This document shows positions 1-64,000 of a stretch of DNA of 64,000 bases, one piece after another. The notes under the pieces were generated by a model. It was given only the letters and a program-made list of their open reading frames with translations, was not told where the DNA came from and searched no databases. How positions within the stretch are numbered: position 1 is the first letter of the stretch; each line of letters begins with the position of its first letter. This stretch comes from Fermentimonas sp. (GTDB taxonomy: Bacteria; Bacteroidota; Bacteroidia; Bacteroidales; Dysgonomonadaceae): assembly GCA_028709385.1 (NCBI GenBank), contig JAQVXD010000007.1, positions 1 through 64,000 on the forward strand, written 5' to 3'. The position numbers and the translations under genes were made by a program.

Positions 1-920
1 TTTGCTCTATCCTGAGGCTTGTACCCTGCCACTACATTTCGGATACCCATATTTTCAAAAAAATACTTTTCTCCTCTTTCAAATAATCTCTTGCCAACAA
101 TATCATACCTGCCAATGCGATGTACTGCGAAGGCCTCGGTAAGCGAGTCAGCATATTCAGAAACCTGATTAGGAGATATATTTACTTTCTGATTCTTTAA
201 AAAATCACTAATACTTTTCGATGAAAAAAGACTCCCGACATTATTTGCCAAAAAACGAATCAGCTGTTCAAGGAATGCAGTGTTTCTAATATTTTTTCTA
301 GCAACCACATCTTTAAGTACTATTGTGGAGTATACACTACTAATATACTCCATTACCACCGCTTCATTTAAAGGTAAATGTATTAAATATGGCAAACCAC
401 CAAAGTGAGTGTATTTTTCCAATGATTCATCATCATTAGGTAAACTGTGGAAATTGAGAAATTCCATATATGAGAGACTGTATATTCTGAACTCAACATA
501 TCGTCCACCAAGTTCATTAGCCAAGTCACCTGAAAACATTTCAGAATTACTGCCGGTTATATAAATATCATTATTGTCATCAAGTGCAAGTGACCTAATT
601 GCCTTTTTAAAGTCCTCAATTTCCTGAATTTCATCAATGAATATGTAATTCCTACTGTCACTAAGTAACCTTTCAGCTATATAATCATAAAGGTCCTTAT
701 ACGATATTATGGAATCAAATTTTATATCTTCTTTATTGATATAAATAATGTTGGCACCTTTTTCTTCTTTTCGTATCAAGTCGATAATTTGATAAAGAAT
801 AAAACTTTTACCAACACGCCTGTGCCCAACCATCACCTTAATTATAGGAGTTCGGATATATGGTTTAATCCGTTCAATATAGGTATCTCTATGGTGCAAT
901 ACTTTAGGTAGCTTTATCAT
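1..920 (-). CDS. AAA+ ATPase with DUF4143-like C-terminus (partial, runs off the left edge)
   Basis: Minus-strand reading from ATG at 920 gives MIKLPKVLHHRDTYIERIKPYIRTPIIKVMVGHRRVGKSFILYQIIDLIRKEEKGANIIYINKEDIKF...YIFIDEIQEI...ITGSNSEMFSGDLANELGGRY; Walker A GHRRVGKS and Walker B IFIDEIQ. Missing from the ORF track because the end lies outside the window. Confidence 0.85.
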   Translation of the reverse strand, partial: MIKLPKVLHHRDTYIERIKPYIRTPIIKVMVGHRRVGKSFILYQIIDLIRKEEKGANIIYINKEDIKFDSIISYKDLYDYIAERLLSDSRNYIFIDEIQEIEDFKKAIRSLALDDNNDIYITGSNSEMFSGDLANELGGRYVEFRIYSLSYMEFLNFHSLPNDDESLEKYTHFGGLPYLIHLPLNEAVVMEYISSVYSTIVLKDVVARKNIRNTAFLEQLIRFLANNVGSLFSSKSISDFLKNQKVNISPNQVSEYADSLTEAFAVHRIGRYDIVGKRLFERGEKYFFENMGIRNVVAGYKPQDRA

Positions 921-1041
921 TTTATTGTAGTTATGATTATAATTCTACACAAATATACTAATTATTATAAGTATATCTATAATAATCTTATTTATTTAAT
1001 ATTATTACAAGTATGATTATAATACTATTAATTTTCAGATC

Positions 1042-1083
1042 AAAAAAGAGAGTGGAATCACATTCCGATTCACTCTCTTTTTT
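1042..1083 (-). terminator. Rho-independent terminator (possibly bidirectional) downstream of the FAD/FMN oxidoreductase
   Basis: aaaaaagagagtggaatc-acattcc-gattcactctctttttt hairpin with A and T tracts. Confidence 0.75.
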
Positions 1084-1137
1084 CCTTTCAACACAATAAT
1101 TTAACTTGTATTGTTTCCCTTAAAACATAAATAGAGT

Positions 1138-3093
1138 TTAGATTTTAATAGCAATGCGTGCAGCTTCGTATATTGCTTCTAAAGCAGAACGCGCTTTCTT
1201 TGCATCACCTATTGTATAAACTTCCTTGGCAAGTGATTCCTTGTCTTCAAAGTTTTCAACTGTTTTTGAGCCTACGGCAACAATTATATTATCGTAGCCC
1301 TCAAATTTAATTGGCTCATCGTTGCAATTTGCACATAAAACTCCATCTTCGTATTTTTCTGCTCTTGTGTTTACATGCATTTCTACTCCATAATTCTTGA
1401 ATCGTTTTAGCATTGAATCTCGAACAGTCATATATAAATCTTTTCCTATTGCATCAAATTGTTCTACAATGGCTACTTTTTCGCAGTAGTCAAGTGCAAA
1501 TTCAGCTGTTTCAGCACCAACCATGCCACCGCCGATAACAAGGGCACTCTTGCCTAACTGATGTTTGCCAAGCAACACATCATTGGCCTGATAAACATTC
1601 GGCTGATCAAAACCTGGAAGATTTGGAATGCATGGAACAGCACCTGTTGCGTCGATAAAGACATCAGCTCCAAATGCTTTAACATTTTCATTTGTTGCCT
1701 TTTTATTCCATTCAAATTTCACTCCATATTTATCACACATATAAAGATAGTGCTTGATAACACGATTAATGTCCTGTTTAAATGGCGGATAGGCAGCAAT
1801 CAGGAATTGCCCACCAGCTCTATTCCTTCCGTTTGCTTCGAAAACAGTGACATCATGACCTCTTTCAGCAGCAATTTGAGCTGCGTATAGCCCGCCAATA
1901 CCGGCACCGGCAATAAGCACCTTCTTGGGTGTTTCTGCCTTTTTATATTGAATATCTTTTCTATTATTAGAGAATGGATTGAAAATACAAGAAACACCCC
2001 AGTCGCCTTCCTGGAGGGTATCATGGTCGTTAAAAGACATACACCGTTGTGTGCAACCAATACATGGAACAATTTCTTCCGGTTTTCCTTCCATAAGTTT
2101 GTTAGGATAGAACGGATCTGCAATACTTGCACGTCCCAAACACAAATAATCACATTCGCCGCGTTCCAATAAATCTTCCATTAAATAAGGAGTTGACAGG
2201 CGTCCGGCCAAACCAACAGGTATATTTACATGTTTTTTTATCTTTCTTGCACCACGCCAGTTCCAACCTTCATCAAAATCTGATGGCGGCACAATGATAT
2301 CCCATGCGGCATAAGTACCGGCAGAGACATTAATAGAGTCGGCTCCTGACTTTTCCATCATTCTTGCAAAAGCTATGGATTCACTTTCGGGTAGACCGCC
2401 GATGCGTCCCTCGATAGTATCTACTCTTACGATTATCAAGAAATCTTCACCACATTCACTTCTGATACCTTTAACAATTTCACGGTGGAAAGTGGATCTG
2501 CCGTAAAAATCACCGCCATATTTATCGATTCGCTTATTTGATCTTGGGCTTAAAAATTGAAGTCCCATATACCCGTGAGCACAGTGAAACTCAATTCCGT
2601 CAAAACCTGCTTTTTTTACTCTTACAGCAGAGTCTATGTAACTTTTAACCATCTCGTCACATTCTTCAGTTGTCATTTCATGAAGAACTTCACGATAAAC
2701 AGGAGAAGGTACCACTGATGGAGAAAACGGTGTTTCACCAATCATTGCATTTACTGTTTCTCTGCCTGCGTGATGCAACTGAACAATAGCAACGGCTCCT
2801 CCATCTTTAATTCCTTTTGCTAATTTTTTTAGCCCCGGTAAATACTCATCATCATATAGTCTGGGTTGTCCCGGCATACCCATACCCCTATGATCAATTG
2901 CGGCAATTTCAGTGATAACCATTGAAAAGCCGCCCTCAGCCCGGTGTTGGTAGTAGTCAACAGCCAGTTGGCCGATAGTTCCGTCTTCTTCACACATAGC
3001 AGAATCCATCGCCGGCATAACCAGGCGATTTTTCAGTTTAGTTTTTCCAATGTTGAGTGGAGACAGAATGTTCTTAAATTGCTTTTTCATCAT
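1138..3093 (-). CDS. NADH:flavin oxidoreductase / 2,4-dienoyl-CoA reductase-like (Old Yellow Enzyme TIM barrel plus FAD/NAD domain)
   Basis: LSPLNIGKTKLKNRLVMPAM N-terminus, CIGCTQRC Fe-S motif, GAGIGGLYAAQIAAERGHDVTVFE FAD/NAD-binding motif. Confidence 0.9.
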   Translation of the reverse strand: MMKKQFKNILSPLNIGKTKLKNRLVMPAMDSAMCEEDGTIGQLAVDYYQHRAEGGFSMVITEIAAIDHRGMGMPGQPRLYDDEYLPGLKKLAKGIKDGGAVAIVQLHHAGRETVNAMIGETPFSPSVVPSPVYREVLHEMTTEECDEMVKSYIDSAVRVKKAGFDGIEFHCAHGYMGLQFLSPRSNKRIDKYGGDFYGRSTFHREIVKGIRSECGEDFLIIVRVDTIEGRIGGLPESESIAFARMMEKSGADSINVSAGTYAAWDIIVPPSDFDEGWNWRGARKIKKHVNIPVGLAGRLSTPYLMEDLLERGECDYLCLGRASIADPFYPNKLMEGKPEEIVPCIGCTQRCMSFNDHDTLQEGDWGVSCIFNPFSNNRKDIQYKKAETPKKVLIAGAGIGGLYAAQIAAERGHDVTVFEANGRNRAGGQFLIAAYPPFKQDINRVIKHYLYMCDKYGVKFEWNKKATNENVKAFGADVFIDATGAVPCIPNLPGFDQPNVYQANDVLLGKHQLGKSALVIGGGMVGAETAEFALDYCEKVAIVEQFDAIGKDLYMTVRDSMLKRFKNYGVEMHVNTRAEKYEDGVLCANCNDEPIKFEGYDNIIVAVGSKTVENFEDKESLAKEVYTIGDAKKARSALEAIYEAARIAIKI

Positions 3094-3272
3094 GTAAACG
3101 TGTTAAAATTTGAATCTTATTTATTAATATGCTAAGTAGATATTTGATAGTCTATCTACGAATTTATTTTAAATCCTATTAGTATTAGAATCGATGTTCC
3201 AATAGTAAATTAAAAAATGCCACTAAATGTTATATTTGCTCTGCAAGATAATAATTTTAATGGAAATTTTAC

Positions 3273-3385
3273 TTCAATATTGAATTTATTGTTGATGCTT
3301 TCTACAAAAAAACCTGACAATTGAGCGTGTCAGAGTACTATCTTCGATTAGTAAAGAATTTGTCTAAGAAAGGGGAGTAGTTTAA
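3273..3385. repeat. Left copy of a ~113 bp imperfect direct repeat flanking the IS; its distal end is the IS left end in inverse orientation
   Basis: ttcaatattgaatttattgttgatgctttc...gattagtaaagaatttgtctaagaaaggggagtagttt, recurring at 4529-4641. Confidence 0.8.
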
Positions 3386-3425
3386 AATTAAACTACTCCC
3401 CTTTCTTAGACAAATTCTTTACTAA
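3348..3425. repeat. Perfect 38+38 bp inverted repeat with a 2 nt loop
   Basis: ttagtaaagaatttgtctaagaaaggggagtagtttaa-aa-ttaaactactcccctttcttagacaaattctttactaa, checked base by base. Confidence 0.95.
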
Positions 3426-3433
3426 CTTAAGTT

Positions 3434-3471
3434 AGTTCCTTGATTCGCCCAATTGGGCGAATCAAGGAACT
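3434..3471 (-). terminator. Perfect 38 bp palindrome overlapping the OrfB stop codon; probable IS-internal terminator
   Basis: agttccttgattcgcccaattgggcgaatcaaggaact; the restored OrfB frame stops at 3470-3472. Confidence 0.6.
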
Positions 3472-4169
3472 ACGCTGCCAAAAGATACATCTGCTCCGGT
3501 TTTTTATATTCCAGAGATTGATGCGGTCTTTCTGCATTATAAAATTTAATGTAATCCTTTATTTTGTGATATAACTCCAAACCATTTGTTGAAGGTTCAA
3601 GATATATTTTCTCATATTTTTATATTACGCCAAAACCTCTCTATAAATATATTGTCGATTGCATGACCTTTACCATCCATACTCAACTGTAAGCCTTCGT
3701 ATGAGGCTATAAATTCCGTGAAAACGGGACTTGTAAACTGACTCCCTTGATCAGTATTTATTATTTCTGGTGCACCATAACGATTTATGTCTGTTTCAAG
3801 GCATTCACGACACCATTCCGAGGTCATAGTGTTGGACAGTGACCACGACACTATATAACGGCTGTAAACATCAATAATAGCCACAAGATACATATGACCT
3901 ACATCAATGGGAGCGTAGGTTATATCCATTGCCCAAACCTGATTGGGACGGGTCACTTTTAAACCGCGCAGCAGATAAGGATAAATGGTATGACCATTGC
4001 CTTTATGCGGTTTGCTAGTATTTGGCCGAGGTCCCATGGCGTGCAGATCCATCTGTCGGTATAACCGGCGAATACACTTTGGATTTATTTCATGTCCAAG
4101 ACCTCGTAAATGAGCTGTCGTTCTTGGAACTCCGTAAAAAGGGGTCATTGTCTTGTCTACTTTTTTCAT
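3470..4169 (-). pseudogene. IS3-family OrfB transposase (DDE integrase core), frameshifted and apparently N-terminally deleted
   Basis: PFYGVPRTTAHLR...NQVWAMDITYAPIDVGHMYLVAIIDVYSRYIVSW...ERFWRNIKI* then, in the next frame, KYEKIYLEPSTNGLELYHKIKDYIKFYNAERPHQSLEYKKPEQMYLLAA*. Confidence 0.85.
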
Positions 4170-4183
4170 TAGTTCGGATTTGG

Positions 4184-4459
4184 CTATTTCCCCAATACTT
4201 TTTTTAAGAAGTCGTTCTCCTGTTGAAGTTGACCAACTTTCTTAAAAAGAGCATCTTTTTCTTTATCATCCTCAGTTTTTGATACTCCCTTTTCAAAAAC
4301 AGTACTGGCTCCGGATAAAAATTGACTCTTCCAGGTAGATATCTGACTCGGGTGAATATCGTACTTACGACCGATTTCCTGAACAGTCTCTCTTTCCTGT
4401 AATACTTCCAAGACAACTTTGGTCTTGAATCCTGAACTGTGAGTTTTTCTTTTCTTCAT
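4184..4459 (-). CDS. IS3-family transposase OrfA (helix-turn-helix)
   Basis: MKKRKTHSSGFKTKVVLEVLQERETVQEIGRKYDIHPSQISTWKSQFL...ENDFLKKVLGK. Confidence 0.85.
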   Translation of the reverse strand: MKKRKTHSSGFKTKVVLEVLQERETVQEIGRKYDIHPSQISTWKSQFLSGASTVFEKGVSKTEDDKEKDALFKKVGQLQQENDFLKKVLGK

Positions 4460-4528
4460 AACAACAAATTTAATTATTTAATTCTAATTATTATTGTTGT
4501 CTAAGATTTGGGGGTAATTATATATTGT

Positions 4529-4641
4529 TTCAATATTGAATTTATTGTTGATGCTTTCCACAAAAATAAACAAACATTTGAACGAGTCAGGGAACTAACT
4601 TTGATTAGTAAAGAATTTGTCTAAGAAAGGGGGAGTAGTTT
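4529..4641. repeat. Right copy of the imperfect direct repeat flanking the IS
   Basis: ttcaatattgaatttattgttgatgctttc...gattagtaaagaatttgtctaagaaagggggagtagttta; compare 3273-3385. Confidence 0.8.
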
Positions 4642-4839
4642 ATATGATTTCATATGTCATTTGATGTATGAACAAAATTGAGTGTTAATAATAGAGTTTA
4701 AACATACAACCTCTCAATATTACAGACTCTTTTATCTAACTTTAATTATATAATAATAATTTCTCCAGAATGCTTCCTTTCACCCTGGAATTACCAACTT
4801 ATTTAAGATAAAAAGTTAAAACTCCATTCCCATTATTTA

Positions 4840-5187
4840 CTATTTAGTTCTTGTAAAACTATATGTATCACTATAAGGGTCAGTAAGGGTCAAAATATTT
4901 CCATTAACTTGAAAGGTAAAAGTTTCTCCCTCAGAGGTCAGAGTACCCGTCTTTAAGGCTGAATTATATGTATAATTAAAAGCAATGGTAACAGAACTAA
5001 TAGTAAAAGTTGCTTGATTATCAGTTAAAACCTTAACAATAACAACATTGTTTTCAAAATAATCAGGCATTGTTCCAACCCATTCAGTACCTTTCAGTGA
5101 TTTTAATTCGTCAGTTTGCTTAGTTTCGTCTTTCTCGCATCCAACAAAAGTTAACGCAATTGCTAATACAATTAAAATGTTTTTCAT
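4840..5187 (-). CDS. Small lipoprotein of unknown function
   Basis: MKNILIVLAIALTFVGCEKDE lipobox; 115 aa. Confidence 0.7.
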   Translation of the reverse strand: MKNILIVLAIALTFVGCEKDETKQTDELKSLKGTEWVGTMPDYFENNVVIVKVLTDNQATFTISSVTIAFNYTYNSALKTGTLTSEGETFTFQVNGNILTLTDPYSDTYSFTRTK

Positions 5188-5471
5188 ATGTTATTTTTTA
5201 GAAATTAGTTAGACATCAAATATATAACATAATTTTGACAATTATTTCATTATATAGAATAAATAGCACAGACACATGAACATTTCACATTTAAAGGAAT
5301 ATCTATTGATGGCACATTAAATTAATATGTTTCAAAAATTACCAAGTTGCAGTTGCAACTCTTAAATATCAGGATTTAGTAAATAGAATCAATGTTATTT
5401 TCCTATAAAGAGAAATAAGCTCCTCACTATTAGATAATTGTACGATAAAGAGCTATAAATGATTTATAATT

Positions 5472-5694
5472 CTAAATATTTTTCATAAGCGTTTTCAACT
5501 TATCTTTGATCTTCTCCTTTTCCCTACTCCCGGTGGTGCTTAATCTAAGCAAATTAATATTGTTCATGGCAAGCACCTTGGCTTTAATAGTGTCGCGTTC
5601 TCTTTTCAATAGACTTCATCCTATCAGAACTTTCACGAAACTCTCCTGTTTTGTTATCGAAAAGTAATATGATATTGGGTTTGAAGTTTGGCAT
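5472..5694 (-). pseudogene. Frameshifted small ORF, function unknown
   Basis: MPNFKPNIILLFDNKTGEFRESSDRMKS in one frame continues as LLKRERDTIKAKVLAMNNINLLRLSTTGSREKEKIKDKLKTLMKNI* in another. Confidence 0.45.
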
Positions 5695-5910
5695 TAAATA
5701 TATTTTCCCACTTTGTTTATTTTGAGTTACAACAAAAATAGTCAAAAAAGGTCAGGTTTTATATAAGAAGTTCAATAAACAAACTGTAACTTATATACCT
5801 CTCCCCATCTTAACTTTATCGTAACACCCCCACCCCAACAAATCCCCCACCAAAACCGTTATACATTTATTCCAAATAAATTAAAAAAATGTAAATAATC
5901 GGTTAACATT

Positions 5911-6879
5911 ATGATGAAAGCAGCTGTGTATGAAAAGTATGGACCGCCTGAAGTTGTCCGTGTGAAAGAGATACCTATACCTAAACCTAAAGGAAATGAG
6001 CTTCTGGTTAGAGTTTATGCTTCAACGGTTAACAGAACTGATTGCGGTTTTCGCAGTGCTGAGTATTTTATTTCGAGGTTTTTTAGCGGACTTTTCAAAC
6101 CAAAGTTTTCGGTGCTGGGATGTGAATTTGCGGGTGTTGTAGAGGAAACAGGACAGGAGGTTACTAAATTCAAAAAGGGTGACAGGGTTTTTGGTTTCAA
6201 CGACGAGACTTTCGGTGGTCATGCCGAATATCTGGTGATTGGTGAAAACAAGGCAGTGGCAACTATCCCCGACGGTTTATCTTTTGAGGATGCTGCTCCC
6301 ATAACCGAAGGATCGCATTATGCTCTTGAGAGCATCAGGGCTGCAAAAGTTAAAGCAGGCGATAAGGTTATGGTTTATGGTGCTACAGGTGCAATTGGCT
6401 CTGCTGCCGTGCAGATATTAAAGCATATGGGTACGCACGTTACTGCGGTAGTAAACACAAAGAATGTTGAACTGATAAAGTCCCTCGGTATAGATGTGGT
6501 TATTGATTATCAAACGGAGGATTTTACAAAAACTGAAGGTGGGTTTTCTTTCATCCTTGATGCTGTCGGGAAAAGTTCTTTTAAGGAGTGCAAACCACTG
6601 CTAACGGAAAAAGGTATTTATGTTTCAACTGAACTTGGCAAGAATTGTGAGAATATCTGGTTAGCTCTCACTACTCCGCTTTCGGGAGGCAAAAAGGTTG
6701 TTTTCGCAATCCCGGGTATCACTCAGGAAGATGTTTTGTTCCTTAAATCGCTTGTTGAATCGGGGGAATTTAAGCCGATTATTGAAAGGCATTACAACCT
6801 TGATGATATTGTTGAAGCTTACGAGTATGTGGAAACGGGACAAAAAACAGGGAATGTTATTATAAAAATAGTATCCTGA
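5911..6879 (+). CDS. NAD(P)-dependent alcohol dehydrogenase / quinone oxidoreductase (MDR superfamily)
   Basis: MKAAVYEKYGPPEVVRVKEIPIPKPKGNELLVRV; VMVYGATGAIGSAAVQILKHMG nucleotide-binding motif. Confidence 0.9.
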   Translation: MMKAAVYEKYGPPEVVRVKEIPIPKPKGNELLVRVYASTVNRTDCGFRSAEYFISRFFSGLFKPKFSVLGCEFAGVVEETGQEVTKFKKGDRVFGFNDETFGGHAEYLVIGENKAVATIPDGLSFEDAAPITEGSHYALESIRAAKVKAGDKVMVYGATGAIGSAAVQILKHMGTHVTAVVNTKNVELIKSLGIDVVIDYQTEDFTKTEGGFSFILDAVGKSSFKECKPLLTEKGIYVSTELGKNCENIWLALTTPLSGGKKVVFAIPGITQEDVLFLKSLVESGEFKPIIERHYNLDDIVEAYEYVETGQKTGNVIIKIVS

Positions 6880-7002
6880 ATTAAGTTGTACTTTGGCCAT
6901 ACCTGGTTCGTACCTGGTTCGTATCAACTCCGTTGTCTCCTCATATTTATATAAGCTATGTTAGGAGTTGGTATGGACTTGGTACAAGCATTGTACAGCC
7001 AA

Positions 7003-7033
7003 AAAAGGGTGCAACCCTAAAGCTGCACCCCTT
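7003..7033 (-). terminator. Terminator at the 3' end of the RND operon
   Basis: aaagggtgca-accctaaagc-tgcacccctt hairpin followed on the minus strand by cccttttttggc. Confidence 0.6.
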
Positions 7034-7061
7034 CAAAATTTATAATCAAATCAAAATTGAA

Positions 7062-7355
7062 TCAAATCATATCTTCAATATTCCAGACGAATGCCCGCAA
7101 TCCGAGGTTGGAAGATTCGTTGTCGAGATCTTTAAGATACTTCATCAAAATCGGTACTCTGTCATCCTCAACGATGGTAAGGATGGCATTGTTAACAGAT
7201 GGCCATGCATGCGACCCGTAATGGGGATAGCCATCTTTGCTGCCTCTGCCGTAAACCTCTTTCCAGGAAGTAAATCCTCGTATATTTAATGAACTCAGGT
7301 CGGTCACAATCTGATCATAATGCGCCTGGTCTAATAAAATCATTACTGCTTTCAT
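7062..7355 (-). CDS. PII-like protein (PII-NG-type) at the end of the RND operon
   Basis: MKAVMILLDQAHYDQIVTDLSSLNIRGFTSWKEVYGRGSKDGYPHYGSHAWPSVNNAILTIVEDDRVPILMKYLKDL; resembles the PII fold with a GRG motif; 97 aa. Confidence 0.65.
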   Translation of the reverse strand: MKAVMILLDQAHYDQIVTDLSSLNIRGFTSWKEVYGRGSKDGYPHYGSHAWPSVNNAILTIVEDDRVPILMKYLKDLDNESSNLGLRAFVWNIEDMI

Positions 7356-7383
7356 AATTCTCTTTTTTCTACTTTACTGCCTA

Positions 7384-10300
7384 TTAATTACCGTTAACCA
7401 CAACTACTTCGCGGTGTTTTTTACGTTTGCGGCGAACTCCGTATCCTGCCATCATTGAATAGAGTGCAGGGATAAGTATAAGTGTGATGATCGTGGAGAA
7501 TGTCATACCTCCGATAATCGCAATACCTAATGAACGCCACATTTCAGAGCCCTGTCCTGTTCCTATTGCAAGAGGAATCATACCAAGAATGGTGGTAAGT
7601 GTGGTCATCAATACAGGCCTCAACCTTGAACGTCCGCCGTGAACTACGGCTGTGATAATTGACATGCCTCTCTCACGGTTAAGGTTGATATAGTCGATAA
7701 GTACAATCGCATTCTTAACAACCATACCCACAAGCATAATCAATCCAACATAACCCATTATACCGAGCGGTTCACCTGTTATTGCAAGCATTAACAAACC
7801 TCCGGTAAAGGCAAACGGAATAGTGAGGATAATCATAAACGGATAGGTTAGCGACTCGAACTGAGATGCAAGTACAATATAAACAAGTATCGAAACTATG
7901 AGCAGAAGTAATGCTAACTCGGAGAAAGCCTCTTGCTGATCTTCCAATGTACCGGCCATTTCAATTTGAACTCCGGTTGGTACCTCTGTTTGTACCAGAA
8001 TAGCATTAACATCTTCCACAACTTCACTAAGTGCTCTGCCGTAGATGGTACCTGTTACAATAACTATACGCTCGCGGTCTTGTCTGTCAATCTGTGGTAG
8101 TGAGGATGTTTCAACAACTGTACCCAGATCTCGCACTCTGACGCCTGCACCCATTGGATTATAGATTAGAATGTTTTCTATATCCTCAATAGATTGACGA
8201 TATTGCTCTTCAAAACGAACACGAATGTTGTACTCCTCGCCATCTTCACGGTAGCGTGACATTACCAGACCGTTGATTCTGTTACGAACAGCGTTTGCTG
8301 CAGTGGCCATATTCAGACCGTTAAGAGAGAGCTTTTCGCGGTCGAACTGAATCTGGTACTCCATCCTGTAATCCTTACGCGAAACAACAATATCTCTCAA
8401 ACCTTCAACATCAGCTAATTTCGTGCTCAAATCTGCAGCAATTGCATCTGTTACTGCAAGATCATATCCATAAATTTCAACTTCTACATTATTACCTCCT
8501 GCCATTCCCATGTTACCGCCACCGGGCATAACCTGATATCGGTGCAGTTCAGGCATTTTGGCAAGATCCTGACGAATTTCTTCTGATATATCATATATGG
8601 TCTTGTCTCTGTTCTTTGCCTCGGTAAGACGCATTGTATAGGTCATAATATTTGAAGCATTATCCTGCATGGCTGCCCAGGTGTCGTCTTCGCCGGCCAT
8701 ACCTACAGAGAAGGATATAATCTCTATTTCAGGATATTTATCCTTCATACCTTGTGCAATAGTGTGTCCGACATCGCGTGCAACTTCCATACGTGTGCCT
8801 GTAGGCATCTCAACTGTCAGGGCAATGTTGTTATTATCAGACTCAGGCATAAACGCTGTTTTCAAAGTAATTGAACTGATAATAACACTGATAACAAAAA
8901 GTATAATCACACCGAACACGGTTGTTTTTCTTCTCCTTGCAACCCAGTTTACCAACCTGCCATAACCATGATCGAGTTTATCCAGCATCGGCAATATGTT
9001 TTTCTTATACCATCTGTCGAAGTTATTCACCTTTGTCTCCTTGCTGGAGCGCATCATATGGGCACTCATCATTGGAGTAAGCGTAAGAGAAATAACTAAT
9101 GACAGTGAGATAATAATTGTTACCATCCATCCGAGCTGTTTAAACATAACTCCTGCAAAACCACCTACCATTGTCATGGGCAGGAATACTGCAACAATTG
9201 TAAGTGTTGATGCAATTACAGAAAGGGAGACCTCCTCGGTACCATATACAGCTGCCTGTTTGGGACGACTGCCGCGTTCGATATGTGAAGTAATATTCTC
9301 AAGCACCACGATGGCGTCGTCTACCACCATACCTATGGTTATGGAGAGTGCCGACAGTGAGATAATATTGATTGTATTACCTGTCAGATAGAGGTATATA
9401 AATGATCCGATAAGCGAAATAGGTATTGTTACCATAACAATTATGGTTGCACGCCATCTTCCAAGGAAAAACAGAACTATAACACCCACAATAAATAACG
9501 CTATCAGGATTGTCTCAAGTAAGCTGTTAATGGATGTTTTAATATAGTCTGAAGTATCCATCACTGTTTCTATATGGATATCAGGCGGAAGTGTTTCCTG
9601 CAATTCGGGCAACGCTGCCTTTACTGCATCAGCAATAGCTACAGTGTTGGCACCCGACTGCTTTTGAACAACAATACTTGCACTTCGTCTGCCGTTAGTG
9701 TAGTTTTCCTGGACACGCGACTGAAGTGTATCGCTGACAGTTGCAACATCACTTAGGTAAACAGGGCGCCCCATACTGTTTCCGACAACAATATTATTGA
9801 GGTCTCTGCTGTTTTTAAACTCACCTTCAAGGCGCAGCATATAGGTTTGTGATCCTATATCGAAATTACCTGCAGGCACGTTGAGGTTCTCTGATGCAAT
9901 GACCTGTGCTATCTGTTCGAGCGACATATTATATGCCTCGAGCTTTGCAGGTACTACATTCACCTGTACCTCACGCTGCGGGGCTCCGCCAACTGATACT
10001 GTTCCAACACCTGAAATACGATTCAGAGGGTTGGCAACCTGCTCATCCAGAATCTTATATAATGCTCCCGCGCTCTCCTCAGCTGTGGCAGAGAGAACAA
10101 CAACCGGGATCATGTCTGAACTGAATTTAAGAATCATTGGATCTTCAGTGCCATCAGGAAGGAACCCGGCTACAAGAGCCACCTTGTCTCTCACATCATT
10201 CATCACGGCATCCATATCGGTGCCGAAATCAAACTCGAGCATTATCATTGACATCCCGTCTCTGGATTGAGATGTAATCTCTTTTAACTTTTCGGTGGTA

Positions 10301-10515
10301 TTTAATACATCCTCAAGAGGCCGTGTTACGTTTGCTTCCACATCCTGTGCTCCCGCACCCGAATAAGTGGTCATGACTGACACCATATTGAGGTCGATAT
10401 TTGGATAGAGGTCGATTGGCAACTGTCTGTAAAACAGAAGTCCTATCAATACTACTCCAATAAATATCAGTGATGTGCCGACGGGATTTTTCACCGCGGT
10501 TTCATATATCTTCAT
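7384..10515 (-). CDS. Efflux RND transporter permease (AcrB/MexB-like, HAE1 type)
   Basis: 1043 aa; MKIYETAVKNPVGTSLIFIGVVLIGLLFYRQLPIDLYPNIDLNMVSVMTTYSGA; GMVVDDAIVVLENI and GMVVKNAIVLIDYIN motifs. Confidence 0.97.
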   Translation of the reverse strand: MKIYETAVKNPVGTSLIFIGVVLIGLLFYRQLPIDLYPNIDLNMVSVMTTYSGAGAQDVEANVTRPLEDVLNTTEKLKEITSQSRDGMSMIMLEFDFGTDMDAVMNDVRDKVALVAGFLPDGTEDPMILKFSSDMIPVVVLSATAEESAGALYKILDEQVANPLNRISGVGTVSVGGAPQREVQVNVVPAKLEAYNMSLEQIAQVIASENLNVPAGNFDIGSQTYMLRLEGEFKNSRDLNNIVVGNSMGRPVYLSDVATVSDTLQSRVQENYTNGRRSASIVVQKQSGANTVAIADAVKAALPELQETLPPDIHIETVMDTSDYIKTSINSLLETILIALFIVGVIVLFFLGRWRATIIVMVTIPISLIGSFIYLYLTGNTINIISLSALSITIGMVVDDAIVVLENITSHIERGSRPKQAAVYGTEEVSLSVIASTLTIVAVFLPMTMVGGFAGVMFKQLGWMVTIIISLSLVISLTLTPMMSAHMMRSSKETKVNNFDRWYKKNILPMLDKLDHGYGRLVNWVARRRKTTVFGVIILFVISVIISSITLKTAFMPESDNNNIALTVEMPTGTRMEVARDVGHTIAQGMKDKYPEIEIISFSVGMAGEDDTWAAMQDNASNIMTYTMRLTEAKNRDKTIYDISEEIRQDLAKMPELHRYQVMPGGGNMGMAGGNNVEVEIYGYDLAVTDAIAADLSTKLADVEGLRDIVVSRKDYRMEYQIQFDREKLSLNGLNMATAANAVRNRINGLVMSRYREDGEEYNIRVRFEEQYRQSIEDIENILIYNPMGAGVRVRDLGTVVETSSLPQIDRQDRERIVIVTGTIYGRALSEVVEDVNAILVQTEVPTGVQIEMAGTLEDQQEAFSELALLLLIVSILVYIVLASQFESLTYPFMIILTIPFAFTGGLLMLAITGEPLGIMGYVGLIMLVGMVVKNAIVLIDYINLNRERGMSIITAVVHGGRSRLRPVLMTTLTTILGMIPLAIGTGQGSEMWRSLGIAIIGGMTFSTIITLILIPALYSMMAGYGVRRKRKKHREVVVVNGN

Positions 10516-10560
10516 ATATCTGTTCTATTTTAACCAATTTATATTTTAGATAGCACATAA

Positions 10561-11583
10561 TTAATCAACCACTTCGACTTCCGAACCGTCTATCAGGTTG
10601 GTATTTCCGTGGACAATTACTCTGTCTCCCGCATTTAATCCCGAAAGGATCTCATACTTATCATCAATTCTAACGCCAAGTTGCACCAGGGTATAAACTG
10701 CTTTGCCGTTGTCTTCAACAAATACATAGCGGTCGTTTGAACCTACCTGCTTAAGTACTGCAATATCGCTTAAAAGTGGGCGCTCATTGCTGCCGAAGTT
10801 CATCTTTACACGTGAAAACATACCGGGACGCAACTTCTGGTTGCCGTTTGGAACGGTAACCTCAACTGTAAAAGTGTGTGATACAGGGTCAATTGTAGGG
10901 TATATCAGAGATATCTTACCTTCAAACACCTCATCACCAAGTGCATCTGCCTGAACTTCAACGGGCATACCAACGCTTACCTGACTGTAATATCTTTCCG
11001 AAACGTTAAGTGTTACCTTTACAGGGTTCATACTTTCTATAGTTAGAATAGGCAGTTGCATTGCAACATCACCCGGATCATAGTTGCGTGCTGTTACTAC
11101 TCCGCTAAGCGGACTTATAAGTCTTGTATTTTCACTCAGGTTTTCCATTGCTGTTTCGGCAACATCAAGCTGAGTTTTAGCCTGATCAAGCTGCTGTTTA
11201 GAAATACCGCCTACTTCATACAGCTCCTTATATCTCTCGAAATCTCTTCTTAAAGTTGCTACTTGTGTTTGTTGTTGTGAATAGTTTGAGGCATCCATTG
11301 CTACCAATACCTGACCTTTTCTTACATGTGAACCTACATCAACATAAATCTCGCGAATACGGCCACCCATGGCGGGTGCAATATTGTTTACCTTGTCAGC
11401 CTCAACTGTGGCTGTAAATGTGGATATCTGATCTACGGGAACCAGCTTTACCTCTTCCACACGCACTTTTGTCTTTTGTGCAGCTTCACTTTCTGCGCTC
11501 CCGGATTGTCCCGATCCGCCACATGACAGAAGCAGAGTGACCGAAAGTAGTGGAATAAACTTCAATAAGTTATACATTTTCAT
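10561..11583 (-). CDS. Efflux RND transporter periplasmic adaptor subunit (lipoprotein)
   Basis: LLSCGGSGQSG lipobox; GGRIREIYVDVGSHVRKGQVLVAMD; adjacent to the RND permease. Confidence 0.95.
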   Translation of the reverse strand: MKMYNLLKFIPLLSVTLLLSCGGSGQSGSAESEAAQKTKVRVEEVKLVPVDQISTFTATVEADKVNNIAPAMGGRIREIYVDVGSHVRKGQVLVAMDASNYSQQQTQVATLRRDFERYKELYEVGGISKQQLDQAKTQLDVAETAMENLSENTRLISPLSGVVTARNYDPGDVAMQLPILTIESMNPVKVTLNVSERYYSQVSVGMPVEVQADALGDEVFEGKISLIYPTIDPVSHTFTVEVTVPNGNQKLRPGMFSRVKMNFGSNERPLLSDIAVLKQVGSNDRYVFVEDNGKAVYTLVQLGVRIDDKYEILSGLNAGDRVIVHGNTNLIDGSEVEVVD

Positions 11584-11640
11584 AAAGTTATATTGTTTTT
11601 GTTTTCTAATTGTTTAAATTTAAATCCGAAGAATTTTTTA

Positions 11641-13107
11641 TCACCTGTTTATATCTTCAACTGGTGCGATGTCATATCCTAACACCTTTTCCAAGTCGGC
11701 CTTTGCAGCGAGATAGTCGTATATTGCATTCCTGTTTTGAAGTTCTGCATTGAGAACGGCAAGTGCAGCTGCATTTACATCTACAATTGTGCCCATACCG
11801 GTTTCGTACCTTTTAAGTGTTATATCGTGCCCTCTGCGAGCCAATTCTACTGATGACTGAGTGGCTATTACCTGCTCGATATTTTTGTTTATCAGATCGA
11901 AATTGTTTTTAATAGACAATCTTAATGCCCTTTCCAGATCTTTACGCTGTTCACTGAGCTGATAGAGTTGTATTTCGGACTGCTTTACATTATGATAGCG
12001 CTGACCTCCGCTGAATATCGGGATTTGCAGCGTTATTCCAAGCATTGAATAGGGGTCCCAGCGATAGTTACTGAACCGGAAGTCGTTGTTTTGGCTCATA
12101 TAGGTCCAGTTGAATGAGGAAACAAGTGAGGGTGCATACTGTAGCTTCTGTATTTCATAAGCATTTTTTGCCTGCTTTGCCTGAAGATCGAACTGCTTGA
12201 TATCACTGTTCTGCATTAATGAGGTGTCAGCAGGGATTATTAAATCAGAAATTGATGCTTCATACTCACCAAGAGATCCGGTAACTTTAAGAGGCAAATC
12301 GCCATCAATACCCATTAGCATATTTAATTGCAATTCGGCTATTTTCCTCATGTTTTCTGCCTGAAGTATGTTGGGGACAAGACTCTTTAGCCTGACTTCA
12401 GCTGTTACAACATCATATTCAGCAACAACACCCTGATTGAATCTGTTGCGAATATTTTCAAGGTTTATGGAGTCAGTCTCGTAGGTCTTTTTCAGCACAT
12501 CGTAACTGTCCTGTGCCAGCAAAAGACTAAAATAGGCTTTCTTAACCTGGTTGATCAGATCAATACGTGATGCCCTGGCCTGTTCCATTGCAAGCCGGAT
12601 GTCCACTTCGCTCATCTGGATATTTTTCCACAGTGAGGGAACAACTAAAGGCATGTTAACATTGAGTCCGGCAGACCAGACATTGAAACGTCCCATTTGT
12701 ATACCATCACCTGATGTTTCGGGATCGGGTGCGAACATTTTGCCCACTACTTGCATAATCTGAAGCTCTTCAGGAGTATATTTAGTTGGGTCTATATCAC
12801 CTCCTACACCAAATCCTTCATCAAAATATACTGTTTGCCTTTTAATTGCCCGTTGATATGATCCGATAACATCCATCTGCGGCAGTAAAGCACCGTAAGC
12901 AGTTTTCTTAGCATACTCCTTTTTGGTGATTTCCATATCAGCCACCTTTACAGTAGGATTTTCACTTAATGCTATATCCAATGCACTTTGTAAGTCGATG
13001 TGCAAACTATCTGTCTGCTGGGCCTTTGCGACGGTGAGTCCTTTCAGACTGAGCAGCATCACAAACAGCATCATCAACATTTTTGGATTAATAATAGGTC
13101 TTTTCAT
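11641..13107 (-). CDS. TolC family outer membrane protein
   Basis: DLQSALDIALSENPTVKVADMEI...FNQGVVAEYDVVTAEVRLK...RYETGMGTIVDVNAAALAVLNAELQNRNAIYDYLAAKADLEKVLG. Confidence 0.95.
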   Translation of the reverse strand: MKRPIINPKMLMMLFVMLLSLKGLTVAKAQQTDSLHIDLQSALDIALSENPTVKVADMEITKKEYAKKTAYGALLPQMDVIGSYQRAIKRQTVYFDEGFGVGGDIDPTKYTPEELQIMQVVGKMFAPDPETSGDGIQMGRFNVWSAGLNVNMPLVVPSLWKNIQMSEVDIRLAMEQARASRIDLINQVKKAYFSLLLAQDSYDVLKKTYETDSINLENIRNRFNQGVVAEYDVVTAEVRLKSLVPNILQAENMRKIAELQLNMLMGIDGDLPLKVTGSLGEYEASISDLIIPADTSLMQNSDIKQFDLQAKQAKNAYEIQKLQYAPSLVSSFNWTYMSQNNDFRFSNYRWDPYSMLGITLQIPIFSGGQRYHNVKQSEIQLYQLSEQRKDLERALRLSIKNNFDLINKNIEQVIATQSSVELARRGHDITLKRYETGMGTIVDVNAAALAVLNAELQNRNAIYDYLAAKADLEKVLGYDIAPVEDINR

Positions 13108-13190
13108 CTTTTTATTTTAATTCTTTTTTATTTTTCGTCTTTATCATTAATGAACAAATAATAATCTTCATTTAACCAAGAAATCACTGT

Positions 13191-13799
13191 TTATGGGCTT
13201 TTCTTTTTCTGAAGGTAAGAGTCAATTATTTTAATTCCTTTTTCAGTTGAAATACCGCGTACGAAATTTATCATAATTGTATAAAAGAGTTCGTTAAAAG
13301 TGAAAGGGGGTTTTTCAAGATAAGAAGCACGAATGTAGGTGTATGTACTCTCTTCTACCAGGAATGCTGCTATCTTTACATTAAGATCTTCCCGAATATA
13401 TCCCTGACTTATACCTTTTTGTAAAAACTCCTGCAGAAACATGTTGTTCTTCTCCATATTCTTTTGCATCATTTTTTCTATTTTGGGATAATACTTATAT
13501 ATGTCCTGGAAGAATTTTGCGTTACTTACCGGCATTTGTGTCTGTATCTCAATAACTTTTAAAAATACCTCCACAACATTATAATCATCGGTAAGGAATT
13601 TTTTGAAAGCTTCGTTGCGCTCATCTCTCAGTTTGATAAGAAGAGAATTGAGAATATCCTCTTTGTCCTTGAAATTCTCGTATATGGTTCTTTTAGATAT
13701 GCCAAGTGAAGAAGCGAGCTCATCCATTGATACACTTTTGATGCCATACATGAAGAATAAATCCCCTGCTTTGCTTATTATTCGATCTCTAATCTCCAT
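13191..13799 (-). CDS. TetR/AcrR family transcriptional regulator
   Basis: RDRIISKAGDLFFMYGIKSVSMDELASSLGISKRTIYENFKDKEDIL. Confidence 0.95.
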   Translation of the reverse strand: MEIRDRIISKAGDLFFMYGIKSVSMDELASSLGISKRTIYENFKDKEDILNSLLIKLRDERNEAFKKFLTDDYNVVEVFLKVIEIQTQMPVSNAKFFQDIYKYYPKIEKMMQKNMEKNNMFLQEFLQKGISQGYIREDLNVKIAAFLVEESTYTYIRASYLEKPPFTFNELFYTIMINFVRGISTEKGIKIIDSYLQKKKSP

Positions 13800-13821
13800 T
13801 TATTTCGTTTAAAAAAACGTA

Positions 13822-13853
13822 CAAAGGTAAGAGGTAAAACTTGAAAACTCAAA
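13822..13853 (-). promoter_or_regulatory. Bacteroidota-type promoter for the tetR-efflux operon
   Basis: Minus strand TTTG (13853-13850), N20, TACCTTTG (13829-13822). Confidence 0.65.
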
Positions 13854-13902
13854 ACAGTTTTCTGGGTTTTAACAATCTTTACATTAAGAATTTATTACGA
13901 TT

Positions 13903-14745
13903 TTATAATTTAAGAGTTTCACGGAGTGCTTTATAACCTGAAACACTGGCTCTGATTTGGTCTCCGTTCTTTAGCGTGAGCATCTGATTCTGTTTCTCAT
14001 ACAGTTCAATTCGGAGTATCTTTTCAACATTCACAATGTGTGATCTGTGGACTCTTACAAACTTGGAGGATGGCAATCCTGCTTCGTAAAATTTCATTGT
14101 GTCTTCTTTCATATACTTGCCGTGATCAGTAATTATTCTTACGTAATCACCGTCTGCCTCTATATATATGATGTCCGGAACAAGAATAACATGTATTTTT
14201 TGTCCTACTTTTACCGCAATTCGCTCTAATACTTTTTCGGCTTTTTCTTCCTGTTCTGTATCCTCGAAGTTATCATTGTTTTCTGTTATAGTGCCTGAAT
14301 CGCTTACAGACTCTCCTTTTATATCTTCAATAACCATTCGATGATGAATAAACTGAATATCTATCACATACAATAATATACCGATGAATGCGGTCATGGG
14401 AATGATTTTAATAAATTCTTCCCTGGCGGCACTTCCAAATATTAAATAGGAGGTAGAAAAACTGAGTGCAACCCAAAGAGCGACAATCAAAATGCCTAAT
14501 GCAAAATAATTTATAAATTGCTGTAAAGGATCGAGCTTTACGTAGTTGGTAGATGGAATTATCAGGGACAACAATACACCTATTCCTAAGAGCACTAAAC
14601 TATCGGCCAGACTTTTAATTAAAAATGAAGTGAAAGTAAATGACACAAGTGGTTGGTATGCCAAAGAATTCAATACTGCAAATATGATGCATAACAGTAC
14701 GAGTGCAATCTGCTGAATTTGTGTATGTGTAAATAACAATTTCAT
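13903..14745 (-). CDS. LytTR DNA-binding domain protein with N-terminal transmembrane segments
   Basis: Four hydrophobic segments, then IHVILVPDIIYIEADGDYVRIITDHGKYMKEDTMKFYEAGLPSSKFVRVHRSHIVNVEKILRIELYEKQNQMLTLKNG. Confidence 0.9.
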   Translation of the reverse strand: MKLLFTHTQIQQIALVLLCIIFAVLNSLAYQPLVSFTFTSFLIKSLADSLVLLGIGVLLSLIIPSTNYVKLDPLQQFINYFALGILIVALWVALSFSTSYLIFGSAAREEFIKIIPMTAFIGILLYVIDIQFIHHRMVIEDIKGESVSDSGTITENNDNFEDTEQEEKAEKVLERIAVKVGQKIHVILVPDIIYIEADGDYVRIITDHGKYMKEDTMKFYEAGLPSSKFVRVHRSHIVNVEKILRIELYEKQNQMLTLKNGDQIRASVSGYKALRETLKL

Positions 14746-14748
14746 TGT

Positions 14749-15504
14749 TTAGTGTATTGAACAACCTCCGAAAGTGAGACTTCCCTGAATAATCAATTTC
14801 CTGGATTGATCGGGTTGAGATACAAATCTTTTATCTTCAACACCTCCCAGTACGGTCTGCACTCTTGTCTCAACCAGCCAGTTATCGGGTATATAAAGTT
14901 CTACACCACCGAAAACGGCATAAATATCAAGATATGTTTCACCTTCAGGTAGTGTGGTTTTCCGAAGATCAAGAACTACACCGCCAAATACGGCACTGAT
15001 ATTGCCGCCGTTAAAAACGGGATCTAAAAAGATACTTTCTGAACCGCCGAATGTGACACTCTTGCTGATAATCCCATCTTTGTTTTCTGTTGATTGTTGT
15101 TCAACAGATCGGTAACTGCATACTCCGCCTTTTCTGTTTTTTCCGGCAACAACACTGAACACTATAATAATTCCAAGAATTATTAGCAGCAGTGGCCAGT
15201 ATACACTGGTAAAATCATTGCTTATACCGCCAAAAGTGTCCGGATATACTGCTGATAGTCGGGGTAGCAGGAAGAACACACCTGCAATCAGCCATACAAA
15301 TCCAAATGAATAGTCTTTTTTAGAGAAACTAATAATGGATAATACAATTAGTATCATCGGCCATGAAAAGATTACCGATTTGAGGGCAGGTTCAATCCAG
15401 CCAAAATTGAAAGATAGAAATAGCAGACCGGCAAGTATCAGCAATACACCGAAAACTATGCCTTGAGAATTTGGAGACTGTCTGGGTTTAAAATTTGTTT
15501 CCAT
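14749..15504 (-). CDS. LiaF-like membrane protein (LiaI/LiaF-type TM region plus C-terminal beta domain)
   Basis: Multiple TM helices then FGGSESIFLDPVFNGGNISAVFGGVVLDLRKTTLPEGETYLDIYAVFGGVELYIPDNW. Confidence 0.8.
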   Translation of the reverse strand: METNFKPRQSPNSQGIVFGVLLILAGLLFLSFNFGWIEPALKSVIFSWPMILIVLSIISFSKKDYSFGFVWLIAGVFFLLPRLSAVYPDTFGGISNDFTSVYWPLLLIILGIIIVFSVVAGKNRKGGVCSYRSVEQQSTENKDGIISKSVTFGGSESIFLDPVFNGGNISAVFGGVVLDLRKTTLPEGETYLDIYAVFGGVELYIPDNWLVETRVQTVLGGVEDKRFVSQPDQSRKLIIQGSLTFGGCSIH

Positions 15505-15616
15505 ACGTAAATATATTAAATTGTTTAAAATTTATGCTATTATCTTATAGCTTTTATCAGTTTAATTATCTTATTCATAATTTTAAAACTGAATACTGAT
15601 AACAAATGAACTAATG

Positions 15617-15648
15617 CAAAGATAGGGTGTGATGGCTACCGTTTACAA
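15617..15648 (-). promoter_or_regulatory. Bacteroidota-type promoter for the LiaF-like/LytTR pair
   Basis: Minus strand TTG (15648-15646), N21, TATCTTTG (15624-15617). Confidence 0.5.
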
Positions 15649-15848
15649 TAATAAATCGATGAACAGCACCAATTTTCCCGATGAATGAGGTATTATTTAC
15701 TGTAAATAACACTTAATTTCTCTCAGAATCATAAAATAGTTATCTTTGAATTGTGAATTTTACAACAATTGTATTGTATAATTTTCAATTTATATAACCA
15801 TGATATGTAGAATAAATGATATATTTCGAGACAATTAATTTTGATTAG

Positions 15849-16280
15849 ATGAAAAACAAGATTTCTTTATTATTTCTGATTTCGGCTCTTCTTATTTTAT
15901 CTGTTACCGGCTGCACAGGCAATAAATCTAATGTGACGGATATTGGTGATCTTATTATTAATGCTGAGTCGATGATTGATGAGCATGTAATTGTTGAAGG
16001 TTTGTGTACTCATGTATGCGAAAAAAGTGGCATGAAGCTTTTTCTGAAGGATGAGGCAAGTGGACAAACAGTCCGTGCCGAGTCGAGTGCTACTCTTGGA
16101 AAATTTGATCCAGACTGTGTGGATAATTTTGTGAGGGTAAGAGGTACCATCGTTAAGGATGTAAAACTGACTGACAGCACTCATTTACATGAAACTGAGG
16201 TTTGCGAAGGAGAAGAGTCGCAAATTCTGTTCCATATTGCAGCTGAACACTATCAGATAATCGATAAGGAAAAATTATAA
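15849..16280 (+). CDS. Lipoprotein, possible OB-fold, Cys-containing, unknown function
   Basis: ILSVTGCTGNKSN lipobox; VIVEGLCTHVCEKSGMKLFLKDEASGQTVRAESSATLGKFDPDCVDNFVRVRGTI. Confidence 0.65.
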   Translation: MKNKISLLFLISALLILSVTGCTGNKSNVTDIGDLIINAESMIDEHVIVEGLCTHVCEKSGMKLFLKDEASGQTVRAESSATLGKFDPDCVDNFVRVRGTIVKDVKLTDSTHLHETEVCEGEESQILFHIAAEHYQIIDKEKL

Positions 16281-16343
16281 ACTATCGCATTATTTTTATA
16301 ATTTTGTGCATATTATTATTTTTACTGCACAAAAAAAATCAAA

Positions 16344-18647
16344 ATGACAAATAACAAGCTGCGTGAAGATGCCCTTGACTATCATTCTCAGGGGCGTCCC
16401 GGAAAAATTGAGGTATTACCTACCAAACCATATAATTCTCAACATGATTTATCTCTTGCATACTCGCCCGGAGTTGCTGAGCCTTGTCTGGAAATAAAGA
16501 AAGATCCTGGGGCTGCATATAAATATACTGCTAAGGGAAACCTGGTTGCAGTGATATCTAACGGTACGGCTGTACTGGGACTTGGGGACATTGGTGCCGT
16601 GGCGGGAAAACCTGTAATGGAGGGAAAGGGGTTACTCTTTAAAATATTCGCGGGTATTGATGTTTTTGATATTGAGGTGAATGAGAAGGATCCTGAGAAG
16701 TTTGTCCAGATAGTTAAAGCAATTTCCCCTACTTTTGGTGGTATAAATCTGGAAGATATTAAGGCTCCGGAGTGCTTTGAAATTGAGGAGAGACTTAAAG
16801 CTGAACTCGATATACCTATTATGCATGACGATCAGCACGGTACGGCAATTATTTCGGCATGCGGACTACTTAACGCATTGGAACTTAACGGCAAAAAGAT
16901 TGATGAAATAAAGATTGTAGTTAACGGTGCTGGCGCAGCGGCTAATTCCTGTACCAAACTATATATTGCATTAGGGGCTAAGCTTGAGAATATTGTGATG
17001 GTTGACTCAAAAGGTGTTATCAATAAATCGAGAACAGACCTTAACGAGCGTAAAAAACCTTTTGCTACAGACAGAAATATTACTACTCTTGAAGAGGCTG
17101 TGAATGGTGCAGATATGTTTCTGGGTCTGTCTGTTGCTGATGTACTTACTACAGATATGGTGAAATCAATGAGTAATGATCCCATAGTTTTTGCTCTTGC
17201 CAACCCTAACCCTGAAATCTCATATGAGCTTGCCATGAGTGCAAGAGAAGATATTATTTTCGCAACCGGCCGTTCGGATCATCCTAATCAGATTAATAAT
17301 GTACTTGGATTTCCTTATATCTTCAGAGGGGCATTGGATGTTCAGGCAACTTGTATAAATGAGGAGATGAAAATTGCTACTGTTTATGCTCTGGCTGATC
17401 TAACTAAAAAGGCTGTTCCTGATGTGGTTAACACAGCTTACAGCATTAAGAAATTAAGTTTTGGCAGAGACTATATAATACCAAAACCACTGGATCCCAG
17501 ACTGCTGACTTCTGTAGCTCCTGCAGTGGCAAAAGCTGCAATGGAATCAGGTGTAGCGCGTAAACCTATTGAAGACTGGGAGGCTTATGATCATAAGCTG
17601 CGCGACCTGATGGGACTTGACAACAAAATGGTTCGCAGGTTATACGAAATGGCACGTCAAAATCCTAAGCGTGTTGTGTTTTCTGAAACTAACCACCTTA
17701 ATATGCTTAAGGCTGCGGAAACAGCTTATGCTGAAGGTATATGCCGACCAATATTGTTAGGTAATGAGGAGAAAATAGCTAATGTTGCAAAGGAGAACCA
17801 GATTAGTCTGGAAGGAATAGAGATTGTAAATCTTCGTCATGACCGTGAAGAGGAGCGCAGACAGCGTTATGCAAAAATACTTACTGAAAAGAGAGAGCGT
17901 CAGGGAATGACTTTTGAAGAAGCTGCTGAGAAAATGTTCGAGAGAAACTATTTTGGCATGATGATGGTTGAAACCGGTGAAGCAGATGCAATGATAACAG
18001 GTGTTTTCAGTAAATATGCCGATACAACCGAAATAGCTAAAGAGGTGATTGGCATTCGCGATGGACTTGGACACATAGGTGCAATGCATATTGTAAATAC
18101 TAAAAAAGGTATGCTGTTTCTTGCTGATACTCTTTTTAACCGACATCCTGATACTGAAACTTTGATTGACATTGCACGACTTGCAGATGCAACTGTAAAA
18201 TTCTTCAATCATGATCCTGTTATTGCAATGGTTTCATATTCCAATTTCGGAGCAGATTCAGTAGGCAGCCCTGCCAGTGTACATCAGGTAGTGGAAACTC
18301 TTCACGAAAGATACCCTGAAATGGTTGTTGACGGTGAGATGCAGGTTAACTATGCACTTAATAAGGAATTGAGAGATAAGAAGTATCCTTTTACACGTTT
18401 ACGCGATAAAGATGTAAACACTCTTGTTTTTCCAAACCTGAGTTCAGCTAACTCTTCTTATAAACTATTGAAAGAAACTGGTAAGAATGATATAATTGGT
18501 CCTATACAGATGGGATTAAACAAACCAGTGCACATTCTAGATGTGGAAACTTCGGTGCGTGATATCGTAAATATGGTTGCTGTTGCGGTTATAGACGCAA
18601 TTGTTGAAGAAAACATCAGATTGAATAACTTATCCAGAATAATTTAA
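16344..18647 (+). CDS. maeB: NADP-dependent malic enzyme with C-terminal phosphotransacetylase-like domain
   Basis: [15 protein letters not shown]...[23 protein letters not shown] plus a PTA-like domain ([34 protein letters not shown]); 767 aa. Confidence 0.95.
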
Positions 18648-18695
18648 GTATTTTCGCCAATTAGAAAAATATATCCTATAAATAATCAAAATATT

Positions 18696-20048
18696 ATGTC
18701 AAAAAGAAAAAAATTCATGCTTCCGGAGACGGAAATTCCTACACAGTGGTATAATATTACTGCTGAGATGAAAAATAAACCTAAGCCGATGATTAACCCT
18801 CAAACTAAAGAGGAGCTAAAGGCTGAGGATCTGTTTCCGTTGTTTGCCGAGGAACTTTCACGTCAGGAGGTAAACCAGACCGATACATGGATAGATATTC
18901 CTGAAGAGGTAAGGGAAAAATATAAAATATATCGCCCCACTCCATTGGTAAGAGCCACGGAACTTGAAAAAGCGCTGGATACTCCGGCACATATATACTT
19001 TAAAAATGAAAGTGTGAGTCCGGTAGGTTCTCATAAACTGAACTCTGCATTACCACAGGCATACTATAATAAAGCTGACGGTATGACTAATATTACGACA
19101 GAGACCGGTGCCGGGCAATGGGGTACTGCACTTGCTTTTGCGGCCAAAACTTTCGGTCTTGAGCTTGCTGTTTATATGGTGAAAATAAGTTATGAGCAAA
19201 AACCATACAGACGTTCGCTAATGCAAACATGGGGTGCCCAGGTTATTGCATCTCCAAGTATGTCTACCAAGGCAGGACGTAAAATCATCACAGATCACCC
19301 AAACTATCAGGGAAGTCTGGGCACTGCTATTTCGGAAGCTATTGAGCTTGCAATGCAAACACCTAATTGTAAATATACCCTGGGAAGTGTGTTGAATCAT
19401 GTTGCTCTACACCAGACTATCATTGGATTAGAAGCTGAAAAACAGATGGAGATGGCAGAAGAATATCCTGATGTTGTGATTGGTTGCTTTGGCGGCGGTT
19501 CCAATTTTTCAGGTATATCATTCCCTTTTATGCGTCATAATTTAAATGGCGATAAGAAAACCCGATTTATAGCTGCTGAACCTGCATCCTGTCCAAAACT
19601 TACCCGTGGAAAGTTTAAATATGATTTCGGAGATGAAACAGGATACACTCCTCTGATTCCAATGTATACTCTGGGACATAAGTTTGCACCTGCAAATATT
19701 CATGCAGGAGGACTGCGATATCACGGAGCAGGAAGTATTGTAAGCCAGCTTCTTAAAGATGGATATGTTGAAGCAATTGATATCAAGCAGCTTGATTCTT
19801 TTAATGCAGGTGTATTATTTGCACGTACTGAAGGTATTGTTCCAGCTCCGGAGTCTAACCACGCAATTTCTGCTGCTATTAAAGAAGCGTTGCAGGCCAA
19901 GGAAGAGGGTAAGGAAAAAGTAATACTGTTTAATCTGTCCGGACACGGCTTGGTTGACATGAGTGCTTATGATCAGTTTCTTGCAGGCGATCTCACTAAT
20001 CACGAGGTAACAGACGAAGAGATCAGCAAGTTCCTGGAAGAGGCATGA
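18696..20048 (+). CDS. TrpB-like PLP-dependent enzyme (TrpB2 type)
   Basis: YRPTPLVRATELEKALDTPAHIYFKNESVSPVGSHKLNSALPQAYYNK...TTETGAGQWGTALAFAAK; extended N-terminus typical of TrpB2. Confidence 0.93.
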   Translation: MSKRKKFMLPETEIPTQWYNITAEMKNKPKPMINPQTKEELKAEDLFPLFAEELSRQEVNQTDTWIDIPEEVREKYKIYRPTPLVRATELEKALDTPAHIYFKNESVSPVGSHKLNSALPQAYYNKADGMTNITTETGAGQWGTALAFAAKTFGLELAVYMVKISYEQKPYRRSLMQTWGAQVIASPSMSTKAGRKIITDHPNYQGSLGTAISEAIELAMQTPNCKYTLGSVLNHVALHQTIIGLEAEKQMEMAEEYPDVVIGCFGGGSNFSGISFPFMRHNLNGDKKTRFIAAEPASCPKLTRGKFKYDFGDETGYTPLIPMYTLGHKFAPANIHAGGLRYHGAGSIVSQLLKDGYVEAIDIKQLDSFNAGVLFARTEGIVPAPESNHAISAAIKEALQAKEEGKEKVILFNLSGHGLVDMSAYDQFLAGDLTNHEVTDEEISKFLEEA

Positions 20049-20113
20049 AATCGGTGAAAATGTGTATTAATAAAGAAAACAGGCAATATTCACAAAAAAA
20101 ATAACTTAAATAA

Positions 20114-20145
20114 TTTGGTTATTACATAAAGAGCAGTTATCTTTG
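20114..20145 (+). promoter_or_regulatory. Bacteroidota-type promoter driving the 20.15 kb ncRNA candidate
   Basis: TTTG (20114-20117), N20, TATCTTTG (20138-20145). Confidence 0.7.
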
Positions 20146-20151
20146 GAATAC

Positions 20152-20354
20152 AAAAATGATGAAGTTATTGCCGCATTGGTCGATTGGGGAACTCATCAAT
20201 TAAATTTTATAAACCGAGACTCGTTCTTCGTTTCAATGGCGGGCCGCAGCCTTCGGGATTCCGATTTATCGGAACAGCGGATTACAAAGAAACAAAGGCA
20301 CTCAAATCCTGTCAAACGGAGTTTCGTCTTATTCCACCGGTGCGGCTTCTCATA
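20152..20354 (+). ncRNA. Structured RNA candidate, rod-like with a central bubble (6S RNA-like)
   Basis: 20170-20180 pairs with 20336-20346 (11 bp with GU), 20188-20194 with 20319-20325, 20226-20234 with 20289-20297 (one mismatch), 20244-20247 with 20277-20280, 20259-20263 with 20270-20274; promoter upstream and terminator downstream. Confidence 0.5.
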
Positions 20355-20402
20355 GAAAGCAGATTAGCAATAGATTTAGTCAAAATTGCAATCTGCTTTT
20401 CA
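20355..20402 (+). terminator. Terminator of the ncRNA candidate
   Basis: gaaagcagattagcaa...ttgcaatctgctttt hairpin. Confidence 0.7.
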
Positions 20403-20419
20403 TTTTATATACCCCTTAT

Positions 20420-20977
20420 ATGAATCTTGCAAAACAATATTGGGAACTATTTCTGGTATTCTTTAAAATTGGAGCCTTTACTTTTGGGGGCGGTTATGCC
20501 ATGATTCCACTCATACGCAACGAGGTTGTAAATAAAAAGAAATGGCTTGGTGATAACGAATTTATGGATATGCTGGCATTAGCACAATCTGTTCCCGGTC
20601 CTATATCACTTAATACAGCAATATTTGTAGGAAATAAAAGACTTGGTTTTAAAGGGAGTCTGTTTACAGGTGCAGGTGTAATTCTTCCTTCATTTGTGGT
20701 AATACTCCTTATTGCGATATTATTCACCCAGTTTAAGGACAATCCGGTAATTGAACGTATTTTTAAAGGTATCCGACCAGCAGTTGTTGCACTTATTGCG
20801 GCACCTCTTCTGGGTTTAGGAAAATCAGCCGGAGTCAAATTAAACAATATTTGGATTCCAATTGCTGTTGCCCTTTCAGTTTGGCTTTTAAAAGTTTCTC
20901 CCGTATATATTATTTTAATCTCAATTATTTTAGGGATCCTCTATTTTCTATTCATTAAACTTAAATCGAAAAAGTAA
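20420..20977 (+). CDS. Chromate transporter, half-size CHR domain protein
   Basis: FFKIGAFTFGGGYAMIPLIRNEVV...LALAQSVPGPISLNTAIFVG. Confidence 0.93.
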   Translation: MNLAKQYWELFLVFFKIGAFTFGGGYAMIPLIRNEVVNKKKWLGDNEFMDMLALAQSVPGPISLNTAIFVGNKRLGFKGSLFTGAGVILPSFVVILLIAILFTQFKDNPVIERIFKGIRPAVVALIAAPLLGLGKSAGVKLNNIWIPIAVALSVWLLKVSPVYIILISIILGILYFLFIKLKSKK

Positions 20978-21535
20978 ATGGAGTTGATGGATTTATACCT
21001 GCAGTTGTTTGTATCATTCATTAAAATCGGACTGTTCGGTTTCGGCGGCGGCTATGCAATGCTTCCTCTTATTCAGAGAGAAGTAGTTGATATACATGGA
21101 TGGATTAGTGTAAGCGATTTTACTGATATAGTGGCAATTTCACAGACAACCCCGGGTCCGATAGCCTTTAACTCTGCCACGTATATAGGCTACACAGCTG
21201 TTACTGAGGCAGGGTTCTCGACAGGTTACGGGATATTGGGATCAGCTGTTTGCACATTGGCTGTCAGCATCCCGTCACTTATATTAATGACATTGGTTTG
21301 CACATTCTTTTTCAGACTCAACAACAACCCATGGTTACAAGCTTCTTTGTCGGTCTTAAAACCTGCTATAATAGGTTTAATTGCTTCTGCAGCACTAATG
21401 TTGATGAACGGACATAATTTTGTTGACTATAAAAGCTGGATAATTTTCGGTGCAGTAATGATAGCATCAATTAAGAAGGTTGATCCTATACTATTGATTG
21501 TATTGTCGGGTGTTGCAGGACTAGTATTGTACTAA
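20978..21535 (+). CDS. Chromate transporter, half-size CHR domain protein
   Basis: FIKIGLFGFGGGYAMLPLIQREVV...VAISQTTPGPIAFNSATYIGY; starts directly after the preceding stop. Confidence 0.93.
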   Translation: MELMDLYLQLFVSFIKIGLFGFGGGYAMLPLIQREVVDIHGWISVSDFTDIVAISQTTPGPIAFNSATYIGYTAVTEAGFSTGYGILGSAVCTLAVSIPSLILMTLVCTFFFRLNNNPWLQASLSVLKPAIIGLIASAALMLMNGHNFVDYKSWIIFGAVMIASIKKVDPILLIVLSGVAGLVLY

Positions 21536-21648
21536 AGCCATAGTCTTATAAACAGAAGCAGTATATTTTACAAAATATTTCAGGTATAATTTATCAGTAA
21601 GGTATATTATAATAATTATCTGATAGTTTCACTTAAAGTAATGTGGAA

Positions 21649-21906
21649 TTACTCCTCTGTAGTTTCTGCTGCCTGTTCAGTTTTTTTCCTGCCGCCTCTT
21701 ATAAGTAATACCAAAAAGAAAAATAAGACAGCTGCAATAATTATCCAGAACCATAGTTTTGAGTAAAAGGGATCATTGCTGTAATCAATACTGATATCCA
21801 TTACCAAAACATCAATCTCCTCAGCTGAAAACAGACGTTCTACAGAGGAAAGAAATGCAATGAGAATTACGCTAATTATTTTACGGCTAAAAGATGCAAT
21901 TCTCAT
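21649..21906 (-). CDS. Small protein with signal sequence and one transmembrane segment, unknown function
   Basis: MRIASFSRKIISVILIAFLSSVERLFSAEE...LWFWIIIAAVLFFFLVLLIRGGRKK; internal ATG preferred over the 21930 start. Confidence 0.55.
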   Translation of the reverse strand: MRIASFSRKIISVILIAFLSSVERLFSAEEIDVLVMDISIDYSNDPFYSKLWFWIIIAAVLFFFLVLLIRGGRKKTEQAAETTEE

Positions 21907-21907
21907 A

Positions 21908-22399
21908 TCATATAGTTTTTTGATAAGCAAGTCGCTCCGACCCGTCTGAAAGGTAAATTATACCACAATACCGGAACTCCAAATTACTCAGAATCTTTTG
22001 CATGACATGGTTATTTCTGTGTGTATCAACCCTAATGTTTGGGCATTGAGTAAAACACCACTCGAAACAAGCTTTAGCCACACCTTTTTCTTTGCCGGAT
22101 GATGCAATTCTGTGAACAGTACCATAAAGTTCATCATTCAACCACTGCCCGTCGCATATTTTCAAATAAGTAGGATCTTCACCAATAATAAAACAAAATG
22201 TGCCGATAATTTCTCCGTTACTGTTTTCGCAGACAAAACTGTGACCTGCCTTTATCTCTTCACAGATAAACTGCTCTTTAGGATAACCATTTACCCACTG
22301 ACCATCGTTGCCAATACTGCGCATAAAATCACGCGCAATACCATATATCGGTATAATTTCCGGTAAGTTATTCAAAGTTGCAGGTCTGATATTAATCAT
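21908..22399 (-). CDS. GNAT family N-acetyltransferase
   Basis: MINIRPATLNNLPEIIPIYGIARDFMRSIGNDGQWVNGYP...GKEKGVAKACFEWCFTQCPNIRVDTHRNNHVMQKILSNLEFRYCG. Confidence 0.88.
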   Translation of the reverse strand: MINIRPATLNNLPEIIPIYGIARDFMRSIGNDGQWVNGYPKEQFICEEIKAGHSFVCENSNGEIIGTFCFIIGEDPTYLKICDGQWLNDELYGTVHRIASSGKEKGVAKACFEWCFTQCPNIRVDTHRNNHVMQKILSNLEFRYCGIIYLSDGSERLAYQKTI

Positions 22400-22413
22400 T
22401 GCACAAATACAGA

Positions 22414-24882
22414 TTATTTTTTTGTAGTACTCTTTCCTGTCTTAGCTTTAGTTGCCGCTGTTTTACCTGTTTTCTTTTTTCCCTTTACTGCTGTTTTACC
22501 GGCAGTTGTTTTAGTTGCAGTTGTTTTAGTTGCTGAACTATCACCGGCAGCAGCCTTTTTAGTCTTCTTACCCTTTGATTTTGTATCCTTAGCGCTTTCC
22601 TCTATAATTTTTTTACAATCTTCAAGAGTCAATTCTTTGGGATCTACTGTCTTAGGTATCTTGTAATTAGACTTCTGATATTTTATATAAGGACCGTACC
22701 TGCCGTTTAAAACCTGCAAATCTGGCTCTTCATCAAAAATCTTAATAGTCTTTTCCTTATCCTTTTTCTCTTTCTCTTCGATAAGCTCAATTGCCTCCTC
22801 AAGCTGAATCTCTAAAGGATCAACACCTTTTGGTATAGAAACAAATTTATTGTTATGTCTGACGTAAGGACCAAAACGACCTACCCCAATAACAACTTCT
22901 TTATCCCTGAACTCTCCAAGATTACGGGGAAGCTCAAATAACTTTAAGGTTTCTTCAAGTGTGATTGTTTCAATTGATTGGTGTTTCTGGAGTGAAGCGA
23001 ACAGAGGCTTATCTTCATCATCAGGTGTACCAATTTGTGCCATAGCACCATATCTGCCAATTTTCACAGATACCTGACGACCTGATTTTGGATCAGTACC
23101 CAATACCCTTTCACCTGCTCTATGCTCCATGCGCATATTTGCAGTCTCCTCCACAATAGGGTGAAAAACATCATAGAAGTCTGATATCGACTCGTTCCAT
23201 TTAGCTTTACCTTCGGCAATTTTATCAAAACCCTCTTCCACCTTAGCAGTGAAGTTATAATCAATAACAGATGGGAAATGTTCCACAAGGAAGTCATTTA
23301 CGACAATACCTATATCAGTAGGGAACAATTTATTTTTATCCGCCCCAGTAGTTTCTGTTTTTTCAGAGTCTTTAATTTTACCTTTTTTAAGAAGAAGCAC
23401 ATTAAAATTTCTCGGATCACCATCAATACTTTTTTTCTCAACATACTCCCTGTTGATAATAGTAGAGATAGTAGGCGCATAAGTTGAAGGACGGCCAATT
23501 CCCAGTTCCTCCATTTTTCTTACCAGAGCAGCCTCAGAATAACGTGCAAGTCGCTGTGTGAATCGTTCTGTTGCACTAACTTCCTGCATTTCCAGCATTT
23601 CACCCTTTTTTATCGGAGGCAATAGTCCTTCCTCTTTATCACCGTTCTCATCATCAGTACCTTCGAGATACACCCTGAGAAAACCATCAAACTTTATAAC
23701 CTCTCCATTAGCTACAAATCTCCCGTCTGAATTTGATATAGAAATATTGGCAGTGGTGCGCTCAAGCTCAGCATCCGCCATTTGTGAAGCAATAGTACGC
23801 TTCCAGATAAGATTATATAGTTTTTGCTCCTGAGCTGTACCGCCAACCTCATGTTCACTGATAAAGGTGGGACGTATAGCCTCGTGAGCCTCTTGTGCTC
23901 CCTTGGATTTAGTGGTGTACTGACGGGTTTTATGATACTTTTCACCATACTGATCAATTATTTCAGTCTTGGCAGTACCTATTGCCAAACCCGACAAATT
24001 TACAGAGTCGGTTCTCATATATGTAATCTTACCCGATTCGTACAGTCGCTGTGCAACCATCATTGTCTGCCCTACCGAGAAACCGAGTTTACGTGAAGCT
24101 TCCTGCTGAAGTGTAGAAGTGGTAAAAGGAGCTGCAGGAGTTTTTTTAGCAGGTTTGGTTACTACATCTTCAATTGAGAATTCCGAAGTTTTTAATTTTT
24201 CCAGAAGCTCAAGAGCCTCTTCTTTTGTTTTGAGACGTTTGTTGTATTCAGCTTTTATTTCGTAAGTCTGTCCGTTTTCCTCTTTTGTGAAAACACCGAC
24301 TATCCTGTATGACGCTTCTGAATTAAAGTTTTGTATTTCACGCTCACGCTCAACAATCAATCTTACGGCAACAGATTGTACGCGACCTGCCGATAGAGCC
24401 GGTTTTATTTTTCTCCATAACACGGGGGACAATTCAAACCCTACTATCCTGTCCAATACACGCCGTGCCTGCTGAGCATCAACCAGATTCCGGTCTATTT
24501 TCCTCGGATTTTTTATTGCTTCCTGAATAGCATTCTTCGTGATTTCGTGGAACACTATTCGTTTTGTATTTTCCTCTTTGAGTTCAAGAGTTTCAAAAAG
24601 ATGCCAGGATATTGCCTCACCTTCACGGTCCTCATCAGATGCCAGCCATACAGTATCAGCTTTTTTTGCAGCCTCTTTTAATTCTGATACAACCTTCTTT
24701 TTATCTGCAGGAACCTCATAAATAGGCTTAAAACCATTTTCAATATCTATACTAAAATCTTTCTTCTTCAAGTCACGTATATGCCCATAACTCGACATAA
24801 CATTATAATCTTTTCCAAGAAATTTCTCTATTGTTTTTGCTTTCGCAGGTGACTCAACAATAACCAGGTTCTTTTCCATCAA
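22414..24882 (-). CDS. topA: DNA topoisomerase I
   Basis: KNLVIVESPAKAKTIEKFLGKDYNVMSSYGHIRDL; LASDEDREGEAISWHL; YESGKITYMRTDS active-site motif; Lys/Thr-rich C-terminus. Confidence 0.98.
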   Translation of the reverse strand: MMEKNLVIVESPAKAKTIEKFLGKDYNVMSSYGHIRDLKKKDFSIDIENGFKPIYEVPADKKKVVSELKEAAKKADTVWLASDEDREGEAISWHLFETLELKEENTKRIVFHEITKNAIQEAIKNPRKIDRNLVDAQQARRVLDRIVGFELSPVLWRKIKPALSAGRVQSVAVRLIVEREREIQNFNSEASYRIVGVFTKEENGQTYEIKAEYNKRLKTKEEALELLEKLKTSEFSIEDVVTKPAKKTPAAPFTTSTLQQEASRKLGFSVGQTMMVAQRLYESGKITYMRTDSVNLSGLAIGTAKTEIIDQYGEKYHKTRQYTTKSKGAQEAHEAIRPTFISEHEVGGTAQEQKLYNLIWKRTIASQMADAELERTTANISISNSDGRFVANGEVIKFDGFLRVYLEGTDDENGDKEEGLLPPIKKGEMLEMQEVSATERFTQRLARYSEAALVRKMEELGIGRPSTYAPTISTIINREYVEKKSIDGDPRNFNVLLLKKGKIKDSEKTETTGADKNKLFPTDIGIVVNDFLVEHFPSVIDYNFTAKVEEGFDKIAEGKAKWNESISDFYDVFHPIVEETANMRMEHRAGERVLGTDPKSGRQVSVKIGRYGAMAQIGTPDDEDKPLFASLQKHQSIETITLEETLKLFELPRNLGEFRDKEVVIGVGRFGPYVRHNNKFVSIPKGVDPLEIQLEEAIELIEEKEKKDKEKTIKIFDEEPDLQVLNGRYGPYIKYQKSNYKIPKTVDPKELTLEDCKKIIEESAKDTKSKGKKTKKAAAGDSSATKTTATKTTAGKTAVKGKKKTGKTAATKAKTGKSTTKK

Positions 24883-25036
24883 TTGTTCTTTATTCTATAT
24901 CTTTTTGTAAGCACTTAGCTTTCAAAGCAGTAATTTACTGCTCCTTTTTGGGTGCAAAAGTAGTAATTTTGTGTAAGCAACAACAGTTTTTTCAGAATTT
25001 CCTTGATTATTAAGCAATTTTTATAAGAAAACTAAA

Positions 25037-25639
25037 CTATTTATTTTCATTTACCACCACTCCATATATAGATGAGAGCATTTCTGACAGTTGTGCAGTA
25101 AGTGAGCGGCGAACTCTAAGCTTCATATGGCACGACTCTTTGAAATCCTGAGTCCATTGCACCTCTTCAAACTGTTTCAGTACGCGCATAACATCATTCA
25201 GATTAATATATTCAAAATCAATTACTATGATATCATCAACAGTCTTTGTAATTATCTCTGCATTTGAGATTGCATCCGCAGCCGCCTCCTTATAAGCTTT
25301 AATCAAACCTCCCGTGCCAAGTAATGTCCCGCCAAAATAACGCACTACCAGTATAAGGACATCAGTAAGTTCTGACGAGTTAATCTGTCCCAATATTGGC
25401 TTACCGGCTGTACCTGAAGGCTCACCATCATCATTAAACCGAAACTCTTCACGTTCCCAGCCTATCATATATGCCCAGCAAACATGGCGGGCATTATAAT
25501 ACTTTTTACGATATTCATCCAATATTTCCATCGCTTCGTCAGCACTCTTCACCGGAAAAATAAAAGATAAGAACTTACTTTTCTTTTCGTTGATATAGCC
25601 CTCAGCAGGTCCGGAAATGGTTTTATAGCTGTCGTCCAT
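25037..25639 (-). CDS. YigZ/IMPACT family protein
   Basis: DSYKTISGPAEGYINEKKSKFLSFIFPV...EFRFNDDGEPSGTAGKPILGQI...LVVRYFGGTLLGTGGLIKAYKEAA; internal ATG at 25639 preferred. Confidence 0.93.
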   Translation of the reverse strand: MDDSYKTISGPAEGYINEKKSKFLSFIFPVKSADEAMEILDEYRKKYYNARHVCWAYMIGWEREEFRFNDDGEPSGTAGKPILGQINSSELTDVLILVVRYFGGTLLGTGGLIKAYKEAAADAISNAEIITKTVDDIIVIDFEYINLNDVMRVLKQFEEVQWTQDFKESCHMKLRVRRSLTAQLSEMLSSIYGVVVNENK

Positions 25640-25713
25640 ACAACAAAAATAACACAATTTAGGAATAGCAGCAAACAGTTGTGTAAAATGAATACTCCTG
25701 ACAGTCACATCAC

Positions 25714-27525
25714 TTAAACAGCAATAGTGTCGAGCATCTTATCCAGATTAAGGCTGCGCGCTGACGCGTCAAATATCTTCCTGTACTCCCCTTTTAATTT
25801 ATAAAGAGACTCATGCGAACCGCTTTCAACAAGTTTGCCCTCTTCTAATACATGAATCACATCCGCATCCACTATCTGCGACAAAGAGTGAGAGATTATC
25901 ACAACCGTACGTCCCTCCTTAATAGCATCAAGACTCATTTTGATATGCTCTGTAGCTATTGCATCCAGACTGGCAGTGGGCTCATCAAGGAAAATCACAG
26001 GCGGGTTCTTCAGAAACAGGCGGGCTATGGCAATACGCTGCTGCTGCCCGCCACTCAAGTTTGATGCATCTGTTTTATATCCCTCAGGCAGCAACAACAC
26101 CTGATCATGCAGAAAAGCTTTTTTTGATGCTTCTATCACCTCTTCATGAGTTGCTTCTATCTTTCCATACTTGATGTTATCATATATAGTACCCTTAAAT
26201 ATATGGTTTTTCTGCAATACTAAACCGATATTATTGCGTAACGACCCGTTTTCGTAACTCTCCAGATCAATCCCATCCAGTGTAATAATTCCACTATCAG
26301 GTTTATAAAACTTACATAGCAAGTTAATCAGAGTACTCTTTCCTGCACCACTCAACCCTACAATGGCTGTAGTCTTTCCTTTTTCAAGAGTCAGGCTTAC
26401 ATTTGTTAGAGCCTTCTTTCCATTGGGGTAAGTGAAACTTACGTTACTCACTTCAAACTGACCCTTCACGTTTACAGCTTTAACATTACCACCCACCTCA
26501 ACAGCACTGTCATTATCCAGCACTTCAAAAAAACCATCAGCATAAATCAGAGCATCGTTTATCTGATCATAAATCCTGTGAAGCTGACTGATTGGTGCAG
26601 AGACATTACGGAATAGCATAATGTGCATCATTATGGCGCCGATACCCATCTGTCCGTTGAGTACCAAGTATACAGTAAGTATAATAATTAATACTACCCC
26701 TATTTGCTGAATGAACGACTTAAGGCTCTCGAACACATAACTCGTACGGCGCGTCTGTAACTGATTTTCCAGCATCTCCATCTGCACCTCGTACTGTTTT
26801 TCTCCCTCCATTTTCTCCCGAACGAAACTTTTAATAACAGTGATTGAGTCGATAATATTAATGAGTCCGTGATTCTTGCGCTCACGTTGCCCCCTCAACT
26901 GCATTCGCCAGCCTTTAAGTCGATGTGCCTGACGCTGACTAACGAAGAAATATATCGGTATTACAACAAGAGCCGTCAACCCCACATAAAAATTAGCATT
27001 AAACATCACCACCAGTGCAATAATAGCTGTTGAGAAGAGAGGCAAAATATCGATAAAGAAGTTTTGAACCAATCTGATCAAACTTTCCACCCCACGATTG
27101 ATACGTGTCTCTAAATATCCGGTCTGATTATCAGGCTCTGCAAAAAAAGACATCTTATAGGTCAGCAACCTGTCCACAGCCTTTTGTGACAAGTCGCTCC
27201 CCACCCTGATACGTATTTTCTCGCCAAAGTATTTCTGACCAAACTGTATACCAATATTAAGCAACTCGTTGGCAAGCATTATAGCCGATATAATCAACAG
27301 CAGCCTCATCCCGTTTTCAAATGGATCAGGCTGACGAAGCAACTCCTCCACACGGTTTATTGTTTCATTCACCAAAAGAGGATTCACCTGAGCAGCAAAG
27401 GACCCTATCAGTGTAAGAAAAAGAGTTCCTGCAATCATACCTTTGTAAGGTTTCACAAATGGCAACAGGTTTCGGAAAAGAGCTTTAAAAGATTGGGAAT
27501 AAGTATCATTTTTTTTCATCTGCAA
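25714..27525 (-). CDS. ABC transporter, fused permease/ATP-binding
   Basis: Six TM region; Walker A GLSGAGKST, signature LSGGQQQRIAIARL, Walker B PPVIFLDEPTASLD. Confidence 0.96.
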   Translation of the reverse strand: MQMKKNDTYSQSFKALFRNLLPFVKPYKGMIAGTLFLTLIGSFAAQVNPLLVNETINRVEELLRQPDPFENGMRLLLIISAIMLANELLNIGIQFGQKYFGEKIRIRVGSDLSQKAVDRLLTYKMSFFAEPDNQTGYLETRINRGVESLIRLVQNFFIDILPLFSTAIIALVVMFNANFYVGLTALVVIPIYFFVSQRQAHRLKGWRMQLRGQRERKNHGLINIIDSITVIKSFVREKMEGEKQYEVQMEMLENQLQTRRTSYVFESLKSFIQQIGVVLIIILTVYLVLNGQMGIGAIMMHIMLFRNVSAPISQLHRIYDQINDALIYADGFFEVLDNDSAVEVGGNVKAVNVKGQFEVSNVSFTYPNGKKALTNVSLTLEKGKTTAIVGLSGAGKSTLINLLCKFYKPDSGIITLDGIDLESYENGSLRNNIGLVLQKNHIFKGTIYDNIKYGKIEATHEEVIEASKKAFLHDQVLLLPEGYKTDASNLSGGQQQRIAIARLFLKNPPVIFLDEPTASLDAIATEHIKMSLDAIKEGRTVVIISHSLSQIVDADVIHVLEEGKLVESGSHESLYKLKGEYRKIFDASARSLNLDKMLDTIAV

Positions 27526-27570
27526 TTGGACTCAAAACACACTTGAAAGTTTAACTACAAGTATTTAACA

Positions 27571-27602
27571 AAGAAAAGCGACACCTTTTCGGGCATCGCT
27601 GA
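27571..27602 (-). terminator. Terminator downstream of nrdJ
   Basis: Minus strand agcgatgcc-cgaaaa-ggtgtcgcttttctt, 9 bp stem. Confidence 0.8.
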
Positions 27603-27638
27603 TTCAATTTATTATAAAAACCAAAGTTTTCTACATTA

Positions 27639-30185
27639 TCAACACTTTGAAGCACCGCAATTGCGACACTTCAGGCACCCTTCCTCATAAACAAGAGTTT
27701 CATGTCCGCAAACTGGGCATTTTTGACCCTTAGCCTCAGTCTCGTTTGGCAGATATTTCTTAAGTGCCCGCTCAACACCATTCTTCCAGGTATTAATAGT
27801 TTCGCTGTCCAGCTCAAGTCCCGACACCAGCTTAATAACCTGATCTATAGGCATACCGTAACGAAGAACACCCGAAATAAGTTTTGCATAATTCCAGAAC
27901 TCTGGGTTGAATTTTCCGTCCAGTCCTTCAATAGTTACTTTATAACCACGTCGATTCTGAAACTGGAAATCATAATGCTTCCTGCCATCATTATCATATG
28001 CTTTTATGATTTTACCTGATGTAACGCTCTTTGGAATCATTATACCATCATCCTCATCGTTTATACCGGTAAAGATCTCATAAGGTCTGCCATTAAGCAA
28101 TCCGATAAATGCGATCCACTTCTCCTTATTATTCTGAAACTTAATAACGTCTGCATCAAGCTCAATAGGTCGTGAAGTTAAAATAGGAGGCATTTCGAAA
28201 CAGTCATCATCACTTTTTTTCTCTTTCTCTTCTGCATCACCATTAGAAATTAAAACACCCGATCTTGAACCGTCACGATAAACAGTACACCCTTTGCACC
28301 CACTCTTCCAAGCCTCCAGATATAATTCACCCACAAGCTCTTCCGATACATCATTAGGCAGATTGATAGTAACACTTATTGAGTGGTCAACCCATTTCTG
28401 TACACGCCCCTGCATACGAACCTTCTGCAGCCAGTCCACATCATTCGATGTAGCTTTATAATATGGTGATTTAGCAACCAGTTCATCAATTTCAGCATTT
28501 GTATATTTTTTAGTAGTCTCATAGCCGTTTGCCTCCATCCAGGTCACAAATTTGTGATGAAACACGGTATATTCTTCCCACGAATCCCCGTTTTCGTCAA
28601 CAAAATCAATTTTCACATCCCTGTCATTAGGATTCACTTTACGCCTGCGGGTATAAACAGGAAGAAACACAGGTTCAATACCGGAAGTTGTCTGAGACAT
28701 CAGACTGGTGGTGCCTGTTGGTGCTATCGTGAGACAAGCGATATTTCTTCTGCCATACTTAACCATATTTTCATACATCTGAGGACTTGCATCTTTCAGG
28801 CGATTAATAAATGGATTATTTTTCTCACGCTCAGCATCAAAAATTTCAAAAGCACCTCTTTCTTTAGCCATTTGCACTGAAGAAGTATATGCATTTATAG
28901 CTACTTCGCGGTGCACCTTTTCTGAGAAGTCATTGCCCTCGTCTGTTCCGTATCTAATTCCTAAAGCTGCAAGCATATCGCCTTCTGCAGTAATCCCGAC
29001 ACCGGTACGGCGACCTTGTAAAGTTTTACGCTGTATCTTCTTCCAAAGATTTCTCTCAGTAAATTTCACCTCTTCCGTTTCTGGGTCAGCATCTATTTTT
29101 TCGAGAATCTTATCAATCTTCTCAGCTTCCAGATCAACAATATCATCCATAATCCGCTGTGCCAGCTGTACATGCTTTCCGAACAGCTCGAAGTTGAAAT
29201 ATGCATTCTCTGTAAAAGGATTCACCACGTATGAATACAGATTAATTGCAAGCAAACGACAGCTGTCGTAAGTACACAATGGAATCTCACCACAAGGATT
29301 GGTAGATACAGTTTTAAAACCGAGGTCGGCATAACAGTCGGGCACCGATTCCCGAATTATGGTATCCCAGAACAGGACTCCCGGCTCTGCCGATCTCCAT
29401 GCATTATGTACAATCTTTTCCCATAACTTTTGAGCATCAATTGTTTTCTCATACTTAGGTTTATCTGAGTTAACCGGAAACTTTTGTTGATAGGTCTCAC
29501 CCTTTGAAACTGCTTCCATAAAAGCATCATCAATTTTTACCGAGATATTTGCACCGGTTACCTTGCCCTGCTCCAATTTTGCATCTATGAAATCCTCTGA
29601 GTCAGGATGCCCTATAGAAACACTAAGCATTAATGCACCGCGACGGCCATCCTGCGCCACCTCACGAGTGGAGTTTGAATAGCGTTCCATAAATGGAACC
29701 AAACCGGTTGATGTAAGTGCAGAGTTTTTTACAGGCGAGCCTTTAGGGCGGATATGAGATAAGTCGTGACCCACCCCACCCCGACGTTTCATCAATTGCA
29801 CCTGTTCTTCATCAATACGGATGATCGCGCCGTACGAGTCGGCACTTCCATCCATCCCGATCACAAAACAGTTAGACAACGATGCAACCTGAAAATCGTT
29901 ACCGATACCAGTCATCGGACTACCTTGTGGGATAATATATTTAAAGCGATCAAACAGATCAAAAAGTTCCTGTTCGCTTAAAGGATTTTCATATTTCTTT
30001 TCAATCCTTGCAACCTCTTTTGCAAGTCTCCAATGCATATCCTCGGGAGTCTTTTCATAAATTACACCCTGACTGTCTTTAAGCGCATACTTGCTTACCC
30101 ACACCTTGGCAGCGAGTTCATCTCCGCTAAAATACTCAAGCGATGCCTTATACGCTTCGTCGAAAGTGTATGTCTTCTTTTTCAT
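27639..30185 (-). CDS. nrdJ: Adenosylcobalamin-dependent (class II) ribonucleoside-diphosphate reductase
   Basis: KRRGGVGHDLSHIRPKGSPVKNSALTSTG; NPCGEIPL active site; C-terminal zinc ribbon CPVCGHETLVYEEGCLKCRNCGASKC. Confidence 0.94.
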   Translation of the reverse strand: MKKKTYTFDEAYKASLEYFSGDELAAKVWVSKYALKDSQGVIYEKTPEDMHWRLAKEVARIEKKYENPLSEQELFDLFDRFKYIIPQGSPMTGIGNDFQVASLSNCFVIGMDGSADSYGAIIRIDEEQVQLMKRRGGVGHDLSHIRPKGSPVKNSALTSTGLVPFMERYSNSTREVAQDGRRGALMLSVSIGHPDSEDFIDAKLEQGKVTGANISVKIDDAFMEAVSKGETYQQKFPVNSDKPKYEKTIDAQKLWEKIVHNAWRSAEPGVLFWDTIIRESVPDCYADLGFKTVSTNPCGEIPLCTYDSCRLLAINLYSYVVNPFTENAYFNFELFGKHVQLAQRIMDDIVDLEAEKIDKILEKIDADPETEEVKFTERNLWKKIQRKTLQGRRTGVGITAEGDMLAALGIRYGTDEGNDFSEKVHREVAINAYTSSVQMAKERGAFEIFDAEREKNNPFINRLKDASPQMYENMVKYGRRNIACLTIAPTGTTSLMSQTTSGIEPVFLPVYTRRRKVNPNDRDVKIDFVDENGDSWEEYTVFHHKFVTWMEANGYETTKKYTNAEIDELVAKSPYYKATSNDVDWLQKVRMQGRVQKWVDHSISVTINLPNDVSEELVGELYLEAWKSGCKGCTVYRDGSRSGVLISNGDAEEKEKKSDDDCFEMPPILTSRPIELDADVIKFQNNKEKWIAFIGLLNGRPYEIFTGINDEDDGIMIPKSVTSGKIIKAYDNDGRKHYDFQFQNRRGYKVTIEGLDGKFNPEFWNYAKLISGVLRYGMPIDQVIKLVSGLELDSETINTWKNGVERALKKYLPNETEAKGQKCPVCGHETLVYEEGCLKCRNCGASKC

Positions 30186-30515
30186 AAGCTAATGGTTTTA
30201 CTAAAAAAAATAAATAATTCACTGCTAATAAGTAATCACAATGAATTTTGATTTTCCGAAATCTGATATTTTTCATTGTCAGACTTATTTGGCCATGCAA
30301 GTTTATTGAAAGTTTCTAAGAATGCAAAATATTTACAAATATATTTATCAACAATCATGCAAACTTTTCTAAAATAAATTGTATTACTCTGATTACATGC
30401 GTTTTAAAAATTCAACTTAGACGAAATGTTTTCCAATTGAGCAAACTATGCTGATTTATAGACAGATGAAATAAACAAGTAAATTAAAGAAAAAAATCCA
30501 TAAAAGTGAAGAAAA

Positions 30516-30551
30516 AAATCACTCAGCGATAGCAACTCGCTGAGTGATTTA
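30516..30551 (-). terminator. Terminator downstream of the serpin gene
   Basis: aaatcactcagcga-tagcaac-tcgctgagtgattt with a T tract on the minus strand. Confidence 0.8.
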
Positions 30552-30588
30552 CCTTTTATGTATAATATTTATAAAACTGAGTCTAATT

Positions 30589-31848
30589 TTAGTCGAAATC
30601 CTTCACTGCACCCATAAATAAAATCGAACCAGTAGAATTTTCCTGAATTATATATATAAATGGTTTGTTAGCGTTAAATGTTACAGTTTTGCCCGGTTGA
30701 TAGGAGGTCACTTCAACACCTATTACCGTAACCGCTGCAGCTTCTGTCCCAACTTCATCTGTACTTATATAAGTAAACTGCTTAACAAATGATATAAATG
30801 CATCAACATCTGACATTCGTGAGAAGTCTGCACTTTCTGGATCAAAGGCAATACCCATTCCCATATTTATAAGGGCATCATTAAGCTGCCTGCTATACTC
30901 CGTCTTGAATTTTGGCAGAAAAAGATCAACCTCCCTGCTTCGTAAACCTGATTTTAATTTACTCCAGGAGTCACTGTTTTGCAAATCCGATGTAATGTCG
31001 GCAATTTTCTTGCCCTCTTTGGGCAGCAGAACAAGCATACTGAACGCCTGGTTTCCGTATGGCATTTCAACAATTTGCATCAATTGATTTTCGTTATAAT
31101 TGAAATTAGATTTCTGATGCATCATATCTACACTCTTCAACTCTCCGTTTTCATAGTAAAAAGGCTTACCGGACGTGTTTTTCGGATCGAATTCTGATGT
31201 CCAGATTCCTTTAAAATATAATGCATTCATAAGATACATCAATGCCATTGGGTTTGTTTTATCAAGAACATGATTTATAAGATTGTTTGTATTATCAGCC
31301 GCCCACTGATTCATACGTTTCACGGTGTTGACATCAGTAAAATCCACCGACTCAACAGTAGAATTAAAATACTCTTGGTTCAAACTGATAAAATCTTTCT
31401 TAATCTCCACATTCTTATTAGTCCATATTGAGTTAGCTATAGCCAGTTTAGTGGAAGGGTCTGTTTTAAGAAGCGCTTCCCTCAACTTCTTATAGTACTC
31501 GTTAACTTCCTGGTCAGTATATCCTTCAAGTCTTAAAACCTTCTGCATTGCAGCTTTCGTTTCACCATCGGCGCCGTTCCATGTCATTGCCAGTGCCATA
31601 CTCAGACTCAGAGGTGAAACCATAAAATTCTCATCCAGATCGGCTGCTTCTTCGTTAAATACATTTGCAAAAAATTCAAAGGCAAACTGCTGGTCCGACT
31701 TCACCATTTCTGTTTCAGATGAACGCAATTCAATCTTTATTGGGTCAGGCAGATCTTTATTGATTTCACTGTTGCTTTTTTCACAGGATGCAATTAATAA
31801 CAGAGTTGTAAAAGCAAGAAAAACGAGGGTGCTAAATTTTGATTTCAT
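30589..31848 (-). CDS. Serpin family serine protease inhibitor, lipoprotein
   Basis: LLIASCEKSN lipobox; VSPLSLSMALAMTWNGADGETKAAMQKVL; hinge TDEVGTEAAAVTVIGVEVTS; NKPFIYIIQENSTGSILFMGAV. Confidence 0.94.
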   Translation of the reverse strand: MKSKFSTLVFLAFTTLLLIASCEKSNSEINKDLPDPIKIELRSSETEMVKSDQQFAFEFFANVFNEEAADLDENFMVSPLSLSMALAMTWNGADGETKAAMQKVLRLEGYTDQEVNEYYKKLREALLKTDPSTKLAIANSIWTNKNVEIKKDFISLNQEYFNSTVESVDFTDVNTVKRMNQWAADNTNNLINHVLDKTNPMALMYLMNALYFKGIWTSEFDPKNTSGKPFYYENGELKSVDMMHQKSNFNYNENQLMQIVEMPYGNQAFSMLVLLPKEGKKIADITSDLQNSDSWSKLKSGLRSREVDLFLPKFKTEYSRQLNDALINMGMGIAFDPESADFSRMSDVDAFISFVKQFTYISTDEVGTEAAAVTVIGVEVTSYQPGKTVTFNANKPFIYIIQENSTGSILFMGAVKDFD

Positions 31849-32201
31849 AAGTTAGAGGTTATCTTTTTTATAACGAATATACTTTTACCAATATTAGTTA
31901 GATGTTTTAAAAGGCAATTTGTTGCATCCGACAAGATATTTAACAATTACAGGCTGCAATTAAATGTATATTAAATTCTATTTTAGTACTAAGCAGATTC
32001 TAATCAACTTTAGAAGTTTGTTAGCAGTTGGTAGGTTTTTAATACATACTAAGCAGGTATATTTTGTTGAGAATTCAGTTTACAAACAGTCTAAGTGCAG
32101 GCAGGACTATGTTTTTTGTTAACATAGTGTTTTGACAAAAAAAATGATTAATTTTGTACTTCAAATCCACACTTAGATTCACTTTTTTAAATTTTGCTGT
32201 A

Positions 32202-34100
32202 ATGAGAAAATGGCGCATTGAAGATTCAGAGGAACTTTACAACATAAATGGCTGGGGAAACGGTTATTTCTCGATTAATGATAAGGGAAATGTTCAGGTA
32301 ACACCAACAAAACAGGAAGAGTTGAGTGTTGATCTTAATGATCTTATGCGTGAGCTGTATTTAAGAGATGTAGTTGCACCTGTTTTAATTCGCTTCCCTG
32401 AGATTCTTGATAATCGTATCGAGAAAATATCACAGAGCTTTGCCAAAGCCTCTAAAGAGTATGATTATAAGGCAAAGAATCATATCATATACCCCATCAA
32501 GGTAAATCAGATGCGTCAGGTGGTGGAGGAGATTGTTTCAAGCGGAAAACGGTTCAATATTGGTCTTGAGGCAGGCTCAAAACCAGAACTTCATGCTGTT
32601 CTTGCTACTAATACCGACAACAACTCACTTATAATCTGCAACGGTTATAAAGATGAAAGTTATATTGAACTTGCTTTGCTTGCACAAAAGATGGGTAAGC
32701 AGGTTTTTCTTGTGATCGAGAAACAAAATGAACTGGAACTGATCATTCAGATAGCTAAAAGACTAAAAGTAAAGCCTAATATAGGTGTCAGAGTAAAACT
32801 TTCGAGCTCCGGCAGCGGCAAGTGGGAAGATTCGGGCGGTGATGCAAGTAAATTCGGATTAAATTCAAGTGAACTTTTAGAGGCACTTGAGGTTTTGAAG
32901 AAGAATAATATGGGCGACTGTTTTCGTTTGATTCATTTCCATATTGGCAGCCAGATCACTAAGATAAGGAAAATTAAAACTGCACTTCGTGAGGCTGCAC
33001 AGTTTTACGTACAGCTGCACGCATTAGGTTTCAATATTGAGTTTGTTGACATAGGCGGCGGTCTCGGCGTTGACTACGACGGTACTCGCTCCTCATTTAC
33101 AGAAAACAGCATCAACTACTCTATTCAGGAGTATGTTAACGACTCTGTATCTACCTTTGTGGATGCTGCAAATAAAAATGAACTTCCTCATCCTAATATA
33201 ATTACTGAATCAGGACGTGCATTAACTGCGCATCATTCTGTACTTATTTTTGAGGTTCTGGAAACCACAACACTTCCTGAATGGCCTGAGGAAAAAGATA
33301 TACAGGAAGATGATCATGAACTGGTTAAGGAGCTTTACAAGATTTGGGACACGCTAACTCAGCCACGAATGCTGGAAGCATGGCATGATTCGCAGCAGAT
33401 CAGAGACGAGTCGATGGACCTTTTCAGTCTGGGTATGCTCGACTTAAAAACCAGGGCTCAGGTGGAGCAGCTATACTACTCTATTGCACGTGAAATCAGT
33501 ATCACCAGCAACAGGGCAAAACATGCACCACAGGAACTGCGTGAGTTATCAAAACTCCTAGGAGATAAATACTTTTGTAATTTCTCTCTGTTTCAGTCGC
33601 TTCCCGACTCATGGGGTATTGACCAGGTGTTCCCGATTATTCCTATACACCGACTTGATGAGAAGCCCGACAGAACAGCCACTTTGCAGGATATAACTTG
33701 TGACTCTGACGGAAATATTTCGAATTTTGCCTCTCAGGATGGTTTTCGTTCTTCACTTCTTCCCGTTCATTCACTCAAGAAAAATGAGCCTTATTATTTA
33801 GGTGTATTTCTTGTGGGTGCATATCAGGAAATTTTGGGAGATCTGCACAATCTTTTTGGAGACACCAATGTAGTTCATGTATCTACAGGTGAAAACGGAT
33901 ATCAGATTGATCAGGTAATTGATGGCGAATCGGTGGCGGATGTGCTTGAGTACGTACAATATAATCCTAAGAAGTTGGTGCGTACCGTTGAGACATGGGT
34001 AATGAGTTCTGTGAAACAGGGGAAAATATCTGTTGAAGAGGGTAAGGAGTTTCTGTCGAATTACCGCTCAGGATTATACGGATATACCTATCTGGAGTGA
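32202..34100 (+). CDS. speA: Biosynthetic arginine decarboxylase
   Basis: MRKWRIEDSEELYNINGWGNGYFSINDKGNVQVTP; HIIYPIKVNQMRQVVEEI; DIGGGLGVDYDG. The 32154 extension looks spurious. Confidence 0.96.
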   Translation: MRKWRIEDSEELYNINGWGNGYFSINDKGNVQVTPTKQEELSVDLNDLMRELYLRDVVAPVLIRFPEILDNRIEKISQSFAKASKEYDYKAKNHIIYPIKVNQMRQVVEEIVSSGKRFNIGLEAGSKPELHAVLATNTDNNSLIICNGYKDESYIELALLAQKMGKQVFLVIEKQNELELIIQIAKRLKVKPNIGVRVKLSSSGSGKWEDSGGDASKFGLNSSELLEALEVLKKNNMGDCFRLIHFHIGSQITKIRKIKTALREAAQFYVQLHALGFNIEFVDIGGGLGVDYDGTRSSFTENSINYSIQEYVNDSVSTFVDAANKNELPHPNIITESGRALTAHHSVLIFEVLETTTLPEWPEEKDIQEDDHELVKELYKIWDTLTQPRMLEAWHDSQQIRDESMDLFSLGMLDLKTRAQVEQLYYSIAREISITSNRAKHAPQELRELSKLLGDKYFCNFSLFQSLPDSWGIDQVFPIIPIHRLDEKPDRTATLQDITCDSDGNISNFASQDGFRSSLLPVHSLKKNEPYYLGVFLVGAYQEILGDLHNLFGDTNVVHVSTGENGYQIDQVIDGESVADVLEYVQYNPKKLVRTVETWVMSSVKQGKISVEEGKEFLSNYRSGLYGYTYLE

Positions 34101-34993
34101 CCATTCTTGCTGTCATCCAACACACAATCCTCACCCGGCAACTCAAACTCAATTGTGCAGTGATGGGCGTCTATTTTAAAAAGAGATTCCCTTATTTTGT
34201 CCTTTAATAATTGCTGGTCTGACATACTCAACTCATTTTTGAGCACCACGTGGAAGGTGAGTACGTTATACTCACCATCTACTGACCATGCATGCATATC
34301 GTGCACAGAACATACTTCACTGAAACCGAGAATCATATCTTCAACACTTGTCAGATTTAGCTTTGAGGGACTCCCCTGCAATATAATACGCAGACTTTCG
34401 CGAATGTTGCGGTAAACATTTACCAATATAAAAATTGCAATAGCAATAGATAAAATAGGGTCAATTATTGGGGCATCGACAAAATACATAACTCCTGCAC
34501 CAATAAGTACTGCCACCCAACCTAAAACATCTTCCAGCATATGCAGTGAAACAACCTTCTCGTTTATTGAACTGCCTTTGCGCAGCCTGAACAAAGCAAT
34601 GCTGTTTACTATAACACCCAGAACAGCCAGTAAAAGCATACCTTTAACATCCGGCTGCTGAGGATTAAAAAGTCGGGGTATGGAATTAATGAGTATCACT
34701 ACACTACCCACCAAAAGAATTACAGAATTGATTACAGCACCTAAAAGTGAGAAACGTTTATAACCGTATGTGAAATCCTGTGTGCGAGGTTTTTTAGAAA
34801 CTTTCTGAAAGTACCATGAAAGTCCCAGAGTAATACTGTCACCCAAATCATGAACAGCATCCGAAAGTATTGCCATACTGTTGGTTAACACTCCACCGAT
34901 AAATTCGATAATTGTGAAAGCGAGATTCAGTAAGAAAGCAGTTTTGATGTTTTTTACATCATTATTGCCATGATTATGATTGTGTGCATTCAT
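34088..34993 (-). CDS. Cation diffusion facilitator family transporter (CzcD-like)
   Basis: KTAFLLNLAFTIIEFIGGVLTNSMAILSDAVHDLGDSITLGLSWYF; HDMHAWSVDGEYNVLTFHVVL. Confidence 0.95.
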   Translation of the reverse strand: MNAHNHNHGNNDVKNIKTAFLLNLAFTIIEFIGGVLTNSMAILSDAVHDLGDSITLGLSWYFQKVSKKPRTQDFTYGYKRFSLLGAVINSVILLVGSVVILINSIPRLFNPQQPDVKGMLLLAVLGVIVNSIALFRLRKGSSINEKVVSLHMLEDVLGWVAVLIGAGVMYFVDAPIIDPILSIAIAIFILVNVYRNIRESLRIILQGSPSKLNLTSVEDMILGFSEVCSVHDMHAWSVDGEYNVLTFHVVLKNELSMSDQQLLKDKIRESLFKIDAHHCTIEFELPGEDCVLDDSKNGHSR

Positions 34994-35106
34994 AAAATGT
35001 ATGTGATATAGATAATAACATTAAGAGAAAAAGAAAGTTCAGTACTGTTATATAAGTCATTATTATGTATATTTGTTATGATAAACCCAATTTATAAACA
35101 TGAGAC

Positions 35107-37245
35107 ATGAAACAATTTTATTTAATAATTATCACAGGTGTGATATTAATCACTGCCTGTAACACTAAAAAAGAAGAAGTGAAAATATTAAAACAATCTG
35201 ATTTTCCTGCACCGCCAATTGCAGAAGTAAACCCCGATACATTCGTGAATTTCGGTCAGCAGCGTATTGATAACTATTACTGGCTTAAAGACAAGAACAT
35301 TCCAAAAGTGATTGATTATCTGAACGCTGAAAATGCTTATACCGAGACTGTAATGGAGTCTACTAAAGAGCTGCAACAGACTATATATGATGAGATTTTA
35401 GGCAGAATAAAGGAAGATGATGAAAGTTATCCTTCATACAGAAACGGATACTGGTATTACAGTCGCACCGAAAAAGGCAAACAATATCGAACATATTTGC
35501 GTCGTAAGGGTTCATTAGATGCAGAAGAAGAGATTATTTTTGATCTTAATAAGATGGCGGAAGGAACCCCTGCTTTTATTTTTGCCGGTTATTCTGTAAG
35601 TCCGGATAATAGTAAAGTGGCATATCTGTTCAACGAAACCGGTTCTTACGCTGAATATGTGATGAAGATAAAAGATCTGAATACAGATGAGGAGATAGGT
35701 TACACGGTAATAGGTGCGACTTCAATGACTTGGGCAAATGATAATCACACTTTATTTTATGGAGTAATTGATCAGACTCTGCGTCCATATCAGATTCATC
35801 GAAAGGCTCTTGATGAATCTCAAAGTACATTAATATACGAAGAAAAAGACCCTAAATTCAGGACCTATGTTTCGGGCAGCAAAACTAAAGATTACATTTT
35901 TATCGGCAGCTCCAGTTCTACTACATCGGAAGAAAGATATATCTCTGCAGACAGGCCTATGGATGAATTTAAGCTTTTCTTACCACGGGTAAAGGATGTG
36001 GAATATTCAGTCTTTCCACATAAAGAGAAATTCTTTGTAATTTATAAAGACCGTGATAATCTTAACTCAATGATTTATGAAGTGCCGCTTACAGGGTATG
36101 AAAACAGGTCGGCCTGGAAAATAGTCTTGCCTCATAATAATGAAGTAAGAATTGAGGGTATCGATATTCTGAAGGATTACGTTTCGGTGGAACTGCGTAA
36201 AAACGGACTTACGGAGATTCAGTTGATGCCTGTAAACGGTGGTGAGGTAAATACTATCGCTTTCCCCGAGCCTGTTTATTCAGCATCATTGGGAGGAAAT
36301 CCCGAATATAACGCCACTACAATAAGATACACATACACTTCACTTAATCGTCCTACTACTCTTTATGAGTATGATATTAAGACGGGTGAATCTCTAAAGC
36401 TAAAGGAACAGGAGGTTCCCTCAGGTTTTAATCCTGATGATTATACAGTGGAAAGACTTTGGGCAACAGCGCCGGACGGTGTTCAGGTTCCTATGGCATT
36501 GGTGTATAAGAATGGATTGAAAAAGGATGGAAGCAATCCTGCATTAATATATTCTTATGGAAGCTATGGATACAGTAGCGACGTAAATTTCAGCGCAAGC
36601 ATATACAGCCTTATTGATCGTGGATTTGTTTACGCAATTGCGCAGATACGCGGCGGTAGTGATCTTGGTGAACAGTGGTATGAAGATGGTAAATTACTGA
36701 ATAAGAAAAACACTTTTACCGACTTCATAGCATGCAGCGAGAAGCTTATTAACGACGGATACACTTCTTCTGATAAACTTGCCGCAATGGGTGGCAGTGC
36801 AGGGGGCTTGCTTATGGGTGCAGTAAGTAATATGAGACCGGATCTTTATCAAACAATTGTGTCGCAAGTTCCGTTTGTGGATGTAATAAATACTATGCTG
36901 GATGATACTCTGCCTCTTACCACAGGTGAATATGAGGAGTGGGGAAATCCAAATGAAGAGGAGTATTATAACTACATCCTGTCCTACTCTCCGTATGATA
37001 ATATCACTGCTCAGGATTATCCGAATATTCTTGTGACAGGTGGAATAAACGATTCTCAGGTACTTTTTCATGAACCTGCAAAGTATACTGCTAAACTAAG
37101 GTCGATGAAAACAGATAATAATATCCTGTTGCTAAAAATGAATATGGAGTCGGGGCACGGCGGAGCAACAGGTCGTTACGAAGGTATAAAAGACACTGCT
37201 TTTGATTTTGCATTTATTCTTAACCGGGTTGGTATTGATAAATAA
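35107..37245 (+). CDS. S9 family peptidase (oligopeptidase B-like), lipoprotein signal
   Basis: LITACNTKKE lipobox; GGSAGGLLMGAVSNMRPDLY catalytic Ser; SGHGGATGRYE catalytic His. Confidence 0.94.
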   Translation: MKQFYLIIITGVILITACNTKKEEVKILKQSDFPAPPIAEVNPDTFVNFGQQRIDNYYWLKDKNIPKVIDYLNAENAYTETVMESTKELQQTIYDEILGRIKEDDESYPSYRNGYWYYSRTEKGKQYRTYLRRKGSLDAEEEIIFDLNKMAEGTPAFIFAGYSVSPDNSKVAYLFNETGSYAEYVMKIKDLNTDEEIGYTVIGATSMTWANDNHTLFYGVIDQTLRPYQIHRKALDESQSTLIYEEKDPKFRTYVSGSKTKDYIFIGSSSSTTSEERYISADRPMDEFKLFLPRVKDVEYSVFPHKEKFFVIYKDRDNLNSMIYEVPLTGYENRSAWKIVLPHNNEVRIEGIDILKDYVSVELRKNGLTEIQLMPVNGGEVNTIAFPEPVYSASLGGNPEYNATTIRYTYTSLNRPTTLYEYDIKTGESLKLKEQEVPSGFNPDDYTVERLWATAPDGVQVPMALVYKNGLKKDGSNPALIYSYGSYGYSSDVNFSASIYSLIDRGFVYAIAQIRGGSDLGEQWYEDGKLLNKKNTFTDFIACSEKLINDGYTSSDKLAAMGGSAGGLLMGAVSNMRPDLYQTIVSQVPFVDVINTMLDDTLPLTTGEYEEWGNPNEEEYYNYILSYSPYDNITAQDYPNILVTGGINDSQVLFHEPAKYTAKLRSMKTDNNILLLKMNMESGHGGATGRYEGIKDTAFDFAFILNRVGIDK

Positions 37246-37251
37246 GTAAGC

Positions 37252-38577
37252 ATGAACAAACTGGAACTACACTGGAAGATCTTAATAGGAATGGGTGCCG
37301 GTATCTTGTTCGGCTTTCTGATGAGCTCTTTCAGTTGGGGTTATGAGTTTGTGTTAAACTGGATTGCTCCTTTTGGAACAATATTTATCCGACTGTTAAG
37401 GTTAATTGCTATTCCCTTAATTTTGGTTTCTCTAATTAAAGGTGTTTCTGACCTGAAGGATATTTCTGCGTTCAAGAATATCGGGCTGCGTACTATAGTA
37501 ATATATATAGTTACTACCTGTCTGGCAATCACCATAGGTCTTATATTGGTAAATATTATAAAACCGGGGAAGGGACTTTCGGAGGAAACAATTCAGGAGT
37601 TGACAGAAACTTATGCCGGAGACAGTACTATCACAACTAACATAGAGCAGGCAGAGCATCAGGAATCGGGTAAACCTCTTGACTTTTTAGTGGATATCGT
37701 TCCTGATAACATTTTTGGTGCCATGAGCAATAATCAGCTAATGCTTCAGGTAATATTCTTTGCTATATTATTCGGGATCAGTATGCTTATGATAGACCCC
37801 GAGAAATCCAAGCCTCTGGCAAAGCTTTTTGACTCGCTTAATCATGTGATTCTGAAAATGGTTAATATCATCATGATGATAGCTCCATATGCAGTTTTTG
37901 CCCTATTGGCTCAGATTATTGTAAGTTCAAATGATTCGGAGATTCTGCTGAAGTTGCTCAATTATGTGATAACGGTACTTTTGGGACTGCTAATAATGAT
38001 CGGGGTTTACCTCATCATACTTTATCTGTTTACGGGAAGAAAACCACGCTGGTTTATTAAAGGTATTGCACCTGCCCAACTTCTGGCATTTTCCACAAGT
38101 TCAAGTGCAGCTACTCTTCCGGTTACAATGGAAAGAGTGACTAATAAACTGGGTGTTGACCATGAAGTGTCAAGCTTTGTACTGCCGGTGGGTGCAACAA
38201 TTAATATGGACGGAACAAGTCTGTACCAGGCAGTTGCCGCGGTATTTATTGCACAGGCACTTCATATTCCACTTGATTTTATGGATCAGTTAACAATAGT
38301 CCTTACTGCTCTGCTGGCCTCAATCGGTTCAGCTGCAGTACCTGGTGCAGGTATGATAATGCTGGTTATTGTATTGGAATCTATTGGTATCCCTGCTGAT
38401 AAAATGGCGATAGGACTGGCATTAATATTTGCTGTGGATCGTCCGCTTGATATGTGCAGAACTGTGGTTAATATCACAGGTGATTCTATGGTTTCAGTTA
38501 TAGTTGCTAATTCCCTCGGGAAAATACATGATCCGGAAAAAGGATCAGAGCATGATAATAAATATGTTTCTGAATAG
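37252..38577 (+). CDS. Dicarboxylate/amino acid:cation symporter
   Basis: AFSTSSSAATLPVTMERVTNKLGVDHEVSSFVLPVGATINMDGTSLYQAVAAVFIAQ. Confidence 0.96.
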   Translation: MNKLELHWKILIGMGAGILFGFLMSSFSWGYEFVLNWIAPFGTIFIRLLRLIAIPLILVSLIKGVSDLKDISAFKNIGLRTIVIYIVTTCLAITIGLILVNIIKPGKGLSEETIQELTETYAGDSTITTNIEQAEHQESGKPLDFLVDIVPDNIFGAMSNNQLMLQVIFFAILFGISMLMIDPEKSKPLAKLFDSLNHVILKMVNIIMMIAPYAVFALLAQIIVSSNDSEILLKLLNYVITVLLGLLIMIGVYLIILYLFTGRKPRWFIKGIAPAQLLAFSTSSSAATLPVTMERVTNKLGVDHEVSSFVLPVGATINMDGTSLYQAVAAVFIAQALHIPLDFMDQLTIVLTALLASIGSAAVPGAGMIMLVIVLESIGIPADKMAIGLALIFAVDRPLDMCRTVVNITGDSMVSVIVANSLGKIHDPEKGSEHDNKYVSE

Positions 38578-38584
38578 ATTAATT

Positions 38585-38932
38585 ATGATACAGTTAAAAC
38601 GTATATATGATCGCACAAGTGATGATGATGGTTGCAGAGTACTCATCGATCGTTTATGGCCGAGAGGTGTGTCTAAAGATAACGCTAAAATCGATTTATG
38701 GATGAAGGAAATTGCACCTTCAACAGAGTTAAGAAAATGGTTTCACCATGATCCTGATAAATGGACAGAGTTTCAACAACTTTACAAAGATGAGCTTTCA
38801 AATAAGAAGGATCTGATTGATCAGCTACTAAAGCTTGAGAAAGAGAACAGTAATTTAACGTTGATATACTCTGCAAAAGACAGGGAAAGAAATCAGGGAA
38901 TGGTATTAAAAGAGGTTTTACGCATTCAATAA
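38585..38932 (+). CDS. DUF488 family protein (YeaO-like)
   Basis: IQLKRIYDRTSDDDGCRVLIDRLWPRGVSKDNAKIDLWMKEIAPSTELRKWFHHDPDKW. Confidence 0.92.
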   Translation: MIQLKRIYDRTSDDDGCRVLIDRLWPRGVSKDNAKIDLWMKEIAPSTELRKWFHHDPDKWTEFQQLYKDELSNKKDLIDQLLKLEKENSNLTLIYSAKDRERNQGMVLKEVLRIQ

Positions 38933-38999
38933 CAGTAATGTAAGTTTGATTAGATATCTCTCTAACAGTTGATTACATATTTCTTTAGAATACTTGAAA

Positions 39000-41033
39000 A
39001 TGAATATATTAAAAACAGTAATTCTTATTATTACTTGTATTATAACGCTAAACTCCTTTTCTCAGGAAATAAATAGTGACAATGATTCAACAATACACCT
39101 GAACGAGGTGATTGTTAATGCTTATCAGATTAATACACGACAACATCAAGTACCCGGTGCCGTATCAGTTCTCTCTGGTGAAGAGATTCAAACTACCGAC
39201 GGGAACAATTTTCCCAATACACTCCACTCGATACCGGGTGTCTTTATGCATAGCGGAACGTATGCCACCAGTCGGGTTGTTATCAGGGGTGTGGGTAGTC
39301 GCACGCCATACAACACTAACAGGATAAAGTCGTACCTTAACGATATTCCTATAACTTCTTCTGATGGCATTTCAACACCTGAAGATATTGATCTGTTGGG
39401 AATAGGGAGAATCGAAGTAATAAAAGGTCCTGCTTCTGCTATTTATGGGTCAGGACTTGGTGGGAATATTAATTTTTATACTCCAAAATCACGCAGTAAA
39501 AGTGCTGAGGCTCTTATACAGTATGGAAGCTTTAACACTTTTAAATCAGCTGCAGCTGGTAATTACAATAGTGGTAATTTAAACCTGTGGGGCAATATAT
39601 CACATCTGAACAGTGATGGGTTTCGTGAAAACAACAGTTTTAAACGTACTTCTCTACTTTCTTCGGGAGAGTGGAAGCAGCAGGCCTACTCACTGGAATA
39701 TACTCTTATGCTGATTGATCTGAATGCACAGATACCCAGTTCAGTAGGCAAAACGATTTATGAAACGGATCCCGGTGCTGCTGCGGCCAACTGGAAGGCA
39801 GTTGAAGGGTATAAAGAGTATCAGCGAGCTATTGGAGGAGTTACACTAAATAACAGGTTGTCTGACAACTGGAATAATAAACTGAATGTTTTTGGAAGAT
39901 GGGCAGATAGTTATGAGCGGCGACCTTTCAATAATCTTGATGATGGCACTTCGGGGGGTGGAGTTCGTAATAGATTGACTTATCACAATATTTACTGGGA
40001 TGCACTTATCGGGCTTGAATGGGTTAAAGATATTTACAGATGGCAGATGGATCTGAATAATGAATTGATCAATAAAAACAGAGAGTCAAGAGATCATTAC
40101 AATTTGTTTGGGATGGTTTACTGGCGACCTGCTGCTGAATGGAATATTTCTCTTGGAGGTGCAGTTAATAAGGTTAATTATAAGCTTACAGATCAGTTTG
40201 TGGAAAACGGTGATCAATCGGGTGAGCGTAGTTTCCCTGTCATTTTCTCTCCCAGAATTGGTGTTAACTATGCACCATCTCAACTTTTGGCTTTATATGC
40301 ATCGGCCGGACATGGATTCTCGATGCCTTCACCCGAAGAGACACTTCTTCCTGAGGGTGACATAAATGAGAATCTGAAACCTGAGCAGGGGGTTCAGTAT
40401 GAACTTGGAATAAGACTTAATCTTTTTAACGGAGCTACATCAATAGAGACGTCTGTTTATAGGATAGATCTTACCAATCTGTTGGTTACAAAAAGGTTAA
40501 CAGAGGATATTTTTACCGGTATTAATGCAGGAAAGACAAAACATACAGGCTTTGAATTTGCTGTAAAGCAGAGGGTTTTCAGGTTACCAACATTCCCCGG
40601 CTCTCTAAATCTAAATGCCAATTATACCTGGTCGCACAATAAGTTTATCGACTTTACTGATAATGACATTGTATATGATGGGAATATGCTTCCCGGAATT
40701 CCTTCTCATATAGCACAGGCAAATTTGCAATGGGAACCAATTACACGGTTAATAATAGACTCTCAGCTTCAATACGTTGGAGAGCAGTATATCGATGACG
40801 CCAACACTATCATTAACGACAATTATTTACTTTTGAATCTTAAAGCATCATACAGTTTTCCGGTTACTAACAACAGCAGAATACAGCTTTTCGCAGGAAT
40901 AAATAATTTAACTGACACTCACTATTCACCAATGCTTACTGTAAATGCTGTGGCTTTTGGAAATGCTGAACCAAGGTATTATTACCCCGGTATGCCAAGA
41001 CACTTTTACTCAGGTATCAGACTGTATCTGTAA
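39000..41033 (+). CDS. TonB-dependent receptor (siderophore-receptor-like)
   Basis: HQVPGAVSVLSGEEIQ...FPNTLHSIPGVFMHSGTYATSRVVIRGVGSRTPY...GRIEVIKGPASAIYGSGLGGNINFYTPKS. Confidence 0.94.
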   Translation: MNILKTVILIITCIITLNSFSQEINSDNDSTIHLNEVIVNAYQINTRQHQVPGAVSVLSGEEIQTTDGNNFPNTLHSIPGVFMHSGTYATSRVVIRGVGSRTPYNTNRIKSYLNDIPITSSDGISTPEDIDLLGIGRIEVIKGPASAIYGSGLGGNINFYTPKSRSKSAEALIQYGSFNTFKSAAAGNYNSGNLNLWGNISHLNSDGFRENNSFKRTSLLSSGEWKQQAYSLEYTLMLIDLNAQIPSSVGKTIYETDPGAAAANWKAVEGYKEYQRAIGGVTLNNRLSDNWNNKLNVFGRWADSYERRPFNNLDDGTSGGGVRNRLTYHNIYWDALIGLEWVKDIYRWQMDLNNELINKNRESRDHYNLFGMVYWRPAAEWNISLGGAVNKVNYKLTDQFVENGDQSGERSFPVIFSPRIGVNYAPSQLLALYASAGHGFSMPSPEETLLPEGDINENLKPEQGVQYELGIRLNLFNGATSIETSVYRIDLTNLLVTKRLTEDIFTGINAGKTKHTGFEFAVKQRVFRLPTFPGSLNLNANYTWSHNKFIDFTDNDIVYDGNMLPGIPSHIAQANLQWEPITRLIIDSQLQYVGEQYIDDANTIINDNYLLLNLKASYSFPVTNNSRIQLFAGINNLTDTHYSPMLTVNAVAFGNAEPRYYYPGMPRHFYSGIRLYL

Positions 41034-41182
41034 TAATCTTCAAGGGTCTAATCTATTAAAAGTAACTTTAACAGTCAAATAACGAATATTTTGCTAACTT
41101 TGACACTGTTTTTGTTTCATTTTTACACAAAACGTTTGCTTATTATATTATAAAATATACTTTGTACTAAAACTGGTATATC

Positions 41183-41238
41183 AAAAAAAGCAGAGCAAGA
41201 CTTTAGTTCAAGGGTAATAAAGATAAGTGCTTTTTTTT
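41183..41238 (+). terminator. Terminator-like hairpin upstream of proABC
   Basis: aaaaaaagca...tgcttttttt, 10 bp stem with an internal cttta/taaag pairing and a T8 tract; 115 nt before the proA start. Confidence 0.55.
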
Positions 41239-41352
41239 ATGAGTTAGTAGTTTGATTTATAAAGTATATGAGAGTGAGAGAAGTAATCTGTATTGATTTT
41301 TCCTTACGAAAAAGAAATCAATTAATAAGCATAATTAGCTTTCTAGAAAAAT

Positions 41353-42540
41353 ATGAAGTTAAGTATAAAAAACAGCGTTTTATCATCTCTGTCTGAACTG
41401 CTTAAGCAAAACAAGCAGGTGATAATTAATGCTAACACCACAGATATGAAGGCCTTCCCAGAGATGGATGAATCTATGAAGGACCGCCTTAAAGTGGATG
41501 AAAGAAAGATTGAAGGTATGATTCAATCACTTGAGGAGGTTGCTGCTCAGCCTGAACCCGAGGACAAGGAGTTATACAACTTTACACGCGAGGATGGTCT
41601 GCGCATTATAAATAAAACTGTTCCATTTGGCACTATTCTAATAATATACGAGTCCCGTCCGGATGTTACTATAGAAGCTGCTGCAACAGCATTTAAAGCA
41701 GGAAACAGAATCTTACTGAAAGGTGGTAAAGAGTCACTAAACACAAATACACTACTGACTGAATTATGGCAGAAAGCGCTCACTGAAAATGGCGTGGATA
41801 AATGTTTCGTTGAATACCTGAATCTCTCTCATTCAGAAACGCAGCAGTTGATTAAAGATAACACAAGAAAAGTGGACTTAATAATTCCTCGTGGCGGAGA
41901 GAGGTTGATACAGTTTGTTCAGGAGAATGCTTCCGTACCGGTTATAGTAAGTGGTCGCGGTAATAACTTCCTGTTTATTGACGAGGATGTGGATTTTGAA
42001 ATGGCAACCAAACTAGTCATCAACGGAAAAAAACGCATCAGTGTATGTAACGCTATAGATAAGGTACTTATACACAGAAATCTCAACAATCTTCAGGAGA
42101 GGATCGGGTACTTGGTATCTAATCTCCGGGAAAAAGGTATTGAAGTTTGGGGAAACAGTGTAATTGCAAAAATGTGTACTGAAATAAAAGAAGAAAACGA
42201 TGTTGCAACGCTTTGCGAGGAGTACCTTGCTCCAAAAATTTATCTTTCACTTGTTGATGAATTGGAGGATGCAGTTGAAATGATTAATCAATATTCCGGA
42301 GGACATACTGCCGTAATTGTTACAAATAATCTGAAAAAAGCTGAAAAATTCATGCAACAGGTTGATTGTTCAGCAGTTTATCACAATGCTTCATCACGCT
42401 TTACTGATGGTGGTCAGTTTGGTGTAGGTGCCGAGATTGCAATAAGTACGCAAAAACTTCACTTCCGTGGCCCACTTGGTGCTCAGGAGCTGGTAACTAA
42501 TAAATGGTTTGTGTATGGCGGTGGCCAAATCAGAGAATAA
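41353..42540 (+). CDS. proA: Glutamate-5-semialdehyde dehydrogenase
   Basis: INKTVPFGTILIIYESRPDVTIEAAATAFKAGNRILLKGGKES. Confidence 0.96.
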   Translation: MKLSIKNSVLSSLSELLKQNKQVIINANTTDMKAFPEMDESMKDRLKVDERKIEGMIQSLEEVAAQPEPEDKELYNFTREDGLRIINKTVPFGTILIIYESRPDVTIEAAATAFKAGNRILLKGGKESLNTNTLLTELWQKALTENGVDKCFVEYLNLSHSETQQLIKDNTRKVDLIIPRGGERLIQFVQENASVPVIVSGRGNNFLFIDEDVDFEMATKLVINGKKRISVCNAIDKVLIHRNLNNLQERIGYLVSNLREKGIEVWGNSVIAKMCTEIKEENDVATLCEEYLAPKIYLSLVDELEDAVEMINQYSGGHTAVIVTNNLKKAEKFMQQVDCSAVYHNASSRFTDGGQFGVGAEIAISTQKLHFRGPLGAQELVTNKWFVYGGGQIRE

Positions 42541-42544
42541 ATCA

Positions 42545-43321
42545 ATGAAAAAAAAACTTATTATTAAAATCGGTACCTCCACATTAACGGCAGGAACAAA
42601 CAGAATATCTTTTGCAGTTATTGAGAGTCTGGCGCGACAAATAGTTGAACTAAAAAAAGATTACGAGATAGTGATTGTATCCTCAGGTGCAATTGCTACT
42701 GCCCGTCAATTTGTGGAAATCAGCGGATTCAACAAAAGGGTGGACTCAAAACAGGCAATGGCCGCAATTGGTCAGACTAAGCTTATGGAACTTTACGATG
42801 ATATTTTCCGCACATTTGGATTAAACATTGCACAAATATTACTCACTTACCGTGATTTTGAGAATCCTGTAGCAAATGAAAACACAAGAAACACAATAAA
42901 CAGATTATGGCAAGTGGATTATATACCTATTGTGAATGAGAATGATACCGTATCAATAGAAGAGATTGTGCTTGGTGATAATGACAAACTATCGGCTTTA
43001 GTTGCAACTATCATAGATGCTGATTTACTTGTGCTTGTATCTGATATTGATGGTATTTTCGACCAAAACCCTCATCTTCACCCGGAAGCCAGGTTAATAT
43101 CTAAAGTAACTGATCTGAACTCAATTAAAGATTGTATTGAAGAGAAGGAATCAACACTGGGTACCGGGGGTATGTCATCTAAAGTACACGCAGCTGAAAT
43201 TTGCATGAATAATGGAGTTGAAATGTGGATTGTAAACGGTCAGCGTGCAAATTACATCATAAAAGCGCTCCATAATGAAATTCCTTTTACAAGATTCGAA
43301 TCAGAAAGAAGAAGAATATAA
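42545..43321 (+). CDS. proB: Glutamate 5-kinase (no PUA domain)
   Basis: KKKLIIKIGTSTLTAGTNR...VNENDTVSIEEIVLGDNDKLSALVATIIDADLLVLVSDIDGIFDQNP; internal ATG after the proA stop. Confidence 0.95.
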   Translation: MKKKLIIKIGTSTLTAGTNRISFAVIESLARQIVELKKDYEIVIVSSGAIATARQFVEISGFNKRVDSKQAMAAIGQTKLMELYDDIFRTFGLNIAQILLTYRDFENPVANENTRNTINRLWQVDYIPIVNENDTVSIEEIVLGDNDKLSALVATIIDADLLVLVSDIDGIFDQNPHLHPEARLISKVTDLNSIKDCIEEKESTLGTGGMSSKVHAAEICMNNGVEMWIVNGQRANYIIKALHNEIPFTRFESERRRI

Positions 43322-43324
43322 AAA

Positions 43325-44107
43325 ATGAAGCAGGGATTTATAGGATTCGGTAATCTCGCTAAAGCGGTTTATCAAGGTTTAAAGGATGACAGAAATTTTG
43401 AGTTTGCATACTTTGCAAGAAGTAAAAAGGATGTGGATCTGCATTTTTTTGAACAATTAGAGTCACTTGTTTATTATGCTGAAATAATCTGGCTTGCGGT
43501 TAAACCACAGGACCTTTCAGGTATTCTGGAACAATTGAGAAACTGTGATCTCTCAGGTAAAACAATCGTTTCTCCGGTGGCCGGTAAAAGTATAGCTTAT
43601 ATTGAAAATTATTTGGGTAATGACACCACAATAGTACGTATCATGCCTAATCTGGCAATGGCTTACAATGCTTCTGTCACTGCATTTCATACAAATCACC
43701 CCGAAAGCCTTATGGCAGACAGTATTTTTAACCTTTTAGGCAAATTGGGGAAGGCAGTTAAGCTTGAAGAAGAAGGATTTGATCTTTTCACCTCTGTTTT
43801 TGGCAGCGGACCTGCTTTTATCCTCGCTTTTATAAAAATATTCAAGGATAAAATACAGGAATTTGATTTGCCAGGCTCTGTACTTGATGAATTACTGCTT
43901 GAGTTAACAAGAGGTACAACTCTGTACTTTATGCAAAATCAGAAAAACTGCAGCATAGAGGAACTAATTAAAAATATCACAAGTAAAGGCGGAACTACAC
44001 AAGCCGGGTTGGAATATTTTAAATCTCAAAACATCAGTAAACATTTCGAAGGGGTGCTTGATGCTGCACGCAAAAGATCAGAGGAATTAAGCAAAAACGG
44101 AAATTAA
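43325..44107 (+). CDS. proC: Pyrroline-5-carboxylate reductase
   Basis: MKQGFIGFGNLAKAVYQGL; VRIMPNLAMAYNASVTAF; VFGSGPAFILAFI; TSKGGTTQAGLE. Confidence 0.95.
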   Translation: MKQGFIGFGNLAKAVYQGLKDDRNFEFAYFARSKKDVDLHFFEQLESLVYYAEIIWLAVKPQDLSGILEQLRNCDLSGKTIVSPVAGKSIAYIENYLGNDTTIVRIMPNLAMAYNASVTAFHTNHPESLMADSIFNLLGKLGKAVKLEEEGFDLFTSVFGSGPAFILAFIKIFKDKIQEFDLPGSVLDELLLELTRGTTLYFMQNQKNCSIEELIKNITSKGGTTQAGLEYFKSQNISKHFEGVLDAARKRSEELSKNGN

Positions 44108-44147
44108 AATAAACCTATAAAGTAAACATAGAGATTAGAATAAAATA

Positions 44148-44579
44148 TTAATTCCTATCCTCTTTAGATTTATAAGCAATAGCATAATACCGTATCTGCT
44201 TGATAACTGACAGCAAGCCGTTTGATCTTGTTGGAGAAAGATGTTCAGTCAGCCCTATCTCCTTCATGAAGCGGAGATCTGTGCCAATAATCTCGTCGGG
44301 TGTGCGTCCGTTGAAAACACGCAATACCAAGGCCAACAAACCTTTCACTATAATCGCATCACTTTCAGCCTCAAAAAACAACCTGCCATCACGATAGTCT
44401 GTTTGTAACCATACTCTGCTCTGACATCCTTTTATAATGTTTTCCGGCGTTTTATATTTATCGTCAATTGGTTGTAAAGCATTACCCTGTTCTATAATGA
44501 ATGCATATTTGTCCATCCAGTCATCATAGATACTGAATTCATCAATAATCTCCTGTTGTATCTCGTTAATTGTTTGCAT
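44148..44579 (-). CDS. sufE: SufE family protein
   Basis: DDWMDKYAFIIEQGNALQPIDDKYKTPENIIKGCQSRVWL; GLLALVLRVFNGRTPDEI. Confidence 0.94.
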   Translation of the reverse strand: MQTINEIQQEIIDEFSIYDDWMDKYAFIIEQGNALQPIDDKYKTPENIIKGCQSRVWLQTDYRDGRLFFEAESDAIIVKGLLALVLRVFNGRTPDEIIGTDLRFMKEIGLTEHLSPTRSNGLLSVIKQIRYYAIAYKSKEDRN

Positions 44580-45586
44580 TATATCTTTTCTGTATAAATA
44601 ACTTCCATCACGGTTTGTCCCACTGCTTTCAGCGTGTTCTTATCAATATTCCTCATATCATCTCTCTGAGTATGCCAATGCGGAGCAAAACCGGTTCTTG
44701 TGTCCTGTTTCAGGTTGATTATGTTTACACTTGGTGCTCTGTGGTGCTGGTTAACAGGAAGATGATCATCTGTGATATAACCGCCTCTCTGAGGAAGAAA
44801 GTAACCTGTATACCCTAATTTAATAGCAGTACTCCATATTTTATCTACTACATTGGATGCATATTGTAGTGAATATCCCTCCTTTAAGAAAGTAGCGTTT
44901 GCACTTCCAACCATATCTAAAAGGATACCATATTTAGCTTTATAGTCATCTATATGAGGCTGTTCTGACCAATACTTCGACCCAATGCACCACCAATCAC
45001 CCTGTACCCAATCTGAACTAAACGAAGGCTGTCCCCAATCCTCCAAATCAAAAAAGATAATATCTATACCAATCTCCAAAGGATTTTGCTGCATTTGACG
45101 CGCAATTTCAAGTAGTACTCCTACCCCACTTCCACCATCATCAGCACCTAAGATTGACTGATTCTGTTTTTCGGAATCACTTTCCTCATCAGCAAAAGGA
45201 CGTGAATCCCAATGTGCAAATAAAAGCAACCTTTCTTCAGCATCAGGATTATAACTGCCGATTATATTACGCAGTCTGATATTCTGTCCGTCATAATGAG
45301 TTACATCAGCCTGTTGCTCTACCACTTCTGCACCAAACTCCTGAAGTTTGGCAACCAGATAATCACCACACAGGTCATGTGCCTGAGTACCAGGCACACG
45401 AGGCCCAAAAGCCACCTGCCCCTCAATAAACTGATAAGCACTATCCGCGTTAAATTGTGGAGAAACCTGATTGTATGCCTCTTCTATTACCATCTTTTTA
45501 CTGGATTGGCAAGAGTTGCATGAGATTGAAAACAGCATACTTGTTATCAATACCAACACAATCGATAATTTCTTTAAATGCTTCAT
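44579..45586 (-). CDS. M28 family protein, glutaminyl-peptide cyclotransferase-like lipoprotein
   Basis: LFSISCNSCQSSK lipobox; RLLLFAHWDSRPFADEE...ILGADDGGSGVGVLLEIARQM...DIIFFDLEDWGQ. Confidence 0.88.
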   Translation of the reverse strand: MKHLKKLSIVLVLITSMLFSISCNSCQSSKKMVIEEAYNQVSPQFNADSAYQFIEGQVAFGPRVPGTQAHDLCGDYLVAKLQEFGAEVVEQQADVTHYDGQNIRLRNIIGSYNPDAEERLLLFAHWDSRPFADEESDSEKQNQSILGADDGGSGVGVLLEIARQMQQNPLEIGIDIIFFDLEDWGQPSFSSDWVQGDWWCIGSKYWSEQPHIDDYKAKYGILLDMVGSANATFLKEGYSLQYASNVVDKIWSTAIKLGYTGYFLPQRGGYITDDHLPVNQHHRAPSVNIINLKQDTRTGFAPHWHTQRDDMRNIDKNTLKAVGQTVMEVIYTEKI

Positions 45587-45592
45587 TTTAAT

Positions 45593-47110
45593 TTATTTGT
45601 TCTTCTGATAAGAATAGTCTGAAATTCCGATATTACTATATGTCTCCTTAAGAGCCTCCTCGTCATCAGAAATAACCAGAAGTTTATCTCCCGCAAATAA
45701 TTCTGTCTGACCGGTAGGCACAAAATACTGCTCTCCCCTTTTCACCATTACCACAAGTGTTTTATCAGGTAAGGGCATCTCGATCAGATTTCTGCCATAA
45801 CTAAGTGTTTCTTCAGAAATATGAATCTCTGTCATCGCAGATTTAATCTCTTCGGCAAATTCTACATCAAAATCCTCAAACTGCTTATACTTTGTAGGTT
45901 TCTCTGCCAATCCCAGCAATCTTGCCACAGCAGGTAATGAAGTACCCTGAACGAGCAATGACACAATAGTAATAACAAATACCATGTTAAAAATCCATCT
46001 TGCATGAGGAATATCGCCGGCAGCTAATGGAAGAATTGCAAAAATAATAGGAACAGCACCCCTTAAGCCTACCCACGATACATATAGCTTATCTTTAAAG
46101 CCTATTTTACGGAAGGGAGCTAAAGTCAGAAAAATAACAATGGGACGACCAAATAAAATCAGAAAGGCAGAAACAATAAGCGCCGGAACAGCCACATCTA
46201 TCAGTTCACTCGGATTTACAAGTAATCCCAAGGTAAGGAATAGAAGAATCTGACTCATCCATGCAAAACCATCCATAAACTTCATAGATGTACGTTTGTG
46301 AGTGAATTTGGAATTTCCTATAACCAACCCGGCAATATACACAGCCAGATAACCATTACCCTGAAGATAATAAGTAGATGCATAAATAAATATGCCCAAT
46401 GTGAGTAAAAGTATCGGATACAGAGCTACATTCTCCATTCGGATACGATTGATAATTCTTACAGCTCCTTTACCAAACAGAAATCCCAGTAAAGCTCCCA
46501 CAATCAGTTGCACCAACACCATCAGAATCACCATAAGGTAGTTAGGATTATCACCCGACTGAATAATCTGCATAAACATGAGTGTCAGCATGTAAGCCAT
46601 TGGGTCGTTACTACCACTCTCAAGCTCAAGTAACGGTCTGAGATTGTTTTTTAGTATAAGTCCTTTTGAACGTAGTATACCAAATACAGAAGCTGAATCA
46701 GTAGATGAAAAAGTGGAGGCAAGCAGTAAAGAAGTAACAAGACTAATTCCTAGTGCAGGAAACATCATCCCTGACAACCAATATATAAAGACACCTGTCA
46801 ATAGTGCAGTCAAAAGAACGCCAACCGTAGCAAGTACTATACCAGGAACAATAATTGGCTTAATTTCCTGAAATTTAGTGTCAAGTCCGCCCGAAAAAAG
46901 AATTATACAAAGACATATCGAGCTTATGGTTTGTGCTACCTGAACATTCTCAAACTGAAGGCCGAAACCATCTGTACCAAACACCATACCAATAATAAGA
47001 AACAGTAAAAGAACAGGTACTCCAAATTTAGAGCCTGCCTTTCCTACCAGCATACTTATAAAAAACAGGACGGAGCCAACAAGCAGCATTAATTCTGTAC
47101 TAATCTGCAT
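45593..47110 (-). CDS. Potassium/proton antiporter (CPA1, NhaP2-like) with TrkA-C-type domain
   Basis: Multispanning; LLASTFSSTDSASVFGILRSKGL; ELESGSNDPMAYMLTL; C-terminal TrkA-C-like VPTGQTELFAGDKLLVISDDE. Confidence 0.92.
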   Translation of the reverse strand: MQISTELMLLVGSVLFFISMLVGKAGSKFGVPVLLLFLIIGMVFGTDGFGLQFENVQVAQTISSICLCIILFSGGLDTKFQEIKPIIVPGIVLATVGVLLTALLTGVFIYWLSGMMFPALGISLVTSLLLASTFSSTDSASVFGILRSKGLILKNNLRPLLELESGSNDPMAYMLTLMFMQIIQSGDNPNYLMVILMVLVQLIVGALLGFLFGKGAVRIINRIRMENVALYPILLLTLGIFIYASTYYLQGNGYLAVYIAGLVIGNSKFTHKRTSMKFMDGFAWMSQILLFLTLGLLVNPSELIDVAVPALIVSAFLILFGRPIVIFLTLAPFRKIGFKDKLYVSWVGLRGAVPIIFAILPLAAGDIPHARWIFNMVFVITIVSLLVQGTSLPAVARLLGLAEKPTKYKQFEDFDVEFAEEIKSAMTEIHISEETLSYGRNLIEMPLPDKTLVVMVKRGEQYFVPTGQTELFAGDKLLVISDDEEALKETYSNIGISDYSYQKNK

Positions 47111-47180
47111 TTTTTCAATATTTATTTAAAATAAAATTTTTGACACTACTCTTTACACTGACTATCAGCATTATTATCTA

Positions 47181-48089
47181 CTATTTTTGTTTAAATGATA
47201 TATGATCATCACCCACAATTAATTCAGCCTTTTCGCCCATGATTAACGGAAAATTCAATTTAACATGCCCGCCAGGAAAATTAAAACATACCGGAAATTT
47301 ATAATCTTCAACTACAGCCCTGATTGACTCGTACAATGAACCATACATCTGATCATCCTCTTCGTAATCGGTAAACCGGCCTACAATAAAACCGCTTATT
47401 TTACTGAAAACACCTGATATTTTCAACTGATGCATCAATCTATCCACCTTGTAAGGCGCTTCACCAACATCTTCAATAAAAAGAATACCTTTATATGGTA
47501 TTCTTAAATATTTTGATCCAAGCAATCCGCAGAAGACAGATAAGTTACCACCAAATAGTCTCCCGGCACCTCTACCAGTACGGTTTAATGACTCATAACC
47601 CTTAACCGGTATTTCATAATCAACCGATTGACCTGAAAGTATACTCTTTGTGTACCTCACAGAAACATCCTCAGCCCCTTCTTCCGAAAAATGTTTAGCC
47701 ATTGGCGCATGCATCGATGTAATTCCATTTTTCTGGAGAACAGCATGCAGAGCAGTTATATCACTATAACCAAGAACCCATTTTGGATGTTTTCTGATTG
47801 AAGAGAAATTTAGTTTATCAAGAAGGTGAATAACCCCATAGCCTCCTCTGGAACAAAAAACCAGCTTAACTAACGGGTCATCAAAAGCGCTTTGAAGATC
47901 AAAAAAACGTTCTTTAACCGATCCGCTGAATCTGCCTGATTCACCAAGAGCAAACCGTCCGATGTCAGTTTTCAGTCCCCAGCTATCCAAGATAGTTGCA
48001 GCATCCTTCACAAGACATTCATCAATTCTCCCGGAAGGAGAAATGATAACTGCCTTATCATTAAATTGTAATGGAGCCGGTCGAAGCAT
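47181..48089 (-). CDS. LD-carboxypeptidase (S66 family)
   Basis: AVIISPSGRIDE; LVFCSRGGYGVIHLLDKLNF; VLGYSDITALHAVLQKNGITSMHAPM. Confidence 0.94.
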   Translation of the reverse strand: MLRPAPLQFNDKAVIISPSGRIDECLVKDAATILDSWGLKTDIGRFALGESGRFSGSVKERFFDLQSAFDDPLVKLVFCSRGGYGVIHLLDKLNFSSIRKHPKWVLGYSDITALHAVLQKNGITSMHAPMAKHFSEEGAEDVSVRYTKSILSGQSVDYEIPVKGYESLNRTGRGAGRLFGGNLSVFCGLLGSKYLRIPYKGILFIEDVGEAPYKVDRLMHQLKISGVFSKISGFIVGRFTDYEEDDQMYGSLYESIRAVVEDYKFPVCFNFPGGHVKLNFPLIMGEKAELIVGDDHISFKQK

Positions 48090-48106
48090 TATTATTCTAT
48101 TGATGG

Positions 48107-50074
<1,968 letters not shown>

Positions 50075-50137
50075 TTAATTAAATCTTTCTAAAAATTAGG
50101 TATTTACAATCAAGTAATAATATTTACTTAAACCGAG

Positions 50138-50168
50138 CAAATATACAAAAAAAACGCCTCTTTACCAA
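50138..50168 (-). promoter_or_regulatory. Bacteroidota-type promoter for gyrB
   Basis: Minus strand TTGG (50168-50165), N19, TATATTTG (50145-50138). Confidence 0.55.
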
Positions 50169-50207
50169 TCCTTTTTTGCTTTTTTACGGCTGTTTATATG
50201 GCCATTT

Positions 50208-50233
50208 TACAAAAAAAAGCGGACAATGTGCCC
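50208..50233 (-). terminator. Terminator downstream of the Dabb-family gene
   Basis: Minus strand agcgggca-cat-tgtccgctttttttt. Confidence 0.8.
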
Positions 50234-50262
50234 GCTCTTCAATATGCTAAAAAAGGATCAAC

Positions 50263-50568
50263 TTAAAATTCGTAATCTATAGCTGCCCTTGATGTTCTGA
50301 CCTTTGTTATATAAGCGCCCACTTTCATATGATCTGGATGCACAGCATAAGTTCTGACATCCTCCATTGAATCAAATTCACTTTCCAGAATTATATCATG
50401 ATTGTCATCTGATGCATCAGGATGATTTATCTTTACCTCGATTTTTCTTATCACAGGTATAGTATCTTTTAACGCCTCAAGCTTTTCTTTAATAATCAAA
50501 GCGTTTTCTGCTCTTGTCTTACCTTCAGCCTCACTGGCCAACTTAAATAAAACTATATGCTTTACCAT
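50263..50568 (-). CDS. Dabb family (stress-responsive A/B barrel) protein
   Basis: MVKHIVLFKLASEAEGKTRAENALIIKEKLEALKDTIPVIRKIEVKIN...MEDVRTYAVHPDHMKVG. Confidence 0.92.
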   Translation of the reverse strand: MVKHIVLFKLASEAEGKTRAENALIIKEKLEALKDTIPVIRKIEVKINHPDASDDNHDIILESEFDSMEDVRTYAVHPDHMKVGAYITKVRTSRAAIDYEF

Positions 50569-50620
50569 AACTTTTAGATTTACTATTATTAATGAATAAT
50601 TTTCACTCTTTCCGAAAAAC

Positions 50621-50654
50621 AGAAAAAGCCGAACAAATATGATCGGCTTTTTCT
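50621..50654 (-). terminator. Terminator downstream of rpsT
   Basis: agaaaaagccga-acaaatatga-tcggctttttct. Confidence 0.85.
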
Positions 50655-50675
50655 ATATGCAGTTAATTGTCTTAA

Positions 50676-50930
50676 TTAGCTCAGCTTGTTCATATGAGCA
50701 GCTAATTTAGACTTCAGATTATTGGCTTTATTCTGATGTATGACATTCTTCTTTGCCAGTTTGTCTAACATTGAACAAACCTCAGGATACATCTTTTGTG
50801 CCTCCTCTTTTGAATCAGTAGAACGGAATTTACGAACTTTATTTCTGGTTGTACGTGAAGCGTATCTATTTGTAAGGCGCAGAGCTTTTGTCTGCCTGAT
50901 TCTTTTTTCTGATGATTTGTGATTTGCCAT
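50676..50930 (-). CDS. rpsT: 30S ribosomal protein S20
   Basis: [35 protein letters not shown]...[30 protein letters not shown]. Confidence 0.96.
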
Positions 50931-50955
50931 TTCGTTGACTTTATTTCTTTTTTAT

Positions 50956-51030
50956 TGGTAGCCCATAGGAGAATCGAACTCCTCTTTCAAGAATGAAAAT
51001 CTTGCGTCCTAACCGATAGACGAATGGGCC
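50956..51030 (-). tRNA. tRNA-Glu (anticodon TTC), CCA encoded
   Basis: Minus strand ggcccattcgtctatcggttaggacgcaagattttcattcttgaaagaggagttcgattctcctatgggctacca; cloverleaf by eye, TTC in the anticodon loop. Confidence 0.95.
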
Positions 51031-51082
51031 ATTGCAGGCGTTAACCTTGTTAATCTGATAGCCGAGGCTCAAATTGCGGGTG

Positions 51083-51113
51083 CAAATATAGAGCGTTTTT
51101 TTTAAACTGCAAA
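51083..51113 (-). promoter_or_regulatory. Bacteroidota-type promoter for tRNA-Glu (and possibly rpsT)
   Basis: Minus strand TTTG (51113-51110), N19, TATATTTG (51090-51083). Confidence 0.7.
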
Positions 51114-51368
51114 ACTTTCTGCGGACTTTTCCTTATTTTTTTTCAAAACAGTAAAAAACTCACTTTTTAACAAACAGTTTCTTTATAATACTGACACATT
51201 TATAATACACAGATGTAATATAAAAATAATTTAGGCTTAGTATTCTTCTCTAATTGTTCTTTTGTAAAAGGAGATTAAAAGAGCAAGATAAGGAGAATAT
51301 AACAGCAATGTAATAACAATGTATAGTTATGTATTAAATTTATCGCATCTTTTTTCCATTCAATAAAA

Positions 51369-51399
51369 TTGGTACTTTTAAATATTTTATCTATTTTTG
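51369..51399 (+). promoter_or_regulatory. Bacteroidota-type promoter for rpmH
   Basis: TTGG (51369-51372), N19, TATTTTTG (51392-51399). Confidence 0.65.
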
Positions 51400-51465
51400 C
51401 ACCCCGTAATAGATTTGAATTAAGCGGATCAATAAAATTTGAATAGTAAATAATAATATAGTCAA

Positions 51466-51612
51466 ATGAAAAGAACATTCCAGCCGTCAAACAGAAAGAG
51501 AAAAAACAAACATGGTTTCCGTACCAGAATGGCTACAAAGAACGGTAGAAAAGTACTTGCAACACGTCGCGCAAAGGGCAGAGCAAGATTAACTGTATCC
51601 GACGAATATTAA
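51466..51612 (+). CDS. rpmH: 50S ribosomal protein L34 (too short for the ORF track)
   Basis: [48 protein letters not shown]. Confidence 0.97.
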
Positions 51613-51687
51613 AAATAATTCCGTAACTGTAACAGACGGAGTCGGTGAAAGCTTTAACCCGCGAAAGAATAATATTTATTCGCGGAA

Positions 51688-51727
51688 GAAACAGGAATTC
51701 GGTATATCCGCATTTCTGTTTTTTTGT
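51688..51727 (+). terminator. Terminator downstream of rpmH
   Basis: aaacaggaattcgg-tatat-ccgcatttctgttttttt; preceded by a second hairpin ccgcgaa...ttcgcgg at 51659-51685. Confidence 0.7.
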
Positions 51728-51802
51728 TTGAACTTCCTCTGCTATCATTTTTTTAGTACTTTTGTAAAGTAAACAGATTACACAATTACTAACGCTTTAG
51801 TT

Positions 51803-52468
51803 ATGAGCAATAAAAAGGTCGACAGGCCAATTTTCGGCAACAGTATCTTAAAAAATATATTAGTGATGATCACTACAGGAATAATACTTGTTGTGATCAC
51901 GTTATTATTCCTGAATTTATACACCAGGCACGGGCAGAATGTTGTAGTACCCCGATTAGAAGGTCTTCAAATTGAGGAAGCAAACATTATTCTCAAGGCA
52001 AAAGGTCTTCATGCAGAAATAGTGGATTCCGTTTATCACCGTGATGCAGTTCCCGGAGCAATTTTTGATCAAACGCCCAAGTCCGGCAACAAAGTTAAAG
52101 AGGGGCGATCAATTTATGTTACGATCTACTCCAAGAGTCCAGTGCAAATAGCTGTTCCAGGTCTTGTAGACTACTCAACCCGTCAGGCTGTTGCTCTTCT
52201 TAATTCGCTCGGTTTCACCCAGATCTCAATTGAAGAGGTAGCTTCAGAATACTCCGGACTGGTTATGGCAGTTGAATATCACGGAAGATCATTGTTACCA
52301 GACGAAAAAATACCGGCCGGTTCTCCCCTGAATCTCAAAGTAAGCAGCAGCGAGCTTGCAGATTCTCTGGGTGTGAACGATGAAATTATAATAGCACCGG
52401 GAAGTCTGAATAATGATGCCGAAAATCAGTCCTCCGGTGAAGGTGGCTTCGATGATTCATTTTTCTAA
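51803..52468 (+). CDS. PASTA domain-containing membrane protein (no kinase domain)
   Basis: One TM helix, then VVVPRLEGLQIEEANIILKAKGLHAEIVDSVYHRDAVPGAIFDQTPKSGNKVKEGRSIYVTIYSK and a second AVPGLVDYSTRQAVALLNSLGF. Confidence 0.92.
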   Translation: MSNKKVDRPIFGNSILKNILVMITTGIILVVITLLFLNLYTRHGQNVVVPRLEGLQIEEANIILKAKGLHAEIVDSVYHRDAVPGAIFDQTPKSGNKVKEGRSIYVTIYSKSPVQIAVPGLVDYSTRQAVALLNSLGFTQISIEEVASEYSGLVMAVEYHGRSLLPDEKIPAGSPLNLKVSSSELADSLGVNDEIIIAPGSLNNDAENQSSGEGGFDDSFF

Positions 52469-52479
52469 ATAAATACCTT

Positions 52480-53565
52480 GTGACAGAAAACGATTATGAC
52501 AATATCGACTTTTTGCCGGAGGATGATGATGAGTTATTAGAAGAATCCGGTGATCAAAATCAAAAATACGAGCATTACCGATTTGTAGCAGACAAGGGGC
52601 AAGGTCTTCTGAGAGTCGACAAATTTTTATCTGTACGTATTGAAGGAGCCTCAAGAAACCGCATACAGCAGGCTGCTGAAGCCAATTCTATTCTTGTGAA
52701 CGGTAATCCTGTAAAATCCAATTATAAAGTTAAACCACAGGATGTAATTTCTCTTGTTCTTGACTGGCCAAAGCGTGAGCTGGAAATCATCCCTGAAAAT
52801 ATCCCTATAAACATTGTTTATGAAGATGATGATCTAATGGTGGTCAACAAACCTCCGGGAATGGTTGTACACCCGGGTCACGGGAACTATACAGGAACAC
52901 TTGTTAATGCAATTGCTTATTATCTGGGTTATAAAAATATTAAAGATATCGACGACCCCAGATTGGGATTAGTGCACAGAATTGATAAAGACACATCAGG
53001 TCTGCTGTTAATTGCAAAAACCCCAAAAGCTAAAACAAATCTGTCAGGTCAGTTTTTCCGCAAGGAAACAAAACGACTATATACAGCACTTGTTTGGGGT
53101 AACGTATCAGAAGACATCGGTACGATAGAAGGAAATATTGGTCGCGATCCCAAAGACCGGATGTTGATGAAAGTATTTCCGGAAGGAGAACAGGGTAAAA
53201 CAGCAGTAACCCACTACCGTGTACTTGAGCGTTTTGGCTATGTCACGCTGGTTGAGTGTAGACTCGATACAGGGCGTACACATCAGATTCGTGTTCACAT
53301 GAAACACCTGGGTCATACACTGTTTAATGATGAACGTTATGGAGGTAACGATATACTGAGAGGAACACGTTTTGCAAAATACAAACAATTTATTTATAAT
53401 TGCTTCGAAATTTGTCCGCGACAATGCCTGCATGCTAAAACACTGGGTTTTGTACATCCGTCAACCCTTCAGGAGCTGAATTTTGATAGCGACCTGCCTG
53501 AAGATATGCAAGCAGTTATAGAGAAATGGAGAATATATACAGCTTCGAGAGATCTAAATGATTAA
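52480..53565 (+). CDS. RluA/RluD family 23S rRNA pseudouridine synthase
   Basis: S4 domain plus DDDLMVVNKPPGMVVHPGHGNYTGTLVNAI; GLVHRIDKDTSGLLLIAKT; GRTHQIRVHMKHLGH. TTG or GTG start likely. Confidence 0.95.
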   Translation: MTENDYDNIDFLPEDDDELLEESGDQNQKYEHYRFVADKGQGLLRVDKFLSVRIEGASRNRIQQAAEANSILVNGNPVKSNYKVKPQDVISLVLDWPKRELEIIPENIPINIVYEDDDLMVVNKPPGMVVHPGHGNYTGTLVNAIAYYLGYKNIKDIDDPRLGLVHRIDKDTSGLLLIAKTPKAKTNLSGQFFRKETKRLYTALVWGNVSEDIGTIEGNIGRDPKDRMLMKVFPEGEQGKTAVTHYRVLERFGYVTLVECRLDTGRTHQIRVHMKHLGHTLFNDERYGGNDILRGTRFAKYKQFIYNCFEICPRQCLHAKTLGFVHPSTLQELNFDSDLPEDMQAVIEKWRIYTASRDLND

Positions 53566-53623
53566 GTTCTGTGATCAATCAAAAATAAAAAGGCGTCCTA
53601 TTTGTTCAAATTTAAAAATCTGT

Positions 53624-54619
53624 ATGAAGAAAAATATTGCTGTTGTCTGGGGTGGCTATTCAAGTGAAAAAATCGTATCCGAAAAGAGTGCCGAAGGAGT
53701 CAGTTCCTTTATAGACAACGATAAATATAACACGTTCAAGGTAAGAATAGATCGTGACTCATGGGTGGTGGAATATAAAAACAATTATCTTCCTGTAAAC
53801 AAAAATGACTTCAGTTTTACAGCAGAAGATGATAAAATAATCTTTGATTTCGCATATAACACTATTCACGGAACACCAGGAGAAGACGGACTGCTTCAGG
53901 GATATTTTGATATGCTGGGTATTCCCTACTCCAACTGTGGCGTACTTGCATCTGCACTGACTTTCAATAAATACACATCTAATAATTTTCTGAAAAGCTT
54001 CGGAATCAAGGTAGCTGACTCTGTATTGCTAAGAAAAGGAGATAAGTTTGAAATCAACACGATAGCCGAAAAACTGGGTCTGCCAGTTTTCGTTAAGCCT
54101 AATGTGGGTGGGTCGAGCTTTGCTACTACTAAAGTGAAAGTGGCTTTGAAAATGAAAGATGCAATAATTGAAGCGTTCAATGAAGCACCTGAGGTAATTA
54201 TTGAGAGTTTTGTGAAAGGTACCGAAGTAACCTGTGGATGCTACGAAACAGAAAAAGGCATTACTGTATTGCCATTGACCGAAGTAGTGACTGAAAATGA
54301 GTTTTTCGACTATGGTGCAAAGTACCTGGGTGAGGTTGAAGAGATTACGCCGGCACGTATCCCGGTAAAGCTCACTTTGGAAATTCAAAGGGAAACAGAA
54401 AGAATTTATAAGCTTATAGGAGCAAAAGGAATTATAAGAGCTGACTATATAATTATGGACAATACACCTGTATTATTAGAGGTTAATACAACTCCCGGAA
54501 TGACGGCTACCAGCTTTATTCCTCAGCAGGTGGCTGCAGCAGGTCTAACAATGAAAGATGTAATAACAGAAATTATTGAAACAGAATTCAATAAATACAA
54601 GAACACTCAATCACAGTAA
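53624..54619 (+). CDS. ddl: D-alanine--D-alanine ligase
   Basis: MKKNIAVVWGGYSSEKIVSEKSAEGV; LHGTPGEDGLLQGYFDMLGIPYSNCG-type motif (here NTIHGTPGEDG); LPVFVKPNVGGSSFATTKV. Confidence 0.95.
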   Translation: MKKNIAVVWGGYSSEKIVSEKSAEGVSSFIDNDKYNTFKVRIDRDSWVVEYKNNYLPVNKNDFSFTAEDDKIIFDFAYNTIHGTPGEDGLLQGYFDMLGIPYSNCGVLASALTFNKYTSNNFLKSFGIKVADSVLLRKGDKFEINTIAEKLGLPVFVKPNVGGSSFATTKVKVALKMKDAIIEAFNEAPEVIIESFVKGTEVTCGCYETEKGITVLPLTEVVTENEFFDYGAKYLGEVEEITPARIPVKLTLEIQRETERIYKLIGAKGIIRADYIIMDNTPVLLEVNTTPGMTATSFIPQQVAAAGLTMKDVITEIIETEFNKYKNTQSQ

Positions 54620-54633
54620 AAAATATTAGCAAT

Positions 54634-55785
54634 ATGAATAATTCTGACAATCAGTTTGATGATATACGCCCTCTGAATGACAATGAAGTACCAGAAGCTA
54701 TAGCTCAGCTTTTAGCCGATGAAAGATTCAAAAGGGCTGTAGAGCAAATAGTGAAACCCTATACATGGGAACAATTTTCTTCTATGTTGTCGATGTGCAA
54801 GTCTAAATATGACTTCCAAAAAAATATCATTTACCCGATAATGAATCGGTTAATTGATAAAACAACTGAAGAAATGAATGGTTACGGGTGGGAAAATATA
54901 AACGAAAACGAAGGTAATCTTTTCATCTCCAATCATCGCGATATAGTACTGGATGCGGCCTTCTTTAACATGTTGCTTTTCGATAAAAATAAAAACACCA
55001 CCGAGATTGCCATAGGTGACAATCTGCTAATATATCCCTGGATAGAAAAACTGGTTCGTTTAAATAAAAGTTTTATAGTAAAAAGAGGGGTTTCGGTACG
55101 TCAGATGTTGATAGTTTCGAAACACCTGTCAGATTATATACATGATTGTATAAAAAACCGCAATCAATCAATATGGCTTGCGCAGAGAGAAGGGCGTGCA
55201 AAGAATTCTGATGACAGAACACAAACGAGCTTGTTGAAGATGCTCACTCTCCACGACAGTTCAGACCCTCTGAACACAATAAAACAGTTAAATATCATTC
55301 CTCTCTCAATATCTTATGAATATGACCCATGCGATTTTCTTAAAGCAAAAGAGTTTCAGCTGAAACGAGACAATCCAGAACATAAGAAAAGTCAGGCCGA
55401 TGACATTGAGAACATGTACACAGGGTTGGTAGGGTATAAAGGAAGAGTACATTTCAAACTAAGCGAAAATATTAATCCTCTTTTAAGTGAAATACCTTCA
55501 GAAACAGGAAGAAATGAAATACTTGACAAGGTTGCAGTGATTATCGACAAAGCTATATTCAGGAATTACTCTTTTTTCCCTGTAAATTATATCGCGTACG
55601 ACATGATGACCGGCTCACAAAAGTTCTCACCTGAATATAGTGATGAGGAGAAGCAAAACTTTATCAATTATATTAATTCACAGATTGAAAAAATAAACAT
55701 TCCGAATAAAGATGAGGACTTTCTGCGCAGTAAAATGATTGAGATGTATGGTAACACGGTTAAAAATCACCTGAACAGCAAATAG
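54634..55785 (+). CDS. 1-acyl-sn-glycerol-3-phosphate acyltransferase-like protein
   Basis: NLFISNHRDIVLDAAFFNMLLF (NHxxxxD-type motif) and IWLAQREGRAKNSDDRTQ. Confidence 0.82.
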   Translation: MNNSDNQFDDIRPLNDNEVPEAIAQLLADERFKRAVEQIVKPYTWEQFSSMLSMCKSKYDFQKNIIYPIMNRLIDKTTEEMNGYGWENINENEGNLFISNHRDIVLDAAFFNMLLFDKNKNTTEIAIGDNLLIYPWIEKLVRLNKSFIVKRGVSVRQMLIVSKHLSDYIHDCIKNRNQSIWLAQREGRAKNSDDRTQTSLLKMLTLHDSSDPLNTIKQLNIIPLSISYEYDPCDFLKAKEFQLKRDNPEHKKSQADDIENMYTGLVGYKGRVHFKLSENINPLLSEIPSETGRNEILDKVAVIIDKAIFRNYSFFPVNYIAYDMMTGSQKFSPEYSDEEKQNFINYINSQIEKINIPNKDEDFLRSKMIEMYGNTVKNHLNSK

Positions 55786-55793
55786 TTTCTGTA

Positions 55794-56414
55794 ATGAAGA
55801 ACTTAATTTTCACTCTTTTGGTTATCTTATCTTTTGCCCTTATACAGGGGTGTGATAAAGAACCGGAAAGAATGGAAGATTTTCTTGCAGAGTTTGCTAC
55901 TGTTATTAAACAAGGTGATTCATACCGCTTTGAGCTGGATAACGGTAAAATATTAAATCCGGTTGAGGTAAAAGATTTTTCGGGAAGTAACGGCGACAGA
56001 GTAATTATTTACTGGACACCCGTAAGTGGTGATACAGTAAAAATAAAACGCATTTTACCAATATTTTCAGGGGGTGTGCTTACTGAAGGATTCCCTGAAA
56101 GATATATCAATGATCCGTTAAAAATAATAAGTGTGTGGGTTGAGGGAGAATATCTGAATCTAATCCTTGAAATCGAATATAATACTACTCCTCACAGTGT
56201 AGCACTTTTCAAAGACACATCTGCTCCAGGAACAGATCTTTATTTAGCTCATTCAATTAATAACGATAAACCGGGTTATCCGCAGGTTATGTATGCTTCG
56301 TTTAATCTTGACATACTACGCGGTCAAAACGGAGCTTCTGTGCCATTCAGATTATTTATCAATACGAATAAGGGATTGAGACAATTCAATTTCACCTTAA
56401 TTGGAACTAGTTAA
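55794..56414 (+). CDS. NigD-like lipoprotein
   Basis: SFALIQGCDKEPERMEDFLAEFATV lipobox; DLYLAHSINNDKPGYPQVMYASFNLDILRGQNGASVPFRLFINTNKG. Confidence 0.75.
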   Translation: MKNLIFTLLVILSFALIQGCDKEPERMEDFLAEFATVIKQGDSYRFELDNGKILNPVEVKDFSGSNGDRVIIYWTPVSGDTVKIKRILPIFSGGVLTEGFPERYINDPLKIISVWVEGEYLNLILEIEYNTTPHSVALFKDTSAPGTDLYLAHSINNDKPGYPQVMYASFNLDILRGQNGASVPFRLFINTNKGLRQFNFTLIGTS

Positions 56415-57254
56415 TGCAGGAATAGGATCTTCATCAATAGTGAAATCTATTGGAAGAAGACATTTCACATTCACTTTTTCACCATTATTTTCTCCCGGAA
56501 TCCATTTAGGCATCAATCCAAGAACACGGATCGCTTCGTTATTCAGAGACTCATTCGATCCGCTGACAACTTCGATGTTTGTTATTGAGCCATCATGACC
56601 TACAATAAAGGAGCACAGAATTCTGCCTTCAATACCTTGCTGCAGCGCCTCTTTTGGATAGCGCATATTATATGAGATGAAATTAGCAAGTTCTTTTTCG
56701 CCATACTCATATTCCGGCATTTTATCCACTATTGTATAAATCTCACTGTTTTCTAATATTGTTTGATCAGTCTTTGCATACGCTCTGGCTGTTGCAGAAC
56801 TTGAAGGCTTTGTTGTGTACTGAGCATTTTTATTAAGCTTAAAGTACATCGGAACGTAAGTTTCTGATCTTACAATTTCTCCGTTATGACGTGCCGGTCT
56901 CCATGGAGGCATGTTCTGAAGAATACGTAATGCCTCTTCATTCAGCAACGGATCTGCCCTGTGAATTATGTTGAAGTTAGATAACGAACCATCTTTCTCT
57001 ACTACAAAAGTATAAACTACCAAGCCCTGGGCATTTCGTTCAGCAGCATCTGCCGGGTAACTTAAAGTGTTGGAAATAAAACGGTGCATTTCAGGAGTTC
57101 CACCGGTATACATGGGTACTATATCAGGATTTTCAACAATCCTGTCACTTTGTGATACCGGAGGGTTTTGAGCACTAACTTCTAATGTGGATAACGAGGT
57201 AAAGCAAACAATTAAAAATGTTGCTAACACAGTGTGAAATTTACGTAGTTTCAT
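56397..57254 (-). CDS. Secreted/periplasmic protein with two TonB C-terminal-like domains
   Basis: Signal peptide ending STLEVSA-QN; YPADAAERNAQGLVVYTFVVEKDGSLSNFNIIHRADPLLNEEALRILQNMPPWRPARHNGE and YPKEALQQGIEGRILCSFIVGHDGSITNIEVVSGSNESLNNEAIRVLGLMPKWIPGENNGE. Confidence 0.85.
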   Translation of the reverse strand: MKLRKFHTVLATFLIVCFTSLSTLEVSAQNPPVSQSDRIVENPDIVPMYTGGTPEMHRFISNTLSYPADAAERNAQGLVVYTFVVEKDGSLSNFNIIHRADPLLNEEALRILQNMPPWRPARHNGEIVRSETYVPMYFKLNKNAQYTTKPSSSATARAYAKTDQTILENSEIYTIVDKMPEYEYGEKELANFISYNMRYPKEALQQGIEGRILCSFIVGHDGSITNIEVVSGSNESLNNEAIRVLGLMPKWIPGENNGEKVNVKCLLPIDFTIDEDPIPALTSSN

Positions 57255-57340
57255 GTAAAATATTCTCTGGACTATTTTTTTGTATTAATCATACAAACTT
57301 ACATAAAATTTCTGATTCTACGATAACAGCAAATGCTCTT

Positions 57341-58897
57341 TTAAGAAATTACGCCGCGAATTCTGTCGTCAAATGCAGTAAGTGCCGCTTTTGCCCCATC
57401 TCCCATAGAAGTTATAATTTGTTTGTAGGGTACGGTTGTAACATCTCCAGCTGCATAAATACCGGGAACATTTGTGCGACCATGTGAATCAATTTCAATC
57501 TCGCCGTATTTACTTATATCCACTAAACCTTTAAATACTGAGCTGTTGGGAGCCAGGCCAATCTGAACGAATACACCATCTGCATCTACTATCCTTTCCT
57601 GCTCTGTATTCCGATCCTTTACTTTCAAGCCACTTACCTTTTCACCATTGCCAATTATTTCTGTTGTTTGTGAACTTAAGAACACCTCTACATTGGGTAA
57701 TGAAGCAACTTTCTCCTGCAGTACTTTATCTGCTTTAAGTTCATCAAGAAACTCAAAAACGGTTACTTTTGAACATATTGCGGAAAGATCAATTGCTGCT
57801 TCTATTCCTGAATTTCCCCCGCCAATAACAGCTACATGTTTATCTTTATAAAACGGTCCGTCACAATGCACACAGAAGGCAACTCCTTTTCCAATGTGGT
57901 CGGATTCACCGGGCACATTCAGTTTTTTCCAATTTGCGCCTGTTGCAATGATAAGTGCATCTGTTGCAAATCTTTCTCCACCTTTTACATTAATAACCTT
58001 TTCACTGCCGTCTAACTCAACATTTTCAACTAACCTGTGCTCAAGAATTGAAATTGGATATTCTTCCATATGTTTTCTAAGATCAGCCGTTAGATTTTCA
58101 CCAGTTGTTTTAGGTACAGAAATCAGATTCTCGACACCCAGTGTCTCCTTTACCTGGCCTCCCACTGTCTCTGCAAGCAGGGCAACATTTAGTCCTTTTC
58201 GTGCAGAATATATCGCAGCAGAAGCGCCTGCAGGTCCTCCGCCAATAACAATAACATCAAATTTCCTGGCTTCTGTTTCAGCAGTACTAACATCTTCTGA
58301 ACCATACTTCTCTTCAAGCTTTGTAAGTAGAGTACCGAATTCTCCCCTTCCTACGTGAAGTAGTTCTCCATCAGTATATACTGCAGGTACTGCCTGTATC
58401 TTAAGTGATTCAACCTCTTCCTTGTAAATCGATCCGTCAACCATCTCATGAGTTATATTTGGGTTTATAATTGTCATAAGATTTAGTGCCTGCACGACAT
58501 CCGGACAGTTGGTACATGTAAGTGAAACATATGTTGTAAGCTTAATTTCACCCTTCAAAGATTGCACTCTTTTTCTGATATACTCATCCGGTTGATTTTT
58601 GCCTTTACCGTCGCAGTTTAACACAGCCAGTAAAAGAGAAGTAAACTCATGACCATTGGGTATACCTCTAAAATATATACCGGTCTTCTCTCCATTCTTA
58701 AGCAGGTTGAAGGAGATTGAATCGCCATTGTTTATTTTTAGAGAAAATTTAGGTGAACTGACTACAACATCTTCCAGTAGCTCAATCAGCTCATTATAGC
58801 TTTCGTGTTCCTGAGATGCGTATACATCAAATTGATAATCAGATTCTAAATTTGCGAAAATCGCTTTTAACTGTTCTTTTAATGAATTATCGAGCAT
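57341..58897 (-). CDS. ahpF: Alkyl hydroperoxide reductase subunit F
   Basis: Thioredoxin-like N-terminus (TCTNCPDVVQALN), FAD motif VIGGGPAGASAAIYSARKG, CVHCDGPFYKDKHVAVIGGGNSGIEAA. Confidence 0.96.
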   Translation of the reverse strand: MLDNSLKEQLKAIFANLESDYQFDVYASQEHESYNELIELLEDVVVSSPKFSLKINNGDSISFNLLKNGEKTGIYFRGIPNGHEFTSLLLAVLNCDGKGKNQPDEYIRKRVQSLKGEIKLTTYVSLTCTNCPDVVQALNLMTIINPNITHEMVDGSIYKEEVESLKIQAVPAVYTDGELLHVGRGEFGTLLTKLEEKYGSEDVSTAETEARKFDVIVIGGGPAGASAAIYSARKGLNVALLAETVGGQVKETLGVENLISVPKTTGENLTADLRKHMEEYPISILEHRLVENVELDGSEKVINVKGGERFATDALIIATGANWKKLNVPGESDHIGKGVAFCVHCDGPFYKDKHVAVIGGGNSGIEAAIDLSAICSKVTVFEFLDELKADKVLQEKVASLPNVEVFLSSQTTEIIGNGEKVSGLKVKDRNTEQERIVDADGVFVQIGLAPNSSVFKGLVDISKYGEIEIDSHGRTNVPGIYAAGDVTTVPYKQIITSMGDGAKAALTAFDDRIRGVIS

Positions 58898-58921
58898 AAT
58901 TTTTTATATCTTTTTTAATAT

Positions 58922-58979
58922 AAAAAGCCCTCTGGAAATATTCATGGACCATCCATAGAAAATAGATCAGAGGGCTTTA
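58922..58979 (-). terminator. Intercistronic terminator/attenuator between ahpC and ahpF
   Basis: Minus strand aaagccctctg...cagagggcttttta, 11 bp stem with a T5 tract. Confidence 0.7.
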
Positions 58980-58993
58980 AAATTGAGTTTTAC

Positions 58994-59560
58994 TTAAATT
59001 TTCCCTACTAGATCAATGCTTGGTTTAAGGGTTTCTTTACCTTTTTCCCAGTTAGCGGGACAAACTTCATCTTCGTGTTCAGCTACAAACTGAGCTGCTT
59101 CAATCTTCCGAACAAGTTCTGTTGCATTTCGTCCGATCGGACCGTCATTCACCTCCAGTACTTTAACAATACCTTCGGGATTGGCAACAAATGTTCCTCT
59201 GTATGCCGTATAATCTTCTTCGTTTAATACACCAAATGCGCGACTAAGCTCACCTGTATGATCTGCTAGCATCGGATATGTAATTTTACTTATGCTCTCC
59301 GATGTGTCATGCCAGGCTTTATGTGTAAAATGAGAATCGGTACTTACAGAATATACTTCTACTCCAATTGATTGTAGATATTCATATTTTTCTGCAACAT
59401 CAACAAGTTCGGTAGGACATACGAAAGTAAAGTCGGCAGGGTAAAAGAAAAATACCGACCATTTTCCTAATGCGTCTTTGTCTGTAACTGTTTTAAACTC
59501 ACCATTATGATAAGCTTGTACTTTAAACTCTGGAATTCTTGAATTAATAATAGGTTGCAT
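58994..59560 (-). CDS. ahpC: Alkyl hydroperoxide reductase subunit C (2-Cys peroxiredoxin)
   Basis: WSVFFFYPADFTFVCPTELVDVAEKYEYLQSIGVEVYSVSTDSHFTHKAWHD; EVCPANW resolving Cys. Confidence 0.97.
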   Translation of the reverse strand: MQPIINSRIPEFKVQAYHNGEFKTVTDKDALGKWSVFFFYPADFTFVCPTELVDVAEKYEYLQSIGVEVYSVSTDSHFTHKAWHDTSESISKITYPMLADHTGELSRAFGVLNEEDYTAYRGTFVANPEGIVKVLEVNDGPIGRNATELVRKIEAAQFVAEHEDEVCPANWEKGKETLKPSIDLVGKI

Positions 59561-59591
59561 ATAAATTAACTTTTAGTATTTGTAAACGGTG

Positions 59592-59638
59592 CAAAGATAA
59601 GATAGTTTGCAGCTATCATAAAGCTATACAATATCAAT
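59592..59638 (-). promoter_or_regulatory. ahpC promoter -7 element with adjacent OxyR-like site
   Basis: Minus strand TATCTTTG (59599-59592); ATAGTTTGCAGCTAT at 59602-59616 fits ATAGnTnnnAnCTAT exactly. Confidence 0.55.
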
Positions 59639-59829
59639 AATATCTATCCGCAACCTCTAACTTTTAATTTCGTTTAAGTGAAACTATTTATCTTAAACGT
59701 ATAATAAGCAACTTACTTAAGCCATTTGTTCATCATAAAATAAATATTAATCACTATTTCATATTATGTAGATATTTAAGAGATTCTCGTTGGAAAAACG
59801 TATCTTTGCACCCTAAAAAGATTGTTTTT

Positions 59830-61632
59830 ATGTATGACATCCGAAATATCGCCATTATCGCACACGTTGATCATGGTAAAACTACTCTGGTTGATAAAAT
59901 GTTGCTGGCAGGACACCTTTTCAGAGATAACCAGCAGACAGATGAACTTATTCTCGACAATAATGAGTTAGAGCGTGAGCGTGGTATCACTATTCTTTCC
60001 AAGAATGTTTCTATAAAATATGGTGACACAAAAATTAATATAATTGACACCCCGGGGCACGCTGATTTTGGTGGAGAAGTAGAGCGAGTTCTAAATATGG
60101 CTGACGGTTGTTTAGTGGTTGTGGATGCTTTCGAAGGTCCTATGCCACAAACCAGGTTTGTACTTCAGAAAGCACTGGAAATCGGACTGAAACCTATATT
60201 GGTTATTAATAAAGTTGACAAACCAAATTGTCGCCCGGAAGAAGTCCAGGAAGAGGTTTTTGATTTGATGTTTAGTCTCGATGCAACAGAAGAACAACTG
60301 GATTTCCTTACTATATACGGCTCTGCAAAGCAGGGTTGGATGTCGGATGACTGGAAAAAACCTTCCGATAACATTATTCCGTTACTGGACGCAATTGTAA
60401 AACACATCCCGGCACCTAAAGTTCTTGAGGGCACACCACAGATGCTGATAACATCACTTGACTACTCAAACTATGTGGGCAGAATAGCAATTGGTCGTGT
60501 ACACAGAGGCATTATCCAGAACAATAAAGATTATGCACTTTGCAAACGTGACGGGAGCATAAAAAAGATCCGAATTAAAGAGCTGGATGTATTTGAAGGA
60601 TTAGGCCGCAAAAAAGTAGATGAGGTTGGCTCAGGTGATATCTGCGCACTGGTTGGTATTGAGGGTTTCGAAATTGGTGACACAATTACAGATATAGATA
60701 AACCGGATCCTCTTGATCCAATTGCAATTGATGAACCAACTATGTCGATGCTGTTCACAATTAACAACTCACCTTTTTTCGGTCAGGATGGAAAATTTGT
60801 CACTTCAAGGCATATATACGAGCGATTAATGCTTGAACTTGACAAGAACCTTGCTCTGCGAGTGGAAGAGACTGACAGTTCAGACTCATGGATAGTTTAC
60901 GGTCGCGGAGTACTGCATCTCTCTGTATTAATAGAAACAATGCGTCGCGAAGGTTACGAATTGCAGGTAGGACAGCCACAGGTAATCATTAAAGAGGTTG
61001 ATGGAGAGAAACATGAACCGGTGGAACAGTTAACTATAAACCTTCCCGAAGAGTCAGCAAGTAAAATTATTGATATTGTAACACGCCGTAAGGGAGAACT
61101 CCTCACCATGGAAAGCAAAGGTGAGCGAATGCATATGGAGTTTATCGTACCTTCAAGAGGTATAATCGGACTTAACAATATTGTTCTCACTCTTTCTGCA
61201 GGTGAAGCAATTATGGCACACCGTTTCCTAGAGTTTCAGCCATGGAAAGGGGATATTGAGAAAAGACAGAATGGCTCTATTATTGCGGGGGAATCAGGTA
61301 ATGCTTATGCTTATGCTCTGGATAAACTGCAAGACCGGGGACATTTCTTTATTTATCCTCAAACTGACGTATATGCGGGTCAGGTGGTTGGAGAGCAAAA
61401 TAAAGAAGGCGATTTGGTGGTAAATGTAACCAAGTCTAAGAAACTTACAAATGTGCGCGCATCAGGAACAGACGATAAGGCACAGTTAGCTCCACCGATT
61501 ATATTCAGCCTTGAAGAAGCTTTGGAGTATATAAAAGAGGATGAATATGTAGAAGTTACACCTAAACATATGCGAATCAGAAAAATTCTACTTGATGAAA
61601 ACGAACGTAAAAGAGCTTCAAAGAAATCGTAA
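59830..61632 (+). CDS. typA: Translational GTPase TypA/BipA
   Basis: MYDIRNIAIIAHVDHGKTTLVDKMLLAGHLFRDNQQ; NNELERERGITILSKN; DTPGHADFGGEVERVL. Confidence 0.97.
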   Translation: MYDIRNIAIIAHVDHGKTTLVDKMLLAGHLFRDNQQTDELILDNNELERERGITILSKNVSIKYGDTKINIIDTPGHADFGGEVERVLNMADGCLVVVDAFEGPMPQTRFVLQKALEIGLKPILVINKVDKPNCRPEEVQEEVFDLMFSLDATEEQLDFLTIYGSAKQGWMSDDWKKPSDNIIPLLDAIVKHIPAPKVLEGTPQMLITSLDYSNYVGRIAIGRVHRGIIQNNKDYALCKRDGSIKKIRIKELDVFEGLGRKKVDEVGSGDICALVGIEGFEIGDTITDIDKPDPLDPIAIDEPTMSMLFTINNSPFFGQDGKFVTSRHIYERLMLELDKNLALRVEETDSSDSWIVYGRGVLHLSVLIETMRREGYELQVGQPQVIIKEVDGEKHEPVEQLTINLPEESASKIIDIVTRRKGELLTMESKGERMHMEFIVPSRGIIGLNNIVLTLSAGEAIMAHRFLEFQPWKGDIEKRQNGSIIAGESGNAYAYALDKLQDRGHFFIYPQTDVYAGQVVGEQNKEGDLVVNVTKSKKLTNVRASGTDDKAQLAPPIIFSLEEALEYIKEDEYVEVTPKHMRIRKILLDENERKRASKKS

Positions 61633-61697
61633 TGAAAAGTTCACTAACGTTTTAAACTTAAAAAAAAACGTTTTAAGCATATAAACAGGCAACAAAT

Positions 61698-61733
61698 AAA
61701 ATAGCCGGTTATTTAAAAATAACCGGCTATTTT
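61698..61733 (+). terminator. Bidirectional terminator between typA and folE
   Basis: aaaatagccggttattt-aaa-aataaccggctatttt. Confidence 0.85.
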
Positions 61734-61789
61734 ATGTTTAGAATCCTGCTTTCTGATAGAATATTTTACTTGAACAGATTCTGAACCTC

Positions 61790-62365
61790 CTATTTCTTGA
61801 TAAGATTTACAAACTCTTCCCTCGTTTTCTGTTCCCTGAATATACCGGTGAAATCTGAAGTTGTGGTAATAGAATTCTGCTTCTCTACTCCACGCATTTG
61901 CATACACATGTGCTGCGCTTCAATAACTACCATTACTCCCATTGGATTCAAAGTATTCTGAATACAATCCTTTATCTGAGTAGTAAGTCGCTCCTGAATT
62001 TGTAGTCTTCGTGCAAATACATCAACCACACGAGCTATCTTGCTTAGTCCGGTTACATAACCATCTGGAATATAAGCTACGTGAGCTTTGCCAAAAAATG
62101 GAAGCATATGATGCTCACAAATTGAAAAAAAGTCGATATCTTTTACGATAACCATCTGACGGTAATTCTCCTTAAACTGTGCTGAACGGAGAATCTCTTC
62201 CGGATTCTGCCAGTAACCTTTGGTGAGATATTGCATAGCCTTAGCTACTCTGTCGGGTGTTTTAATCAGACCTTCCCGTTCAGTATTTTCACCAAGCAGA
62301 GAGAGAATCTCTCTCATATGATCCGAAATTACGGTTTTGTTATATTCTAATTCTTCTGATGACAT
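61790..62365 (-). CDS. folE: GTP cyclohydrolase I
   Basis: [76 protein letters not shown]. Confidence 0.97.
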
Positions 62366-62383
62366 TTGTTTTCTTTTTAGAGG

Positions 62384-62893
62384 TCAGTTGACAGCAATTT
62401 TCACTTCATCTACAACAATATACATTTCTCTTCCAAATGATGGAAAAGAGGCTCTTAAATCCTGCATTACATGCTCTGCTTCTTCCCGAGTCTCAAAATT
62501 ACCTACTCTAAGCCTCCAAAATGGTGATTCGAATAATACTACTGTCTCCTGATCAGGATATAACTGATTGATCATGCTCTGTTTCCTGTTAGCTTCATCT
62601 CTCGAAGTACGCTGATTATTACCTGAGAAAGCCTGAATCTTGTAACCTCTCGTTTTGTAATACTGTACTGATCCGTCTCCGGTTGTATAAACAGTTCTGG
62701 GAGGACCCATCGGTCGGCCCAGTATATGAGTTATACTCTCATCCTGATATACTTTAACATCTCCTTTACCCTGAACATCAGAATTCAATTCTTCAAGGAT
62801 CTCATTTTTTTGAAATGATGTCTGTGCATTACCGACTGCACTTAGCAGCAGTATTATAAACAAAAGTATTATATGGTTTTGGAAAAATTTCAT
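62384..62893 (-). CDS. SPOR domain-containing secreted protein
   Basis: Signal peptide KFFQNHIILLFIILLLSAVGNAQ; YKIQAFSGNNQRTSRDEANRKQSMINQLYPDQETVVLFESPFWRLRVGNFETREEAEHVMQDL. ATG at 62893 preferred because the 62920 start overlaps a TATCTTTG element. Confidence 0.88.
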   Translation of the reverse strand: MKFFQNHIILLFIILLLSAVGNAQTSFQKNEILEELNSDVQGKGDVKVYQDESITHILGRPMGPPRTVYTTGDGSVQYYKTRGYKIQAFSGNNQRTSRDEANRKQSMINQLYPDQETVVLFESPFWRLRVGNFETREEAEHVMQDLRASFPSFGREMYIVVDEVKIAVN

Positions 62894-62988
62894 GTTCTTT
62901 TTATCAATTACTTCGCACAAAGATAAATAAATACCACAGACTCAGTATGAATCTGTGGTAAAATGTGTCGTAATATTCTGTTAAAGTG

Positions 62989-63744
62989 TTAAAACGCTTC
63001 AATTATCGGCATAAATTTATCCACGCTAAGTGAAGCTCCTCCAATTAACCCTCCATCTACATCAGGATTTGAGAAAAGTTCTTTTGCATTACCGGCATTT
63101 GCGCTTCCTCCATATAGAATTGAGGTGTTATCTGCTATTTCCTTACCATATTTCTCAACAAGGGTTTTACGGATGAATGCATGCATTTCCTGAGCCTGTT
63201 CAGGACTTGCAGTTTTTCCTGTTCCAATTGCCCAAACAGGTTCGTAAGCAAGAACTATTTTGCTGAAATCCTCGGGTGAAAGTTCAAACAGTGATGCTTC
63301 GATCTGAGATTTTACTACTTCGAAATGTTTCTCAGATTCTCTTTCTTCTAAAACTTCACCTATACAGAAAATTGGTGTCAGATCATTTTTCAGAGCCAGT
63401 AATACTTTTTCTTTAAGTATTTCAGGAGTCTCGTGATAGTATGCACGACGCTCACTGTGACCTAAGATAACATACTTAGCACCGGTTGAAGCAACCATTT
63501 CTGATGATACCTCTCCGGTATAAGCACCTGATTCTTTATCGGCACAGTTTTGTGCAGCAACACCTATTTTGTTTGTATCAACAGCCTCAGCTACGCTTGC
63601 AAGATGAATAAATGGTGTTCCCACAATCACATCACAATTCAAAGATTTACCCTTAAGGGCTTCGTTTAATTCTTTTGCCAGTTGAATACCTTCCTGAAGG
63701 TTTTTGTTCATTTTCCAGTTTCCTGCTACAATATTCTTTCTCAT
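62989..63744 (-). CDS. tpiA: Triose-phosphate isomerase
   Basis: [68 protein letters not shown]. Confidence 0.98.
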
Positions 63745-63775
63745 GCTTTTATAATTAATTTGTTATTAATTTCAT

Positions 63776-64000
63776 TTATTTTTTTCTGTCCGTAACCTTA
63801 ATAATTAACAAAGGTACAAAAAAGAGGATTAAAGAGATTAATATCTCTGTATCTTTTCCCGATTTTGTATCTCTATCAAACAGATTATCAGACGATGGAA
63901 CTTTACTGTCATCCCATTTATTGATCACGGTTCCCTCTTTTATCAACATTAGTCCCGGATTAGCCCTGATCATTGTTTTTAATGCCCTTTCATCAGCATG
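63776..64000 (-). CDS. C-terminal fragment of a membrane protein with thioredoxin-like tail (runs off the right edge)
   Basis: ADERALKTMIRANPGLMLIKEGTVINKWDDSKVPS...ILISLILFFVPLLIIKVTDRKK*; possibly the DoxX-family gene often found upstream of tpiA in Bacteroidales. Confidence 0.45.
   Translation of the reverse strand, partial: HADERALKTMIRANPGLMLIKEGTVINKWDDSKVPSSDNLFDRDTKSGKDTEILISLILFFVPLLIIKVTDRKK

Follow-up and report, generated by a model that had tools for sequence, protein, structure and literature searches.

A single 6S-Bacteroidales RNA gene with a covariation-supported rod structure in a Fermentimonas genome

6S RNA acts as a global brake on transcription, and knowing its exact gene is therefore useful for annotation, here of Proteiniphilum and its relatives. 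The closest described RNA is Bacteroidales-1, published in 2010 among 104 candidate structured RNAs (Weinberg and colleagues, 2010; PMC2864571) and catalogued in Rfam as RF01693 with the label "6S-Bacteroidales RNA suggested". Passages of a dRNA-seq study of Bacteroides thetaiotaomicron describe a 6S RNA together with two classes of product RNA, and credit the 6S prediction to a 2014 survey of 6S RNA across bacteria (PMC7366714). That this RNA is the RF01693 RNA is our own reading of the passages concerned, in which the accession does not appear.

In the window, i.e., the whole 64,000-nucleotide stretch of Fermentimonas sp. DNA that was analyzed, an Rfam scan returned only two matches, one tRNA and RF01693. 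The RF01693 match has a score of 138.9 bits against a gathering cut-off of 60 (E = 3.6e-23) and covers model positions 1 to 179 of 179. An earlier note, made from the letters of the window alone, had proposed a 6S-like RNA here, and with a full-length match so far above the curated cut-off this proposal is supported. Its fall-back of another, undescribed RNA class was wrong, since RF01693 has been described and the RNA class at the locus is already known. The sequence itself establishes family membership as well as fold, promoter and terminator: the features of the 6S class found here are a covariation-backed rod with a closing stem, a large internal bubble and an apical stem, plus, at the sequence level only, a housekeeping-sigma promoter and a terminator of its own. 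We are highly confident that the locus is a single 6S RNA gene (RF01693, 6S-Bacteroidales), predicted to be transcribed from its own housekeeping promoter into an RNA of at most about 250 nt, a rod whose internal bubble is rich in A+U. Neither of the other 6S models recognizes it. The general model RF00013 (6S / SsrS) gave no match in the genome at E ≤ 10 nor in a 451-base stretch at E ≤ 1, while RF01685 (6S-Flavo) gave none at the RNA locus and had its best match elsewhere in the genome at E = 3.96; a second 6S gene was thus not found in the genome with these two models. In view of these results, what supports the 6S identity is the architecture, together with the experiment in Bacteroides. 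The features of the locus are collected in Table 1.

Table 1. Coordinates of the RNA gene, its structural elements and its neighbors in the window.
Feature	Position	Strand	Basis or remark
TrpB-like pyridoxal-phosphate enzyme gene, PF00291	18696-20048	+	upstream neighbor
Bacteroidota-type housekeeping promoter TTTG-N20-TATCTTTG (-33/-7 boxes)	20114-20145	+	sequence and conservation in relatives
Probable primary transcript (5' leader, 6S-Bacteroidales RNA, terminator)	20151-20400	+	predicted from promoter and terminator positions
6S-Bacteroidales RNA (RF01693 Bacteroidales-1)	20169-20353	+	138.9 bits, full model
Closing stem, 5' strand	20170-20180	+	pairs with 20336-20346; outer pairs well supported
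Second closing helix, 5' strand GGAACTC	20188-20194	+	pairs with GAGTTTC 20319-20325
Probable central bubble, 5' side, A+U-rich	20195-20215	+	unpaired in covariation-supported structure; putative role
Apical rod	20216-20303	+	refined rod; overlaps paired part of Rfam consensus
Apical rod helices, outer	20216-20218/20301-20303, 20223-20225/20297-20299, 20227-20234/20289-20296, 20237-20238/20285-20286
Apical rod helices, inner	20244-20247/20277-20280, CC-TTCG-GG 20250-20257, 20259-20264/20269-20274
Probable central bubble, 3' side	20304-20318	+	unpaired in covariation-supported structure; putative role
Second closing helix, 3' strand GAGTTTC	20319-20325	+	98.3% of cells paired
Closing stem, 3' strand	20334-20346	+	inner end 20334-20335 pairs with 20178-20179
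Intrinsic terminator hairpin GAAAGCAGATT...AATCTGCTTTT	20355-20400	+	MFE -18.1 kcal/mol, z -4.8
Chromate transporter genes, PF02417	20420-20977 and 20978-21535	+	downstream neighbors

The stems drawn in the earlier note are all present, i.e., 20170-20180/20336-20346, 20188-20194/20319-20325, 20226-20234/20289-20297, 20244-20247/20277-20280 and a ttccg/cggaa apical hairpin at 20259-20263/20270-20274. An alignment of 41 distinct relatives shows that they are real. With this structure 93.5% of the cells are paired, compared to 83.4% in shuffled alignments and 38-48% in slid controls with one side displaced by 1-3 columns, and two-sided changes occur in 23 of its 36 pairs against 13.7 in the shuffles; none of 500 shuffles attained any of the five measures. 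The proposed search for compensatory changes in the named stems was therefore positive. Support is strongest at the outer end of the closing stem, where the seven outermost pairs are paired in 100% of the 41 relatives and six of the seven show two-sided changes. At the inner end of the 11-bp stem, 17 of the 41 relatives do not form the pair 20178-20338. A better fit is obtained with 20178/20335 and 20179/20334, which are 88% paired and show two-sided changes; the stem as claimed thus holds for its outer pairs but not for its inner end. The second closing helix, GGAACTC/GAGTTTC, is nearly invariant, which is consistent with pairing but leaves no visible covariation.

A refined rod of 45 pairs has 95.0% of the cells paired and 26 pairs with two-sided changes, values reached by 0 of 500 shuffles. 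This rod was derived from a sequence set that largely overlaps the test set, so the slid control somewhat favors it; the structure of the earlier note, which was drawn from one sequence only, passes the control as well. Folding of the single sequence 20150-20370 gave z = -0.94, i.e., not more stable than shuffles, and the minimum-energy fold adopts an alternative helix. Energy alone thus neither proves nor disproves the rod, and the structural support is comparative.

For the 6S bubble, the earlier note pointed to a loop of 7 nt opposite 10 nt (20181-20187 opposite 20326-20335), but this is probably a smaller break within the closing stem. Just inside the second helix lies a larger A+U-rich loop, which is unpaired in the refined rod. 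Measured against the general architecture of 6S RNAs, the larger loop is probably the better candidate for an open-promoter mimic. By analogy with studied 6S RNAs, we infer that the RNA in the window may bind polymerase and give rise to product RNA. The rod would imitate an open promoter and bind RNA polymerase together with its housekeeping sigma factor, which would lower transcription when nutrients run out or in stationary phase, and the 6S RNA would be released once the polymerase has used the bubble as template for a short product RNA. A more specific scheme, which we consider doubtful, is that the second helix serves both as product-RNA template and as half of a switch, such that a product RNA occupying 20184-20197 would allow GAGTTTC to re-pair with CGAGACTC (20215-20222) and free the polymerase. 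In constrained folding of the window sequence, this alternative helix has a mean pair probability of 0.77 when free and 0.92 with the 5' strand blocked. However, the probability exceeds 0.5 in only 12 of the 41 relatives, so the re-pairing stays a suggestion, and the switch was rejected as a general feature.

The promoter claimed in the earlier note consists of TTTG at 20114-20117, a 20-nt spacer and TATCTTTG at 20138-20145, which we take to be the Bacteroidota -33/-7 promoter consensus. In 53 of 70 distinct relatives the pattern TTTG-N17..23-TA-N2..3-TTTG is conserved upstream of the RNA; elsewhere across these loci it turns up about once per 11 kb (79 matches in 298 kb, those 53 included). 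In three loci of the same genus (L008, L012 and L018), the RNA is intact, but some 70-130 nt ahead of the conserved ATGGCGGGCC block unrelated sequence stands in place of TTTG-N20-TATCTTTG, possibly due to an insertion between promoter and RNA gene. Transcription would start about 6 nt past the -7 box. The terminator claim holds as well, as the hairpin is strong, is followed by T-rich sequence and has a similar counterpart at the same place in relatives. A scan for consensus promoters and terminators detected neither element because it was built for E. coli-type boxes and for loops of 8 nt at most.

The source genome has one copy of RF01693, as have 35 of the 36 congeners that were searched, and neither the near relatives nor the order-level search gave more than one match per genome. 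Among 61 near relatives, the source genome counted in, 41 have a match and 40 have one above the cut-off. The search of 295 genomes of the order gave 84 with a match, 62 above and 22 below the cut-off. Neither RF01693 nor a model of the rod has a match in about 70% of the sampled order genomes, whose completeness is at least 90% in all but the source genome; their 6S RNA is either absent or too diverged for the models and filters used.

The RNA lies between a TrpB-like gene and two chromate transporter genes, and this position is fixed within Dysgonomonadaceae. The TrpB-like protein has its best matches in Proteiniphilum, Petrimonas and similar Bacteroidales, which points to a Proteiniphilum-like source genome. 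Further upstream (16344-18647), the window encodes a 767-aa protein in which a malic enzyme is joined to a phosphate acetyltransferase-like domain, as is common in bacteria. As the RNA shares its strand with a transporter gene that begins shortly after it, and as a chromate transporter gene follows in 45 of the 49 loci having the TrpB-like gene upstream (some genomes counted twice), it might be seen as a leader or attenuator of the transporter genes (20420-21535) and not as a free RNA. However, a strong terminator hairpin separates the RNA from the transporter gene, and outside Dysgonomonadaceae neither the TrpB-like nor the transporter gene was found beside the RNA within 1.5 kb flanks. Neighbors that differ between families indicate a free-standing gene, and we consider a leader very improbable. 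Even less credible is a small protein gene, although two ORFs of 70 and 79 aa are open over the RNA in the window. When the frames are read ungapped starting at a conserved anchor, only 4 of 71 readable sequences (with the window's own counted) lack stops in the 70-aa frame, and the 79-aa frame is interrupted in most relatives. No Pfam match was found for either ORF. The missing ORF conservation refutes such a gene, and compensatory base changes speak against it as well. The view of the earlier note that the stretch has no convincing coding content is thereby upheld, as no protein is conserved among the homologues.

This leaves the possibility that RF01693 is a structured Bacteroidales RNA with a function other than that of 6S RNA, e.g., binding a different protein. 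The missing matches to RF00013 and RF01685 would agree with this, as would the invariant blocks ATGGCGGGCC and GGATTACA, which are conserved beyond what pairing needs. On the other hand, the rod with its A+U-rich bubble, the single copy per genome and the RNA's own housekeeping promoter speak against such a function, and product RNAs are described for B. thetaiotaomicron in the passages concerned (PMC7366714). We therefore consider a function outside the 6S class unlikely, and prefer the 6S RNA gene.

The Rfam consensus of RF01693 pairs only the inner part of the RNA, whereas the outer parts form a covarying closing stem in relatives. A covariance model built on the full rod and run over the same 295 order genomes, as a partly independent test, located mostly the same places as the RF01693 search. 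Weak RF01693 matches outside the training set rose from 34.0 to 55.9 bits (G284), 41.0 to 70.6 bits (G173) and 34.2 to 53.8 bits (G135). A few others, e.g., G040, were not recovered by the rod model in the 295 genomes, so not every sub-threshold RF01693 match need be real. Covariation for the outer rod is only a small addition to what is known, but it could go into the Rfam model, and a rod-based model gives firmer scores for weak members in other Bacteroidales families.

Compared with known systems, the locus shares with RF01685 that both are 6S candidates of Bacteroidota, though that model has no match at the RNA locus. With the 6S / SsrS RNAs of E. coli and B. subtilis (RF00013) it has in common the rod with closing stem, central bubble and apical stem, and a single gene with its own promoter, while its conserved sequence is another one and the covariance model finds no match in the source genome. 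The B. thetaiotaomicron 6S RNA gene belongs to the same bacterial order; according to the passages concerned, it is known there by dRNA-seq and its product RNAs were seen (PMC7366714), and the gene in the window is its counterpart predicted from sequence. Closest is RF01693 itself, with a full-length match above the cut-off and shared conserved blocks and apical stems, and it differs in that the outer parts left unpaired in its consensus form the closing stem and second helix here in relatives.
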